Below the pieces are notes generated by a model. It did not search any database, was not told the origin of the DNA, and worked only from the letters and a program-made list of their open reading frames with translations. The translations under genes and the position numbers were made by a program. Shown here in pieces: positions 1 to 64,000 of a stretch of DNA of 64,000 bases; position 1 is the first letter of the stretch, and each line of letters begins with the position of its first letter. This stretch comes from Bartonella sp. A05 (GTDB lineage: Bacteria; Pseudomonadota; Alphaproteobacteria; Rhizobiales; Rhizobiaceae): positions 62,001 to 126,000 of the forward strand of contig NZ_JANHOJ010000003.1 in assembly GCF_026930145.1 (NCBI RefSeq). The letters run 5' to 3'.

Positions 1-95
1 TAAAAAATAAATTATAATAAAAACAATTAGTTATTAAACGAAAAAAAGATAAACAACGTTATCACATGATATCGTATAGAACTCTAAGAGGAGGC

Positions 96-138
96 AAAAA
101 TTGGTGCACGCTGTCCGCACCATTTTTGGTTTTTTCTT
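96..138 (+). terminator. Rho-independent terminator-like hairpin
   Basis: An inverted repeat (arms about 96-107 and 117-127, ending GGTGC / GCACC) encloses a 9-nt loop and is followed by a T-rich run (TTTTTT at 130-135). It would end a plus-strand transcript entering from left of the window. The gene it serves is not visible. Confidence 0.5.
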
Positions 139-1102
139 ACTTTCTTAAAAAAGATAGCAAAAAATAGGCTACTTTTTGTAAAATCATTGTCGTACTATTG
201 GATAAAATTGAGATCATTCTAAACAGAATTGCAGTTATTATAACTTACGAAACAGAACTTCTATTCTATAATATCTCTAATCTTGTCACGAAACAAAATA
301 GACACTCATTTTAAAGAATGAAACCTTGAAAAATATTCCTTAACTTCATAAAAACCATTGAAACTGATTGATCTACTTTTTTGAAGTGAAAAATAAATCA
401 AGATGCCAAGCAGCGCCATCTTCTAAATTGTTTCAAAATATCAATATCTATAATAGTTTAATAAATTTTTACAAAGAGTTATAATATATTATAAAAGTTT
501 TAAATTAAAGAGCAGGAAAATGCGCAATGTAACACGATACTTCTAATAGTATCCCCTTTACAGAACATTTTTCAGAAAAAGATTCATAATTAACAATATT
601 ATAGAATAATTATTTTAATAAATTACTTTAAGTATTAACTTACCAATAACAATAAAATTGCCTATTGTAAGATTGTATTCTTCTCTCCATCTTTCGATGA
701 AATATTATTCACGCAGCTTATTTCCTGATATATCAAATTCTTAATCATTTTTTGTGGTAGAGTACTTCAAATAACTAGCTCTCTTCTTAAAGTTTATTTA
801 TTCTTCAAAAACTATTTTTCTGAGAAACCTTTAACTGAAGCTGATATCCTAACTTCCAAACCTTCCAACAATTTGCTTTTTTAAACTAAAACTCTAGCCA
901 TAAACTTAGACTCTTTTTTGACTATTAATTTTAGTTTTCACATCTTTTTTCTTAAGTATCTATCCTTCTCAACACTATCTTGAAGGAAACCATACATACT
1001 GCAGAAAATAAACCATATAGTTTCAAATGTTGTTTTCCTAAATCAGTTGTTATTTAATTCCCTCCCCGCATGAAGAATAAAATCTTACACTGCAAACTGC
1101 TC
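139..1102. other. Gene-poor AT-rich stretch
   Basis: About 960 bases with no open frame resembling a gene on either strand. I recognise no protein, RNA or repeat here. Long non-coding gaps left by gene decay are common in Bartonella. Nothing further can be supported by eye. Confidence 0.6.
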
Positions 1103-1132
1103 AAAAATAAAAAGCCCCATCAAAGATAGGGC
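1103..1132 (-). terminator. Terminator of the Hbp-type porin gene
   Basis: Read on the minus strand, GCCCTATC pairs with GATGGGGC (one G-U pair) around a 3-nt loop and is followed by TTTTTATTTTT. It lies about 25 nt past the stop of the outer-membrane protein gene and is a typical intrinsic terminator. Confidence 0.8.
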
Positions 1133-1157
1133 CTCTAGAAATTTAATCACACAAAAA

Positions 1158-1946
1158 TTAGAATTTGTAAGCTACACCAATACGAAAGTCATTGGTTTTG
1201 TAGTCAACTTCAATTGCCTTCTTTGCAAATTCCTTTTTACCAAAATCTGAATAACGATACTCTGCACGTAAGATAATATTGCTGAGCATTGCCAACTCAA
1301 CACCAGCACCAAGAGTATAACCAACCATCGTATTTTTTTCATCCGATAAAGTCTCAAAAGGCATTTCTTGTTCTTCTTCCTCCATCGATCTCACTACGAC
1401 ATGCTGAAGCCGCGTATAAGCAATCCCTCCAGCGATATAAGGCATAATATGCCCAACAACGAACATGTGATCAGAAGCAAACCCAACACGTAAACGTGAA
1501 GAACCTGACCATTTTTGTTTTAAAGTATGCTTAAATACTTCACGTTGTTTGAAGTATTTTTGCTCTCTATGATCAATAATTTTTGTATCCTTGTGTTCAG
1601 ACAAAATGACATCCGTATCAGCACCTAAAATAATACCATTGCCAAAATCAATATCAGAACCTACGTAAAGTCCTTCTATCAAACCTGAAATTTTAGGATG
1701 TAACTCTTCATCAACCGGAATCCAACTGTTTACACGCGCATCTTGGAGGCCTCTTAGAGTAGAATCACTCGACAAAGCAGCAATCTGACCACCAAGATAA
1801 AAACCGGTCCAAGAAAAAGTAGGAGCAACAACAGGCATTGCCTCCTGAACTATTGGTTCCCGAGGAACTACAATATCCGCTGCCTGTGCTACAAAAGCGG
1901 TAAAAAAAGCGAAAACAGATACAGCAATAAAATATTTCGTATTCAT
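1158..1946 (-). CDS. Haemin-binding/Omp31-type outer-membrane beta-barrel protein
   Basis: Outer-membrane barrel of the Omp25/Omp31 group. In Bartonella this family comprises the haemin-binding proteins HbpA-E, which bind haem at the cell surface. The 262-residue product has a clear signal peptide (residues 1-22, ending VAQAA), then a proline-rich linker with VPREP and the family signature SWTGFYLGGQ near residue 45. The C-terminus is a typical barrel end (DFRIGVAYKF, terminal Phe). The start was set at the ATG at 1946 because GGGGAG lies just upstream; a reading 10 codons longer lacks such a site. The gene stands alone with its own terminator. Which Hbp paralogue it is, and whether it binds haem, cannot be told from the sequence. 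Confidence 0.85.
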   Translation of the reverse strand: MNTKYFIAVSVFAFFTAFVAQAADIVVPREPIVQEAMPVVAPTFSWTGFYLGGQIAALSSDSTLRGLQDARVNSWIPVDEELHPKISGLIEGLYVGSDIDFGNGIILGADTDVILSEHKDTKIIDHREQKYFKQREVFKHTLKQKWSGSSRLRVGFASDHMFVVGHIMPYIAGGIAYTRLQHVVVRSMEEEEQEMPFETLSDEKNTMVGYTLGAGVELAMLSNIILRAEYRYSDFGKKEFAKKAIEVDYKTNDFRIGVAYKF

Positions 1947-2214
1947 AAACTGCTCCCCTACTAATGTTAACGACAACCGTTCTTAATGCCACATCTCCGT
2001 CAAAAAATCTGTAGTAAAAACAACACAGTAAAGAAAAAAATAAAATATTAACTGAAAATGTGACTTAAATTTGCTACAAATCACATGCTTTTTCTGCTTT
2101 TGTATAATACCTTGGTCAAAGGGGCTGATTTGCATTCATGGTTTATGCGCATAAGAAGCATTGTTCTTCATTCTTATCTTATGCTTTTCCCAATAACAAA
2201 AAACTTAAACTCTT

Positions 2215-2487
2215 TTATTGAAAGAATGCTCTACCATTATTGATTTCTATAGTATCTTCTGATTTTACTGCAAAATGATCCTTATTAGGAAAAGTGATAA
2301 AACAGCCCTTTATACAAATTGTAACTGTTTGATCGGGATTTAATGAAACATTTGAACGTACGCTCCCTTCAGAAACAATAAGCAACTGTGCCTTTGAATC
2401 AGCATTTTTGATGGTTGCTGCAAAAGTTTTTATGGGGAGAATACCTAAAAACATCATCACGATAAAAGCATAAAAATATTTTATCAT
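2215..2487 (-). CDS. Small exported protein of unknown function
   Basis: A 90-residue product with a good signal peptide (residues 1-23, MIKYFYAF...IKTFAATIK), so probably periplasmic. The mature part has a short two-cysteine element (TICIKGC, about residues 56-62) that could form a disulfide. I do not recognise the family. It overlaps the end of the upstream MscS-type channel gene by 4 nt (ATGA), and its ribosome binding site GAGGAGG lies inside that gene's last codons, so it is probably translated by coupling. No terminator is evident downstream. Confidence 0.7.
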   Translation of the reverse strand: MIKYFYAFIVMMFLGILPIKTFAATIKNADSKAQLLIVSEGSVRSNVSLNPDQTVTICIKGCFITFPNKDHFAVKSEDTIEINNGRAFFQ

Positions 2488-4865
2488 TCTAAGATTCCCT
2501 CCTCAATAAAACGTTTATAAAGCACAAAGTGCAAAGCATTGGTTACCTCGGAAGTAAAAACAATATTGGGCACATAAATAGCCAAAGTGAACGAAAAATG
2601 CTTACTATCAAATGCAGTAAAGCTCACTTGTGGTGAGGGGTTTTTCAAAACATTCTCTGTTACAGAAGCAATCTCCAGCAAAATCTCAACAACGCGTTCT
2701 GGATTAATATTCGTTGAAACAGTTAGTGGTATATCAACGCGTCCCATTTTGCTAGGACGTGTCCAATTACTTACATTATTATTAATGAGACTAGAATTGG
2801 GAATGATAATCCTCTGACGCTGAAAGGTTTCAAGCTCTGTTGCTCGCACGCTGATACGTTTAACAATACCACTAACTGATCCAGATTCAACATAATCACC
2901 TAGCTTAAATGGCCGCCCAATCAAAATGATAAGACCCGATACAAAATTCTGAACAATATTTTGCAAACCAAAACCGATACCAAGTGAAAGCCCCCCAGCA
3001 ATCAACGCGAAACCTTTAAGATCCAAACCTGACATTGATAGTCCCATCAAAGCCGATGCAGCAATCCCACCATAGCTTATAACCGTTTTGATAGAATTAC
3101 GGACACCAGAATCAAACCCTCCACGCACCATCACCGTTCTATCCAACCAACCAACAAATAGGCGAATAAGAAACCAACAAACAAAAAAAACAAGGATACC
3201 AGCAAAAATGGAAATCAAAGAAATAGAAACATTCCCAATTTGAAAACCGGTCATCAATTGCCAAAAAACATCCATCATATCGGAATGCGAAAATCCAAAC
3301 TGCATAACAATCGGCATTGCACAAAGCACAATAACAACCAAATTGAGGAGCATGTTACTCACAATCCCCAATTGATCCATAGTTTTCTCTTCTAAATGAA
3401 ACCATTTCATCAAAGTGCGACCAACGCTTGTTTTCATAAACGCGCCTTCAGACGCGATAGCACGAGAACTTTGTATCCCCAAATACATTAAAGCTAAAAA
3501 TGCACCACTAATTACAATCTGCTGCATAATAAAACGTGCCAAACCGATATAGCCTAAAAAATCCGTCACAATAAGCAATGCTCCCAAGATAATGAGAGGA
3601 AAACGTATATAAAACGGCCAAGGCAGCAATTTTTCTTCGTCACTTTGAAAGCACTTACGTTTAAACCGAAAAGGCAAAAATGAAATGATAAACAGCAGCG
3701 CTCCCACAAGAAAAACAGCAATAAAACTTTTCGCAATTGCCAAAGAAAAAGATGCCGAAACGACTTGATAAATACTATCAGAAACAGCATCAAATGCCAA
3801 AACAACAGCTAAAAGAGTAAGACAAATTATCAACTGATACGCAGATAATGGCGCAATATTAAAAAGGCGCAAGCGATCCATACGCGAAGACAAAAGAACA
3901 ACCGCTATACGGTTTACCAAAAAAATAAAAATAATTTGGTGCCCAATCGTATGAAATACCCCTGTTAGCTTTCCTAAATCTAAACCAAAACTGATAAACA
4001 AAAAAAACGTCAAATAAACGCAAAGAACACACACACACGAAGGCAATAAAATTGAAATAAAAGCAACCAACAAGCGCTGTAGATAAGGTATTTCACCACC
4101 GCCTTTCACAATGCGGAAGCGTACATGCGCAATCCCTTTACCAACAAAATACGAAAGACTTAAAGCAATAACAAACGGAATAAAAAAAGCAAAAAATAAT
4201 TGTAACAGCTTGAAATAGGATACAAATTGCCACCAATAATTAAACAACACAAAAAAATCGAACGCAGCCTCTTTCGTTGTTTCAATGATATCCTTGATCA
4301 TAGCTATTGAAAATTCAAACCTGTGCGTGAGCGTACGTGTAAAAAGATCTCGTGAGTAAGAACTGGCACTTTCAGCCATCTTATTTGCAGCTAAAAATAT
4401 CTCTTCAAGCTGACGTACTGTACTATTAAGTTTAGCTTTCTGCTCTGTTAGAGTAGAACTCTCTTGACCTTGATCTTTTAAATTCTTTTGCCCATCATCT
4501 GAGTCTATTGATTGCCCCAAAAGCACATTAATATCATTAAGAGGAGCACGCAAAACAAATGCAACATTTATAGCACGTTTACTGATCTCCTGCGCTTGTA
4601 ACCGCAAATCAGCTAAAATGTACTTATCTTCTATTTTGCCTTCAAATTTCTTTTGTAAATCTTCGAGGTTTTGTTTTAGTATCTCAACAACTGATTGTTG
4701 TTGCTGAATAATGTCATCAACCGATTGCGAAGCTATTGATTGTCCAACTATTGCTGTTGATGCTGTCAAATTTCCCCATGCAAAAATACTAAATAAAATG
4801 TTACTCCCAAAGAAAAAGAAGAAAACGAATAATTTTTTTTTAAAAAATGAATACATATCTGCCAC
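2484..4865 (-). CDS. MscS-family mechanosensitive channel with large N-terminal domain
   Basis: Inner-membrane channel of the large MscS type (DUF3772 plus MscS) that protects against hypo-osmotic shock. The order is: signal-like hydrophobic segment (1-36), a helical periplasmic domain (about 40-190, rich in Gln/Glu), many membrane helices (about 205-600), and the MscS pore and beta domain (about 600-790). The pore region reads GLSLGIGFGLQNIVQNFVSG and the beta domain contains GRPFKLGDYVE and IIIPNS. It ends at FIEEGILE; relatives usually continue with an I-P-F-P-Q segment, so the C-terminus looks clipped. The start is uncertain: GTG at 4865 or ATG at 4856, neither with a good ribosome site. 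Confidence 0.85.
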   Translation of the reverse strand: MADMYSFFKKKLFVFFFFFGSNILFSIFAWGNLTASTAIVGQSIASQSVDDIIQQQQSVVEILKQNLEDLQKKFEGKIEDKYILADLRLQAQEISKRAINVAFVLRAPLNDINVLLGQSIDSDDGQKNLKDQGQESSTLTEQKAKLNSTVRQLEEIFLAANKMAESASSYSRDLFTRTLTHRFEFSIAMIKDIIETTKEAAFDFFVLFNYWWQFVSYFKLLQLFFAFFIPFVIALSLSYFVGKGIAHVRFRIVKGGGEIPYLQRLLVAFISILLPSCVCVLCVYLTFFLFISFGLDLGKLTGVFHTIGHQIIFIFLVNRIAVVLLSSRMDRLRLFNIAPLSAYQLIICLTLLAVVLAFDAVSDSIYQVVSASFSLAIAKSFIAVFLVGALLFIISFLPFRFKRKCFQSDEEKLLPWPFYIRFPLIILGALLIVTDFLGYIGLARFIMQQIVISGAFLALMYLGIQSSRAIASEGAFMKTSVGRTLMKWFHLEEKTMDQLGIVSNMLLNLVVIVLCAMPIVMQFGFSHSDMMDVFWQLMTGFQIGNVSISLISIFAGILVFFVCWFLIRLFVGWLDRTVMVRGGFDSGVRNSIKTVISYGGIAASALMGLSMSGLDLKGFALIAGGLSLGIGFGLQNIVQNFVSGLIILIGRPFKLGDYVESGSVSGIVKRISVRATELETFQRQRIIIPNSSLINNNVSNWTRPSKMGRVDIPLTVSTNINPERVVEILLEIASVTENVLKNPSPQVSFTAFDSKHFSFTLAIYVPNIVFTSEVTNALHFVLYKRFIEEGILE

Positions 4866-5025
4866 AAGTAATATAAAGGATATTTTCCTTTTAAAATGTG
4901 GTATAAAGTCAATATTTCAAACTTTTATAGAATAACGCTGATAAAATCTTTCACTCAGCTAATAATACTGATAAGAAAGAGTGAACGGTTAACTGAAACC
5001 AATAAGATCAAGAAAGCATTCCCAT

Positions 5026-5400
5026 ATGTTTTGTTTGCACTTACATCGCAAAAAAGAAGTTTTCCTCTTTTTTACAACCTGGTTTCTTCTATCCAACTTT
5101 AGCATGTGGGTGACCAATAGCCTAGCAGCACATACTCACTTACTTGAACAAAAATATGCCAGTCATACAATTAACACTACAAGGCTTCATCCAAACAAAA
5201 AGAACAACCAATTTAATCTTATAACAGTTGTAAACAAACAATTTTTAACATTTTATACGTATCATGTTTTACCTGTCATAAATTCTCAAGATATAATGAC
5301 AGTGAATATTTTCTCAAACTTTGTCATCATGATTCGTACACAACTTCATAAACTTCGAACACAATGTGTTTTAAATCAACGCGCTCCACCTATTGTTTGA
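5026..5400 (+). CDS. Doubtful ORF with signal-peptide-like N-terminus
   Basis: A 124-codon open frame in the 600-nt gap between the MscS gene and secDF. The N-terminus has a positive stretch (HRKKE) then a hydrophobic segment ending NSLAAH, resembling a signal peptide. The rest is rich in Asn, Thr, Gln and His with no recognisable motif. There is no convincing ribosome binding site. It may be a chance frame or a decayed exported protein. The remainder of the gap shows nothing. Confidence 0.25.
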   Translation: MFCLHLHRKKEVFLFFTTWFLLSNFSMWVTNSLAAHTHLLEQKYASHTINTTRLHPNKKNNQFNLITVVNKQFLTFYTYHVLPVINSQDIMTVNIFSNFVIMIRTQLHKLRTQCVLNQRAPPIV

Positions 5401-5472
5401 TTTGCAAAAACATCATCCTAATTTATCTTCAACTTAAGATAATTGTTAAATTGCCTACTATTGGAATATATC

Positions 5473-8004
5473 ATGCGTACACCCAGATGGCTGACCACAC
5501 TTTATTGTTTTATCCTTTTAAGTAGCATTTACGTTGCATTACCCAACTTATTTTCACAAGAACAACGCCAAAACTTAAAATTTTTGCCCAATACCCATGT
5601 AACGCTTGGACTTGACCTTCAAGGAGGATCCTCTCTTTTACTCGAAGTCGATACAAAAACATTAAAACACGATCAGTTGCACACAGTTTTAGGCAATGTG
5701 CGCGCCAAACTGCGTGAAAAACAAATTCGCACATCAAGTGTTCGTCTCATCGAAGATAGCGTAGTTGCCATTATTCCTGATCCTATAGAAAACAAAAAAG
5801 CTATTACCACCCTAGAAACATTGATTACACCTGTATACAGTAACTTTGGATCCACAACCAATGACATTGCTATCAGTCCTCAAAATGAGGCTATCCATAT
5901 CACATTAACCGAAGCTGGTATTAAAGATCGTATTAACAATGCTATCGAACAAAGCTTAGAAATTATTCGTCGCCGTATCGACCAAATTGGTGTTACCGAA
6001 CCAGCCATTCAAAAAGTGGGTATTGATCGTATTATGGTCCAATTGCCCGGTCTACAAGATCCAAAGCAGTTGCGCGATCTTTTAGGCACAACCGCTAAGA
6101 TGACTTTCCACCTTGTGCCCCCTAATGTAGATATAAATAACCCACCTCCAGGTGTTTCAATTCTTCCTGGATATACTGATGAGCAGCAACTTTATCCAAT
6201 TTATGACCAAGTTTCTTTAGATGGCAACGTACTTAAAGATGCACGTGCAGGTTTCGACCCACAAATGCCGGGACGTTCTATTATCTCATTCAGTATGAAT
6301 TCTACTGGTGCAAAAATATTTGCTGAAATAACACGACAAAATATTAATCGTCCCTTTGCAATCGTCCTTGATAACAAAGTATTGACTGCTCCCGTAATCA
6401 ATGGCGTCATCCCCAGCGGACAAGGTCAAATTACAGGAAATTTTGATTCAAAAGAAGCATCAACCCTTGCTGCTTTACTCCGTGCTGGTTCTCTACCTGC
6501 CCCCTTAACCGTTATTGAAGAGAGAACTGTAGGTCCAAATCTCGGTGCTGACGCCATTAAGATGGGACTTTACACAGGCATTATAGGTTTTATTCTGGTT
6601 ACAATCTTCATTTTCCTTTTGTACGGAATTTGGGGTATTATCGCTGATATAGCGTTGGCATTGCATACTATTTTAACCCTTGCTGCATTAAGCCTTCTCG
6701 GTGCAACACTCACATTACCGGGTATTGCTGGTATCATTTTAGGTATTGGTATCGCAGTTGACGCCAATATTCTGATTAATGAGCGTATCCGCGAAGAAAG
6801 CCGAAAAGGTATCAGCGCTTTTGCAGCCTTAGATCGTGGATTTAAACAGGCCTTTGCTACTATCATTGATGCTAATGTTACTGCTATCATTGCAACTGTT
6901 TTACTTTTTTGGTTTGGTACCGGTCCAGTTCGTGGTTTTGCTGTCACAATGTCGCTTGGTATCATTATCTCTATGTTTACCAATATCACCATGGTACGCA
7001 TCATTATGATTGGGGTAGTGCGTAAATGGAAACTCAAAACATTGCATCTGCAACCTTTTTTCAATTTTATGCCACAAAATACAAATTTCCACTTCATGAA
7101 AGCGCGCTTCATTGGCATTGGTATTTCAATTATTTTATCAATAATTTCAATTTTTCTGTTCTTTAAGCCCGGTTTAAATTTCGGAATTGATTTTGTTGGT
7201 GGAAGCCAAATAAGTATTACAACAAAAGGACCAACAAATTTAGCAACTTTGCGTTCAGAGCTTTCTGCCCTTAACATCGGTGAAGTTACATTGCAAAATA
7301 TTGATAATGAAAATACCGTTTTGATTCGTATCCAAAAACAAAGTGAAAGCGAAAAACAACAAACCATTGCTATAGATAAGGTTAAAACAGCTGTACAAAG
7401 CATTTATCAGGATGTTACCTTTGACCAAATAGAAGTTGTAGGCCCCAAAATTTCTGGTGAACTTGCTACAGCTGGTTTTACTGCTGTCATTTTGGCAACA
7501 ATTGCTATGCTATTCTATATTTGGTGGCGCTTTGAATGGTTCTTTGCTGTTGGAGCAATTGTGACGCTGATCCTTGATACAACAAAAATGATTGGCTTTT
7601 TTGTTTTATTTCAATTAGATTTTAATTTAACCGCTATCGCTGCCCTTTTAACAATTGTTGGCTATTCCATAAACGATAAAGTTGTCGTTTATGATCGAAT
7701 GCGTGAAAATATGCGCCTTTATAAAAAGATGCCCCTACGTGAACTGATTGATCTTTCGATTAATCAAGTGCTTATACGTTGTATTTTTACATCAGCGACA
7801 ACAATATTAGCTATGTTGCCCATGGCACTATGGGGAGGAAATGCTGTTCATAATTTTGCAGTCCCTATGGTCGTAGGAATTATTATTGCAACATCGTCCT
7901 CTATCTTTATTGCAGCTCCCATTCTATTATTACTAGGAAATTGGTGGAATAAGCGAAATAAAGAAAATAACAAAAACCATCAAAGCACAAAAAAGCTAAA
8001 CTAA
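5473..8004 (+). CDS. secDF: Fused protein-export membrane protein SecD-SecF
   Basis: Uses the proton-motive force to complete Sec-dependent export with SecYEG/SecA. The single 843-residue chain carries SecD in its first 510 residues and SecF in the rest; each half has six membrane helices around a periplasmic domain. The SecD signature (LGLDLQGGSSLLLEVD, near 40) and the SecF signature (LNFGIDFVGGSQ, near 575) are both present, as are the conserved membrane motifs GIGIAVDANILINERI and TIVGYSINDKVVVYDR. Fusion is known in Rhizobiales such as Brucella. The start was placed at the ATG at 5473 before a normal inner-membrane N-terminus (MRTPRWLTTLYCF), with GGA about 9 nt upstream. The usual neighbour yajC is not adjacent. 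Confidence 0.95.
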   Translation: MRTPRWLTTLYCFILLSSIYVALPNLFSQEQRQNLKFLPNTHVTLGLDLQGGSSLLLEVDTKTLKHDQLHTVLGNVRAKLREKQIRTSSVRLIEDSVVAIIPDPIENKKAITTLETLITPVYSNFGSTTNDIAISPQNEAIHITLTEAGIKDRINNAIEQSLEIIRRRIDQIGVTEPAIQKVGIDRIMVQLPGLQDPKQLRDLLGTTAKMTFHLVPPNVDINNPPPGVSILPGYTDEQQLYPIYDQVSLDGNVLKDARAGFDPQMPGRSIISFSMNSTGAKIFAEITRQNINRPFAIVLDNKVLTAPVINGVIPSGQGQITGNFDSKEASTLAALLRAGSLPAPLTVIEERTVGPNLGADAIKMGLYTGIIGFILVTIFIFLLYGIWGIIADIALALHTILTLAALSLLGATLTLPGIAGIILGIGIAVDANILINERIREESRKGISAFAALDRGFKQAFATIIDANVTAIIATVLLFWFGTGPVRGFAVTMSLGIIISMFTNITMVRIIMIGVVRKWKLKTLHLQPFFNFMPQNTNFHFMKARFIGIGISIILSIISIFLFFKPGLNFGIDFVGGSQISITTKGPTNLATLRSELSALNIGEVTLQNIDNENTVLIRIQKQSESEKQQTIAIDKVKTAVQSIYQDVTFDQIEVVGPKISGELATAGFTAVILATIAMLFYIWWRFEWFFAVGAIVTLILDTTKMIGFFVLFQLDFNLTAIAALLTIVGYSINDKVVVYDRMRENMRLYKKMPLRELIDLSINQVLIRCIFTSATTILAMLPMALWGGNAVHNFAVPMVVGIIIATSSSIFIAAPILLLLGNWWNKRNKENNKNHQSTKKLN

Positions 8005-8008
8005 AATC

Positions 8009-8047
8009 AAAATGGCATATCAATTTACGTGCTTTGCCATTTTTTTC
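8009..8047 (+). terminator. Terminator after secDF
   Basis: A perfect 9-bp stem (AAAATGGCA / TGCCATTTT) encloses a 17-nt loop, with a run of seven T at its 3' side. It begins 5 nt after the secDF stop codon and should separate secDF from the following antiporter gene. Confidence 0.75.
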
Positions 8048-8108
8048 TCTTGTAAAACTACAATCGTTTCCAATACTTACTTTCTTAAAAAAAGAGCTAC
8101 AAACAATT

Positions 8109-9863
8109 ATGCTGCACGATACACCACTTATTACAACGATTGTTTCTGGTTTATGTTTGGCATTTCTTTTTGGAATGATTGCTAATCGTCTACGTATTTC
8201 ACCTCTGATAGGATATCTTCTAGCTGGCGTTATTGTAGGACCAAACACAGGCGGCTTTAGAGTAGATTCCATTATCATCAAACAACTCGCTGAAATTGGT
8301 GTTATTTTGCTGATGTTTGGTACAGGATTGCATTTTTCATTAAAAGATCTTTTATCTGTCAAAGCTATTGCTATCCCTGCTGCCATTGTACAAATGCTGT
8401 TCGCTACTTTTTTAGGATTGTGCCTAGGATGGATTATGGGCTGGAATTTTAGCAGTAGTCTTATATTCGGCTTAGCTTTATCAACAGCCAGTACTGTAAT
8501 TCTTTTGCGCACTCTACAAGAACGGCGACTCATTGAAACGGAAAAAGGACGTATTGCTATTGGGTGGTTAATCATTGAAGATTTAGCTATGATCCTAATA
8601 CTCGTTCTCATACCTTCAATGGCAAATATCCTTGGCAACACAACAAAAAAATCAATTGATCCTCTTGTTCAATGGCTGAATTTAAATATCTGGGGAATTA
8701 TTGGCTTAACTATCTTAAAAATCATTATATTTATCGCTCTTATGCTCATTATTGGGCGACGCGTTATCCCGTGGTTACTAAAAATGAGTGCTCAATCTGG
8801 ATCACGTGAATTGTTTCGCCTTGGTGTCTTTGCTACTGCACTGGGAGTAGCTTTCGGATCTGCCTATTTATTTGGTGTTTCGCTTTCTCTCGGTGCCTTT
8901 TTCGCAGGTATGATTATGAGCGAATCAGAACTAAGTCATCGTGCAGCAGAGGAATCTTTACCACTACGAGATGCATTTTCTGTTCTCTTTTTCGTCTCTG
9001 TGGGCATGTTATTCGATCCAATAAAACTAATAACCGACTTTTTTCCTCTTTTAGCAACGTTATCCATTATTATATTAGGAAAATCTGCTGTTGCCTTTTT
9101 TATCATTAAAGCTTTCCGTTATTCTGATAAAACAGCTCTCACTATTTCAGCGAGCCTTTCCCAAATTGGAGAATTTTCTTTTATCCTTGCAGAATTAGGC
9201 TCAAACTTAGATCTCTTGAACAGCGATGCGCGTGACTTAATTCTTGGAGGAGCAATTCTTTCTATCTTACTTAATCCTCTTATCTTCATTGCCATTGACA
9301 AAATTAAAAAATATCTAGAGAATCGCTCTGTGAACTTACATAATACAGAAGCAATCATTGATATTAACTCTGAGGATTCTGATCAAGAATCGCTGACTAT
9401 CACTTCAAAAACTAATCATATTGTGATTATTGGTTACAGTCATATTGGTAAATCTATTGCACTATCTTTAATAAACAGAGGTATATCTGTAGTCGTAGTG
9501 GAAGAATCAAGACGCATTGCAGATAAAGCAATCGGAGATGGAATCGAAATTATTTGTGGTAATATTATTAAACAAGAAATTATTGAAGCCGCTAATATCA
9601 AAGATGCATGCAAAGTTGTTATTACAATGTGCAATGCCATTGAAGTCGGGCAATGTGTAGCAAATATACATAATCTTCAGCAGAATATTCAAATAATTAC
9701 GCATGCACTATCTGATGCAGAGACAGCTTACCTCATTGATTTAGGAGCTGATATCGTAGTAATGGATAATGAAGAGATAGCTAATGGTATTCTTACGCAC
9801 ATCACTGGACAGAGCTCTATAATTGATACACATAGTCATGAATTAAACTTACAGAAAACATAA
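8109..9863 (+). CDS. ybaL: YbaL/RosB-type cation:proton antiporter (CPA2 family)
   Basis: Inner-membrane monovalent cation/proton antiporter of the Kef group. The 584-residue product follows E. coli YbaL closely from the first residues (DTPLITTIVSGL) through ANRLRISPLIGYLLAG, LMFGTGLHFSLKDL, SELSHRAAEESLPLRDAF and SASLSQIGEFSFILAEL. About 12 membrane helices fill residues 5-400. A TrkA-N/RCK nucleotide-binding domain follows from about 435 (HIVIIGYSHIGKSIA). The start was taken at the ATG at 8109, matching the family N-terminus; a TTG 25 codons upstream lies inside the secDF terminator. A weak GAG precedes the start. The substrate is not predictable. Confidence 0.9.
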   Translation: MLHDTPLITTIVSGLCLAFLFGMIANRLRISPLIGYLLAGVIVGPNTGGFRVDSIIIKQLAEIGVILLMFGTGLHFSLKDLLSVKAIAIPAAIVQMLFATFLGLCLGWIMGWNFSSSLIFGLALSTASTVILLRTLQERRLIETEKGRIAIGWLIIEDLAMILILVLIPSMANILGNTTKKSIDPLVQWLNLNIWGIIGLTILKIIIFIALMLIIGRRVIPWLLKMSAQSGSRELFRLGVFATALGVAFGSAYLFGVSLSLGAFFAGMIMSESELSHRAAEESLPLRDAFSVLFFVSVGMLFDPIKLITDFFPLLATLSIIILGKSAVAFFIIKAFRYSDKTALTISASLSQIGEFSFILAELGSNLDLLNSDARDLILGGAILSILLNPLIFIAIDKIKKYLENRSVNLHNTEAIIDINSEDSDQESLTITSKTNHIVIIGYSHIGKSIALSLINRGISVVVVEESRRIADKAIGDGIEIICGNIIKQEIIEAANIKDACKVVITMCNAIEVGQCVANIHNLQQNIQIITHALSDAETAYLIDLGADIVVMDNEEIANGILTHITGQSSIIDTHSHELNLQKT

Positions 9864-9889
9864 ATGAAAACAAAAACGGGTCAAAAAGC

Positions 9890-10828
9890 GTGAAACTAAA
9901 GAATTTTATTTGGCCATTTATCGGTATCCTAGCAATGCTGATATCGATCCGTATTCTTTATATAAAGCTGTCTGCTATTTCTTTCAGCGATGTGCTTTAT
10001 CGTCTTAGTGATTTAAGTATATATAATTGGCTTCTAGCCTGTCTTTGCTCACTTATCGCTTATGCTGCTCTTGCTGGATATGATCGAATTGCTTTGCAAC
10101 ATCTTGGTTATAAAATTTCTTGGGTGTTTATCGCCATATGTTCATTTACCACCTATGCGCTTTCACACAACATCGGTGCGTCAGTTTTTTCTGGTGCTGT
10201 TGTGCGCTATCGCGCTTATAAAACAAAAGGATTAAATGGAGCAGAAGTTGCGATATTAGTTGGATTTTGCTCTTTTACTTTTGTGATTGGTACAGTCTTA
10301 CTTTCTGGCATCGTTCTAATTTTGCAACCCGAAATTATCACTCTCATTCATAGTGATCTACCCAAATGGCTTGCTACAGTGATTGGTGTTGTTTTACTTA
10401 CTTGCATAACACTTTATACTTTCGGCAGCTGGCTTCAGTTAAAACCTTTACGTATAAGCAAAAATATTCAACTTTCTTACCCAAAGCTTAAGATTGTTGT
10501 TCAACAGCTTTTAATTAGTCCATTAGAAATTCTGGGAGCAGCGGGGATTATATACGCTGTATTACCACATAACACCGATATTCATTTTATTTCTGTACTC
10601 GGTGTTTTCCTTGCATCTTTTACTATAGCTATCCTCTCCAACGCCCCCGCAGGAGGTGTAGGAGTTCTCGAAGCTTTATTTATAACAGGTATGCCTAATA
10701 TAGATCCCACCGATGTTCTTGCTGCACTTATCGTCTTTAGAATGCTTTATTTAATCATACCATTTATTCTATCATTATTCTTTGTTGCAATTTTTGAGGT
10801 GCAACAATATTGGAAGCGAATACCGTGA
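9890..10828 (+). CDS. Lysylphosphatidylglycerol synthase TM-domain-like (UPF0104) membrane protein
   Basis: A 312-residue integral membrane protein with about eight hydrophobic helices. It matches the flippase-like domain of the MprF/YbhN (UPF0104) group, with the family motifs SHNIGASVFSGAVVRYR (about 95) and NAPAGGVGVLEALF (about 250). It lacks the aminoacyltransferase domain of full MprF, so lysine transfer to lipid is not expected. A role in lipid translocation is inferred from the fold only. The start is a GTG at 9890, 26 nt after the ybaL-type gene, so the two are probably co-transcribed. No nearby ATG keeps the frame. Confidence 0.8.
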   Translation: MKLKNFIWPFIGILAMLISIRILYIKLSAISFSDVLYRLSDLSIYNWLLACLCSLIAYAALAGYDRIALQHLGYKISWVFIAICSFTTYALSHNIGASVFSGAVVRYRAYKTKGLNGAEVAILVGFCSFTFVIGTVLLSGIVLILQPEIITLIHSDLPKWLATVIGVVLLTCITLYTFGSWLQLKPLRISKNIQLSYPKLKIVVQQLLISPLEILGAAGIIYAVLPHNTDIHFISVLGVFLASFTIAILSNAPAGGVGVLEALFITGMPNIDPTDVLAALIVFRMLYLIIPFILSLFFVAIFEVQQYWKRIP

Positions 10829-10907
10829 ACAAAAGCGCATAAAGAAAGGTAAGTTTACTTTATCGTTTCTTGTGCGCATATAAACAACAAAACTGTTATC
10901 GATGTTA

Positions 10908-10950
10908 CGATAAAATCTGCATGATCAATTTTTGTGATTTTATTTTTTTA
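10908..10950 (+). terminator. Possible terminator, AT-rich
   Basis: ATAAAATC (10910-10917) pairs with GATTTTAT (10936-10943) around an 18-nt loop, followed by TTTTTT. It lies about 80 nt past the end of the two-gene plus-strand unit. The stem is weak (A-T rich), so this is only a candidate. Confidence 0.35.
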
Positions 10951-10957
10951 TCGCGCA

Positions 10958-11246
10958 TTAGATGAGTGGAATCATCTTTTTTAACATCAACTGAGCTAGT
11001 TCGAGATTTACTTTATCAATATCAATAATAACTTTTTCTAAAAAGCGAGAGTACCATACATCTTTTCAATGCTTCAATATGATCTCAAAGCCATTCGTCT
11101 ACAAAATGGATTGTAATCACCTTTCTTTCATGATCGATTAAATGCCATCGTTCTTTGATAGAAATAATTCTCTTACATACACGCCAACTTATACTTAAAA
11201 ATCTGTAAAATAACACTATCAGTATTAATCGATTAAGACTTTCTCT
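10958..11246 (-). pseudogene. Coding-like relic, family unknown
   Basis: On the minus strand one frame stays open for about 50 codons and reads like protein (for example IKERWHLIDHERKVITIHF, then VDEWL). It meets a TGA, resumes as DHIEALKR, and continues after a frame change as FLEKVIIDIDKVNLELAQLM to a stop at 10958. The amino-acid composition resembles a real, mixed-charge protein more than random AT-rich DNA. I do not recognise the family. It sits just downstream of the TerC gene, in the same direction. Decay of a former gene is the likeliest reading, but chance is possible. Confidence 0.3.
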
Positions 11247-11315
11247 ATTCTTTTAACTCTCTATAATCTTGATAATAATGAGTTTAATCTATCGTACTTT
11301 TTCATTCCAAAATAA

Positions 11316-12881
11316 TTAGCTTTTTTCCTGTAAAATAAGGGGAGAGATCAATATTTTAGAGATATTTCGGCGATCCATTTGAATCACTTTAAAACACAAA
11401 CCTTCAGCCTCAAAGCTTTCACCTTCATTCGGCAGATGACCAAAACGCCAAAGCATAAACCCTGCAAGGGTCGTATAACGGTCAGCCTCATCAACAAGAT
11501 TACGCTCAAGATAACCGCTTAAACGACGAATATCAGCGTATCCCTCAACAAGAAGACTCCCATCTTCTAACTGTTCTGCTACAACTGGTTCTTCATCACC
11601 ATCAGGAAAATCACCTGCAATAGCTTCCAAAATATCAGTTGGTGTTGCAATTCCTTCAAAAGATCCATGTTCATCAACAATAATCGCAAGCTGAATCGAA
11701 GAATGTCGTAATTGCTCCATTAATCGTAAAACGCTTGTATTTTCATGAACGACAAGTGGCTCACGCATAGCTTTTTGCCAATTAATCTTTTTGCCCTCAG
11801 CCAAATTTAAAAGAAGATCTTTCGTTAAAGCAACACCAACAAATTCATCTACTTTTTCGCATGCAAGAATTAAACGACTATGCTTAACTTTCTGCAATTC
11901 TTTGCGCATTTCATTCTCATCACCCTTTACATCCAACCATTCAATTTCATTGCGTGGTGACATAATAGAGCGGACAGGACGATCAGCAAGATCAAGAACA
12001 CCACGGATCATTTCTTTTTCTTCCGGCCGAAAAATCTCTGAAGCAGCAGCTTGCTTGGCAATAACATCCACAGTTTCACCAAGACTGCCGTCCTTTTTTC
12101 CACCTCCTAAAAGCCTCAATACAGCATTAGCTGTGCGTCCACGTAAATTGTGTGTTGTAATCATCTTTTCACGATTACGACGTCCAATTTGATTAAAAGC
12201 TTCAATGAGAACCGAAAAACCTATAGCCGCATACAAATAACCTTTTGGAATGTGAAAACCAAACCCTTCAACAATGAGAGAAAAACCAATCATCATCAAA
12301 AAGCCCAAACAAAGTATCACAATAGTAGGATGACGATTAATAAAGTGCATCAGGATACCAGATCCCCACATCATCACACCCATAGCAACAATAACAGCTA
12401 TATACATAACAGCCGCTTGATCTTTGGTGATCATACCTGTTGCAGTGATAATACTATCTAGAGAAAACACCGCATCAAGCACGACGATTTGAATAATCAC
12501 CTGCCAAAAAACGGCATAAACACCCCCTATTTCCTTTTCATGCGCAGCACCTTCTAACCTTTCATGCAATTCTAGTGTTCCCTTTGCTAACAAAAAGGCG
12601 CCACCACTAATCAAGATGAGGTTATTCCAACTTAACCCAAAAGATGCGATAGAAAAAATAATCTTATCAAGACTTATCACCCAACCAATAACCGTAAGGA
12701 GAAAAAGACGCATAACGAGCGCTAAAGTAAGACCTATCAGGCGTGCACGATCACGCAAATGCGACGGCAATTTCTCTGCTAAAATCGCAATAAAAACGAG
12801 ATTATCTATTCCCAAAACAATTTCGAGAAAAATCAATGTAATCAAACCAAACCATGCATAGGGATCAATGATCCATTCCAT
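11316..12881 (-). CDS. TerC-family membrane protein with CBS pair and CorC/HlyC domain (YoaE-like)
   Basis: An inner-membrane protein of 521 residues, the same layout and length as E. coli YoaE. Residues 1-225 form the TerC domain of about seven helices, with acidic motifs LEIVLGIDNLVFIAIL and VVLDAVFSLDSIITATG typical of metal-linked exporters. Two CBS domains follow (about 300-420, starting RSIMSPRNEIEWL), then a CorC/HlyC transporter-associated domain (about 435-515). TerC relatives are linked to metal (Mn) export, but the substrate of this subgroup is not established. The start ATG at 12881 matches the family N-terminus. The gene is monocistronic here. Confidence 0.88.
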   Translation of the reverse strand: MEWIIDPYAWFGLITLIFLEIVLGIDNLVFIAILAEKLPSHLRDRARLIGLTLALVMRLFLLTVIGWVISLDKIIFSIASFGLSWNNLILISGGAFLLAKGTLELHERLEGAAHEKEIGGVYAVFWQVIIQIVVLDAVFSLDSIITATGMITKDQAAVMYIAVIVAMGVMMWGSGILMHFINRHPTIVILCLGFLMMIGFSLIVEGFGFHIPKGYLYAAIGFSVLIEAFNQIGRRNREKMITTHNLRGRTANAVLRLLGGGKKDGSLGETVDVIAKQAAASEIFRPEEKEMIRGVLDLADRPVRSIMSPRNEIEWLDVKGDENEMRKELQKVKHSRLILACEKVDEFVGVALTKDLLLNLAEGKKINWQKAMREPLVVHENTSVLRLMEQLRHSSIQLAIIVDEHGSFEGIATPTDILEAIAGDFPDGDEEPVVAEQLEDGSLLVEGYADIRRLSGYLERNLVDEADRYTTLAGFMLWRFGHLPNEGESFEAEGLCFKVIQMDRRNISKILISPLILQEKS

Positions 12882-12979
12882 TATAGTTCATCCTTAAAGA
12901 ATATCTCAAAAAGCTTAGATTCCTGTTGCTGACAAAACAAATTCATAAGCTTTCATTCATGCAATTGATTAATATCATT

Positions 12980-13000
12980 GAACACAAATAGATTGTGTTC
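12980..13000. repeat. Perfect palindrome upstream of the TerC gene
   Basis: GAACACAA and TTGTGTTC form a perfect 8-bp inverted repeat around 5 nt, about 100 nt upstream of the TerC-family start. It could be an operator or a small hairpin; no T-run follows. The rest of the 12882-13359 gap shows no gene. Confidence 0.3.
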
Positions 13001-13359
13001 CAAAGCAAACATCCGCAATGTATTGCTTAAACGCGTATGATTGTTGATACAGTTTACAAAATGAAATAGCGGCCTACACCGCTTGATACTATAAGAAGGT
13101 TCTTCTGAATTGTGCTCGGGCATTACGCTCGATGATCCTCCGATTACCGTTCTGCATAATAATCAGAACATTTATTTATAGAGCCTATTATAATGGGGCT
13201 ATTTTTGCATAAGATCAAGAGGGTACTCTATTTAACAACACCTCATTATCAATATAGCGATAAACTCTATTCATTTTGCACAAAAAACAACAAAATTATC
13301 TAGACATCCTTTTGTAGGAACGTTATAGAGCCGCTTGTTCTCGTCTTTTAATGAACCGT

Positions 13360-13435
<76 letters not shown>

Positions 13436-14271
13436 ATTCATTAATTGTTAGCACAAAATTTCAAAATCTAAAATTCTGGAATTCTTATTGAGATAACTAC
13501 AGCAAGAAATTCTATGCATTATTAAAAAGTGTTTGTATTTAACTTCAAATGTTTTGTTAATTTACAGATATTTCTCACTTAATTATGCACCATAAACACT
13601 ATTCTTGAGAGTAGACAATGACAGCATACCAACGCAACATACCTACATATTATTGTGTTATTATTGCCTGCGTGCTTTACTTCAATATTGCAATTGCAGT
13701 GCGAACCTTGTTTTCCTTTCCATAATAAAGAACAGTAATTTACAATACAAATTTTATAGAATACAAAACCTATAAGTTATAAAAACAGACTCCATATTAC
13801 TTTTGTTATTCAACCGATACTAATCAAAATATTTAAAAACTGCGTATCAGCAATAAGAGTATCATCCGATTAGCAGCAAAACAAATACATATTCCTACAA
13901 TACCTGCTTATGCCTATCTTAAAGCATCACTAAGAATTTTAAAAATTCTTCTATTTTTTGAGATGGCTGTGATAAAATTTCAACTCTCATTATAATAACA
14001 CACAGTGCTTCTACAAAATTTTTATGATTTTTTAGCGCTGAATGATGATTAACACTTTAATAATACTAGCAATCTATAATATATTGAGCAATTGTAGTTT
14101 ATATTCCTGTATTCAATTTTTCCATATTCTATAGAAACAAAATAGTACACATTTTACCAACTGAGATCATTCATTTTTTTCCTTTACGACTCACTCATAT
14201 AATGCTTCCTATAAAGCATTACCTTTCTTAGCGTTATTTTAGTCTTACTAATCAAAGGGAACCCCAACAAA
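13436..14271. other. Long gap between tRNA-Lys and cycA
   Basis: About 840 nt without a convincing gene. It contains a 35-codon frame at 13618-13725 (MTAYQRNIPTYYC...), preceded by GAGAG and with a hydrophobic middle, and an orphan terminator-like hairpin at 13932-13957. These may be leftovers of a lost gene. No known family was recognised. Confidence 0.45.
13932..13957 (+). terminator. Orphan terminator-like hairpin
   Basis: AAGAATTT pairs perfectly with AAATTCTT around a 3-nt loop, followed by CTATTTTTT. No intact plus-strand gene precedes it within 450 nt apart from the tRNA. It may be a relic. Confidence 0.35.
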
Positions 14272-15675
14272 ATGGACTCTAAACAAACTTTAGTAGATGA
14301 AGAGCATCAAAAAAATTTGCAACGCGGACTCGATAATCGTCATGTGCAGCTTATTGCCATTGGTGGTGCTATCGGAACAGGTCTCTTTATGGGATCAGGA
14401 AAAACAATTAGCATTGCTGGCCCTTCAATTATACTTGTTTACGCTATTATTGGTTGTATTCTCTATTTTGTCATGCGTGCTATGGGCGAATTACTGCTTT
14501 CCAACACGCAGTATCGATCCTTTATGGATTTTTCAGCAGATCTATTGGGACCAAGCACTGGCTTTTTCATCGGCTGGACTTATTGGCTATGCTGGATTGT
14601 AACCGGGGCCGCAGACATTATTGCTATCATCAATTATGCACAATTTTGGTGGTCCTCATTTAATCCATGGATTCTCGTTTTCATTTGTATTACTTTCTTT
14701 TTAATGTTCAATCTCGTAGCAGTAAAACTATTTGGTGAACTTGAATTTTGGTTTGGTCTTATCAAAATCGTAGCAATTTTGGCATTAATTGTTATTGGAT
14801 TTTATATGATCTTTATTGGCACCACTTCTCCAAATGGCACTGTTTCTTCTCTTAGTCATGTATGGAATGATGGAAATATTTTTCCTCGCGGCATTACAGG
14901 ATTTTTCGCCGGCTTTCAAATAGCCATTTTTGCTTTTGTTGGTATTGAGCTTGCTGGAACAACAGCAGCTGAAGTCAAAGAACCTGAAAAAGTTTTGCCA
15001 AAAGCAATCAATTCAATACCTATCCGTATTGTATTCTTTTATATCTTCTCTCTCCTTGTAATCATGTCAGTTACACCTTGGAATCAAATTGTTCCAGATA
15101 AAAGTCCATTTGTAGAAATGTTTTTGCTTGCTGGCATTCCAATTGCTTCTGGTTTGGTTAATTTTGTTGTTCTCACGTCGGCAGCATCGTCTGCTAATAG
15201 TGGTATTTTTTCTACCAGCCGCATGATATATGGTCTTGCAACAAAACGGGGCGCTCCTAGCTTTTTAGGAAAACTATCCAACAACTCTATCCCAGCCAAT
15301 GCACTTGTCTTCTCTTGCTTATGCATTTTATTAAGTTATACAATTGCATCATTATCTCCAACCGTTATAGAAGCTTTTACAATCGTTACCACTATTGCAA
15401 CAATTTTATTTATATTTGTATGGTCTGTGATTTTGATCAGCTACATTAAATACCGTCGCACTCGCCCTGAACAACATGCGCAATCGAACTACAAGATGCC
15501 AGGAGGCGTTTTTATGTGTTGGATCACTTTGGCATTCTTTGCCTTTATTATTTTTCTATTAACATTGGAACCCGATACTTTAGTAGCTTTAAAATACACT
15601 CCTCTATGGTTTATTTTCTTGAGTATCATGTATCTCTCTTTTGGAAAAAAGAATTTTATCAGACGTGGACAATAA
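14272..15675 (+). CDS. cycA: D-serine/D-alanine/glycine:proton symporter
   Basis: An APC-superfamily amino-acid permease that imports D-alanine, D-serine and glycine in its best-known relatives. The 467-residue product (E. coli CycA has 470) matches that family throughout: NRHVQLIAIGGAIGTGLFMG (about 22-41), the next helices around FVMRAMGELLLSN, GFFAGFQIAIFAFVGIEL, and SSANSGIFSTSRMIYGLA. Twelve membrane helices are evident. The start ATG follows AAAGGGAA. It runs convergently into ilvC. D-alanine import could feed the Ddl ligase encoded later in the window; that link is inference. Confidence 0.93.
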   Translation: MDSKQTLVDEEHQKNLQRGLDNRHVQLIAIGGAIGTGLFMGSGKTISIAGPSIILVYAIIGCILYFVMRAMGELLLSNTQYRSFMDFSADLLGPSTGFFIGWTYWLCWIVTGAADIIAIINYAQFWWSSFNPWILVFICITFFLMFNLVAVKLFGELEFWFGLIKIVAILALIVIGFYMIFIGTTSPNGTVSSLSHVWNDGNIFPRGITGFFAGFQIAIFAFVGIELAGTTAAEVKEPEKVLPKAINSIPIRIVFFYIFSLLVIMSVTPWNQIVPDKSPFVEMFLLAGIPIASGLVNFVVLTSAASSANSGIFSTSRMIYGLATKRGAPSFLGKLSNNSIPANALVFSCLCILLSYTIASLSPTVIEAFTIVTTIATILFIFVWSVILISYIKYRRTRPEQHAQSNYKMPGGVFMCWITLAFFAFIIFLLTLEPDTLVALKYTPLWFIFLSIMYLSFGKKNFIRRGQ

Positions 15676-15682
15676 AATACGC

Positions 15683-15716
15683 ACAAAAAAAGAGGGGAAA
15701 ACTAAGTCATCCCCTT
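15683..15716 (-). terminator. Terminator of ilvC between convergent genes
   Basis: On the minus strand AGGGGA (15715-15710) pairs with TCCCCT (15698-15693), followed by a run of T (complement of AAAAAAA at 15685-15691). It lies between the cycA and ilvC stops and points in the direction of ilvC transcription. Confidence 0.7.
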
Positions 15717-15757
15717 CTATTCAGAATGCACTATTTTTTATGTATACTCAAAAAAAT

Positions 15758-17396
<1,639 letters not shown>

Positions 17397-18131
17397 TTAC
17401 ACCAATATCTTCCTGAAACGCTGAACAGTTTCATGCATTCCATATTCTAATGCATCAGCAATAAGACCGTGACCAATAGAAACCTCATCAAGCCAAAAGA
17501 TCCGATCAATAAGAGCCGGAAGATTATCCATAGTCAAATCGTGCCCTGCATTAATACCTAAGTGCAACTTCTTGGCTTTTTTTGCCGCTAAAACCAGTCT
17601 ATCCAACTCCTGACTCTGCTTTTTTTTATCTTCAAACGCACTGCCATAAGATCCAGTATAAAACTCTACACGATCAGCACCAATCGCTTTAGCAATATCC
17701 AGCCCATCTAAAACAGGATCAGCAAACAGCGATACACGAATTTTTCTTTCTTTTAATCGCTGAACTATAGGTGCTAAAAATTCCGCATCATTAACAAAAT
17801 TCCAACCATGATCAGAGGTTAACTGATCTGGATCATCAGGCACAAGAGTAATCTGATCAGCATATTTTTCTGCTAAATCTAAAAATGTATGACTTGGATA
17901 ACCTTCAATATTAAATTCAGCTGTAGGAAAAGCATTGTTCATCAAAACACGTATATCCGACAAATCAGAAAAACGAATATGTCTCTCGTCTGGTCGTGGG
18001 TGAACTGTCAAACCTGCCGCACCAGCAGCAAGAGCTATATGCCCAATATGATTGATATTCGGCCATGGCAGATTACGCCGATTGCGCAAAACAGCAACAG
18101 CATTGAGATTAACCGAAAGTTTTACTGCCAT
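17397..18131 (-). CDS. pdxJ: Pyridoxine 5'-phosphate synthase
   Basis: Last ring-closing step of DXP-dependent vitamin B6 synthesis: condenses 1-deoxyxylulose 5-phosphate with 3-amino-2-oxopropyl phosphate. The 244-residue TIM barrel starts with [19 protein letters not shown], and [14 protein letters not shown] (about 36-49) carries the conserved phosphate-binding and catalytic residues. [12 protein letters not shown] and [16 protein letters not shown] close the barrel. The start was placed at the ATG at 18131 behind GGGAG; the 16 extra upstream codons do not look like PdxJ. It is separated by 87 nt from the upstream helicase gene and may be co-transcribed with it. Confidence 0.95.
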
Positions 18132-18218
18132 GCATACTCCCAATTTCATAAATTTTCCAAAGACAGAGAAGAAATGCAATACCCTAGCATAACACCAGAT
18201 AACCGAAATATCCCTGTT

Positions 18219-19340
18219 CTATCGAACAATTGTTAAACGTTCTGCCGCACGTGTAATACCTGTATAAAGCCAACGCGCATACATATCACGAAATGCAAAA
18301 CTTTCATCAAACAAAACCACATTATCCCATTGAGATCCTTGAGCTTTATGAACAGTTAATGCATACCCATAGTCAAAATCATCATATCGTTTTTTTAATT
18401 GCCATGAAACTTCAGGACCAGAATCCTCAAAACTTGCTTTTAGAAGCTTAATTTTTGTCACTCCATGCTCGCTTTCTTCCGGCTTAACGATGAGATTTAT
18501 ACCTGGCTTAACAGTTTCCTTCTGTGAAGTCATGACTTTCCACAAAGAACCATTTAACAAGCCTTTCGTGGGATCATTACGCAAACATACAAGCTTATCT
18601 CCAGCTTGTGGATATTCTGCGGTAAATCCCTTTAACTCACGCAAACGTTTGTTATAAAGACGACGCGTTCTGTTAACACCCACCAAAATTTGATCAGCAT
18701 CTAGTACCAATTGTTGATCAACCTCTTTACGCATAATAACACACGCCAACCCATAATCACCATAGGCAATATCGCGTCCTTTACGCACATCCATAGCCAA
18801 ACGAATGATTGGATTATCAAATGCTTGTCGATGAATCTCTGACAAAAGGAAATCTGGCTCACTTTCAGAAAAAAAACCACCTCCTGATATGGGAGGCAAC
18901 TGACCGGGATCTCCAAGAACAAGGATTGGTGTTCCAAAACTCATCAAATCACGACCCAATTGTTCATCGACCATTGAACATTCATCGACAATAACGAGCT
19001 TAGCTTGCGCAACCGGACTTTGCCGGTTTAATGCAAATGTTGGGGCAAAAGACATTTTACCCGTTAATTCATCAGAGACTTCTTCTTCTCCACGAGGACA
19101 ATAAATTAGTGAATGAATTGTGCGTGCATTACTTGCACCTTTAGAACGCAAAACTTGAGCTGCTTTTCCTGTAAATGCAGTAAACTGAACAGTGCCATCC
19201 ACTGTTTCTGCAAAATAACGAGCAAGCGTCGTTTTCCCTGTTCCTGCATAGCCAAAAAGACGAAAAATAGGAGAACGACCATCTTTTAACCACGCAGCCA
19301 CAGACTTCAGTGCATTATCCTGTTCCGACGAAAACTGCAT
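18219..19340 (-). CDS. RecD-like/Dda-type superfamily 1B DNA helicase
   Basis: An ATP-dependent 5'-3' DNA helicase relative of 373 residues, often labelled exodeoxyribonuclease V alpha-like. Walker A GYAGTGKTTLA (about 29-39), Walker B VIVDECSMVD (about 116), motif III GDPGQLPPIS and the C-terminal UvrD-like motif ALTVHKAQGSQWDNVVLFDE (about 330) are all intact. It is much shorter than true RecD, and no recB or recC is adjacent, so a RecBCD role is unlikely. The biological task of this rhizobial subgroup is unknown to me. A 467-nt gap precedes it. Confidence 0.85.
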   Translation of the reverse strand: MQFSSEQDNALKSVAAWLKDGRSPIFRLFGYAGTGKTTLARYFAETVDGTVQFTAFTGKAAQVLRSKGASNARTIHSLIYCPRGEEEVSDELTGKMSFAPTFALNRQSPVAQAKLVIVDECSMVDEQLGRDLMSFGTPILVLGDPGQLPPISGGGFFSESEPDFLLSEIHRQAFDNPIIRLAMDVRKGRDIAYGDYGLACVIMRKEVDQQLVLDADQILVGVNRTRRLYNKRLRELKGFTAEYPQAGDKLVCLRNDPTKGLLNGSLWKVMTSQKETVKPGINLIVKPEESEHGVTKIKLLKASFEDSGPEVSWQLKKRYDDFDYGYALTVHKAQGSQWDNVVLFDESFAFRDMYARWLYTGITRAAERLTIVR

Positions 19341-19792
19341 GGTTTATCAAGATAAGATTCGCACAAAAAGAGCAAGTATTTTGAAAACAAAAACCCACTG
19401 TAAGAAAGTTTCTTTATCCTTACGCTATTTCTGAGTTATAATTCTTTCAACACCACATCGATTCAATATATTTTATGCGTGCTCAATAATATAAAATATG
19501 TACAGACTGACAAATTTTTGATGTTCTTTTAATAATTTTAAAAACGAAATAATTCATTATTACATCAAAAACTGCTATACAGAATTTTTGGTCATTTATA
19601 AATACCTGCTTTTACTCAAAACATCTATTAACCTCTTGAATCAAACTCATTTCACGTAATAAGTGCTATTTTTCTGTAACGAACAAACACATGCAATTTC
19701 TCAACACACGCAGCCAATCTAAAACAAGTGCTTCTACGCACTAAAAATAGCTGAAGCAAAATCTTAAATGGGCATAATCGAGATCTCAAACT
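19341..19792. other. Gap downstream of ilvI, no ilvH
   Basis: About 450 nt. In related rhizobia the regulatory subunit gene ilvH follows ilvI here. Reading the minus strand in this gap, I find no ACT-domain sequence, intact or decayed. Nothing else is recognised. Confidence 0.5.
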
Positions 19793-19818
19793 CCTTACAC
19801 CAATACCTTACACCAATA
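19793..19818. repeat. Perfect 13-bp tandem duplication at the ilvI stop codon
   Basis: The unit CCTTACACCAATA occurs twice in a row (19793-19805, 19806-19818). The second copy contains the ilvI stop codon. It looks like a recent slipped-strand duplication. The reading frame of ilvI ends within it and is not damaged. Confidence 0.85.
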
Positions 19819-21604
19819 ATTGTCCTTCAACAGGAATAGCATTAGCGACTGTTTCATCACTGGCCTCATCAGATAACAGCATCTCATTATGTGCGCAGCC
19901 AGAGGGGATCATTGGAAAACAATTGATCAAATTATCAACATGACAATCAAATAAAACAGGCTTATCACAATTAATCATTTGCTGAATTTTATCATCAAGT
20001 TCATCTGGTTTTGAACAACGAATACCTATTGCTCCATACGCTTCCGCCAATTTAATAAAGTCAGGTATTGATTCCGTATAAGAATGAGAAAGACGATTAC
20101 CATGCAGGAGTTGCTGCCATTGGCGTACCATGCCCATATACTGATTATTTAAAATAAAAACTTTTACAGGCGTCTTATGCTGCATTATCGTTGCGAGTTC
20201 TTGAATATTCATCTGTATTGAAGCATCGCCAGAAATACATAGCACAAGTGCATCAGGATGTGCAATTTGAACACCAATAGCGGAAGGCAAACCATAACCC
20301 ATTGTGCCAAGACCACCTGATGTCATCCAACGTTTTGGTTCATTAAAATGGCAATACTGAGCAGTCCACATCTGATGTTGCCCTACATCTGATGTAATAT
20401 AAGTATTTATGTCTTTGGTTAAGACATGAAGCCGCTCAAGCGCATACTGTGGCATAATGATATCTTTTTTCTTAACATATGCTAATGAATTACGAGCGCG
20501 CCAGCGATTAATTTGTGTCCACCATTGTTCGCGGCTTGCACTATTGGATATTGGTCGGAATGCAGCTAAACATTGGATTATATTCTCTAAAACATCCGCA
20601 ACATCTCCAATAATAGGAACATCTGCTTTCACCGTTTTATTGATAGAAGAAGGATCAATATCAATGTGGATAATGCGTGCATGAGGTGCAAATGCATCGA
20701 GACGTCCAGTAATACGATCATCAAATCGCGCACCAACAGCCAACATAACATCACAATCATGCATCGTCATATTAGCTTCATAAGTTCCATGCATCCCAAG
20801 CATTCCAAGCCAATTTTTACCAGAAGCAGGATAAGAACCAAGACCCATTAATGTTGAAGTAATCGGGAAATCCCCTAATTCGACTAACTCACGTAAAAGC
20901 TGCACAGCCTTAGAGCCTGATGAAATGACACCACCACCAGAATAAATAACAGGCTGTTTTGCCTCTGCTAAAAGAGAAGCAGCATATTGAATATCCTCTA
21001 GATCCCAAGCCTTTTGGGGATTATCATATGATGCTATAGGTTGAGGCGTTTTATAAACACCTGAAGCAAACTGAATATCTTTAGGAATATCAATCAAAAC
21101 CGGCCCCGGACGTCCTGATTGAGCAACATAAAACGCCTCATGAATAATCTGTGCAAGATCATTGACATCTTTAACCAACCAATTCCGTTTAGTACAGGGT
21201 TTTGTAATACCAACTGTATCTGCCTCTTGGAAACCATTTGTTCCAATTACAGTTGTAGGCACCTGACCAGAAAAACAAACTATAGGCATGGAATCCATTA
21301 ATGCATCCTGTAGAGGAGTTACAGCATTGGTTGCACCTGGGCCAGACGTTACAAGCATAACACCAACTTTTCCTGTACTCCGCGCATAGCCTTCAGCTGC
21401 ATGACCTGCTGCTTGTTCGTGCCGCACTAAAATATGCTGAAAGGAATCTTGCTGATAAAGTGCGTCAAAAATAGGTAGAACGGCTCCACCAGGATAACCA
21501 AAAATATGTTCAACCCCTTGATCAATGAGAGCTTGAACCACCATCTCAGCTCCCGACATTACTTTCCCGTCTGCGCTCTCTTTCGCCTTTGAATAATATA
21601 TCAT
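19808..21604 (-). CDS. ilvI: Acetolactate synthase large (catalytic) subunit
   Basis: First common step of branched-chain amino-acid synthesis: ThDP-dependent condensation of pyruvate to acetolactate. The 598-residue chain has the N-terminal domain with the catalytic Glu (VRHEQAAGHAAEGYAR), the central FAD domain, and the ThDP-binding motif GDASIQMNIQEL...NN (about 455). The usual GDG of that motif reads GDA. The ATG at 21604 follows GGGA; a GTG three codons upstream is an alternative. A hairpin with T-run sits directly upstream. The partner gene ilvH is not next to it. It could also be named ilvB. Confidence 0.93.
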   Translation of the reverse strand: MIYYSKAKESADGKVMSGAEMVVQALIDQGVEHIFGYPGGAVLPIFDALYQQDSFQHILVRHEQAAGHAAEGYARSTGKVGVMLVTSGPGATNAVTPLQDALMDSMPIVCFSGQVPTTVIGTNGFQEADTVGITKPCTKRNWLVKDVNDLAQIIHEAFYVAQSGRPGPVLIDIPKDIQFASGVYKTPQPIASYDNPQKAWDLEDIQYAASLLAEAKQPVIYSGGGVISSGSKAVQLLRELVELGDFPITSTLMGLGSYPASGKNWLGMLGMHGTYEANMTMHDCDVMLAVGARFDDRITGRLDAFAPHARIIHIDIDPSSINKTVKADVPIIGDVADVLENIIQCLAAFRPISNSASREQWWTQINRWRARNSLAYVKKKDIIMPQYALERLHVLTKDINTYITSDVGQHQMWTAQYCHFNEPKRWMTSGGLGTMGYGLPSAIGVQIAHPDALVLCISGDASIQMNIQELATIMQHKTPVKVFILNNQYMGMVRQWQQLLHGNRLSHSYTESIPDFIKLAEAYGAIGIRCSKPDELDDKIQQMINCDKPVLFDCHVDNLINCFPMIPSGCAHNEMLLSDEASDETVANAIPVEGQLLV

Positions 21605-21631
21605 TTTTCCCACTCGCCTACTTTATCGCAA

Positions 21632-21656
21632 AATGAAAAAGGCCTCTTAGAGGCCT
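21632..21656 (-). promoter_or_regulatory. Terminator-like hairpin in the ilvI leader (miaA terminator or attenuator)
   Basis: AGGCCTC and GAGGCCT form a perfect 7-bp stem with a 3-nt loop. On the minus strand it is followed by TTTTTCATTTT and ends about 28 nt before the ilvI ATG. It may end miaA transcription or act as an attenuator for ilvI. A TATAAT box at 21686-21681 (minus) would start a transcript just before the hairpin. A short upstream frame reading MLCIGWGV, containing Leu, Ile and Val, is suggestive but has no good ribosome site. Confidence 0.6.
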
Positions 21657-21828
21657 ACTGCACATGGGAAAAAACATATGATTATACTCCCCACCCTATG
21701 CACAACATGAAGGGAGCAACTCTAATATTATAAAATACCATTCGTCAATCAAAAATTACCTTTTAAAAAACTAGCTATTCAAAACATTTCTTCTCTTGCA
21801 AAGAACCTCAAAACATTTTACGACTTCT

Positions 21829-22704
21829 TTATGAAGAAATATGCTCCCATTCGCCACCAAATTGATTACGAAACCAGGTCATTTGCCTTTTTGCATATCT
21901 TCTAGTTTGCATTTTTGCAGCTTCAATAGCATCCTCAAAACTTGTATTTCCATCTAAATAAGCCATAAATTGCGGCACACCAATAGCTTTCATTGCTGGC
22001 AACAAAGGAGAAAGCGCGTACCGCTTCATAGCAACTACCTCTTCTAAAACTCCTTTTTCAACCATATGATCAAAACGCTTATTAATGCGCTCATAAAGCA
22101 ATGAACGCGCGGGAGTTAAAAGAATTTTTTCTAAATCATCCTGCACAATCAAGGGTGTTGTTTTTTGCTTTTGCCACCAACTTAATCTCTTTCCAGTAGC
22201 TTCATAAACTTCTAAAGCGCGTACAATACGTTGACCATCTTGTGAGGAAATTTTCTTAGAGATAGCAGCATCAACCTGCAATAATTGATGATAAAGACTC
22301 TCAACCCCCTCTTCATAAAGTTGTGTTCGCCATTTCTGTCTAATCACATCGGGGATATAAGGAATTTCAGAAACCCCGCCCAAAAGTGCACGAAAATAAA
22401 GCCCCGTGCCACCAACAAAAATAAGTGATCTCAATCTCAATGTATTTAAAAGCTTATGGACATCACGCAACCATTGCCCCACCGAATAGCTAAGAGCAGG
22501 ATTCACATACCCATAGAGGTAGTGTGGAACAATCATAGTATCAGCTTTTGTTGGTCGCGCTGTTAAAATATTCAATACATCATAAACCTGCATTGCATCC
22601 GTATTAATGATAACAGCATTTTTTTTTTGAGCCATTTTTAATGCAAGTTCTGATTTACCACTTGCCGTTGGACCCGCTATCAATGTAACCATTCTTTGTG
22701 TCAT
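21829..22704 (-). CDS. miaA: tRNA dimethylallyltransferase
   Basis: Transfers dimethylallyl to A37 of tRNAs that read UNN codons, the first step to ms2i6A. The 291-residue length is normal. The P-loop is GPTASGKSELA (about 11-21). Further family motifs are INTDAMQVYDVLNILTARPT (substrate Asp included), FVGGTGLYFRALL and RRYAKRQMTWFRNQ near the C-terminus. The ATG at 22704 begins MTQRMVTLIAGPTASGK. miaA lies directly upstream of ilvI, as in other rhizobia. Confidence 0.96.
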   Translation of the reverse strand: MTQRMVTLIAGPTASGKSELALKMAQKKNAVIINTDAMQVYDVLNILTARPTKADTMIVPHYLYGYVNPALSYSVGQWLRDVHKLLNTLRLRSLIFVGGTGLYFRALLGGVSEIPYIPDVIRQKWRTQLYEEGVESLYHQLLQVDAAISKKISSQDGQRIVRALEVYEATGKRLSWWQKQKTTPLIVQDDLEKILLTPARSLLYERINKRFDHMVEKGVLEEVVAMKRYALSPLLPAMKAIGVPQFMAYLDGNTSFEDAIEAAKMQTRRYAKRQMTWFRNQFGGEWEHISS

Positions 22705-23372
22705 GCATAAAAACCCCTTATGCCCATCAGCAAAAGGCTCATTACAACATTCATTACTGATCCCAAAATCTAATACTCATCTATAACGCCCGTAAGCAAA
22801 TTCTCAAAATATGAATGGAAGCTGCATTATGCACTTAATAAAAAAGTTCTTACAATACTCCTTTACCCTTTGGAAAGATAAAAAATAATCAATACAACGA
22901 TCCAAAAAGAGTATTAAAATATAAACTCTTGATATCGTCATCTAAAAACACTCACCACGAGGACCTCTTGCTTACGGGCAAAAATTCTACCATAATGACA
23001 CAAAGACCTAATGATGAAATAATAATAAATATGCAAACTATCTCCATCACAACAAGGAATACTCTAAACTGTTACAGGCTCCATATTGCAAAAGAAAAAA
23101 TTATGGAGGCTCTATCAACAACTCTAGATTTCTCTCGCAAATATTCTTGCTATCAGCGATGGCCCAATAGTTAAGCAAAACCATAATATCTTGTTCTGGG
23201 TTATTTTCATATAACCCAAATTGTGGCAAAAGCCACCCCATACTTTACCGCTTAAAGAGATCTCATAGCTCTTCTCTGAATTCCAGATCATCAAAATAAA
23301 ACTTTTTGGATTCTAAGCTATAGAACCATCGGCGATCCAGAACATCAATGATTAAACAGTAGCCTCAAAACA
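22705..23372. other. Gap between miaA and the DegP-type gene
   Basis: About 670 nt. An 81-codon plus-strand frame (22929-23174) has no recognisable motif or ribosome site. In related rhizobia serB lies on the other side of miaA; I find no serB motif here. The only structured element is the pair of hairpins at 23197-23236. Confidence 0.45.
23197..23236. repeat. Two adjacent perfect hairpins
   Basis: TGGGTTAT / ATAACCCA (8 bp, 6-nt loop, 23197-23218) is followed 4 nt later by GTGGC / GCCAC (5 bp, 4-nt loop, 23223-23236). There is no T-run on either strand. They lie about 135 nt beyond the DegP-type stop and could stabilise that transcript's 3' end. Confidence 0.4.
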
Positions 23373-24875
23373 TCAATCCATTTGGATTGTTACAAATCGC
23401 AACTCCCCATCTGGACGAGCGACAACAACCAAAGCGTTTTTGCGCCCAGATTCCCGTAATTTCTGAAAACGTTTTCTAACATCATCGATTGTTTTGACTG
23501 CACTTTGATTGATATCAACAATCACTTCACCAACGCGAATACGCCTTTTATCAGCAACACTATTTTGTGCAACAGATGCCACAACCAACCCATTAAGTTT
23601 ATCAGAAATTGAATAACGCTGACGCACATCAGGTGTAAGCTCTAACAAAGTCATTCCCATAAATTGTATTTTTATATTGTCCGAACCATCATTGCTTTCT
23701 TGATCATCAGACTTTTTTTCCATATTTTCATCTGAATCTGTTTCAAGCAAACGACCAAGCTTTACTTTTACTGTTTTTTCCTGCCCATCACGCAAAACTG
23801 TAACATTCACCACCTGCCCTACCGAGCTTTCTGCAACCAAACGCGATAAATCACGTATGTTCTTGACTTTGTTATTCCCGAAGGAAAGAATAACATCACC
23901 CACACGTAACTGACTATTATCAACCTCTGCATGCTCTATTTTACCAGCAACCAATACCCCAACAGGATGCTCTAATTGCAAACTTTTCGCAATATCATCC
24001 GTGACCGGTTGAATATGGATAGCCAACCAACCACGTCTTATTTCTCCAAAATCACGTAACTGATTAATAATAGAAACAGCCATATCAGATGGTATAGCAA
24101 AACCGATACCAATCGATCCACCAGAAGGTGAAATTATCGCCGTATTAATCCCAATCACTTCACCATTTCTATCAAATAGTGGACCTCCAGAATTGCCCCG
24201 GTTAATCGCTGCATCTGTTTGAATAAAATTATCATAAGGACCAGCATTAAGATCACGATTGCGTGCAGAAATAATCCCAACCGTTACACTGCCACCAAAA
24301 CCAAAGGGATTGCCAATTGCCATAACCCAATCACCAATACGCACTTTTTCTGAATCACCAAAACGCACAGCGGTTAACTTTTTTCTTCCTGGTGCCACTT
24401 GAAGCAAAGCCAAATCAGTCTTGCTATCTTTCCCAAGCAATTTTGCTTTTAACTTTGTACCATCGTTAAAATTAACTTCAATATCATCAGCATCAACGAT
24501 AACGTGATAATTGGTTACAATAAGACCTTTTTGCGCATCAATCACAAAACCAGACCCTAGTGAACGCACTTTCTGCAATTGGCTATCTTTCTGGCCATCT
24601 TTTGGCGTAAAGAAATCATCAAAATATTCTTGAAGCAACGAATCTTTTGGAAGAACAGGCACAGGAGTATGTTGATCCTGTTCTGTTCCAGAAACTATTT
24701 GTGCTGTAGAAATATTTACAACTGTATCTAAAAGCTCCGCAGCTAAATCGGGAACCGATAGCTGTGTTGGCTGCGAAGTATCTTTCGACCAACTGACCGA
24801 TCCTGACAAAAACAGAATCATACAAACCGTAACTACTGTGACAAAACGCTTCAGCAATATATTTTTACCTAACAT
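23373..24875 (-). CDS. Periplasmic serine endoprotease, DegP/HtrA (Do) family
   Basis: Envelope quality-control protease/chaperone. A signal peptide (about 1-30) is followed by the trypsin-like domain. The catalytic triad is His in TNYHVIVDAD (about 122), Asp in SKTDLALLQV (about 152) and Ser in RGNSGGPLFD (about 227). Two PDZ domains follow (about 275-370 and 410-495), for a total of 500 residues. The ATG at 24875 (MLGKNILLKRF) was preferred because GGA lies upstream; the frame can extend 10 codons. It lies in line after hflK-hflC, the common rhizobial order, and a sigma70-like promoter in the gap suggests some independent expression. DegP versus DegQ naming is uncertain. Confidence 0.92.
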   Translation of the reverse strand: MLGKNILLKRFVTVVTVCMILFLSGSVSWSKDTSQPTQLSVPDLAAELLDTVVNISTAQIVSGTEQDQHTPVPVLPKDSLLQEYFDDFFTPKDGQKDSQLQKVRSLGSGFVIDAQKGLIVTNYHVIVDADDIEVNFNDGTKLKAKLLGKDSKTDLALLQVAPGRKKLTAVRFGDSEKVRIGDWVMAIGNPFGFGGSVTVGIISARNRDLNAGPYDNFIQTDAAINRGNSGGPLFDRNGEVIGINTAIISPSGGSIGIGFAIPSDMAVSIINQLRDFGEIRRGWLAIHIQPVTDDIAKSLQLEHPVGVLVAGKIEHAEVDNSQLRVGDVILSFGNNKVKNIRDLSRLVAESSVGQVVNVTVLRDGQEKTVKVKLGRLLETDSDENMEKKSDDQESNDGSDNIKIQFMGMTLLELTPDVRQRYSISDKLNGLVVASVAQNSVADKRRIRVGEVIVDINQSAVKTIDDVRKRFQKLRESGRKNALVVVARPDGELRFVTIQMD

Positions 24876-24958
24876 GCATTCATCCAATGCTGCTAAAAGC
24901 ATCATTCAACTCATTTATGTAAAACCCAGTATGCCTCCTCCAAGACCATACCACTTTT

Positions 24959-24986
24959 ATCATAAAAGAAAGTGACCATAGATCAA
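24959..24986 (-). promoter_or_regulatory. Sigma70-like promoter of the DegP-type gene
   Basis: On the minus strand TTGATC (-35, 24986-24981) and TATGAT (-10, 24964-24959) are 16 nt apart. It lies about 85 nt upstream of the protease start, in the 140-nt gap after hflC. Confidence 0.4.
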
Positions 24987-25048
24987 GGCTCTAATAAAAA
25001 AGAAAAACCTACGGACACAATCCATTTCTCACTGAGAGATAACCAGTA

Positions 25049-25972
25049 TTATTTACCAATATCAACTGTCGGCTTACCAACATTCACCGTTGGTGCAAAT
25101 GCTCCAGCTTGTAGTGAATTGCGAAAATAGAAAAAGAAATCTTCTTTTGGTGAAATCACCATCGGAGTACGCTCTAAATTCTTATAGTGTTCCATCGCCA
25201 ACCAAAAATCATAAAACGATGGATTAGCCTTCCGCGCATTCAATAAAAGGCGGATACTCTCAGCCTGACCTTCCCCGCGTGTAATTTCAGCATCACGCTT
25301 TGCAGCTGCAACAATTTCTTCATATTCACGATTAGCTTCCGCAACAATACGATCCCGCTCCTGCTGACCACGAGCACGAATATTTTCTGCAGCTGCCTCA
25401 CGTTCTGCTGCCATTTGTCGATACACATCTTCTGAAACAGCATCCGTCAGATCGGTTTTGCGAATACGCACATCAACAATGGTAATACCCAAAGAACCAG
25501 CATCTACAGAAAATTGCCGTTGTACTTCAGCCATCATTGCTCCACGTTCATCCGATAAAGCTGCTTTGAATTCTCGCTTGCCATAAACAGCACGCAAAGC
25601 ATCAATAAAACGCGGTGCAAGATTTTCGCGTGCAGCGATTTGTGGCCGACCCGATGCAATACGCTGTAAGAACAATTTAGGATCTGTAATGCGGTAAATA
25701 AAAAACGCATCAACTTCATAATAAGCACCACCACGAACCTGCACAGATTGAGTAGGCACATCATAACGCAATAACCGATTATCAATAATGACCGTCTGAT
25801 CCAAAAAAGGAACCTTAAAATAGAGACCAGGATCAGGTTCAACTTTAACGATTTGCCCAAAACGCTTAATTGCTATTTGCTGACGGGGATAAACAATAAA
25901 AATAGACATCCATAAAGCCGAAAGAACAAGCGCTATAGTACCAAAAATAAAAAAGAAACGAGATTGCTGCAT
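25049..25972 (-). CDS. hflC: HflC, FtsH-modulating membrane protein
   Basis: Forms the HflK-HflC complex around the FtsH protease and modulates membrane protein turnover. The 307-residue product has one N-terminal membrane anchor (about 8-28) and a large SPFH/prohibitin domain facing the periplasm (start VYPRQQIAIKRFGQIV). A coiled-coil part is rich in Glu/Arg/Ala (REAAAENIRARGQQERDRI). The start was chosen at 25972: GAGGA lies 7 nt upstream, and the ATG begins 1 nt after the hflK stop codon, implying coupling. Seven extra codons upstream would overlap hflK. Confidence 0.94.
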   Translation of the reverse strand: MQQSRFFFIFGTIALVLSALWMSIFIVYPRQQIAIKRFGQIVKVEPDPGLYFKVPFLDQTVIIDNRLLRYDVPTQSVQVRGGAYYEVDAFFIYRITDPKLFLQRIASGRPQIAARENLAPRFIDALRAVYGKREFKAALSDERGAMMAEVQRQFSVDAGSLGITIVDVRIRKTDLTDAVSEDVYRQMAAEREAAAENIRARGQQERDRIVAEANREYEEIVAAAKRDAEITRGEGQAESIRLLLNARKANPSFYDFWLAMEHYKNLERTPMVISPKEDFFFYFRNSLQAGAFAPTVNVGKPTVDIGK

Positions 25973-25973
25973 A

Positions 25974-27116
25974 TTAATATCCTCTAGAAACATTAGAACC
26001 CAATCGTGATGAAGAGCGTTCTGATGTTGTCATTATTTTTTCTGATGAACTACGCAACAATTCATTCAGCGGCAAATAAGGCACTGCTGGAGAATTTGTC
26101 TGATCAAAAACCAATTTATTGGGAGATGAAAGAATCCGCCCCATAGTTTCCATATAGAGACGATAACGAGAAGCCTCTGGAGAAATTGCAGCCTCACGAG
26201 CTATAGCCTGAAAACGCTCAGCACGCCCTCTTGCCTCTTCAATCATCCGCGCCTTTTCACCTTTTGCCACTTCCCGTGTGCGTGAAGCTTCACCATTCGC
26301 TAAACCAATCTTATTAAAACGCACACGATTACCCTCTTCAATCATGCGCCCACGCTCTTGCTCTGCCTGTTGAACAGAATTAAATGCAGCAGCAACCTTA
26401 GTAGGAGGAGCTGCCTCACTAATCGACACACGATTTATTTCAACACCAAGTTGATACTTATCTGCAGTTAACTGGATAATCTTTTTGACATCATTGGCCA
26501 CATCTTCTTTCTTGTCACGCAAAACATCATCAACCGGCCGCGACCCAATCACTTCGCGCATTGCACTCTCAGCAACTTGACGAACAGTTCCTTCTTGATC
26601 ATTAACATTAAACAAGAATTGACTAGGATTGGAGATCCGATAATACACAGAAAAATTAACGTTAACAATATTTTGATCACTCGAAAGCATCAAGCCTTCA
26701 CTTTGCTGAGATTGACTAGACTGACCACCAATCGCGATTGTTTTTTCCGTTAAAGGAACTTTCATATAACTTTCAATCGGCCAAAAATGAAAATGCAAAC
26801 CATCACTGACAATCCCTGCTTTAGGAACACCAAAGCGCAACTCTACCGCCTGTTCATTTTGCTGAACAATATAAATAGATTGAAAAAACCACAAAAGCAT
26901 CGCAAAGAAAAACAGTATAATAAAAATACCGCCCCCTCCAAATTGCTTAAGCTGATCCTGCCCTTTACGCAATACATCATCAATATTAGGACTATTACCA
27001 CCACCATTATTGCCACCAGAACTGAAGGGATTCTTAGGTGGTATTTTTTTATCACCATTGTATTTATTTCTATCTCCACCCCAAGGGCCATTGCCATTTT
27101 GATTTTTCCAGGGCAT
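25974..27116 (-). CDS. hflK: HflK, FtsH-modulating membrane protein
   Basis: Partner of HflC. The 380-residue product begins with a Gly/Asn/Pro-rich cytoplasmic segment (MPWKNQNGNGPWGG, continuing GGNNGGGNSP), as is typical for HflK. One membrane helix follows (about 68-88), then the SPFH domain (SIYIVQQNEQAVELRFG onward) and a helical tail. Two ATGs stand in tandem; the second (27116) has better spacing from AAGAGG. It leads the hflK-hflC-protease unit, and folA/thyA lie 110 nt upstream in the same direction. Confidence 0.94.
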   Translation of the reverse strand: MPWKNQNGNGPWGGDRNKYNGDKKIPPKNPFSSGGNNGGGNSPNIDDVLRKGQDQLKQFGGGGIFIILFFFAMLLWFFQSIYIVQQNEQAVELRFGVPKAGIVSDGLHFHFWPIESYMKVPLTEKTIAIGGQSSQSQQSEGLMLSSDQNIVNVNFSVYYRISNPSQFLFNVNDQEGTVRQVAESAMREVIGSRPVDDVLRDKKEDVANDVKKIIQLTADKYQLGVEINRVSISEAAPPTKVAAAFNSVQQAEQERGRMIEEGNRVRFNKIGLANGEASRTREVAKGEKARMIEEARGRAERFQAIAREAAISPEASRYRLYMETMGRILSSPNKLVFDQTNSPAVPYLPLNELLRSSSEKIMTTSERSSSRLGSNVSRGY

Positions 27117-27225
27117 CATTACCTCTTAAAACTTAGTATCATTAGTCAAATATCAATTATAAAACTTGATCTTACAAAGTGCCTATTATTTGATTATAAT
27201 GCAATCAATAAACTTTGTTAAACGG

Positions 27226-27735
27226 TTATCTCCGTTCATAGATTACAAAACGTGTTGAATGACTATCTCTTTCTCCTTCTGGAATATATTGTGTTTCAAT
27301 AATAGTCCACTTTTCTTTATCAAAAACGGGGAAAAAACTATCACCCTCAATAACAGTCAAAATTTCTGTAAGGAATATTTTATCAGCAATAGCCAACCCT
27401 TGTTGAAAAATCTCACCTCCACCAATAATAAAAATTGCATCTGCATCATTTTGAGAAGCGATATTTTCCGCAAGAGAACAAGCTTGAGATAAGGAATGAG
27501 TAACAACAGCACCTTTAGCTGTAAATGCACGATCACGCGTAATCACAATATTTGTGCGCCCTGGTAAAGCACATCCAATAGAATCCCACGTTTTGCGCCC
27601 CATAATAACTGGTTTCCCTAAAGTCAGAGCTTTAAAACGTTGCAAATCTGTTGATAAGCGCCAAGGCATCGCACCATCACGACCAATAACGTTATTTTTT
27701 GAAACGGCTGCTATTAAATAAACTGGAAGTTTCAT
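27226..27735 (-). CDS. folA: Dihydrofolate reductase
   Basis: Reduces dihydrofolate to tetrahydrofolate with NADPH. The 169-residue length is normal. It shows [20 protein letters not shown] with the substrate-binding acidic residue (the Asp of STDLQRFK), the NADPH motif [15 protein letters not shown], and [14 protein letters not shown]. It overlaps thyA by 4 nt (ATGA), so both are translated from one message; thymidylate synthase makes the dihydrofolate that this enzyme recycles. Confidence 0.96.
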
Positions 27736-28526
27736 ACTGCAACTGAAGCCTTGATATGAGGCTGAGCTTCATAATTAAGCAATTTAAAATCCTCAAATTT
27801 AAAAGAAAAAAGATCCTTTATTGCTGGATTCATAAGCATTGACGGCAAAGAACCAGGTGTACGAGACAATTGCTGTTTTGCCTGTTCAAAATGATTATAA
27901 TAAAGGTGAGCATCGCCAAGAATATGAATAAAATCTCCCACCTTTAAACCAGTTACTTGAGCAACCATCATAGTCAACAATGCATAAGAAGCAATATTAA
28001 ATGGAAGTCCTAAAAAAATATCCGCTGAACGTTGATAAAGTTGACAAGATAATTTGCCATCAGCAACATAAAATTGAAATAAACAATGACAAGGTGGCAA
28101 AACCATTTCCTCTATCAGTGCAGGATTCCACGCCGATACAATTAAGCGGCGAGAATCGGGATTTTTGTTAATCATAGCCAAAAGATTGCTGATTTGATCA
28201 ATATGGCGCCCATCAGGTGCGGGCCAGGAACGCCATTGATAGCCATAAATAGGACCAAGATTCCCTTCGCTGTCAGCCCACTTATTCCAAATGGATACGC
28301 CATTTTCATTTAACCATGAAATATTTGTATCGCCTTTAAGAAACCACAAAAGCTCATAAATGATAGAACGTAAATGCAATTTTTTGGTTGTCAGAAGCGG
28401 AAATCCTGCCTGTAAATCAAACCGCATCTGATAACCAAAAATCGATCGTGTCCCAACACCCGTCCGATCTGAACGATCGATGCCATTATCTAAAACGTTA
28501 TTTAAAAGATCAAGATATATTTTCAT
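27732..28526 (-). CDS. thyA: Thymidylate synthase
   Basis: Methylates dUMP to dTMP using methylenetetrahydrofolate. At 264 residues it has the same length as E. coli ThyA. Visible are [19 protein letters not shown] (phosphate-binding Arg), the catalytic cysteine in [12 protein letters not shown] (about 146), the arginine pair in [14 protein letters not shown], and [20 protein letters not shown]. It is first of the thyA-folA pair. The stretch upstream contains remnants of a duplication rather than a normal neighbour gene. Confidence 0.97.
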
Positions 28527-28615
28527 ACGGGATATATTTCACATGAACGTTAACATGAGTTTTGATAATCACAAAAGTTATACAAAAGATTAAAGTTAGC
28601 ATACAAAAAATAGAC

Positions 28616-28722
28616 AAAGGATATGAAATGTAACAGGTATGATGATTATCGCATTCATTTCGATTATTTTTATGCCAGATATCCGAGATGGTAGATATCT
28701 TGAAAAAGACAATATCCGTTAA
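28616..28722 (+). pseudogene. Remnant of a second kgtP 3' end
   Basis: From 28628 to 28722 this matches the last 95 nt of the intact kgtP downstream (30404-30498) at about 90 of 95 positions by my count, including the reading frame and stop position. Just before it, a 16- to 25-nt stretch present in the intact gene is missing (AAGGATATGAA joined to ATGTAAC). No other part of kgtP is visible before it. It has no start and is not a gene. Confidence 0.88.
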
Positions 28723-28810
28723 ACTTTTCTACATTAAACAAAGTTTAAAAAAAACAATAAAATTGGGTTTTTCTATAGTTATCATACGGATAACTTCATC
28801 TTAAAATTAT

Positions 28811-29060
28811 TGAAATATTACCAAGTGCACGAGTTATTTGGCAACTAAATAATAAAAAGTCACACGATTTTTTCTGCACTCTCTCGGCATTATTTCAGCA
28901 ACTTTTGAAACAGCCTTTTAGCACTTCATTCATCAGCATCCAGTACATCTTGAACCCATTTTCTCAACGCGCTCTAACTTTTTTGAATCCTAAAATCTAT
29001 AATAAATCTTTGATCCTCATCAGCAAGCTAACACAGCCTTCTCAGAATCGAAATCACACG
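28811..29060 (-). pseudogene. Decayed duplicate of the DUF2853 gene
   Basis: Matches the intact DUF2853 gene at 30591-30899 on the same strand. The similarity is near-continuous over the C-terminal half (28811-28991) and fades toward 29060. At least three indels break the frame: a C lost in GTGCACGAG, a T lost in CAGCCTTTTAGC and a T gained in CCCATTTTCTC. The stop codon is also changed. The inverted repeat that serves as terminator between the intact genes is damaged here (two C of AACCCAAT lost). No start codon survives. Confidence 0.85.
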
Positions 29061-29190
29061 ATCTATTATCTGTATAAATCAGTCTTCCCAAAATATCTTT
29101 TACAAAAAATTAACATTATATAATTGAATTTTAGTGACTCAAACTGTAAAGGGGTAAAAGAAACGAAATGAATACAAAAGGGATAAATTC

Positions 29191-30498
29191 ATGGAGAACG
29201 AAACAACTTCAGAACAACATGACACAAGGAAACGTGTTCTATCTATCGTAGCCAGCGCATCAGGTAATCTCGTAGAGTGGTATGACTTTTATGTATATTC
29301 TTTTACATCGATTTATTTTGCATCGCAATTTTTTCCCTCAGATGGCGATGTTGTTGCCCAACTTTTAAAAGCCGCAGGTGTCTTTTTTATTGGCTTTCTC
29401 ATGCGACCAATTGGTGGATGGCTCTTCGGACGCATTGCCGATCGTTATGGTCGTAAACTCTCAATGCTTATTTCTGTCTTTATGATGTGCAGTGGTTCAT
29501 TCCTAATTGCTATACTCCCCACTTATGAAACAATTGGAATAACAGCAGCAATTCTTCTGCTTTTACTCAGAATGCTTCAAGGTCTCTCTGTCGGTGGAGA
29601 ATATGGTACAACAGCAACTTATATGAGTGAAGTTGCTCTCAAAAACCATCGTGGTTTCTTTGGTTCTTTCCAATATACAACACTTATCGGTGGTCAACTT
29701 CTAGCTAGTCTTGTTATATTCGTTTTGGCACTTTATCTCACAGAAGATCAATTAAAAGCATGGGGCTGGCGTATTCCTTTTGTTATTGGCGGTCTTGCAG
29801 CAATTGTTGCAATTTTCTTACGTGGCTCTCTTCATGAAACAACTACAGAGGAAAGCCGTTCTGGAAAAGAGGCTGGTAGTTTCAAGGAGCTTTTACGCAA
29901 CCATCGAAAAGCTTTCTTTCTGGTTATTGGCTTTACCGCTGGAGGATCGCTTACATTCTACACTTGCACAACTTATATGCAAAAATACCTGATTACAACC
30001 ACCGGTTTTGATAAACATACAGCTACAACTGTTATGACTGCCGCACTCTTTGTTTTCATGTTACTCCAACCTGCATTTGGTGCTCTAGCTGATAAAATTG
30101 GACCGAAAATTTCTCTTCTCTTTTGGAGTGCCTTATCCATTATCTGTACAATTCCGGGACTTACAATCATTGCTGGCACTGACAATAAGTGGATTGCTCT
30201 ATCGGTCATTGTTGGAATGTTGAGCATTATGAGCTTTTATACATCTATCTCTGGTATTATAAAAGCAGCGTTGTTTCCCTCTTCAATACGCGCAATGGGC
30301 GTTGGGCTATCTTACGCTATCGCTAATGCACTATTCGGTGGTTCCGCTGAAGCGGTAGCACTTGGATTGAAGGATATTGGATATGAATCTGTTTTCTATT
30401 ATTATGTAACAGGTATGATGATTATTGCATTCATTTCGGTTCTTTTTATGCCAGATATCCGAGATGGTGGATATCTTGAAAAAGACAATATCCGTTAG
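29191..30498 (+). CDS. kgtP: Alpha-ketoglutarate:proton symporter (MHS family)
   Basis: Inner-membrane importer of 2-oxoglutarate in the metabolite:H+ symporter branch of the MFS. The 435-residue product (E. coli KgtP has 432) agrees with that family along its length: [17 protein letters not shown] (about 22-38), [48 protein letters not shown], and [20 protein letters not shown]. Twelve helices are present. The ATG at 29191 has a weak upstream purine stretch (AAAGGG further up). The gene is preceded by debris of its own duplicated tail and followed by a bidirectional terminator. Confidence 0.93.
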
Positions 30499-30523
30499 AC
30501 TTTCCTACATTAAATAAAGTTAA

Positions 30524-30553
30524 ACAAAAAAACCCAATAAAATTGGGTTTTTC
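30524..30553. terminator. Bidirectional terminator between kgtP and the DUF2853 gene
   Basis: AACCCAAT (30531-30538) and ATTGGGTT (30542-30549) form a perfect 8-bp stem with a 3-nt loop. A-rich sequence lies on the left and T-rich on the right, so it can end transcription of both convergent genes. Confidence 0.85.
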
Positions 30554-30590
30554 TATAGTTATCATACGGATAACTTCATCTTAAAATTAT

Positions 30591-30899
30591 TTAAATATTA
30601 CCAAGTGCACCGAGTTGTTTGGCAACTAAATAATAAAAAGTCACACGATTTTTTCTGCGCTCTCCCGACATCATTTCAGCAACTTTTGAAACAGCCTTTT
30701 TAGCACTTTGTTCATCAGCATCCAGTACATTTTGAACCCATTCCTCAACGCGCTCTAACTCTTTTGGATCCGATGTAGCAACCAATGATGCATCTTTTTT
30801 CCTCATCACTAAAGCTAAACGATTTCTAAGCCGTTCTATTGCGGCTTTGTTAGGATCTGGATCATATAATTTAATATCTGCTACTAAATCATTTTTCAT
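30591..30899 (-). CDS. DUF2853 family protein
   Basis: A 102-residue soluble, highly charged helical protein with the family pattern DIKLYDPDPNKAAIERL, then RKKDASLVATSDPKELERV (about 34-52), the most conserved part of DUF2853. Function is unknown. A strong ribosome site (GGAGGTG) lies 8 nt before the ATG. It is convergent with kgtP. A decayed second copy lies at 28811-29060. Confidence 0.85.
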   Translation of the reverse strand: MKNDLVADIKLYDPDPNKAAIERLRNRLALVMRKKDASLVATSDPKELERVEEWVQNVLDADEQSAKKAVSKVAEMMSGERRKNRVTFYYLVAKQLGALGNI

Positions 30900-31045
30900 T
30901 TTGCAACACCTCCAAAAATTAGCGGCAATATTTTAAAATCACATCGTATAAATCTATAAATGATTAGAAGATTTAAAATGTTCCCTCTTTCCCAAAGACT
31001 TTTCTTCATCTATATTAGAAAAGCTGGTTTTCCAGATATAGTAAT

Positions 31046-31340
31046 AAATGGACAATGGAATAAACCTATTGGACCCGGGGGCGGTACCCGGCGCCTCCAC
31101 CCAAATATAAGAAATAAAGATTATATTTGGGTGGGGGCGAAACAGGATCGACAAAGGTGTAAAGATTGCTCTTTTACTCGGCATTGTACCACCGTCATCG
31201 GACTAAATGAGTAGTTGCAAATGACAACTATGCGGAAGCACGTCTCGCCGCTTAATCGTGGTGTGAACGCTTCAAACTAAGTCTTAAGCCGTCGCAGGTT
31301 TAAGCGGGGTTCGGAGGCACCTGGCAACAGAAGCCTTCAC
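31046..31340 (+). ncRNA. ssrA: Transfer-messenger RNA, circularly permuted (two-piece)
   Basis: Rescues stalled ribosomes and tags the products for degradation. The pieces are permuted, as is known for alphaproteobacteria: the acceptor part comes first (ending CGCCTCC-ACC, 31092-31101) and the coding part second (starting GGGGGCG, 31133). These ends pair as the acceptor stem (one G-U), with the alanine-type G-U pair in third position. The spacer between them forms a perfect 12-bp stem (ACCCAAATATAA / TTATATTTGGGT) that extends it and should be removed by processing. The tag frame GCA...TAA at 31217-31255 encodes ANDNYAEARLAA. The T-arm loop reads GGCGGTA, unlike a normal TTC loop. Outer ends are approximate. 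Confidence 0.93.
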
Positions 31341-31508
31341 TCTTATAAGCATTTGTTATTGATCTATTAGGTATTATTTGTCATAAATCTGTATTTTCTT
31401 GATTAATGAGACGCATAATAGACACAATACTGCTAGTTTAAAGAAATACTTCATTACACTATATTATTCACGATTAGTTGCTGTATAAAATAAGAGGAAT
31501 AAACTTCG

Positions 31509-32054
31509 ATGGTTCAAGATCAAATCCGTTACGACATTCTCGTTCAGGAGGCGCTTCGTGGAGTTATCCGTAAAGTTTTATCAGAAGTTGCTAAAGCAGG
31601 CCTTCCAGGTAATCATCATTTTTTTATTACTTTTTTCACAAATGCAGCAGGAGTAAAAATTTCTACCCAGCTTAAAAGCCGCTATCCTGATCAAATGACG
31701 ATTGTCTTGCAACATCAATTTAGGGATTTAAGCGTATCAGAAACTGCTTTTGAAGTGACTCTTTCCTTTAAAGAAATTACCGAAAAACTGGTAATCCCTT
31801 TTACTTCTATTCAAGTTTTTTATGACCCCATAGCAGCATTTGAAGCAGCATTTGATCTCCCCTCTAACCTCGCTGCTAAAGAAAACAAAAATACAGAAAA
31901 TTCCCAACACACACCGATTATTTTATCGGATAAACAAAAAAAAGGGAGTATATCCTCAAAAGAAAAGAGACTGGCAATGCACAAAGAGCCATCAAACAAT
32001 GATGCTAAACAGAGTGCTGATGTTGTTTCACTGGATTCTTTCCGAAAGAAATAA
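31509..32054 (+). CDS. sspB: SspB, ClpXP adaptor for SsrA-tagged proteins (alphaproteobacterial type)
   Basis: Binds the SsrA tag and hands the substrate to ClpXP. The 181-residue product has the SspB fold in residues 1-120 (RYDILVQEALRGVIRKVL, GNHHFFITFFTNAAGVKIS, FRDLSVSETAFEVTLSF, IPFTSIQVFYDPIAAF). A polar linker (about 125-165) follows, and the end VVSLDSFRKK fits a ClpX-docking tail. The SD GAGGAAT precedes the ATG. It lies about 170 nt after the tmRNA whose tag it should recognise, and heads a run of three small genes. Confidence 0.9.
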   Translation: MVQDQIRYDILVQEALRGVIRKVLSEVAKAGLPGNHHFFITFFTNAAGVKISTQLKSRYPDQMTIVLQHQFRDLSVSETAFEVTLSFKEITEKLVIPFTSIQVFYDPIAAFEAAFDLPSNLAAKENKNTENSQHTPIILSDKQKKGSISSKEKRLAMHKEPSNNDAKQSADVVSLDSFRKK

Positions 32055-32068
32055 ATGAATTGTATCAT

Positions 32069-32275
32069 ATGACTGAACCGATTAACCTTCGCCAATTTCG
32101 AAAACAAAAAAAACGCTTAGAGAAAACCGCTCAGGCAGAGGAAAATCGTTATCGTTTTGGACGAACAAAAGCTGAAAAGCTTTTTGATCAAAAGAAAACT
32201 TTAAAAACTAAAAGTTTTCTTGATCAGAACCGTATATATAACAACCTGAGTGAGAACAAAAAAGGATGCAAATAA
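32069..32275 (+). CDS. DUF4169 family protein
   Basis: A 68-residue, very basic protein beginning MTEPINLRQFRKQKKR, the signature of DUF4169, a small alphaproteobacterial family of unknown function. The ATG at 32069 begins the conserved family start; three codons before it (TTG) are unlikely to be used. It lies 14 nt after sspB and overlaps the next gene by 10 nt, so the three genes probably form one operon. Confidence 0.75.
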   Translation: MTEPINLRQFRKQKKRLEKTAQAEENRYRFGRTKAEKLFDQKKTLKTKSFLDQNRIYNNLSENKKGCK

Positions 32276-32517
32276 ACGATCCTATTGATTGGTCAGAAGC
32301 GATTCCACAAAAAATATCTATCCGAATTGATGGGCATCTTACAAGTGTCTCGTTAGAACAACCGTTTCTAGACATCCTCAAGAGCATAGCGCACAAAAAA
32401 GGGCAGTCTTTAGCTTCCATTATCACTGATATTGACAATAAAAGACCGCAAAAAGTGAAACTCTCAGCCTCATTACGCATTTTTGCACTTTATAGCGTTC
32501 TCAACCATAAACTTTGA
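32266..32517 (+). CDS. Ribbon-helix-helix domain protein (RHH_4 type)
   Basis: An 83-residue product whose core (ISIRIDGHLTSVSLEQPFLDILKSIAHKKG, continuing QSLASIITDID; about 17-57) matches the RHH_4 group of putative DNA-binding proteins in Rhizobiales. The arrangement of a beta strand followed by two helices suits a dimeric ribbon-helix-helix. The target is unknown, and no toxin partner is adjacent. It overlaps the DUF4169 gene by 10 nt and is followed by about 115 nt before the helicase gene. Confidence 0.75.
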   Translation: MQINDPIDWSEAIPQKISIRIDGHLTSVSLEQPFLDILKSIAHKKGQSLASIITDIDNKRPQKVKLSASLRIFALYSVLNHKL

Positions 32518-32633
32518 AATCTACTTTTTCCTCTCTTGTAAACTTTGTGTTCTCATTGAACTGATTGTGATTTTTCTAAGAAAATAATTTTTAGACCTAG
32601 CGTTTGTATCCAAAAAAGACTAAAAAAGGTACA

Positions 32634-35087
32634 ATGAATAACTTTCTCGACACACCATTTTTCGAGGATGAAAACCTCCCCGATAATCCTGCAAAAAATT
32701 CTGAATTAGCTGTGCATACCGTGGCAGCACCACAGGGAAATACGCAATATACACCTAACTATTTGGAAACACTTAATCCAGAACAACAACAAGCTGTCAT
32801 GAGCACAGAAGGATCTGTTTTAGTGCTTGCAGGTGCTGGTACTGGAAAAACTCGCGTTCTTACGACACGTATTTCTCATATTTTACGCCTCGGTCTTGCC
32901 TCCCCTAAGCAAATATTAGCTGTTACCTTTACCAATAAAGCAGCTCGCGAAATGAAGATGCGTATTGGTGAACTTATTGGTGTAACTGTTGAAGGTATGC
33001 CTTGGCTTGGAACATTTCATTCTATCTGTGTAAAGATTGTACGCCGCCATGCAGAACTTTTAGATTTAAAACACAATTTTACAATTCTTGATAATGACGA
33101 TGTTATTCGTCTTTTGAAACAGCTTATTCAAGCTGAAGGTTTAGATGATAAGCGTTGGCCAGCACGTAACCTTGCAATGATGATTGATTCTTGGAAAAAT
33201 CAAGGTCTTTCGCCAGATCATATTCCGGAATGCGATTCTTACTCTTTTGGTAACGGCATGGGACGTCTGCTCTATCGCAACTATCAAGATCGATTAAAAA
33301 GCCTTAATGCCTGCGACTTTGGCGATCTTTTGCTTCACTCTATTAACATTTTCCAACATAATCCAGATATTCTTCGTAAATATCATGCCAAATTCCGTTA
33401 CATCCTTGTAGATGAATATCAAGACACAAATACAGCACAATATCTTTGGCTTCGCCTTTTAGCGCAACATCCTAAAGGGCAGCAAGTTAACCTTTGTTGC
33501 GTCGGTGATGATGATCAATCTATTTACGGATGGCGTGGCGCAAAAGTCGATAATATATTACGCTTTGAAAAAGACTTTTCTCCCGCAACGATCATACGTC
33601 TAGAACGCAACTATCGTTCTACATCACATATTCTCAAAACTGCTGCTCATCTCATCTCTCATAATCAGGCAAGGCTGGGAAAAACGCTTTTTTCTAATCA
33701 AACAAATGACAAAGAAGCAAAAGTTAAAATTCATGCTGCTTGGGATTCAGCGGAAGAAGCACGCGCTATTGGAGAAGAAATCGAACAAGCACAACAAGCT
33801 GGGCATTTGTTAAATCATATGGCTATATTGGTGCGTGCCTCATTCCAGATGCGGGAATTTGAAGATCGTTTTATAACACTGGGTCTCAATTATCGCGTCA
33901 TTGGTGGTCCACGTTTTTATGAACGAATGGAAATACGAGATGCCATGGCTTATCTGCGCGTTGTTGCCCAACCATCTGATGATTTAGCGTTTGAACGCAT
34001 TCTGAATACACCAAAACGCGGCTTAGGGGATGTAACACTACGCTACCTTTATAATAGTGCTCGTGCACACGGTATTTCCCTCTTTTCTGCCGCTTCCGAA
34101 ATAATTGAAACAGATGAACTAAAACCTAAAGTGCGCAATGCCTTACGCAATGTTATGGAAAATTTCCAACGTTGGCGAGATATGTTACAAAATACCCCAC
34201 ATACAGAACTTGCTGAAATGATTTTTGATGATTCAGGTTATACAGCGATGTGGAAAGCAGATCGCTCACCAGAAGCACCAACACGGTTAGAGAATCTCAA
34301 AGAAATGATCCGCTCCATGGAACAATTTGAAAGTCTTCACAGCTTCCTAGAACATGTTGCTTTGGTTATGGATACTGACAACAATGACGATATGGATGCG
34401 ATCAATATTATGACCCTCCATTCAGCTAAGGGACTTGAATTCGAAACGGTATTTCTTCCCGGTTGGGAAGAAGGACTGTTTCCCCATCAACGTTCATTAG
34501 ACGAAGGTGGCCGTTCAGGGCTGGAAGAAGAACGACGACTTGCTTATGTAGGCCTGACAAGAGCAAAGAAACATCTTCATATATGGTTTGTCTCCAATCG
34601 ACGCGTTCACGGACTTTGGCAATCCACAATCCCGTCCCGTTTTCTTGAAGAATTACCAGAAAAACATGTGGAGATAGCAGAAGCTGAAACATCGTATGGT
34701 CGTTATGGCCAATCACACTTTCAACGTCAGGATCCCTTTGATAATCATTATTTCACGCCAGGATGGCAACGGGCGCAAAAAAATCGAAAGGAAACATCGC
34801 GTAGCAATTTGGCTGCACAATCATCTGTGTATAATAAGAAAATTGGTTATGGTGATATTGACTCAAACTTTAGCAGTACTCAACCTTATCAGCAAAAAAA
34901 TATTGCAAATAAAGCCAATACTAAATCAATGGTTGATACACCACTCACTTTTGCAATCAATGATCGTGTTTTCCATATGAAATTCGGTTATGGTCATGTT
35001 TTAGAAATAGATGGAAATAAACTCACCATCTCATTTGACAAAGCTGGAGAGAAACGCATTCTTGACACTTTTTTAACCAAAGCCTAA
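32634..35087 (+). CDS. uvrD: UvrD/PcrA-type superfamily 1A DNA helicase
   Basis: A 3'-5' DNA helicase for nucleotide-excision and mismatch repair. The 817-residue product has Q-motif LNPEQQQAV, Walker A GAGTGKT (about 67), Walker B VDEYQDTN (about 258), motif III GDDDQSIYGWRGA, motif IV LERNYRST and motif V/VI TLHSAKGLEFETVFLPG and YVGLTRAKKHL. A PcrA/UvrD-like C-terminal Tudor segment closes it (FHMKFGYGHVLEIDGNKLTI). The start at 32634 follows AAAAGG; ten extra upstream codons are not conserved-looking. It ends convergently against the acetyltransferase gene. Confidence 0.95.
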   Translation: MNNFLDTPFFEDENLPDNPAKNSELAVHTVAAPQGNTQYTPNYLETLNPEQQQAVMSTEGSVLVLAGAGTGKTRVLTTRISHILRLGLASPKQILAVTFTNKAAREMKMRIGELIGVTVEGMPWLGTFHSICVKIVRRHAELLDLKHNFTILDNDDVIRLLKQLIQAEGLDDKRWPARNLAMMIDSWKNQGLSPDHIPECDSYSFGNGMGRLLYRNYQDRLKSLNACDFGDLLLHSINIFQHNPDILRKYHAKFRYILVDEYQDTNTAQYLWLRLLAQHPKGQQVNLCCVGDDDQSIYGWRGAKVDNILRFEKDFSPATIIRLERNYRSTSHILKTAAHLISHNQARLGKTLFSNQTNDKEAKVKIHAAWDSAEEARAIGEEIEQAQQAGHLLNHMAILVRASFQMREFEDRFITLGLNYRVIGGPRFYERMEIRDAMAYLRVVAQPSDDLAFERILNTPKRGLGDVTLRYLYNSARAHGISLFSAASEIIETDELKPKVRNALRNVMENFQRWRDMLQNTPHTELAEMIFDDSGYTAMWKADRSPEAPTRLENLKEMIRSMEQFESLHSFLEHVALVMDTDNNDDMDAINIMTLHSAKGLEFETVFLPGWEEGLFPHQRSLDEGGRSGLEEERRLAYVGLTRAKKHLHIWFVSNRRVHGLWQSTIPSRFLEELPEKHVEIAEAETSYGRYGQSHFQRQDPFDNHYFTPGWQRAQKNRKETSRSNLAAQSSVYNKKIGYGDIDSNFSSTQPYQQKNIANKANTKSMVDTPLTFAINDRVFHMKFGYGHVLEIDGNKLTISFDKAGEKRILDTFLTKA

Positions 35088-35141
35088 CGCAATAATTCAT
35101 TTCATTATCTTTTCAAATAAAAACACTGTTCTTACTTTATC

Positions 35142-35777
35142 TTAACGTGTGTGCCATTTTTCAATAAAGGTTTCAATTGTCAGATTTTGCATATCAGACA
35201 ATGCTTCATAAATTTTATTAAGCGGCCAGTTCCACCATGCCATTTCCAAAAGCGCTTGAATCACATTATCAGAAAAACGCATACGAAGCCGCCTTGCGGG
35301 AACACCAGCAACAATCTCATAAGGCATAACATTTTTTGTCACAACAGCATTAGCGCCAATCACGGCACCATTCCCAACACTCACCCCGGGCATAATGACT
35401 GCACCACGTCCAATCCATACATCATGCCCAATTGTGACACGTTTTGCACAACGTCTTTCGCGAAAAGCACTATCTAATACTACATAACGGAAATACTCAT
35501 TGGGACGATAAGTTATCTTATGCGTTGAAACCCGCTCCATTGGATGCTCTAATGCATTCACACACACATGAGATGCTATAGAACAAAAACGACCAATATC
35601 ACTATAAATAGCTTCACTATTGCGCTCAAAATAAGAAAAATCGCCAACAATTACATCGCGTAAAACCACCCGCTCATTAATTTCCACATAGCGTCCCAAT
35701 TTACATTTATGCAATCGTGCCGTTGTATTAATGCGGGGTTCGCTATCATAAAATCTAAGATCGTTCTGAGTATTCAT
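35142..35777 (-). CDS. Hexapeptide-repeat (left-handed beta-helix) acyltransferase
   Basis: A 211-residue CatB/xenobiotic acetyltransferase-like enzyme. Repeated hexapeptide turns build the beta-helix (KLGRYVEINERVVLRDVIVGD; IGHDVWIGRGAVIMPGVSVG; IGANAVVTKNVMPYEIVAG). The middle loop has the family active-site His region (VNALEHPMERVSTHKI). The closest named group I recognise is the transferase associated with phosphonate metabolism clusters, but no phn genes are present here, so the substrate is unknown. The start ATG at 35777 is followed upstream by a 17-bp tandem duplication. Confidence 0.8.
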   Translation of the reverse strand: MNTQNDLRFYDSEPRINTTARLHKCKLGRYVEINERVVLRDVIVGDFSYFERNSEAIYSDIGRFCSIASHVCVNALEHPMERVSTHKITYRPNEYFRYVVLDSAFRERRCAKRVTIGHDVWIGRGAVIMPGVSVGNGAVIGANAVVTKNVMPYEIVAGVPARRLRMRFSDNVIQALLEMAWWNWPLNKIYEALSDMQNLTIETFIEKWHTR

Positions 35778-35779
35778 TT

Positions 35780-35813
35780 ATGTTTTACCAATTATTATGT
35801 TTTACCAATTATT
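35780..35813. repeat. Perfect 17-bp tandem duplication upstream of the acetyltransferase
   Basis: The unit ATGTTTTACCAATTATT occurs twice head to tail (35780-35796, 35797-35813), starting 2 nt upstream of the acetyltransferase start codon. It lies in its 5' untranslated region and may alter ribosome access. The remaining gap to 36019 shows no gene. Confidence 0.85.
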
Positions 35814-36019
35814 TTTGCATACCATAATATGAAAAAACATACTGATTAAGCGAGCTAAGTTCACCGTAAAACAGAAAATAACAACATCCAATTATTCAAT
35901 ATTATTCTATGGCATATATCCTTATAACCTCATAACATACACGCTTTTAACACTGAAATAGAGATTGCAAAATGAACCCAACAGAGCTATAATTATAATA
36001 CTTTAAAGAAAGCTAGATT

Positions 36020-36604
36020 ATGAAAAATGTAATACGCATCTTGGGATTGACAATTATATTTCTTGCGGGCGTTTTTGTTTATGATGCATTCATAAATAAA
36101 CCTTTAGGTGATAATTTTACACTCATTTCGTCCAATGGTGAGATCGTTACTGAAGCTGATATTCGAAGCAAGCCTGCCGTGCTTTTCTTTGGTTTTACCA
36201 TGTGTCCTGTGAGCTGTCCTACAACACTTATCGATCTTAGTCGGTGGCTTGAAGAACTTGGATCAGACGCTGATAAGTTAGGGGTTTGGTTCGTCACTGT
36301 TGACCCTGAACGTGATACCCCAGAAGTGCTTCGTGAATATCTTAGTAACTTCACCGATAAAATCGTTGGAATAAGTGGAGACCCTGAAAAAATTCGTAAC
36401 ATGGTATCCTCTTTCAATGTCGCTGCTGAAAAAGTACCGGGCACAAATGGTAATTATACCTATAACCATACAGCAGCGGTCTTTTTGCTTAAAAAAGGCG
36501 GAAAATTAGCTGGTATTATTCCCTATAATCTCGAGGAAAACGAAAATGAATTAAGGGATGATATTGCTATTAAGCGTCTTAAAAAGCTTGCTGCTTCTAA
36601 CTAG
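36020..36604 (+). CDS. SCO1/SenC family copper chaperone
   Basis: Thioredoxin-fold protein that delivers copper to the CuA centre of cytochrome c oxidase. The 194-residue chain has an N-terminal membrane anchor (about 5-25). The Cu-binding CPVSC motif (about 64-68, in FTMCPVSCPTT) and the distal His in NYTYNHTAAVFLL (about 150) are both intact. The VDPERDTPEVLREY motif is also family-typical. It lies 8 nt upstream of prmA and is likely co-transcribed with it. Confidence 0.93.
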   Translation: MKNVIRILGLTIIFLAGVFVYDAFINKPLGDNFTLISSNGEIVTEADIRSKPAVLFFGFTMCPVSCPTTLIDLSRWLEELGSDADKLGVWFVTVDPERDTPEVLREYLSNFTDKIVGISGDPEKIRNMVSSFNVAAEKVPGTNGNYTYNHTAAVFLLKKGGKLAGIIPYNLEENENELRDDIAIKRLKKLAASN

Positions 36605-36612
36605 ATTTTCAC

Positions 36613-37503
36613 GTGCTTAATAGAAAGAACAACGTGTCTCAGCAAATTCGTCTGTATTGTACTGCTTGCAAAAATGAAGCAGAAAAGTTTTACACCCTTA
36701 TGGAAACAACCTTTGAGGAGGAAGGATATCCTCTTGCTCTTACAGAAATAGATGAAAAAAATGCTATTTATGAGCTTTCGCTTTATGTTGACCAAGAAAA
36801 CCAAGAAACTGCTCATAAACGCTTCGCACACACCCTTGCTCTGAATCCGAATAAAATTAATATAGAAATTTTACCCAATATTGACTGGGTACAACAAAGT
36901 CTTGAAGGATTAAAACCTGTGCAGGCAGGCTCTTTTTTTCTTCATGGAAGCCACGACCGAAAAAATATTCCATCCAATGTTTTGTCTATCGAAATTGATG
37001 CCAATCAAGCCTTTGGCACAGGTCATCATGGAACTACATCCGGTTGTCTAGAAATGATTACTAAGGTCATGCAACTTGAAAATCCGCAAAATGCTCTTGA
37101 TCTTGGCACCGGTAGCGGCGTGTTAGCGATTGGAATCGCGATGCTCAAGCCCATTACTGTACTTGCATCCGATATTGACCCGATAGCCATTCAAGTTGCA
37201 CAACATAATATTGCACTCAATGGTGTTGAACAATACGTCACTGCAATTACTGCAACAGGTTTTAGCCATGATACAATTATATCATACGCGCCCTTTGACC
37301 TTATCGTTGCCAATATTCTTGCCAATCCTCTTATTGAACTAGCACCAGAAATGGTACAAGCTCTGAAAAAAAATGGGTCTATCATCTTATCTGGAATTCT
37401 TGAAGAACAACATGACTATGTTTTAAAAGCTTATCTCAAACAAGGCCTAAAACATATTGAAACATACCACCGCCAGGGATGGGTCACTATACATCTAAAA
37501 TAA
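36613..37503 (+). CDS. prmA: Ribosomal protein L11 methyltransferase
   Basis: SAM-dependent methylation of L11. The 296-residue product has an N-terminal substrate domain (about 8-110) and a Rossmann-fold catalytic domain with FGTGHHGTTSGCLEM, motif I DLGTGSGVLAIGIAML (about 162) and the NPPY-like LIVANILANPLIELAP. The GTG at 36613 gives the full frame. A second GTG at 36634 would start SQQIRLYC, aligned with the start of Brucella PrmA, so the true start may be seven codons later. Confidence 0.94.
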   Translation: MLNRKNNVSQQIRLYCTACKNEAEKFYTLMETTFEEEGYPLALTEIDEKNAIYELSLYVDQENQETAHKRFAHTLALNPNKINIEILPNIDWVQQSLEGLKPVQAGSFFLHGSHDRKNIPSNVLSIEIDANQAFGTGHHGTTSGCLEMITKVMQLENPQNALDLGTGSGVLAIGIAMLKPITVLASDIDPIAIQVAQHNIALNGVEQYVTAITATGFSHDTIISYAPFDLIVANILANPLIELAPEMVQALKKNGSIILSGILEEQHDYVLKAYLKQGLKHIETYHRQGWVTIHLK

Positions 37504-37516
37504 AAAAGAGGGTGTT

Positions 37517-39343
37517 ATGTATCAATCTTTTGAGGCAATAACAAATCCAGCACACGCAGCAGAACGTATTACGAATCTTCGCAAAGAGCTTAATCGCCTT
37601 GGATTAGATGGATTTTTGGTACCGCGCGCAGATGAACATCAAGGAGAATATGTCCCTCCACACGCTCAGCGCCTTAGCTGGCTAACTGGTTTTACTGGAT
37701 CAGCTGGTCTAGCATTGATTTTAAAAGATAAAGCCATCATATTCACAGATGGGCGTTATAAACTCCAAGTTCGCCAACAAACAGATGCCCATATTTTTGA
37801 TTATGAGGATCTGGTAACTTGCTCACCGTTACAATGGTTTGAAAAAAATGGACAAACACTTTCTATTGGCTTTGACCCATGGCTCCACACCATTGCAGCT
37901 ACAGCTGCATTAAGAGAAACATTAGAGTTTAAAGCAGGTGGAAAACTTGTAGCAATCCAACCCAATCCCATTGATCTTATCTGGCAGAATCAACCACCTT
38001 TACCGCAAACTGCTTTATCGATTCATCCCCTAAAATATGCAGGATGCAGTACTGATAAAAAACTAGCACGAATTTGCAAAGATATACAGCAAGCCGGTGC
38101 TAATGCTTTTATTTTCACAGATCTATCCTCTATTGCGTGGACATTCAATATACGCGGAAACGACGTTTCCAATACACCTCTTTCTCTTTGTTTTGCTCTC
38201 ATTCCAACCAAAGGAACGCCTTCTTTGTTTATTGATAGCAAAAAACTTGGCGGAGAGCAGAGAGAATATCTAGAACAATATACAAAATTATATGAACCCA
38301 AAGAACTCATTCCAAAAATCAAAGCCTACGTTCAAAAAGGAGTAGTCTTTGCTCTAGATCCATTGCTGACATGCGAAAAATTGCGTACCGTTATTGAAGA
38401 AGAAGGGGGCTCTTTCATTGCGCTTGCCGATCCTGCTGCTTTGCCGCGTGCCATTAAAAATAGCACAGAACTAAACGGTGCACGTAATGCACATTTATGT
38501 GATGGTGTAGCACTAACCCGATTTTTTTCCTGGTTGGACAAACAAACACCAGGAACAATAAATGAAATTTCTGCTGCTCAAAAATTAGAAGAATTTCGCA
38601 CAATCACAGCAAAAGAAATGAAGACGAAGCTCGAAGATCTTTCCTTTGATACGATCTCAGGATCAGGAGCAAATGGTGCAATTATTCATTATCGTGTAAC
38701 CACCGAAACAAATAAACCACTGAATTCAGGTGAACTTTATCTCATTGATTCAGGGGGACAATATCGTGATGGCACAACAGATGTCACACGCACAGTAGCT
38801 ATTGGTCATGTTAGTGCAGAAGAAAAACGCTGTTTTACCCTTGTTCTTAAAGGCATGATCACTCTTTCAACCGCAAAATTTCCAAAGGGAACACGTGGAC
38901 AAGACATTGATGTTCTGGCACGCACCGCATTATGGAATGCTGGTTTTGATTATGCACATGGTACAGGTCATGGGGTTGGTTCTTATCTTTCTGTTCATGA
39001 AGGACCACAAAATATTTCACGCTATGGAAACCAAGAACTTATCCCTGGAATGATTATTTCTAATGAGCCTGGATATTACCGTGAGGGAGCTTTTGGTATT
39101 CGTATTGAAAATTTGATGATTGTAAAGCCAGAACAAAAAATTACTGCCGGCGATATAGACATGCTGTCATTTGAAACCCTCACAAATTGCCCTATTGATC
39201 GACGGTTAATTCTACCAGAGCTTTTAACAAGAGAAGAGCTGCAATGGCTCAATAACTACCATGCCCACATTTATCACGTTAATGCTCCTTACCTAGATGA
39301 AGAAGATAAAAAGTGGATGAAAGAAGCTACTATGCCTCTTTGA
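37517..39343 (+). CDS. Aminopeptidase P family metallopeptidase (M24B)
   Basis: Removes N-terminal residues preceding proline. The 608-residue length is that of the long (three-domain) aminopeptidase P. Two creatinase-like N-terminal domains come first. The catalytic pita-bread domain has metal ligands Asp in YLIDSGGQY (about 410) and GTTDVTRT (421), His in HGTGHGVGSYLSVHEGP (about 484), and Glu in ISNEPGYYREG (about 516) and IRIENLM (about 530). A C-terminal M24_C segment follows. SD GAGGGTGTT precedes the ATG; it lies 13 nt after prmA. Confidence 0.92.
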   Translation: MYQSFEAITNPAHAAERITNLRKELNRLGLDGFLVPRADEHQGEYVPPHAQRLSWLTGFTGSAGLALILKDKAIIFTDGRYKLQVRQQTDAHIFDYEDLVTCSPLQWFEKNGQTLSIGFDPWLHTIAATAALRETLEFKAGGKLVAIQPNPIDLIWQNQPPLPQTALSIHPLKYAGCSTDKKLARICKDIQQAGANAFIFTDLSSIAWTFNIRGNDVSNTPLSLCFALIPTKGTPSLFIDSKKLGGEQREYLEQYTKLYEPKELIPKIKAYVQKGVVFALDPLLTCEKLRTVIEEEGGSFIALADPAALPRAIKNSTELNGARNAHLCDGVALTRFFSWLDKQTPGTINEISAAQKLEEFRTITAKEMKTKLEDLSFDTISGSGANGAIIHYRVTTETNKPLNSGELYLIDSGGQYRDGTTDVTRTVAIGHVSAEEKRCFTLVLKGMITLSTAKFPKGTRGQDIDVLARTALWNAGFDYAHGTGHGVGSYLSVHEGPQNISRYGNQELIPGMIISNEPGYYREGAFGIRIENLMIVKPEQKITAGDIDMLSFETLTNCPIDRRLILPELLTREELQWLNNYHAHIYHVNAPYLDEEDKKWMKEATMPL

Positions 39344-39410
39344 TTGGATAAAAACACACATTTTTCTTGAAGACGACTCTTTCTGTGATACGCAGTCAAA
39401 AATTATAAAT

Positions 39411-39457
39411 AACCAGATGCCTTAACACCTAACCGTTCTGCTAATGCTTTTGCTTCT
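39411..39457 (-). repeat. Short duplicate of ligA coding sequence past the ligA stop
   Basis: These 47 nt match 39620-39666 inside the ligA BRCT region at about 43 positions by my count (shared core CACCTAACCGTTCTGCTAAT). Weaker likeness extends a few bases on either side. It lies 35 nt beyond the ligA stop, in the same orientation. It is probably what remains of a duplicated ligA 3' end. The rest of the 39344-39491 gap holds nothing else. Confidence 0.85.
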
Positions 39458-39491
39458 CTAGCAATGCATGATCTACACCCAAATAGATAAA

Positions 39492-43396
<3,905 letters not shown>

Positions 43397-43417
43397 ATGA
43401 AATCAATTTGCCTTGTT

Positions 43418-44296
43418 CTAATTATTACTAAAAGCATTCGAGATCCAAGAAGACTTATGCTCTTGTGGCAATATACTACTCTTCTGCAGCAAATTATAAG
43501 CAAGTTTATACCATTGGCTTGCTGGATAATTGCGTTTCAAGATAGATACTGCTGTCTGTGCTTCTCTAATTAAGCCTAAAGCAAGATTAACCTCCGTCAA
43601 GCGGAAAAGAGCTTCTTCAACTTGATTTGTATCCGAATATTCTTCAATCACCTTACGGAATCTCTTGCTTGCAGCTAGATACTGCCGGCCTCTTTCGTAG
43701 TAACGGCCAATCTGCATTTCCTTACCCGCTAACTGCTCACGAGCAAAATGTATTTTAGCCTTAGCGTCCTTGACATACTTAGACCCTGGATAGCGTTCTA
43801 CCAAAAGCTGCATAGCAGCAATAGCACGCTTAGTGTCTTTTTGGTCGCGCGTGACATCAGGAATTTGTTTGAAAGAGGAAAGCCCAATAATGTAATAAGC
43901 GTAATCAGAATCATCCGAAGTTGGATAAAGAGTGATATAGCGCTGCGCCATATTAATCGCATCATCATATTTGGCTAACTGATGATTTACAGAAGCACCT
44001 TTTATCAAAGCCTTCCGCCCCCACTCAGTATAAGCATATGTCTTTTCAATAGCAGAAAACTTCTTCACTGCCTCTTCAAAGCGCCCTGCATTCAGGTTAG
44101 CAAGTGCTTGCTTGTACAAAATATCAGCTGACTCTATTGCTAAAACATGATCCCCTGGATTAAGAGTATTTTCATTTTTATTTAAACAACCTGCCAACAA
44201 GAAGATTGTCCCCCAAGAAAGTCCAATCAATAATTTGCATACAATTTTACATTGTTTAAGCACCATATTTCCAATACACACGTTAGACTGCCTCAT
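43418..44296 (-). CDS. bamD: Outer-membrane protein assembly factor BamD (ComL) lipoprotein
   Basis: Essential lipoprotein of the BAM complex that inserts outer-membrane barrels such as the Hbp-type porin of this window. The 292-residue product has a lipobox LLAGC (Cys about 38) followed by tetratricopeptide-like repeats (ADILYKQALANLNAGRFEEA, EWGRKALIKGASVNHQLAKYDDAI, SDYAYYIIGLSSF). The ATG at 44296 has GGAGGT 10 nt upstream. An internal ATG at 44266 would give a more usual 27-residue signal peptide. The region upstream holds the lpxC pseudogene. Confidence 0.92.
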   Translation of the reverse strand: MRQSNVCIGNMVLKQCKIVCKLLIGLSWGTIFLLAGCLNKNENTLNPGDHVLAIESADILYKQALANLNAGRFEEAVKKFSAIEKTYAYTEWGRKALIKGASVNHQLAKYDDAINMAQRYITLYPTSDDSDYAYYIIGLSSFKQIPDVTRDQKDTKRAIAAMQLLVERYPGSKYVKDAKAKIHFAREQLAGKEMQIGRYYERGRQYLAASKRFRKVIEEYSDTNQVEEALFRLTEVNLALGLIREAQTAVSILKRNYPASQWYKLAYNLLQKSSILPQEHKSSWISNAFSNN

Positions 44297-44484
44297 AGTT
44301 TCGCTGACCTCCAGAGAATGTAAACTTGTAGCAAAAATTATTTATTAAAAAACTTTATATCATATCACTCTAACACTCACTAACCAATTTATAGGTTTTA
44401 AGTTAATCATCCCCTTAAAAATCAGATAGAATAAAGCAATCTTTTTTCAAATTTCTTTACTCTATCTAAAAATATCTCTTTTTA

Positions 44485-45332
44485 TAACATGATCCGCCTA
44501 CCAAAACTGCTTTGTGAATTAAGTCTATACTAGATTATATTCGCTGTAATACGAACAAAATAATCCAATAAAACCTGCCACATAAAGCAGATGTCACAGG
44601 CTGCATCAAGGATGTCGTGTTAGACAAATCATTTTCAAAAAGGAACCATCTGGATTTATAATTTGATTATCAAAATCAACAACGAGAAAATTTTCTAAAA
44701 AAACTCCTAACTCCTTTTAAAATTCCGTAAATTGTCCGCATCTCACATAGAATCAAACATGCACATCATCTCAAAAGCCTTGTGGGATAAAATTAAAACT
44801 CTGTTGCCGTTTATCAAATAGTAGGCGAAGAAAAATTAACCTTAACCCAAACGAATGTTCATCAAACGGCAAAATGCTGCAACACTACGCATCGTTTCAA
44901 CATGTACCAGCTTTTTTATAATAAAATAAATACACAACACAGCCTGTTGCACGATATCAGCTTGCTCAAAGCCTTTACAATATTGCCATGAAGAAAACCA
45001 TCTAAAATAGGTAATCCCTATTTGATATTTCAATGAGACAACTATCTAAATCATAAGCGGCAATTGGCAAGCATCAACTGCTCAATTGCCCCAATCTCTA
45101 TATTCCTCACACCTAAACACTGTTGATAACTCAAATCTTTTCCGTTTGCGATGCACGCACTCACAAATTGTTCTTTGCCATCCATTCCACAACATTTAAG
45201 AACAATATTATATCCAATATTGGCCGGACAAACTTTTACTAAAGATGGAACGCCACTATGAACTCAATGTCCTTTAAAAATATCACCGCATTTTCAAAAG
45301 TCGACTGATATTTTTGCACCGCTCGCTCTCAT
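44485..45332 (-). pseudogene. lpxC: Decayed lpxC (UDP-3-O-acyl-N-acetylglucosamine deacetylase)
   Basis: No frame here is open for long, yet pieces of LpxC appear in the correct order on the minus strand in shifting frames. QKYQSTFENAV (about 45285-45318) is followed by HSGVPSLVKVCPANIGYNIV (about 45200-45260) and NIEIGAIEQLML. Next come FIIKKLVHVE (about 44896-44930), NQIINPDG (44646-44668), HDILDAACDI (44590-44619, the HKxxDxxGD zinc motif), AGFIGLFCSYY and LIHKAVL. Several stops and frameshifts break it, and the zinc-ligand His of EHLMAA reads Gln. The location between ftsZ and bamD is where rhizobia keep lpxC. It cannot make an enzyme. Confidence 0.88.
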
Positions 45333-45408
45333 AATATCACTTCATTGATTTTTTTAATGATTTTTTAGAGTATCAACAAAGCTACAAATTATACTATACG
45401 ATAAACAA

Positions 45409-45433
45409 TAAACCCGCCTATAGAGCGGGTTTA
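45409..45433 (-). terminator. Hairpin downstream of ftsZ
   Basis: AACCCGC (45411-45417) and GCGGGTT (45425-45431) form a perfect 7-bp G-C-rich stem with a 7-nt loop, extended by A-T pairs. It lies about 95 nt past the ftsZ stop. The T-run on the minus strand is interrupted (TTTATTGTTT). It probably ends the dcw transcript. Confidence 0.6.
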
Positions 45434-45525
45434 TTGATATAGAACTTTGATAAAAACCAATATATCTACTCGTAAAGGAACTTTTACTTTAGTACATAAA
45501 AGGTAAAAATCTTTCTTCATATAAT

Positions 45526-47280
45526 TTAATGTGCTTGACGTCGCAAAAACGCTGGTATTTCCAACTGATCTTCTTCACTTGTAAAAGTATGCTGATCTTG
45601 TGGAACATGCGGCTGCAACTCAGCAGGATGGCGCGTAGCATAAACAGAAGGATCTTGAGAAAGCCCCTGATCGTTTTGATGAGCAATATAAGCTTCCCTA
45701 TGTTCAGACGGCTTCACAGCAGGCTCTAACCGAGCTTCTGGTTCAGCTTCCTCACGATAGATCAAACTCTGCTTCAAACGCTGCCAAAGATTACGAGGCC
45801 CCTGATCAACAACAGAAGGAACTGTACCTCGACCATGAGCAACAGAAGGAAAATCCTTCAATTCAGGCATACGCATCGGCGTTGAACGAAGCGGTATCTG
45901 TACTCTTTTTTCCTTATTTTCTACCACATCAGGCAGTTCATCGAGAACATGTGCTGTAGCCTCCATACTCACTGCTGCGGCTACAGGCTTCTGGGTAACG
46001 CGACCAACCTGCATACGCTGTGTATTTGATACCTGCCCATGAGCAATATTTTGTCCATAAGAGGGAGTATTTACTTCTCGCGTAGCAACTGCATCTGCAG
46101 ACTGCGCAAAAATTTTACTCTTCGGACGAAATTGCTCTTCCACCGATTGATTTATGTCTACTTCAAGCGCTTCCATTGTCTCTACCATTGTTTCAGGACG
46201 CAATGGAGATGACTGAATATGAGGAACCGTTTGTGCTATTCCCGGATCGTTTTTACGAATTGAAGATACAGGTTTTTGAAGTTTAGGATTAGCAGGCTGC
46301 ATGACATCTCTAGCCTCACGATCAATCCCTGTTGCAACCACCGATACACGAATAACACCCTCAAGTGACTCATCATCAATGGCACCAAAAATAACATTGG
46401 CATCAGCATCAACTTCTTCGCGAATACGATTAGCAGCTGCATCCACCTCAAACAAAGTCATATCACGACCCCCAGTAATGGAAATCAAAAGACCACGAGC
46501 ACCACGCATAGAAGCATCATCTAACAACGGATTTGCAATAGCTGCTTCAGCAGCAGCTAAAGCACGCCCTTCACCAGATGCCTCACCGGTTCCCATCATA
46601 GCACGACCCATTTCATGCATAACAGAGCGAACATCAGCAAAATCAAGATTAATCAAGCCTTCTTTAATCATCAAATCCGTAATAGAAGCAACACCAGAGT
46701 AAAGCACCTGATCAGCCATAGCAAAAGCATCAGCAAATGTTGTTTTTTCATTCGCAATACGGAAAAGATTCTGATTGGGAATAACAATCAATGTATCAAC
46801 AGATTTTTGTAATTCTTCTATACCAGCCTCGGCCGTCTTCATACGACGCGCACCTTCAAATTGAAATGGCTTTGTCACAACACCAACGGTCAAAATACCC
46901 TTGTCACGCGCCGCACGTGCAACAACAGGCGCGGCTCCTGTTCCAGTGCCTCCCCCCATACCTGCTGTAATAAAAACCATATGAGAATCCCCAAGATGAT
47001 CAATAATCTCATGGATACATTCTTCGGCGGCTGCTTTTCCAACTTCCGGCAAAGCACCAGCACCCAAACCTTCTGTCACTGCGGCACCAAGCTGGATCAC
47101 ACGTTGAGCTTTTGACATAGACAAAGCCTGTGCATCCGTATTAGCAACAACGAAGTCGACTCCCTGAAGAGCAGCATTAATCATATTATTTACGGCATTC
47201 CCGCCACCCCCACCAACACCAAAAACGGTAATGCGTGGCTTCAATTCCGCGATATCTGGCCGGTGCAGATTAATCGTCAT
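45526..47280 (-). CDS. ftsZ: Cell division protein FtsZ
   Basis: Tubulin-like GTPase that forms the division ring. The 584-residue chain has the GTPase core in residues 1-320: [14 protein letters not shown], the T-loop [10 protein letters not shown] (about 110) and [12 protein letters not shown] long, poorly conserved linker (about 330-560) and a C-terminal tail [15 protein letters not shown] follow; the tail binds FtsA. The extended length is typical of rhizobial FtsZ1. The start at 47280 follows AAGGA; eight upstream codons are possible but less likely. It is the last intact gene of the dcw cluster. Confidence 0.97.
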
Positions 47281-47343
47281 TTTCTTTTCCTTCTCATAAG
47301 ACATCGCAAGCCAAAGCGATGAAAATTAATACCCAAAGACTTA

Positions 47344-48651
47344 TTAATAAAAACTCTCACGCAACCACCGACCAACACGCTGTAAATATCCACCCGTGCC
47401 TGTCGATAAATAATTTACTGCAGTTTGCATTGTTTTTTCTTCAAAACCCACAAATTGCGGATAAACTAACAAGCCAACAGCAGAAGAAAACGCCGCCCCT
47501 TTTGCAAAAGAAGGAAGCCTAGAAACACCTAAAGGCCGCCCTATACGAACATTTCTTCCCAATATAGTACGTGCCATCTCCGGCAAACCAGTTAACTGGC
47601 TCGCCCCCCCGGTCAAGATAACACGCTTACCAATAATATGACCTAAACCTGAACGGTTTAAACAATCACGCAGCATCTCTAATATCTCTTCAACACGCGC
47701 ACGAACGATACGACAAAGAACAGAACGTGGGTATTGGGTTTCGCGATGCTCATTCCCAATTTCTGCTACATTAATCATACGCCGATCATCAGCACTCGCC
47801 AAAAGCGTCGAACCATACATAACCTTCAAACGTTCCGCTTCTTCAATAGACATAGAGAATCCGCGCGCAACATCAAGGGTTACGTGGTGCCCACCAACCG
47901 CAAGCGCATCCGCATAAACGAATTTTCCTTCAGAAAATACGGACATTGTTGTAGTTCCAGCGCCAAAATCAATACATGCAGCCCCTAAATGCGCCTCATC
48001 ATTAACCAGAACAGCAAGACCGCTCGCAAAAGGCGTTGCAACCATTGCCTCAACGCTCAAATGAGCACGATTAATGCACGCTTCTAAATTACGCAAAGAC
48101 GCTGTTTCTGCCGTTACAACATGCACATCCACCCCCAATAATTCTCCCATCATTCCAACAGGATCAGAAATTCCTTTATCTCCATCCAATGCATAAGACA
48201 CTGGAACTGAATGCATAATATGACGCTCAACATCAAAAGCTTTGCGCGAAACATCCGCCAATGCCATACGTACATCACGCATTGTCACTTCATGCCCCCC
48301 TAAACGCACCATGCCATTGATAAGAGCACTTTTTAACCGGCATGAAGAAAAATTCACAATCACTGAATCCACTACCAAACCAGCCATTTTTTCTGCAGCA
48401 TCAACAGCCAAACGTATTGATTGTTCTACTGCAAGCATATCCATCACAACGCCAGACTTTATACCACGTGAGCGCTGTACACCAAAGCCTAAAATTTCCA
48501 CAGAGTGCGTACGACCATGTAAATGATGCGTATAATCCAAAGGACGCAAACAAGCAATAAGGCACACAATCTTACTTGATCCAACATCAAGAACTGTCAA
48601 TAAACGAGTTTTATACCTCCCACCATAATGATGTGACCCTAGTAACATCAT
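47344..48651 (-). CDS. ftsA: Cell division protein FtsA
   Basis: Actin-like ATPase that tethers FtsZ to the membrane. The 435-residue product has LDVGSSKIVCLIA (phosphate 1, about 20-32), the 1C domain, IDFGAGTTTMSVFSEGKF (phosphate 2, about 220), VILTGGASQLTGLPEMA (adenosine motif) and a C-terminal amphipathic end YLQRVGRWLRESFY. It overlaps ftsQ by 4 nt and is 63 nt upstream of ftsZ. The ATG pair at 48651/48648 leaves a one-codon doubt. Confidence 0.96.
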   Translation of the reverse strand: MMLLGSHHYGGRYKTRLLTVLDVGSSKIVCLIACLRPLDYTHHLHGRTHSVEILGFGVQRSRGIKSGVVMDMLAVEQSIRLAVDAAEKMAGLVVDSVIVNFSSCRLKSALINGMVRLGGHEVTMRDVRMALADVSRKAFDVERHIMHSVPVSYALDGDKGISDPVGMMGELLGVDVHVVTAETASLRNLEACINRAHLSVEAMVATPFASGLAVLVNDEAHLGAACIDFGAGTTTMSVFSEGKFVYADALAVGGHHVTLDVARGFSMSIEEAERLKVMYGSTLLASADDRRMINVAEIGNEHRETQYPRSVLCRIVRARVEEILEMLRDCLNRSGLGHIIGKRVILTGGASQLTGLPEMARTILGRNVRIGRPLGVSRLPSFAKGAAFSSAVGLLVYPQFVGFEEKTMQTAVNYLSTGTGGYLQRVGRWLRESFY

Positions 48652-49556
48652 AAACTCCCTACCTTTAACTCCTTTAACATGCGCTCTTCCTCCAATACAA
48701 CAGCGCGATGTAGCGCTAATGCCTCATCCGAAAGAGCAACTGTTATTCGATCAGAAAGCCGCAAATCAACACTTAAAATATCGCGTAAAAAAAGATCATT
48801 CACCGTACCCTCCTTGATAAGAACGGCAAGTCTTTCAATAGCACCCTTTTCAGGCAACATAATACGCATTCCATTATCCAGAAGAATATCCCAACGCCGA
48901 CCACCTACACGCACATAAGCACGAACATGATCATACAATTGCGGATATAGAGAAAGCGATTCAATAAATAATTTAGCTTCGGTTTGCGCACCCTGACCAA
49001 CCACAAGCGGCAACTTCTGAACCAAATCTGCCTGGAATGGCACAATCACATACCCCGTACTATCAATAATATCCACTTCACCATCATGCCGCCAAACCGC
49101 ATACGGTTCGCGCTCTATCATTGAAATACGCACTCGATTAGGATAAACTTTTTGAACAATAGCTGACTGAACCCAAGCTTGCTGCTCTAAAATAGAGCGC
49201 GCTTTGTCAACATCAAAACTGAGAATTGACTGCTGAGCGTCAAGACCCAAAATCCTCAAAACTTCCTGTTCAGCCACACGCTTATTACCACTTATATCAA
49301 CATCAGTAACCACGAAACCAACATTTGATGTAACAGCTTTTACAATGTCATTCATACGACCACTAAATGAAACGCCATAAACCACCGAAAGAAAGAAAAA
49401 AAACAAAACCGAAAAAGAACCAAAATGGCGAGGCACATAGCGACCGACCAGCACAAACTGAAATATAAATCGAACAAAGCGACGATAAAAACGTGGAAAA
49501 ACGGGCACTGACCGCACCATCAAAGCACTTGTTTTTTCAATGTTTAACGCATACAT
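48648..49556 (-). CDS. ftsQ: Cell division protein FtsQ
   Basis: Bitopic divisome protein. The 302-residue product has an N-terminal basic cytoplasmic segment, one membrane helix (about 49-67), a POTRA domain ([20 protein letters not shown] onward, about 80-150) and the FtsQ beta domain ([17 protein letters not shown]). The start at 49556 (MYALNIEK) was selected because GGAGG lies 7 nt upstream. The first 13 nt overlap the ddl end, and the last 4 overlap ftsA. Confidence 0.94.
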
Positions 49557-50464
49557 GACGCGTCCTCCACTATCCATTTAACAACATCGCCATAAGTACG
49601 ACCGCCTACTTTTGCAATATCAGGAACAAGAGAAGTTGGTGTCATACCAGGCTGCGTATTAATTTCGAGCCAAACCAGCTCTCCCGTTTCCTCATCAAAA
49701 CGAAAATCAGAGCGACTAACACCTCGACAACCTATAGACTGATGCGCCGCCAAGGACATCTTTCGCACTTTTTGGTAAATATTTGATGAAAGCTGTGCCG
49801 GACAAACATGAAAAGAGCCACCAGACTTATATTTTGATTCATAGTCGTAGAACTTGAAATGTTTATCAGGCAAAATTTCACAAACATCTAAAGCCTTATT
49901 CCCTAACACAGCACAAGTCAGCTCGCGCCCAGCAATATATTTTTCAACAATCACCTCATCTTCATAACTCCACTCGTCACTCACTATACTGCACGGTGGT
50001 AAATCTTCATCACACCCGACAATCACAACACCAAAACTTGACCCTTCGCGTACAGGCTTAATCACATAAGGTGGTTTCATCGGATGTTCTTGCGCTACAG
50101 TGAAGCGGCTCATCACACGAGAAGGTGCAACAGCAACACCAGCACTAGCAGCAATAATTTTTGCCCGCCCTTTATCCATCGCCAACGCTGAGGCCATCAC
50201 TCCAGAATGCGTATAAGGGATTTTCAAATATTCAAGAATGCCTTGAATACAACCATCCTCACCAAAAAGACCATGCAATGCATTAAAAGCGACATCCGGC
50301 TGCAATTTTTCAAGGACAGAAGCAATATGACTATCAACATCGATACGACTTACACGATAACCTTGTTCTTCGAGAGCATCAGCGCACTCTGAGCCTGAAG
50401 ATAAGCTCACAAACCGTTCAGATGAAAATCCTCCCATCAATACAGCGATATGCCTATCCTTCAT
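49544..50464 (-). CDS. ddl: D-alanine--D-alanine ligase
   Basis: Makes D-Ala-D-Ala for the peptidoglycan stem. The 306-residue ATP-grasp enzyme starts [20 protein letters not shown]. It has [16 protein letters not shown], the ATP-grasp loop [14 protein letters not shown], and [29 protein letters not shown] with the Mg ligands near the C-terminus. It corresponds to DdlB, the copy usual in dcw clusters. A 226-nt gap separates it from murB upstream, which may contain a promoter; I see no clear one. Confidence 0.96.
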
Positions 50465-50690
50465 AACGCCTTATCCTCCTCGACACACTAGATATAGAAT
50501 TTAAAGAAATCATCAATACTATAAATAGGAAAGAGCAAATTTATCATTGCGAATCAAACCACTAGCATTTCTTCTAATGAATCAGAATCAAAAGCACGAA
50601 GCAAGAGAAACTCTGTTAATTTGTTGATTTTTAATATATTTTTTTATTATCTCTTTGAAATGACTCATCTTTTTATCAACATAAAAAAAA

Positions 50691-51668
50691 TCAATGAAAT
50701 GGATCAAAAGAAGGAATTATACGACCTTGTTCAAATTGACCAATGCGTTGGATTTCCCACTGTAAAAGATGAGCCGAATGCGCAAAAACACGAGCACGCA
50801 CTGTTTCCCCCAGTTTTTCAAGATCATAGCCTGTCGCATGCCCCATATTAATCATAAAATTACAATGCATCTCACTCATCTGAGCACCACCAATCCGTAA
50901 ACCACGGCACCCCGCTTCATCAATAACACGCCATGCAGATATACCTTTAGGATTGCGAAAAGTTGATCCGCCTGTTTTTTCGCGAACGGGCTGCACTGTT
51001 GTCCGATGAAGAGTGACTTCATCCATAGCAACACGGATAGCATCCTTATTTCCTAACTGGCCCTCCAATAAAGCGGCAGTAAAAACGAGATTCTCGGGAA
51101 CACCACAATGACGATAAGAATAATGCATATCTTTCAAGCTCAAAACATGGCGTTGTCCTTTACGATCAAGCGCATAAACCTCAACAACACAAGCCGCCGT
51201 CTCAAGACCATTGGCACCAGCATTCATTTTCAATGCTCCCCCAAGGCCACCGGGAATACCATGATAAAAATGAAAACCTGCAACTTCAGCCTCTAAAGCC
51301 GCGGCCGCTAAATGCTTATCTGCCGTAGCAGCACCAACAAAAAAGCGCGTTGGAGAAATTTGTTGCAACTGCCCAAAACCCTTTGTCGAAAGACGAATAA
51401 CAACTCCGGGAACTCCCCCATCACGCACCAAAAGATTAGAACCAATCCCGACGACTGTCACAGGAACAGATTCAGGAAGAGATTGAAAGAACAAAGCTAA
51501 ATCCGCTTCATCAGTAGGCTGATACACAAGTTCGGCCAACCCACCGGTGCGAAACCATGTTACCTTACGCATATCAACATTAGGCGTCAGCTTGCCTTTT
51601 ACATCTCTTAATACAGGCTGTAATCGCGCCAATAACGATTCACCATCAATCAACTGAAAATTCATCAT
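50691..51668 (-). CDS. murB: UDP-N-acetylenolpyruvoylglucosamine reductase
   Basis: FAD-dependent reduction that yields UDP-MurNAc. The 325-residue product has the FAD-binding segment [21 protein letters not shown] (about 36-56), [39 protein letters not shown], and the active-site [11 protein letters not shown] (catalytic Ser, about 230). It lacks the extra loop of type I MurB, as expected for type II. The gene overlaps murC by 4 nt. Confidence 0.95.
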
Positions 51669-53074
51669 TGGCTATCCAATACCGCTAACTGATTGGGCAA
51701 CGCATGAGCCCATTGTGTGATGTTGCCAGCACCAAGAAAAACCACATAATCACCAAACTTAGCAAATGTGGCTACAATTGAAACAATATCTTCTGGAGAA
51801 GTAACCAGACGCGCATCACGATGACCCGCCATTTGAATATGCTCTACTAATTCTTTGGAATTAAAACCAGCAATTGGCTTCTCACCAGCAGCATAAACCG
51901 GTGCAATTATTACTGTATCAGCATCATTAAAACAAGCAGAAAAATCATCAAATAAATCATGCAAACGCGAATAACGATGCGGTTGAACAATAGCAATAAC
52001 GCGCCCTTTTGCACTTTCACGAGCTGCTCGCAACACAGCTTTTATTTCCACTGGATGATGCCCATAATCATCAAATATCTCAACACCACGCCAACTTCCT
52101 GTATGCGTAAAACGCCGTTTTACACCACCAAATTCTACCAACCCTTTTTGAATAGACTCTTTTGAAATTCCAAGTTCATGAGCAATAGCAATCGCTGCCG
52201 TAGCATTCGAAACATTGTGTTGACCTGACATAGGCAAAACCAAATTTCTAAGTTCAGTCTCTCTACCTGTTTTCCGTGAGCGAATAAAAACGTCAAAATG
52301 CGCATTTTGACCTTCCATCGAAAGATTAAAAAAACGGATATCCGCTTGTGGATTTGCACCATAAGTAATAACGCGACGGTCATCAATACGACTAGCCAAT
52401 GTTTGAACCTCTGGGTGATCAAGACACAGAACAGCAAAACCATAAAAAGGGATATTCTCTACAAATTGCCGAAAGGAATCACGTACAGCATCAAAACTAC
52501 CATAATGGTCTAAATGCTCAGCATCGATATTTGTCACAACGACAATATCAGCAGGCAATTTTAAAAATGTACCATCACTTTCATCGGCCTCAACCACCAT
52601 CCAATCCCCATTCCCCATACGGGCATTGGTTCCATATGCATTGATAATGCCACCATTAATCACCATAGGATCAAAATGGCCAGCATCAAGAAGAGCTGCG
52701 ACCATGGATGTCGTGGTTGTTTTTCCATGCGTACCACCAATAGCAATTGTTTGACGAAAGCGCATCAACTCAGCAAGCATTTCTGCTCGTCTAACAATCG
52801 GCAAATGCTTTTCCTTGGCAGCAACATATTCAAGATTTGTTTTCTTAATTGCAGTTGAAATAACAACAACTTCTGCTGCTCCTAAATTTTCCGGCTTATG
52901 ACCTATATGAATGTTAATTCCTTTACTCCGTAAGCGCTCTACATTTGCATTATCCACTTGATCGGATCCTTGGACTTTATAACCAAGATTATGTAAAACC
53001 TCAGCAATTCCACTCATGCCAATACCACCGATTCCTATAAAGTGGATGAAACCAATATTAAGCGGCATTTTCAT
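51665..53074 (-). CDS. murC: UDP-N-acetylmuramate--L-alanine ligase
   Basis: Adds L-Ala to UDP-MurNAc. The 469-residue Mur ligase has the N-terminal [21 protein letters not shown] (about 11-31), the P-loop [16 protein letters not shown] (about 112-127), [16 protein letters not shown] and the C-terminal ligase domain ([17 protein letters not shown]). The start at 53074 has GGGAG 7 nt upstream and overlaps the end of murG by 17 nt. Confidence 0.96.
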
Positions 53075-54194
53075 CAAAAAACTCCCTTTTAATATCTGAT
53101 AATGACCGCCCTACAATCAGTCCTTCTGCTACATCTGCAAGAAGACTAGCCGCATGAGGTTTTCCAACCTTTTTTGTAGCAAGCGCTTGCTTTTCCAATA
53201 AGTGCGGCTCATAACAGGCTTTTGTTAAAAAAGAAGAAAGGACTTGCGCATTTAAATCTTTTTCTGCTATAATTTGCGCACCTCCTACCGAAGCCAACAG
53301 TGCTGCATTTGCTGCCTGATCATGATCTAGAGCATGGGGATATGGGACAAGTAAAGCTGGTCGACCTATCACAGCTATTTCACAAACTGTTGAAGCTCCA
53401 GCACGTGACATAATCAAGTGAGATCGGGAAATTTGCTCCGCCATATTATCAAAAAAAGGTGCAACCTCTGCTTGTACACCCATATCGCTATAAATTTTCA
53501 TTAAATCTGTTAATTCACCACGCGTTTGTTGAACAATGCGTAAACGCTTACGTATATTACTATCTAGCAAAGCAATCGCTTCAGGAACAATTTGTGAAAA
53601 AAAAGAAGCTCCTTGGCTACCGCCAAAAACCAAAAAATAAAATGGCTTATCATGAGTAGAAGGCGAATAAGGAGTTTCTGCAGCTTTAAGAATAGCTTCA
53701 CGAACAGGATTACCAGTCAGAAGCGTTTTATAAGCATAAATGTCATTAACCGACAATAAACCACCTGCTATTGCATTCACCCGAGTTGCCAATGCCCTAT
53801 TAGCACGCCCCATGACAGCATTTTGCTCATGAATAAATGTCACATACCTCATTAACGTGGCAACAAAAACCGGTGGGAACGTAGGATAACCACCAAACCC
53901 ACCAACAAGCACAGGACGTAATTTACAAAAAAGTACCAATGACTGTCCCATTCCCTTTAACAAATACCAAAATGTTTTTATCAGTGCAAAAGGACATCGC
54001 CGCGTAAATGTCGCTGATGAAATAATATGAACATGCTTTTCATCAAAGTACTGCACAAAACGTTTAGCCCTTGCATCCGTTGCTAAATGAACATCATATC
54101 CGCGCTGTCTTAATTCAACCGCAAGTGCTTCTGCTGGGAAAAGATGTCCGCCCGTACCACCAGCAACTAAAACAATAACCTTTTTATGTGTCAT
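53058..54194 (-). CDS. murG: UDP-GlcNAc:undecaprenyl-PP-MurNAc-pentapeptide GlcNAc transferase
   Basis: Membrane-associated GT-B glycosyltransferase converting lipid I to lipid II. The 378-residue chain has the N-terminal G loop [17 protein letters not shown] (about 8-24), [33 protein letters not shown] (about 190) and [20 protein letters not shown] with [14 protein letters not shown] near 275-305. It overlaps ftsW by 4 nt and murC by 17 nt. Confidence 0.96.
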
Positions 54195-55345
54195 AAACGA
54201 TATCCGAAACGGGAGGAAGTTGGAAGTGCAGAAAGCCGTGCTTCTGGCCAGCGTCGTGTTAAACTGAGCAAAATACCCATAGAAATAGCAACCGCCACCA
54301 TAGATGAACCGCCATAAGAAATAAATGGCAACGTCATACCCTTTGGAGGTATTAAATGAAGATTGACAGCCATATTAATTCCCGATTGCAAACCTATCAT
54401 CATTGCTATGCCAGCAATACTAAGACATGTAAATGGATCACGCGTATTTAAAGCTATATAAAGTGAACGTATAACGATAAAACCAAAAAGTGCCATAATC
54501 AATAAACAAAGGATAATACCATATTCTTCAGCGGCAACAGAAAACACAAAATCTGTATGACCATCAGGAATAATACGTTTAACGATACCTTCACCCGGCC
54601 CTCGTCCAAACCATCCCCCATTCAAAATAGCTTCACGTCCTACATCCACCTGAAATGTATCGCCTTCACCTGTTAAAAAACTATTGATACGTTCGTGCAC
54701 ATGATGAACAAAAAAATAAGCTAGAACAAGACCTAAAACACCTAAACCAAGAAATAACACAATCACGATAAGAGGCATACCAGCAACAAAAAACAAACCA
54801 CCCCAAGCTGCACTAATCAAAATTGCTTGACCAATATCAGGTTGTAAAACAAGAAGCATGCAACATATGACATAAAGAACAATGGCTAACGTATAACCGA
54901 GCATACCATTATACCGCATCTGTCCAGAAAAAAACCAAGCCGACATAACCGTAAAAGCTGGCTTCATAAGTTCTGAAGCTTGTACAGAAACGCCAAACAC
55001 GGGAATCCAACGGCGCGCTCCCTTTACTTCAGTGCCAAATAATAAGGTTGCAACCATAAGGACAAGCGCCATAAGCAGCAAAATAGTGCATAAACGACGA
55101 ATATTGCGGGGCGAAAAAAAAGAAATAGTAATCATGGCAAGAAATGCAGGAATACTAAAAGTAATATGCCAACGAACAAAATGAAAGCTATCAGCAATTC
55201 CAATTTTTTTTGCAACAGCAGGGCTCGCTGCAAAAGACAACATAATGCCAATTCCCATTAAGATTAAACAAGCAGCAAAAATAGAGCGATCAATTGTCCA
55301 CCACCAATCTGCGATTGGGTCCCGATCTGCACGAGTAACAATCAT
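54191..55345 (-). CDS. ftsW: Septal peptidoglycan glycosyltransferase FtsW (SEDS family)
   Basis: Polymerises lipid II at the septum together with FtsI. The 384-residue SEDS protein has about ten membrane helices. KGARRWIPVFGVSVQASELMKPAF (starting about 110) and LQPDIGQAILI are typical. Near the catalytic region are GRGPGEGIVKRIIPDGHTDFVFSVAAEE, LIPPKGMTLPFISYGGSS and the C-terminal basic tail. The 112-nt gap to murD upstream is the widest break in the core cluster apart from that before ddl. Confidence 0.95.
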   Translation of the reverse strand: MIVTRADRDPIADWWWTIDRSIFAACLILMGIGIMLSFAASPAVAKKIGIADSFHFVRWHITFSIPAFLAMITISFFSPRNIRRLCTILLLMALVLMVATLLFGTEVKGARRWIPVFGVSVQASELMKPAFTVMSAWFFSGQMRYNGMLGYTLAIVLYVICCMLLVLQPDIGQAILISAAWGGLFFVAGMPLIVIVLFLGLGVLGLVLAYFFVHHVHERINSFLTGEGDTFQVDVGREAILNGGWFGRGPGEGIVKRIIPDGHTDFVFSVAAEEYGIILCLLIMALFGFIVIRSLYIALNTRDPFTCLSIAGIAMMIGLQSGINMAVNLHLIPPKGMTLPFISYGGSSMVAVAISMGILLSLTRRWPEARLSALPTSSRFGYRL

Positions 55346-55457
55346 CTTCCCTTTGCCCTTTTCACCTGAAGTTATATGGTTCCTCTATTTTTTGCGAGTA
55401 CTTCAAAAACTAAATTATACTTAAAAAGATTCCGGATTATTAACACGCAATAATTTT

Positions 55458-56864
55458 TTATAACGCGTGCTCATTTAATTGCATAACAAAAGAAACAAAA
55501 GCTTCCCCACGCGCTTCGTAATTCTGAAATTGATCATAACTTGCACAGGCTGGTGAAAACAAAATTACAGCTTCTTTCACCTTATCATAGGTTACGTCGA
55601 TAACCGCCTCACGTACCGCATTTTCTAAAGTCAAGCTCATCGAAACGGGAAAGTCTGAACCAATAGTACGCGCAAATTCTTCTGCCGCAGAACCAATCAA
55701 ATAAGCTTTACGAATTTTATTAAAAAATCCTCTAAGCGCATCAATTCCACCTTCTTTCTCCTGCCCTCCAACAATCCAAAAAATATTATTAAAAGTAGAA
55801 AGTGCGGAAGCTGTTGCATCTGCATTGGTCGCCTTACTGTCATTAATAAACAAAACAGACCCAATTCGACGCACCTGTTGCATACGATGCGCAAGCCCCG
55901 TATAACTTGCTAGATGCTTCTCTATATGTGGATTAGTGATTTTTAAAATCTGCAATGTTGCTAAAACCATCAAAGCATTTTGCGCATTATGGCGACCACG
56001 TAATGCAGCCATATGAGCAAGATCTGCAAGCGGATGAAAGTGCCCTTGATGAACAGAAAAAAGTTTTGTTCCGTTTGCATAAAAACCATTCTCAATCATG
56101 TGTTCTGTAGTAATTGCCTCAACTTGACAACCTTCATGCACAAGCTGTTGATATAAAGCCTGACAAGCTGCATCATCAACGGATATAAGAGAGTGGGAAG
56201 CTCGAGAGACCAAACGCTTTTTGACTTGCGTATAACGGGCAAAACTGCCATGACGATCAATGTGATCGGGCGTCAAATTCAATAAAAGACCAATAGTCGG
56301 TTGAAGAGATGGTGTTAGATCAATCTGAAATGATGAACATTCAATGACATAAATACGCTTTTTTACAAATGGTTTAAGCGTTAATATTGCAGTTCCAATA
56401 TTTCCCCCCATTTGCACATCATAGCCCATTTGCTCCAGAACATGAACGAGCAAAGCAGAGCTCGTCGATTTACCATTCGTACCCGTAATAGCAATGAATG
56501 GAACATCATAATCGCATAAATCATATTGCTCTAAAAAACAGTTCCGCGCGCGAACAAATAGCTCAATATCACCAACAATTTCTATATTTTCTTGACGTGC
56601 TTTATCGACAACCCAATGAGGCTCAGGATGCGTTAAGGGAACGCCAGGCGCTAAAATTAATGCAACAAATTCTGACCAATCCCCATGATGAAGATCTCTT
56701 ATTGGAATATTTTTTCTACAAGCGGCTTCAACACCAGAAGGATTATCATCCCAAGCAACCACTTCTGCACCACCAGCAATTAGCGCTTGCGCCGCTGCCA
56801 ATCCAGATTTTCCTAATCCAAATAAAGCAACTTTTTGACCTCTATAGCATTCGACAGAAATCAT
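55458..56864 (-). CDS. murD: UDP-N-acetylmuramoylalanine--D-glutamate ligase
   Basis: Adds D-Glu to UDP-MurNAc-L-Ala. The 468-residue Mur ligase has [18 protein letters not shown] at the N-terminus, the P-loop [19 protein letters not shown] (about 127-145), [18 protein letters not shown] and [18 protein letters not shown] with the conserved Lys. The ATG at 56864 lies 4 nt after mraY. This chain is about 30 residues longer than E. coli MurD, usual for rhizobia. Confidence 0.96.
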
Positions 56865-56868
56865 AATC

Positions 56869-57939
56869 TTACCTCAACTTAAGTGTTGAAAGCCCAATTA
56901 ATGCTAAAACAATCGAAATAATCCAAAAACGTATTACGATCTGACTTTCAGTCCAGCCTTTTTTCTCAAAATGATGGTGAATGGGTGCCATAAGAAATAC
57001 ACGCTTTTTTGTTAATTTAAAGTATCCCACTTGAATGATAACCGACAGCGTTTCTAAAACAAAAAGTCCACCAACCACACCCAAAACAATTTCATGCTTA
57101 GTAACTACAGAAACAACGCCTAACAACCCTCCAAGAGCCAATGAACCAGTATCACCCATAAAAATAGCCGCCGGCGGTGCATTGAACCATAAAAAACCAA
57201 GGCCAGCACCAACAACCGCTCCCAATAATACAGTTAACTCACCGACTCCCGAAACGTAATGGATTTGTAAATAATTAGCAAAATTTATATTGCCAGAAAG
57301 ATAAGCGATCAGCGCAAAAGATAAGGCAGCAACCATCACAGGAACGATAGCAAGCCCATCGAGACCATCTGTCAAATTAACCGAATTACCAGTTCCTACT
57401 ATAACACAAGCCGCAAAAGGAACAAAAAACCAACCCAAATCAATAAAATATTCTTTCACAAAAGGCAACGCTAACCCTGGTGAACCAACTTTTAAGATAA
57501 TGAAAGAAGCAACAGCCGCAATCAAAAACTCTAAACCTAGCCGTGCTTTCCCAGAAAAACCTTTATCTGTTTGCTTTGTTACCTTCAGATAATCATCATA
57601 AAAGCCAATTCCCCCAAACAGAAGCATAACAAACAGCGAGATCCAAAAATAAATATTTAATAAATTACCCCACAAAAGTGCCGATACCACAATGCCACTC
57701 AAAATCATCAATCCACCCATCGTAGGTGTTCCAGCTTTTTTGAAATGCGTTTGAGGACCATCTGCTCGAATCGGCTGTCCTTTGCCCTGCCGTACTTTAA
57801 GAGAAGCAATGATACTAGGACCAAATAAAAAAACAATTAAACCTGACGTTAGCATAGCCGCTACAGTTCGGAAAGTAATATAACGAAAAACATTGACGCC
57901 TGGAAACAAATCGCTCAGCAAAGACAAAAACAGCATCAT
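56869..57939 (-). CDS. mraY: Phospho-N-acetylmuramoyl-pentapeptide transferase
   Basis: Membrane enzyme that makes lipid I. The 356-residue product has ten helices and the catalytic acidic motifs [12 protein letters not shown] (about 112-123), [14 protein letters not shown] (about 190) and [12 protein letters not shown]. The MraY-specific [20 protein letters not shown] lies near the C-terminus. [10 protein letters not shown], conserved near the N-terminus, is present. It lies between murD (4 nt) and murF (20 nt). Confidence 0.97.
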
Positions 57940-57959
57940 AGTACAAAAACCCTGTGAAA

Positions 57960-59381
57960 TTATAGAGACATCACGTTATAGTGATTGAGCAGTTCTGTCA
58001 CAATATGTGATGAACAAATGCTATGGGATGATTTAATCATAACCAAATCCCCATTTGAAATTTCATTCAAAATAAGCGGTAGAATTTCCTCAATATTTTT
58101 AGCATAATGAACTTTAACATATGCAGAAAGATCCATAGCCAAAAACTTCATTTCCTCACCAACTAAAAAAACCAAATCAGCACCAGAAATACATATGGGC
58201 TTTACCAAATCACGATGAAATCTTTCACTATAAGCCCCCAATTCAAGCATATCACCCAAGACTGCAATGCGCCGCCCCCCCATACCTATTGATCCTACAG
58301 ACAAAAGCTCAAGAGCAGCACGCATGGAAGCGGGATTGGCATTATAACTTTCATCAATCAAATGAAATTCACCACCGTTCGGTAAAGATAACCGATAACG
58401 AATACCACGACCTTTTTGAGGAGAAAAATGGTTCAAAGCAAGCGCGACACGCGCTAAATCAGCCCCTACAACATCACAAGTCGCTAGAACAGCTAAACTA
58501 TTTTGGACAATATGACGACCAGGAGCGCCAATTTCAATCATCATATCTTGACCAGCAATACACACAGTTACATGAGAGCGATCTGCAAAAAGGCAAATTT
58601 CCTTTGCTTGATAATCAGCACTATCAGATTCACCAAAACTTAAAATATTTTTCACACCGCATTGTTTTGCTTTTTGAACCAAATAAGAATAAAAATCACT
58701 GTCTGCATTTAAAAGAGCCACACCCTTATCAGTCAGTCCTTCAAAAATTTCAGCTTTTGCATTTGCAATCTCTTCAAGATTTTCGAAAAACCCCATATGT
58801 CCAGCTGCAATATGCGTGATTAAAACCACATGCGGATGAACCAATTTTACTAAAGGACGAATTTCGTCTTTATGATTCATTCCAATTTCAAATACACCAT
58901 AATCACTATCCTCAGGCATCCGCGCTAAAGTTAACGGTACACCCCAACAATTGTTGAAGGAAGCAAGATTAGCGTGAACCTTACCAACAGTTGCAAGTGC
59001 TTGTTGAAGAGCATCCTTTGTCGTTGTTTTTCCAACGGATCCTGTGATAGCTATAATTTTAGCTTTCGAACGCTTTCGTGCTGCTTGCGCAAGCTTTTCC
59101 AATGCTTCCAGAACATTAGGAACAACAATCAATGGAGCATCTAACTTCTCCATCTCTGCCAAACGATTTTGCGCAACGACAAGAACTCCAGCACCTTGTG
59201 CATAGGCATGTGCAGCAAAATCATGTCCATCGAGATGATCTCCTTTAATACAGAAAAAAATATCGCCTTTTATAAGAGTTCGACTATCAATAGAAACCCC
59301 TGAAAAAGATTCTGGCAAGCATCCAATTGTAAAACCATTCAGTGTAGTAACAAGCGTTTGTCTATCCCATAACCTCCTCAT
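57960..59381 (-). CDS. murF: UDP-MurNAc-tripeptide:D-Ala-D-Ala ligase
   Basis: Adds the D-Ala-D-Ala made by Ddl. The 473-residue ligase shows [26 protein letters not shown] (N-terminal UDP-sugar domain), the P-loop [19 protein letters not shown] (about 110), [15 protein letters not shown] and [18 protein letters not shown]. Its ATG overlaps the murE stop by 4 nt (ATGA). Confidence 0.96.
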
Positions 59382-60829
59382 TTATTTCGTTCCTTCAAAG
59401 CTGCAATCACTTTCAAATGATCTGAAAAAGGGTATGTTTTCTGCCCTATAGTCTGACCATTCTCATGACCTTTTCCTGCAATGATTAATGTGTCTCCAGT
59501 TTTGAGGAGCCCCACCGCATAATAAATTGCTTCACCACGATCTGCTATTTCTATTGCTCCCGGGGCAGTCCGTAAAATATCCTTTCGAATTTCTGCAGGA
59601 ACTTCTGTACGAGGGTTGTCATCAGTTACAATCACAATATCAGCATTATCATTTGCAATTTTTCCCATCAAAGGTCTTTTCCCTTGATCGCGATCACCGC
59701 CACAACCAAAAACAAGAATTAAACGTCCCTGTGTAAAAGGACGAACAGAGAGCAATACCTGCTCCAAAGCTTCTGGCTTATGAGCATAATCTACATAAAC
59801 AGGCGCATTCTCTTCCGTCTTTCCGACCAACTCTAACCGTCCCGGTGCTCCCTGTAGTTTTTCAAGAGCACAAAAAACCTTATGTGGAGGAACACCTGTT
59901 GCAATTGCTAAACCTGCAGCCATAAGCGCATTAGAGACCTGAAAATTTCCAGCTAAAGGCAAATTAAAAGTATAAATGTCATTGTCTATACGACATTCAA
60001 CACATTGTTTCGAACGCTGATGTTCAATACGATTAATTGTAATAAATTGCCCTTTACGCCCAATTGTTAACACACAACGATGTGCTTGTGTTACGGTATC
60101 AATAACCTTCTGTGAATAAACATCATCTGCAAAAATAAGAGCGGGAGCATCTTGTGGCAAAAGCGTATCAAACAATCTCATTTTAGCGCGTAAATAATCC
60201 TCTACGCATATGTGATAATCCATATGATCACGCCCTAAATTAGTAAAGGCAGCAGCAGCCAAACGCACCCCATCAAGTCGGCCTTGATCAAGCCCATGCG
60301 AAGAAGCTTCAAGTGCTGTATGCGTAACGCCTTCATTAGCAATTTCATATAATAAACGCTGCAATACCACCGGATCAGGTGTTGTGAGAGAACCGTAATC
60401 ATTCCGTTTAGGAGAAACAACTCCAACCGTTCCTATGCTAGCTGCAGAAAAACCAACATGTTGCCAAATTTGCCGAACAAAAGACACAACTGATGTTTTA
60501 CCGCTTGTTCCCGTAACAGCCACGACAGTTTCAGGTTGAGCTCCATAAAAACGTGCAGCCGCTACGGCTAAGCTGTGGCGTATATTAGAAATATGCACAA
60601 CAGGAACGGATAAATTTTCAAGAACACAATCATAATCTGTAATGATCGCCAGGGCACCACGCTTTATAGCATCGTTCACATATTTTCTACCATCTTCCTG
60701 ATTACCCTGAAGAGCGACAAATATATAGCCCGGCAACACTTGTCGAGAATCTACACTTATGCCTGTAATTTCAATTGAGGAAAGACAATCATCTTCTATA
60801 CATTCTTTAAACAATGTTCCAAGCAACAT
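59378..60829 (-). CDS. murE: UDP-MurNAc-L-Ala-D-Glu:meso-diaminopimelate ligase
   Basis: Adds the third residue of the stem. The 483-residue ligase has [19 protein letters not shown], the P-loop [15 protein letters not shown] (about 105-119), [15 protein letters not shown] and the DNPR motif ([14 protein letters not shown], about 405), which marks meso-diaminopimelate as substrate rather than lysine. It lies 51 nt after ftsI and overlaps murF by 4 nt. Confidence 0.96.
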
Positions 60830-60880
60830 GATCCCTCACCTTTATATTCATTTCACCGTTGTTTTAGTAATTTCAAATCA

Positions 60881-62596
60881 CTATTCATACTTATTAGTTG
60901 GCTCATATTCTTTCTTAAAATCTGATTTTATTCCAAGAAAACCAGCTGAACGACGAATAATATTAGCAAGTATTGGCCCAGCATTCATCGCTGCTGTTGC
61001 CGAACGTTTTCCCTCTTCTGGCTGAGGTTCATCAATAATCGTTAAAGCAACATAAGAGGGATCATCAATAGGAAAAGCAGCAAGAAAGCTATTAAAATTT
61101 TTTGTTTTAGAATATCTTCCATTTTCCACTTTTTCCGCAGTTCCTGTCTTACCACCAACACGATAACCCTCTACCTTTGCATTACGTCCAGAACCAATAT
61201 CGCTATTCAACTTGTAGAGATAACGCATATCTTGACTCGTTTTTGATTTTAGAACCTGTTTAGCATGCTTCAAAGCCTGTTCTTGAGTGCGGATTAAAAA
61301 TGTGGGTTCGATCAACCAACCACCATTCATTAAAGCAGCTGTTGCTACTGCGGTTTGCAACGGCGTTGTTGCCATACCATGCCCAAAAGAAATCGTCATA
61401 GAATGTATATCCCGCCAATGACGTGGCACAATAGGGTGTGCAACCTCGGGCAATTCGGTTGTCATACGATCCAGTAAACCAATCCGTTTCAAAAAATCAC
61501 GATGTCCATCAACACCTATTGCCAATGCTTCTTTGGCAGAACCAATGTTAGAAGAATAAATAAAAACCTCCTGTAAAGTTAAAGGACGATTTTTTCCGCG
61601 GAAATCACGAATAATGCGGTCATGTGCTCTAATTGGTTTTGAAGCATCAATGATGCTGTCTAAATGAAAAATACCTGAATTAAGTGCCATCGCCGTAGTG
61701 AAACTTTTGATTATCGATCCCATTTCAAAAGCTCCAGCAGTCATACGATTTAATCGATCATTCTTAAGAGCATCAGAAGGTTTCCCAGGATCAAAATCGG
61801 GAACAGATGCCATAGCTAAAACTTCACCAGTATGGATATTTAAAATAACAGCTCCTGCTGCGATTGCTTTATAGCGCTTCATCGCCTTCATAAGTTCGTC
61901 ATGTACAATTGTCTGGATACGTATATCAATCGAAAGTTGAACCGCTTTCAAGGACGCTTCAGTTACAAGACCAGCAGCACGAAGAACACTTAAACCAGCA
62001 TCATCGATATATTTTTCCATGCCAGCAATGCCTTGATTATCAATATTAACCATGCCAAGAATATGCGAAGCTACACGTCCACTTGGATAAAAACGACGAA
62101 CTTCCGTGCGAAAACCAATACCCGGTATACCAAGCGCCATGATTTGCATCTTTTGCGTTGGCGTTAACCCACGCTGAATCCAAGAAAAACCAGTTTTTCT
62201 TTTTAATCGCTGGTAAGTTTCCTGCCAATTGAGTGTTGGCAAAACTGTCGAGATTAATTCAATTGTTTCATCCACATCAACAATACGACGCGGTTCAGCA
62301 AAAAGCGAGTAAGTGGTGATATCCGTCGCCAATAGACGCCCATTGCGATCAATAATATCAGGCCGTGCAGCTGACTGTAACGCTGCAGGCCCTTTTGCTT
62401 CTTCGATTTCACCACCTTCAAAACCGTAAGAAATAAGGCACCACCCCATAACCCCGTAAAGAACAAGAAAACACAATAAAGAAAAAATCAATCGTAAACG
62501 GCTAGAATACGTGCAAGAAATAGAAAAATCTTTAGGATTCAATTGACCATTTAAGCGCTGTTTCTTCTGCAAAAACAGGGTTGATAATGCCATCAT
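60881..62596 (-). CDS. ftsI: Septal penicillin-binding protein FtsI (PBP3)
   Basis: Transpeptidase of the divisome that works with FtsW. The 571-residue chain has one N-terminal membrane helix (about 34-54), a PBP dimerisation domain (SAARPDIIDRNGRLLATDI) and the transpeptidase domain. The catalytic SxxK is in EMGSIIKSF (about 293), SxN in IYSSNIGSAK (about 350) and KTG in RVGGKTGTAEKVENG (about 480). It overlaps ftsL by 4 nt. Confidence 0.96.
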   Translation of the reverse strand: MMALSTLFLQKKQRLNGQLNPKDFSISCTYSSRLRLIFSLLCFLVLYGVMGWCLISYGFEGGEIEEAKGPAALQSAARPDIIDRNGRLLATDITTYSLFAEPRRIVDVDETIELISTVLPTLNWQETYQRLKRKTGFSWIQRGLTPTQKMQIMALGIPGIGFRTEVRRFYPSGRVASHILGMVNIDNQGIAGMEKYIDDAGLSVLRAAGLVTEASLKAVQLSIDIRIQTIVHDELMKAMKRYKAIAAGAVILNIHTGEVLAMASVPDFDPGKPSDALKNDRLNRMTAGAFEMGSIIKSFTTAMALNSGIFHLDSIIDASKPIRAHDRIIRDFRGKNRPLTLQEVFIYSSNIGSAKEALAIGVDGHRDFLKRIGLLDRMTTELPEVAHPIVPRHWRDIHSMTISFGHGMATTPLQTAVATAALMNGGWLIEPTFLIRTQEQALKHAKQVLKSKTSQDMRYLYKLNSDIGSGRNAKVEGYRVGGKTGTAEKVENGRYSKTKNFNSFLAAFPIDDPSYVALTIIDEPQPEEGKRSATAAMNAGPILANIIRRSAGFLGIKSDFKKEYEPTNKYE

Positions 62597-62985
62597 TGCC
62601 GACCTTTTTTAATATGAAAAATGCGATTATCAGCAAGAAACGCTTTCTCCTCTTCAAAGGTATTTTGTTTTATCAATTCTTTAATTGGATCATGCACACG
62701 CATTGGAATATCTTTCAATTCAACAACCTGACGGGGCTGTATTATCTCCAATCCAAGCTCTTTTTTATAATGTACTGCAAGTACTTCCATACGTGAAGGC
62801 TCTATCATCACAGCCCATTCAGCATGAAACAAATTAACCATATTTTTTTCTGCTGCAATCGCTTGCTCAAGGTTGCGCACTTCACTAATTTGTTTTTGAA
62901 CATCATATTTGATCTTATAAGTTATGCCTGCCATACCGATCATAACAACCACTAAAACCATATCTAATGTACGAAAAACTACCAT
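62593..62985 (-). CDS. ftsL: Cell division protein FtsL-like
   Basis: A 130-residue small bitopic protein with one helix (about 8-25, [17 protein letters not shown]) followed by a coiled-coil segment ([19 protein letters not shown]). Sequence conservation in FtsL is low; the call rests on size, topology and position between rsmH and ftsI. It overlaps both neighbours (7 nt with rsmH, 4 nt with ftsI). AAGG lies 9 nt upstream of the ATG. Confidence 0.85.
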
Positions 62986-63980
62986 TTTTTACTGCCTTCA
63001 AAACGAGCAATTTTTGCAAAACTAAACAATTTCATATCTGCAGTAATGATATCTTCATGGGTCCGCACACCGACACGCAACTTTGCAGAACGTGCACGAG
63101 GATTTTTCTTTAATTCTTCCTCACTTGCAGTTTTCACACCTTTAAACAAAGGAACAAATGTCGCTGGAACAGATTCTATTTCTGGAAGATAACGTGATCT
63201 CTGCTTCCCACCTGAACGAGCAGAGAAAAATCTTTTAACCATACGATCTTCAAGAGAATGGAAACTGACTACTCCCAAACGCCCCCCTGCTTTCAAAACG
63301 CGCTCAGCAGCAAATAAGCCGCATGCCAGTTCACCAAGCTCATCATTAACATAAATGCGAAGCGCTTGAAAAACACGCGTTGCAGGGTGAACATAATCGC
63401 CAGGTTTACGACCTACTAAAGTTTCAATAGCATTAGCAAGATCACCTGTGCGCCAAAAAGGACGGACATGACGGCGCTTTTCAATCATCCGTGCAATTCG
63501 GATAGCATGACGCTCTTCCCCCAATGTTCTAAATATTCGTACCAAATCATCTACCTTAAAATGGTTAACAACATCACCTGCAGTGAAACCAGTTTGTGCC
63601 ATTCGCATATCTAACGGACCATCTTTTCGAAAAGAAAACCCCCGTTCAGCTTCATCAAGCTGCATTGAAGAAACACCAATATCAAGAATAACCGCATCCA
63701 CCTTCTCTTCAACCACGCGATCTAGCTGTGAAAACTCCGTTTGTACTAAACGAAGGCGTGGGGAAAATTGATCGACAAGCGTTTTTCCTTCACGGATTGC
63801 ATAAGGATCACGATCAAGAGCGATAACATCTGCACCTGCATTCAGTAGGGCACGTGTATACCCTCCGGCACCAAAGGTGCCATCAATTACTTTTGCTCCA
63901 GCCAATGGTGCAAGCCCAGATAAAACTGACTGCAACAATACTGGAATATGATGCTCAATTTTATTACCCTGCTCTGTCAA
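62979..63980 (-). CDS. rsmH: 16S rRNA (cytosine1402-N4)-methyltransferase
   Basis: Also called MraW; methylates C1402 of 16S rRNA. The visible 333 codons include [13 protein letters not shown], the SAM motif [16 protein letters not shown] (about 36-51), [24 protein letters not shown] and [16 protein letters not shown]. The first listed codon is TTG at 63980. The frame stays open to the window edge, so the real start may lie outside; in that case this entry is 5'-partial. It is the first dcw gene seen; mraZ would lie beyond the edge. Confidence 0.95.
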
Positions 63981-64000
63981 AATAACCCATCTTGATTTAA

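What the first reader, a model, noticed from the sequence alone, without database searches (positions are those of the whole stretch)
44485..45332. lpxC has decayed at its ancestral place between ftsZ and bamD
Seen: in order and on the expected strand, but in shifting frames, the stretch encodes QKYQSTFENAV, HSGVPSLVKVCPANIGYNIV, IEQLML, FIIKKLVHVE, NQIINPDG, HDILDAACDI and AGFIGLFCSYY. All align by eye with LpxC, including its zinc motif HKxxDxxGD. Known: LpxC is the committed, normally essential step of lipid A synthesis, and rhizobia keep it at this locus. Inferred: either this species has another functional lpxC elsewhere, by transfer or duplication, or it has lost classical lipid A synthesis. 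Both would matter for the envelope of an intracellular pathogen.
Basis: partly seen in the sequence, partly recalled or inferred. Interest (0 to 1): 0.85.

Follow-up and report, generated by a model that had tools for sequence, protein, structure and literature searches.

The report
A Bartonella that lost its endotoxin
This Bartonella genome carries only broken scraps of the genes that make and export lipopolysaccharide (endotoxin), so it probably has an outer membrane without that molecule, although nearly all the related genomes searched still have those genes.

Summary
Window 44478-45319 (minus), between intact ftsZ and bamD, is a decayed lpxC: four tblastn pieces in three frames cover residues 14-284 of 287 of the sister species' LpxC (joint E 1e-27). 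Against that gene it has 16 gap runs, 15 not multiples of three, and raised change at codon positions 1 and 2; intact neighbours and four intact lpxC pairs have no frame-breaking gap.

No other LpxC exists in this 99.98%-complete genome; 70 of 71 Bartonella genomes have one over the cut-off. LpxB, LpxD and LptD are each absent here and present in 70 of 71; WaaA is absent here and in one other (69 of 71). On three other contigs lpxD, lpxA-lpxI-lpxB, lptF-lptG-lptD and waaA-lpxK are frameshifted or largely deleted between intact neighbours. BamA, BamD and SurA are intact. So lipid A synthesis and LPS export are lost while outer-membrane protein assembly is kept. Natural LPS loss is known in Anaplasmataceae; my paper searches showed no report for Bartonella. 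Chemistry is untested.

The parts
44478..45319 (-). decayed lpxC (UDP-3-O-acyl-GlcNAc deacetylase), whole remnant
   Evidence: DNA alignment to F02 lpxC: 843 of 864 bases aligned, 68.1% identity, 16 gap runs of which 15 are not multiples of three; the upper end is inferred by matching the sequence to the F02 protein start
45066..45278 (-). LpxC remnant piece, residues 14-84
   Evidence: tblastn, 43% identity, one stop inside; overlaps the only PF03331 match in the genome
44878..44994 (-). LpxC remnant piece, residues 108-146, another frame
   Evidence: tblastn, 56% identity
44531..44881 (-). LpxC remnant piece, residues 146-267, third frame, five stops
   Evidence: tblastn, 34% identity; stops counted
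44478..44513 (-). LpxC remnant piece, residues 273-284
   Evidence: tblastn, 9 of 12 identical
45526..47304 (-). ftsZ, intact, upstream flank
43418..44296 (-). bamD, intact, downstream flank
   Evidence: 292 aa ORF; 69% identical to the F02 ORF; source names of relatives

Best explanation
This Bartonella lineage has lost lipopolysaccharide. Shown: lpxC and lpxD are multiply frameshifted pseudogenes; lpxA-lpxI-lpxB, lptF-lptG-lptD and waaA-lpxK are reduced by deletion to gene ends; no LpxB, LpxC, LpxD, WaaA or LptD is found elsewhere in the genome. Inferred: once LPS became dispensable, the pathway was released from selection and its loci decayed in parallel. The cell keeps an outer membrane built by BamA, BamD and SurA, with at least one beta-barrel protein and autotransporter-type surface proteins, whose outer leaflet must be phospholipid, lipoprotein and possibly host lipid instead of lipid A.
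For: Genus-wide counts, n = 71 with the window's genome included: LpxC over cut-off 70; LpxB 70; LpxD 70; LptD 70; WaaA 69. The window's genome, 99.98% complete, is a miss in all five; G016 is the second miss for WaaA. Four separate loci on contigs C13, C14, C12 and C1 have intact colinear flanks. lpxD: 70.4% DNA identity with 15 gap runs, 13 not multiples of three. After fabZ, 577 bases match the start of lpxA and the end of lpxB, about 2 kb missing between. Before surA, 1479 bases match the start and the end of lptF and the end of lptD, with no match to lptG, against about 4.7 kb in F02. At the waaA-lpxK place only the last part of lpxK and the spacer beyond it match. Codon-position mismatch, own against F02: lpxC 0.326/0.252/0.380 and lpxD 0.303/0.231/0.352, against recN 0.135/0.068/0.381 and bamA 0.169/0.105/0.382 with no gaps; four intact lpxC pairs give 0.19-0.21/0.12-0.13/0.37-0.39 with no gaps. 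Decay is selective: of 48 F02 ORFs of 100 aa or more in the span colinear with the window, only lpxC is in pieces and one (gpsA) is missing; the other 46 match over at least 92% of their length in one frame.
Against: No chemistry: absence of lipid A is inferred from genes only. LpxA, LpxI, LpxK, LptF and LptG were judged at their ancestral loci, not by genome-wide search. Kdo synthesis, MsbA, LptA/B/C and the lipid A acyltransferases were not examined. LpxC absence is not unique in the order: 40 of 397 sampled genomes gave no LpxC match; what that means in those genomes I did not test. Another envelope gene, uppS, is a remnant here too but is also missing in most of the genus, so not all decay in the genome is LPS-specific. 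Only one genome of this lineage is known here: the nearest other full-length BamD is 72% identical (73-74% over 88-89% of the length in a few rows; best 120 of 4343 hits listed).
Confidence: 0.92

Rival explanations
1. lpxC is replaced by a transferred or duplicated copy elsewhere, and LPS is still made.
For: The genome is in 19 contigs, so a small unassembled piece could in principle be missed.
Against: No other LpxC match in the genome. LpxB, LpxD, WaaA and LptD have no match either, so one replaced enzyme would not restore the pathway.
Confidence: 0.03
2. The broken frames are sequencing or assembly errors in an intact gene.
For: Draft assembly with unknown read data.
Against: 15 frame-breaking gaps in lpxC and none in the seven intact genes compared in the same genome pair (ftsZ, bamD, recN, ftsQ, fabZ, bamA, pyrH), with codon-position relaxation, and kilobase-scale deletions at three loci on three other contigs.
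Confidence: 0.01
3. A non-homologous LPS-like lipid is made by other enzymes, so the cell keeps a glycolipid outer leaflet of a different kind (for example a sphingolipid or an ornithine-type lipid).
For: Outer-membrane protein assembly and surface proteins are intact (BamA, BamD, SurA, a beta-barrel protein, autotransporter-type proteins), so something must fill the outer leaflet.
Against: No candidate pathway was searched for. LptD has no match in the genome and lptF and lptG, the permease of LPS export, are gone at their place.
Confidence: 0.15

Closest known systems
Loss of lipid A genes in Anaplasmataceae (Ehrlichia, Anaplasma, Neorickettsia, Wolbachia)
   Same: [quoted passage not shown] that paper itself is not held).
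   Different: There the loss is described for several genera of one family of obligate intracellular bacteria; here it is one lineage inside a genus whose 70 other searched genomes have LpxC over the cut-off, and the remnants are still readable in place.
LpxC- or LptD-deficient laboratory or clinical mutants of Acinetobacter, Neisseria and Moraxella (recalled, not from a call)
   Same: Diderms that survive without lipid A.
   Different: Those are recent single mutations (recalled); here most of the pathway and its exporter have decayed.
Deep-rough atypical LPS of Bartonella henselae and B. quintana
   Same: Same genus; LPS of deep-rough type (PMC3361297, passages read).
   Different: Those species make an LPS; this one has no complete pathway for lipid A.

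Membership tests
LpxC (PF03331) | full-length match over the curated cut-off in one open frame | tested here: not met
   20.2 bits, cut-off 27, positions 10-99 of 268, 5 stops
LpxC (PF03331) | zinc-binding HKxxDxxGD motif kept | tested here: not met
LpxC pseudogene | collinear similarity at the ancestral place with frame breaks | tested here: met
Diderm without LPS | no LpxC over the cut-off, no LpxD or LpxB match in the genome | tested here: met
Diderm without LPS | no Kdo transferase WaaA and no LptD match in the genome | tested here: met
Diderm without LPS | lpxA, lpxI, lpxK, lptF, lptG not intact at their places | tested here: met
   locus reading only, no genome-wide search
Diderm without LPS | outer membrane assembly kept (BamA, BamD, SurA) | tested here: met
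Diderm without LPS | no lipid A in the cells | not testable with these tools
   needs lipid chemistry
Diderm without LPS | Kdo synthesis, MsbA, LptA/B/C and acyltransferases lost too | not tested
   12 of 12 genome searches used; a try to locate lptABC through hpf (PF02482) found no hpf in G000 or G047

The most novel reading that the evidence does not exclude
A Bartonella lineage lives with a wholly LPS-free outer membrane whose outer leaflet has been rebuilt from another lipid, perhaps taken from the host. Because the losses are recent enough to read in place against a sister species with an intact set, it is a natural record of how a diderm sheds LPS together with its exporter while keeping beta-barrel assembly.
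Probability: 0.35. Interest if true: 0.85.

Novelty: new member of a known kind. Interest (0 to 1): 0.74.

Why it matters
LPS is the defining lipid of the Gram-negative surface and a main signal by which hosts sense these bacteria. Natural loss is known in a few lineages. Here it happened within Bartonella after the split from a sister species with intact genes, and the remnants remain, so the co-loss of lpx, lpt and waaA genes can be read directly and its order and timing studied. It predicts that this species gives no lipid A signal, for example in a Limulus assay, which is easy to test.

Tried and rejected
Second lpxC elsewhere: rejected by the genome search. General decay as the cause: in the colinear 48-ORF comparison with F02 only lpxC is in pieces and gpsA is missing, so decay in this window is selective. 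Three other F02 ORFs were flagged with stops; by the ORF coordinates those stops fall in overhangs at or beyond the ends of intact window ORFs (25049-25993, 43418-44296, 60881-62596), so I did not count them as broken. Locating lptABC through hpf failed: no hpf in either genome. Naming the organism failed: the list warns that its own records may be left out, and its BamD has no near relative among the 120 hits shown. Papers: all ten searches were seen as listings and abstract starts and showed no report of LPS loss in Bartonella; I opened only passages of PMC10438800, PMC6044324 (ant Bartonellaceae symbionts have complete peptidoglycan and LPS gene sets), PMC3087551 and PMC3361297, so a mention inside another listed paper is not excluded. 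Most subscription papers are not held.

Full report
What is there. Between ftsZ (45526-47304, minus) and bamD (43418-44296, minus), both intact, lie 1229 bases without an ORF of 90 aa or more. tblastn with the LpxC of genome G047 finds four collinear pieces in three frames covering residues 14-284 of 287 (joint E 1e-27). The DNA of the interval aligns to that genome's lpxC interval over 1186 columns at 67.6%. I take G047 to be Bartonella sp. F02: its contig C14 has the same length, 201310, as NZ_JANHOK010000004.1, and the two LpxC sequences are 99.65% identical, where the query's first letter had been set to M. A tree of FtsZ, RecN and BamD puts the window as sister to F02 with SH-aLRT 100 (quick method, 39 rows). 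Gene names for flanks that no call names (ftsZ, recN, ftsQ, fabZ, pyrH, frr, cdsA, pdxA, ksgA, mutL, cysQ) are recalled from sequence and order.

Is it decay and not error. Against F02 lpxC the remnant has 16 gap runs, 15 not multiples of three, and mismatches at codon positions 1/2/3 of 0.326/0.252/0.380. The same genome pair gives 0.142/0.083/0.325 for ftsZ, 0.135/0.068/0.381 for recN, 0.195/0.147/0.430 for bamD and 0.245/0.132/0.358 for ftsQ, none with a frame-breaking gap. Intact lpxC pairs (F02 against four other species) give 0.19-0.21/0.12-0.13/0.37-0.39 and no gaps. Twenty simple shuffles align at 44% on average, 47% at most, against 68.1% (all). Third-position change is ordinary while first and second positions have risen, as expected when selection on the protein ends.

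Is there another lpxC. No. PF03331 over the genome gives only this place, under the cut-off. Of all 71 genomes searched in the genus, 70 have a match over the cut-off spanning positions 1-267 or nearly so without stops; the exception is the window's genome.

The rest of the pathway. LpxB: 70 of 71, own none. LpxD: 70 of 71, own none. LptD: 70 of 71, own none. WaaA: 69 of 71, own none, and one further genome, G016, none. I then read the ancestral places. On C14 (locus L147), bamA is intact (798 aa), then comes an lpxD remnant with 15 gap runs, 13 frame-breaking, then fabZ intact, then 577 bases matching the start of lpxA and the end of lpxB with about 2 kb missing between. On C12 (L158), the lptF-lptG-lptD block is 1479 bases: the start and the end of lptF and the end of lptD match, nothing of lptG, where F02 has about 4.7 kb; intact ORFs for surA, pdxA and ksgA follow (which of the two permease genes is lptF and which lptG is taken from gene order). 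On C1 (L159), between a small ORF beside the cysQ-like gene and mutL, 627 bases remain, and they match only the last part of lpxK and the spacer between lpxK and mutL. The F02 genes used as references were checked by Pfam for LpxC, LpxI, LpxK, WaaA, LptD, the LptF/LptG pair and UppS; F02's LpxB and LpxD places come, and LpxA is named from its place and similarity only.

Is the genome decaying everywhere. Not in this window. Of 48 F02 ORFs of at least 100 aa in the span colinear with the window, 46 match over at least 92% of their length in one frame (three of the 46 are F02 copies that match one window gene), lpxC is in pieces and gpsA has no counterpart. So in this window the decay picks out lpxC. 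Outside it, uppS at the C14 locus is a remnant too, but that gene is missing in most of the genus.

Reading. LPS synthesis and export are gone; outer-membrane protein assembly is kept (BamA, BamD, SurA), as are a beta-barrel outer-membrane protein (window 1158-1976) and two ORFs with pertactin-type domains, one with an autotransporter beta-domain, about 3 kb from the lptF remnant. I infer an outer membrane without lipid A. What replaces it, and whether the species lives in an arthropod, a mammal or elsewhere, is unknown; no call gives its ecology.

Against. There is no chemistry. Some pathway parts were judged by locus only and others not at all (see membership test). LpxC absence recurs elsewhere in the order: 357 of 397 sampled genomes match (356 over the cut-off; the window's own is the one below it), 40 do not. 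Of genomes that the tool labels as the same family, the 24 others listed there all match; 20 genomes without a match are not listed, so their family is not shown.

Known or new. Natural loss of lipid A genes is known in Anaplasmataceae and some other groups (PMC3087551, passages). Bartonella henselae and B. quintana are described with an atypical deep-rough LPS (PMC3361297, passages), and ant Bartonellaceae symbionts keep the gene set (PMC6044324, passages). My searches for Bartonella with lpxC, lipid A biosynthesis, LPS biosynthesis, lipooligosaccharide and gene loss showed no report of an LPS-free Bartonella in the open-access library; most listed papers were not opened. I file it as a new member of a known kind, natural LPS loss, notable for its genus, its recency and its extent.

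Noticed in passing
L147 2226-2786 (own, between frr and cdsA); genus-wide: uppS (undecaprenyl-PP synthase, PF01255) is a remnant here and 56 of 71 Bartonella genomes give no match, while all 14 control genomes have it. The own remnant is 67.7% identical to F02 uppS; the same gap in G007 and G011 aligns at 58% and 54% against shuffle maxima of 48% and 47%. Murein synthesis ORFs in the window look intact, so how these bacteria make the lipid carrier is an open question; a paper search with undecaprenyl, Bartonella and uppS gave 0 papers.
   Followed up: partly
window 32054-32604: gpsA (glycerol-3-phosphate dehydrogenase, Pfam), present in F02 between the same neighbours, has no counterpart here; only its flanks align. 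Whether a copy exists elsewhere in the genome was not tested; it feeds phospholipid synthesis (recalled).
   Followed up: partly
genome G016: One other Bartonella genome gave no WaaA match although LpxC, LpxB, LpxD and LptD are present.
   Followed up: no
order-wide sample: 40 of 397 genomes of the order gave no LpxC match, in several families; some genomes have two or three matches.
   Followed up: no
genomes G000 and G047: No hpf/raiA (PF02482) match in either genome; 11 of 14 control genomes have it.
   Followed up: no
L158 2-5423: Two neighbouring ORFs with pertactin-type domains, one with an autotransporter beta-domain, about 3 kb from the lptF remnant.
   Followed up: no
genome G014, C1:1136209-1136870: uppS matches as two overlapping pieces, one with three stops, a possible fresh break.
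   Followed up: no
window 29191-30498: One window gene matches three neighbouring paralogous ORFs in F02 (C14 46892-51503), so copy number differs between the sisters.
   Followed up: no
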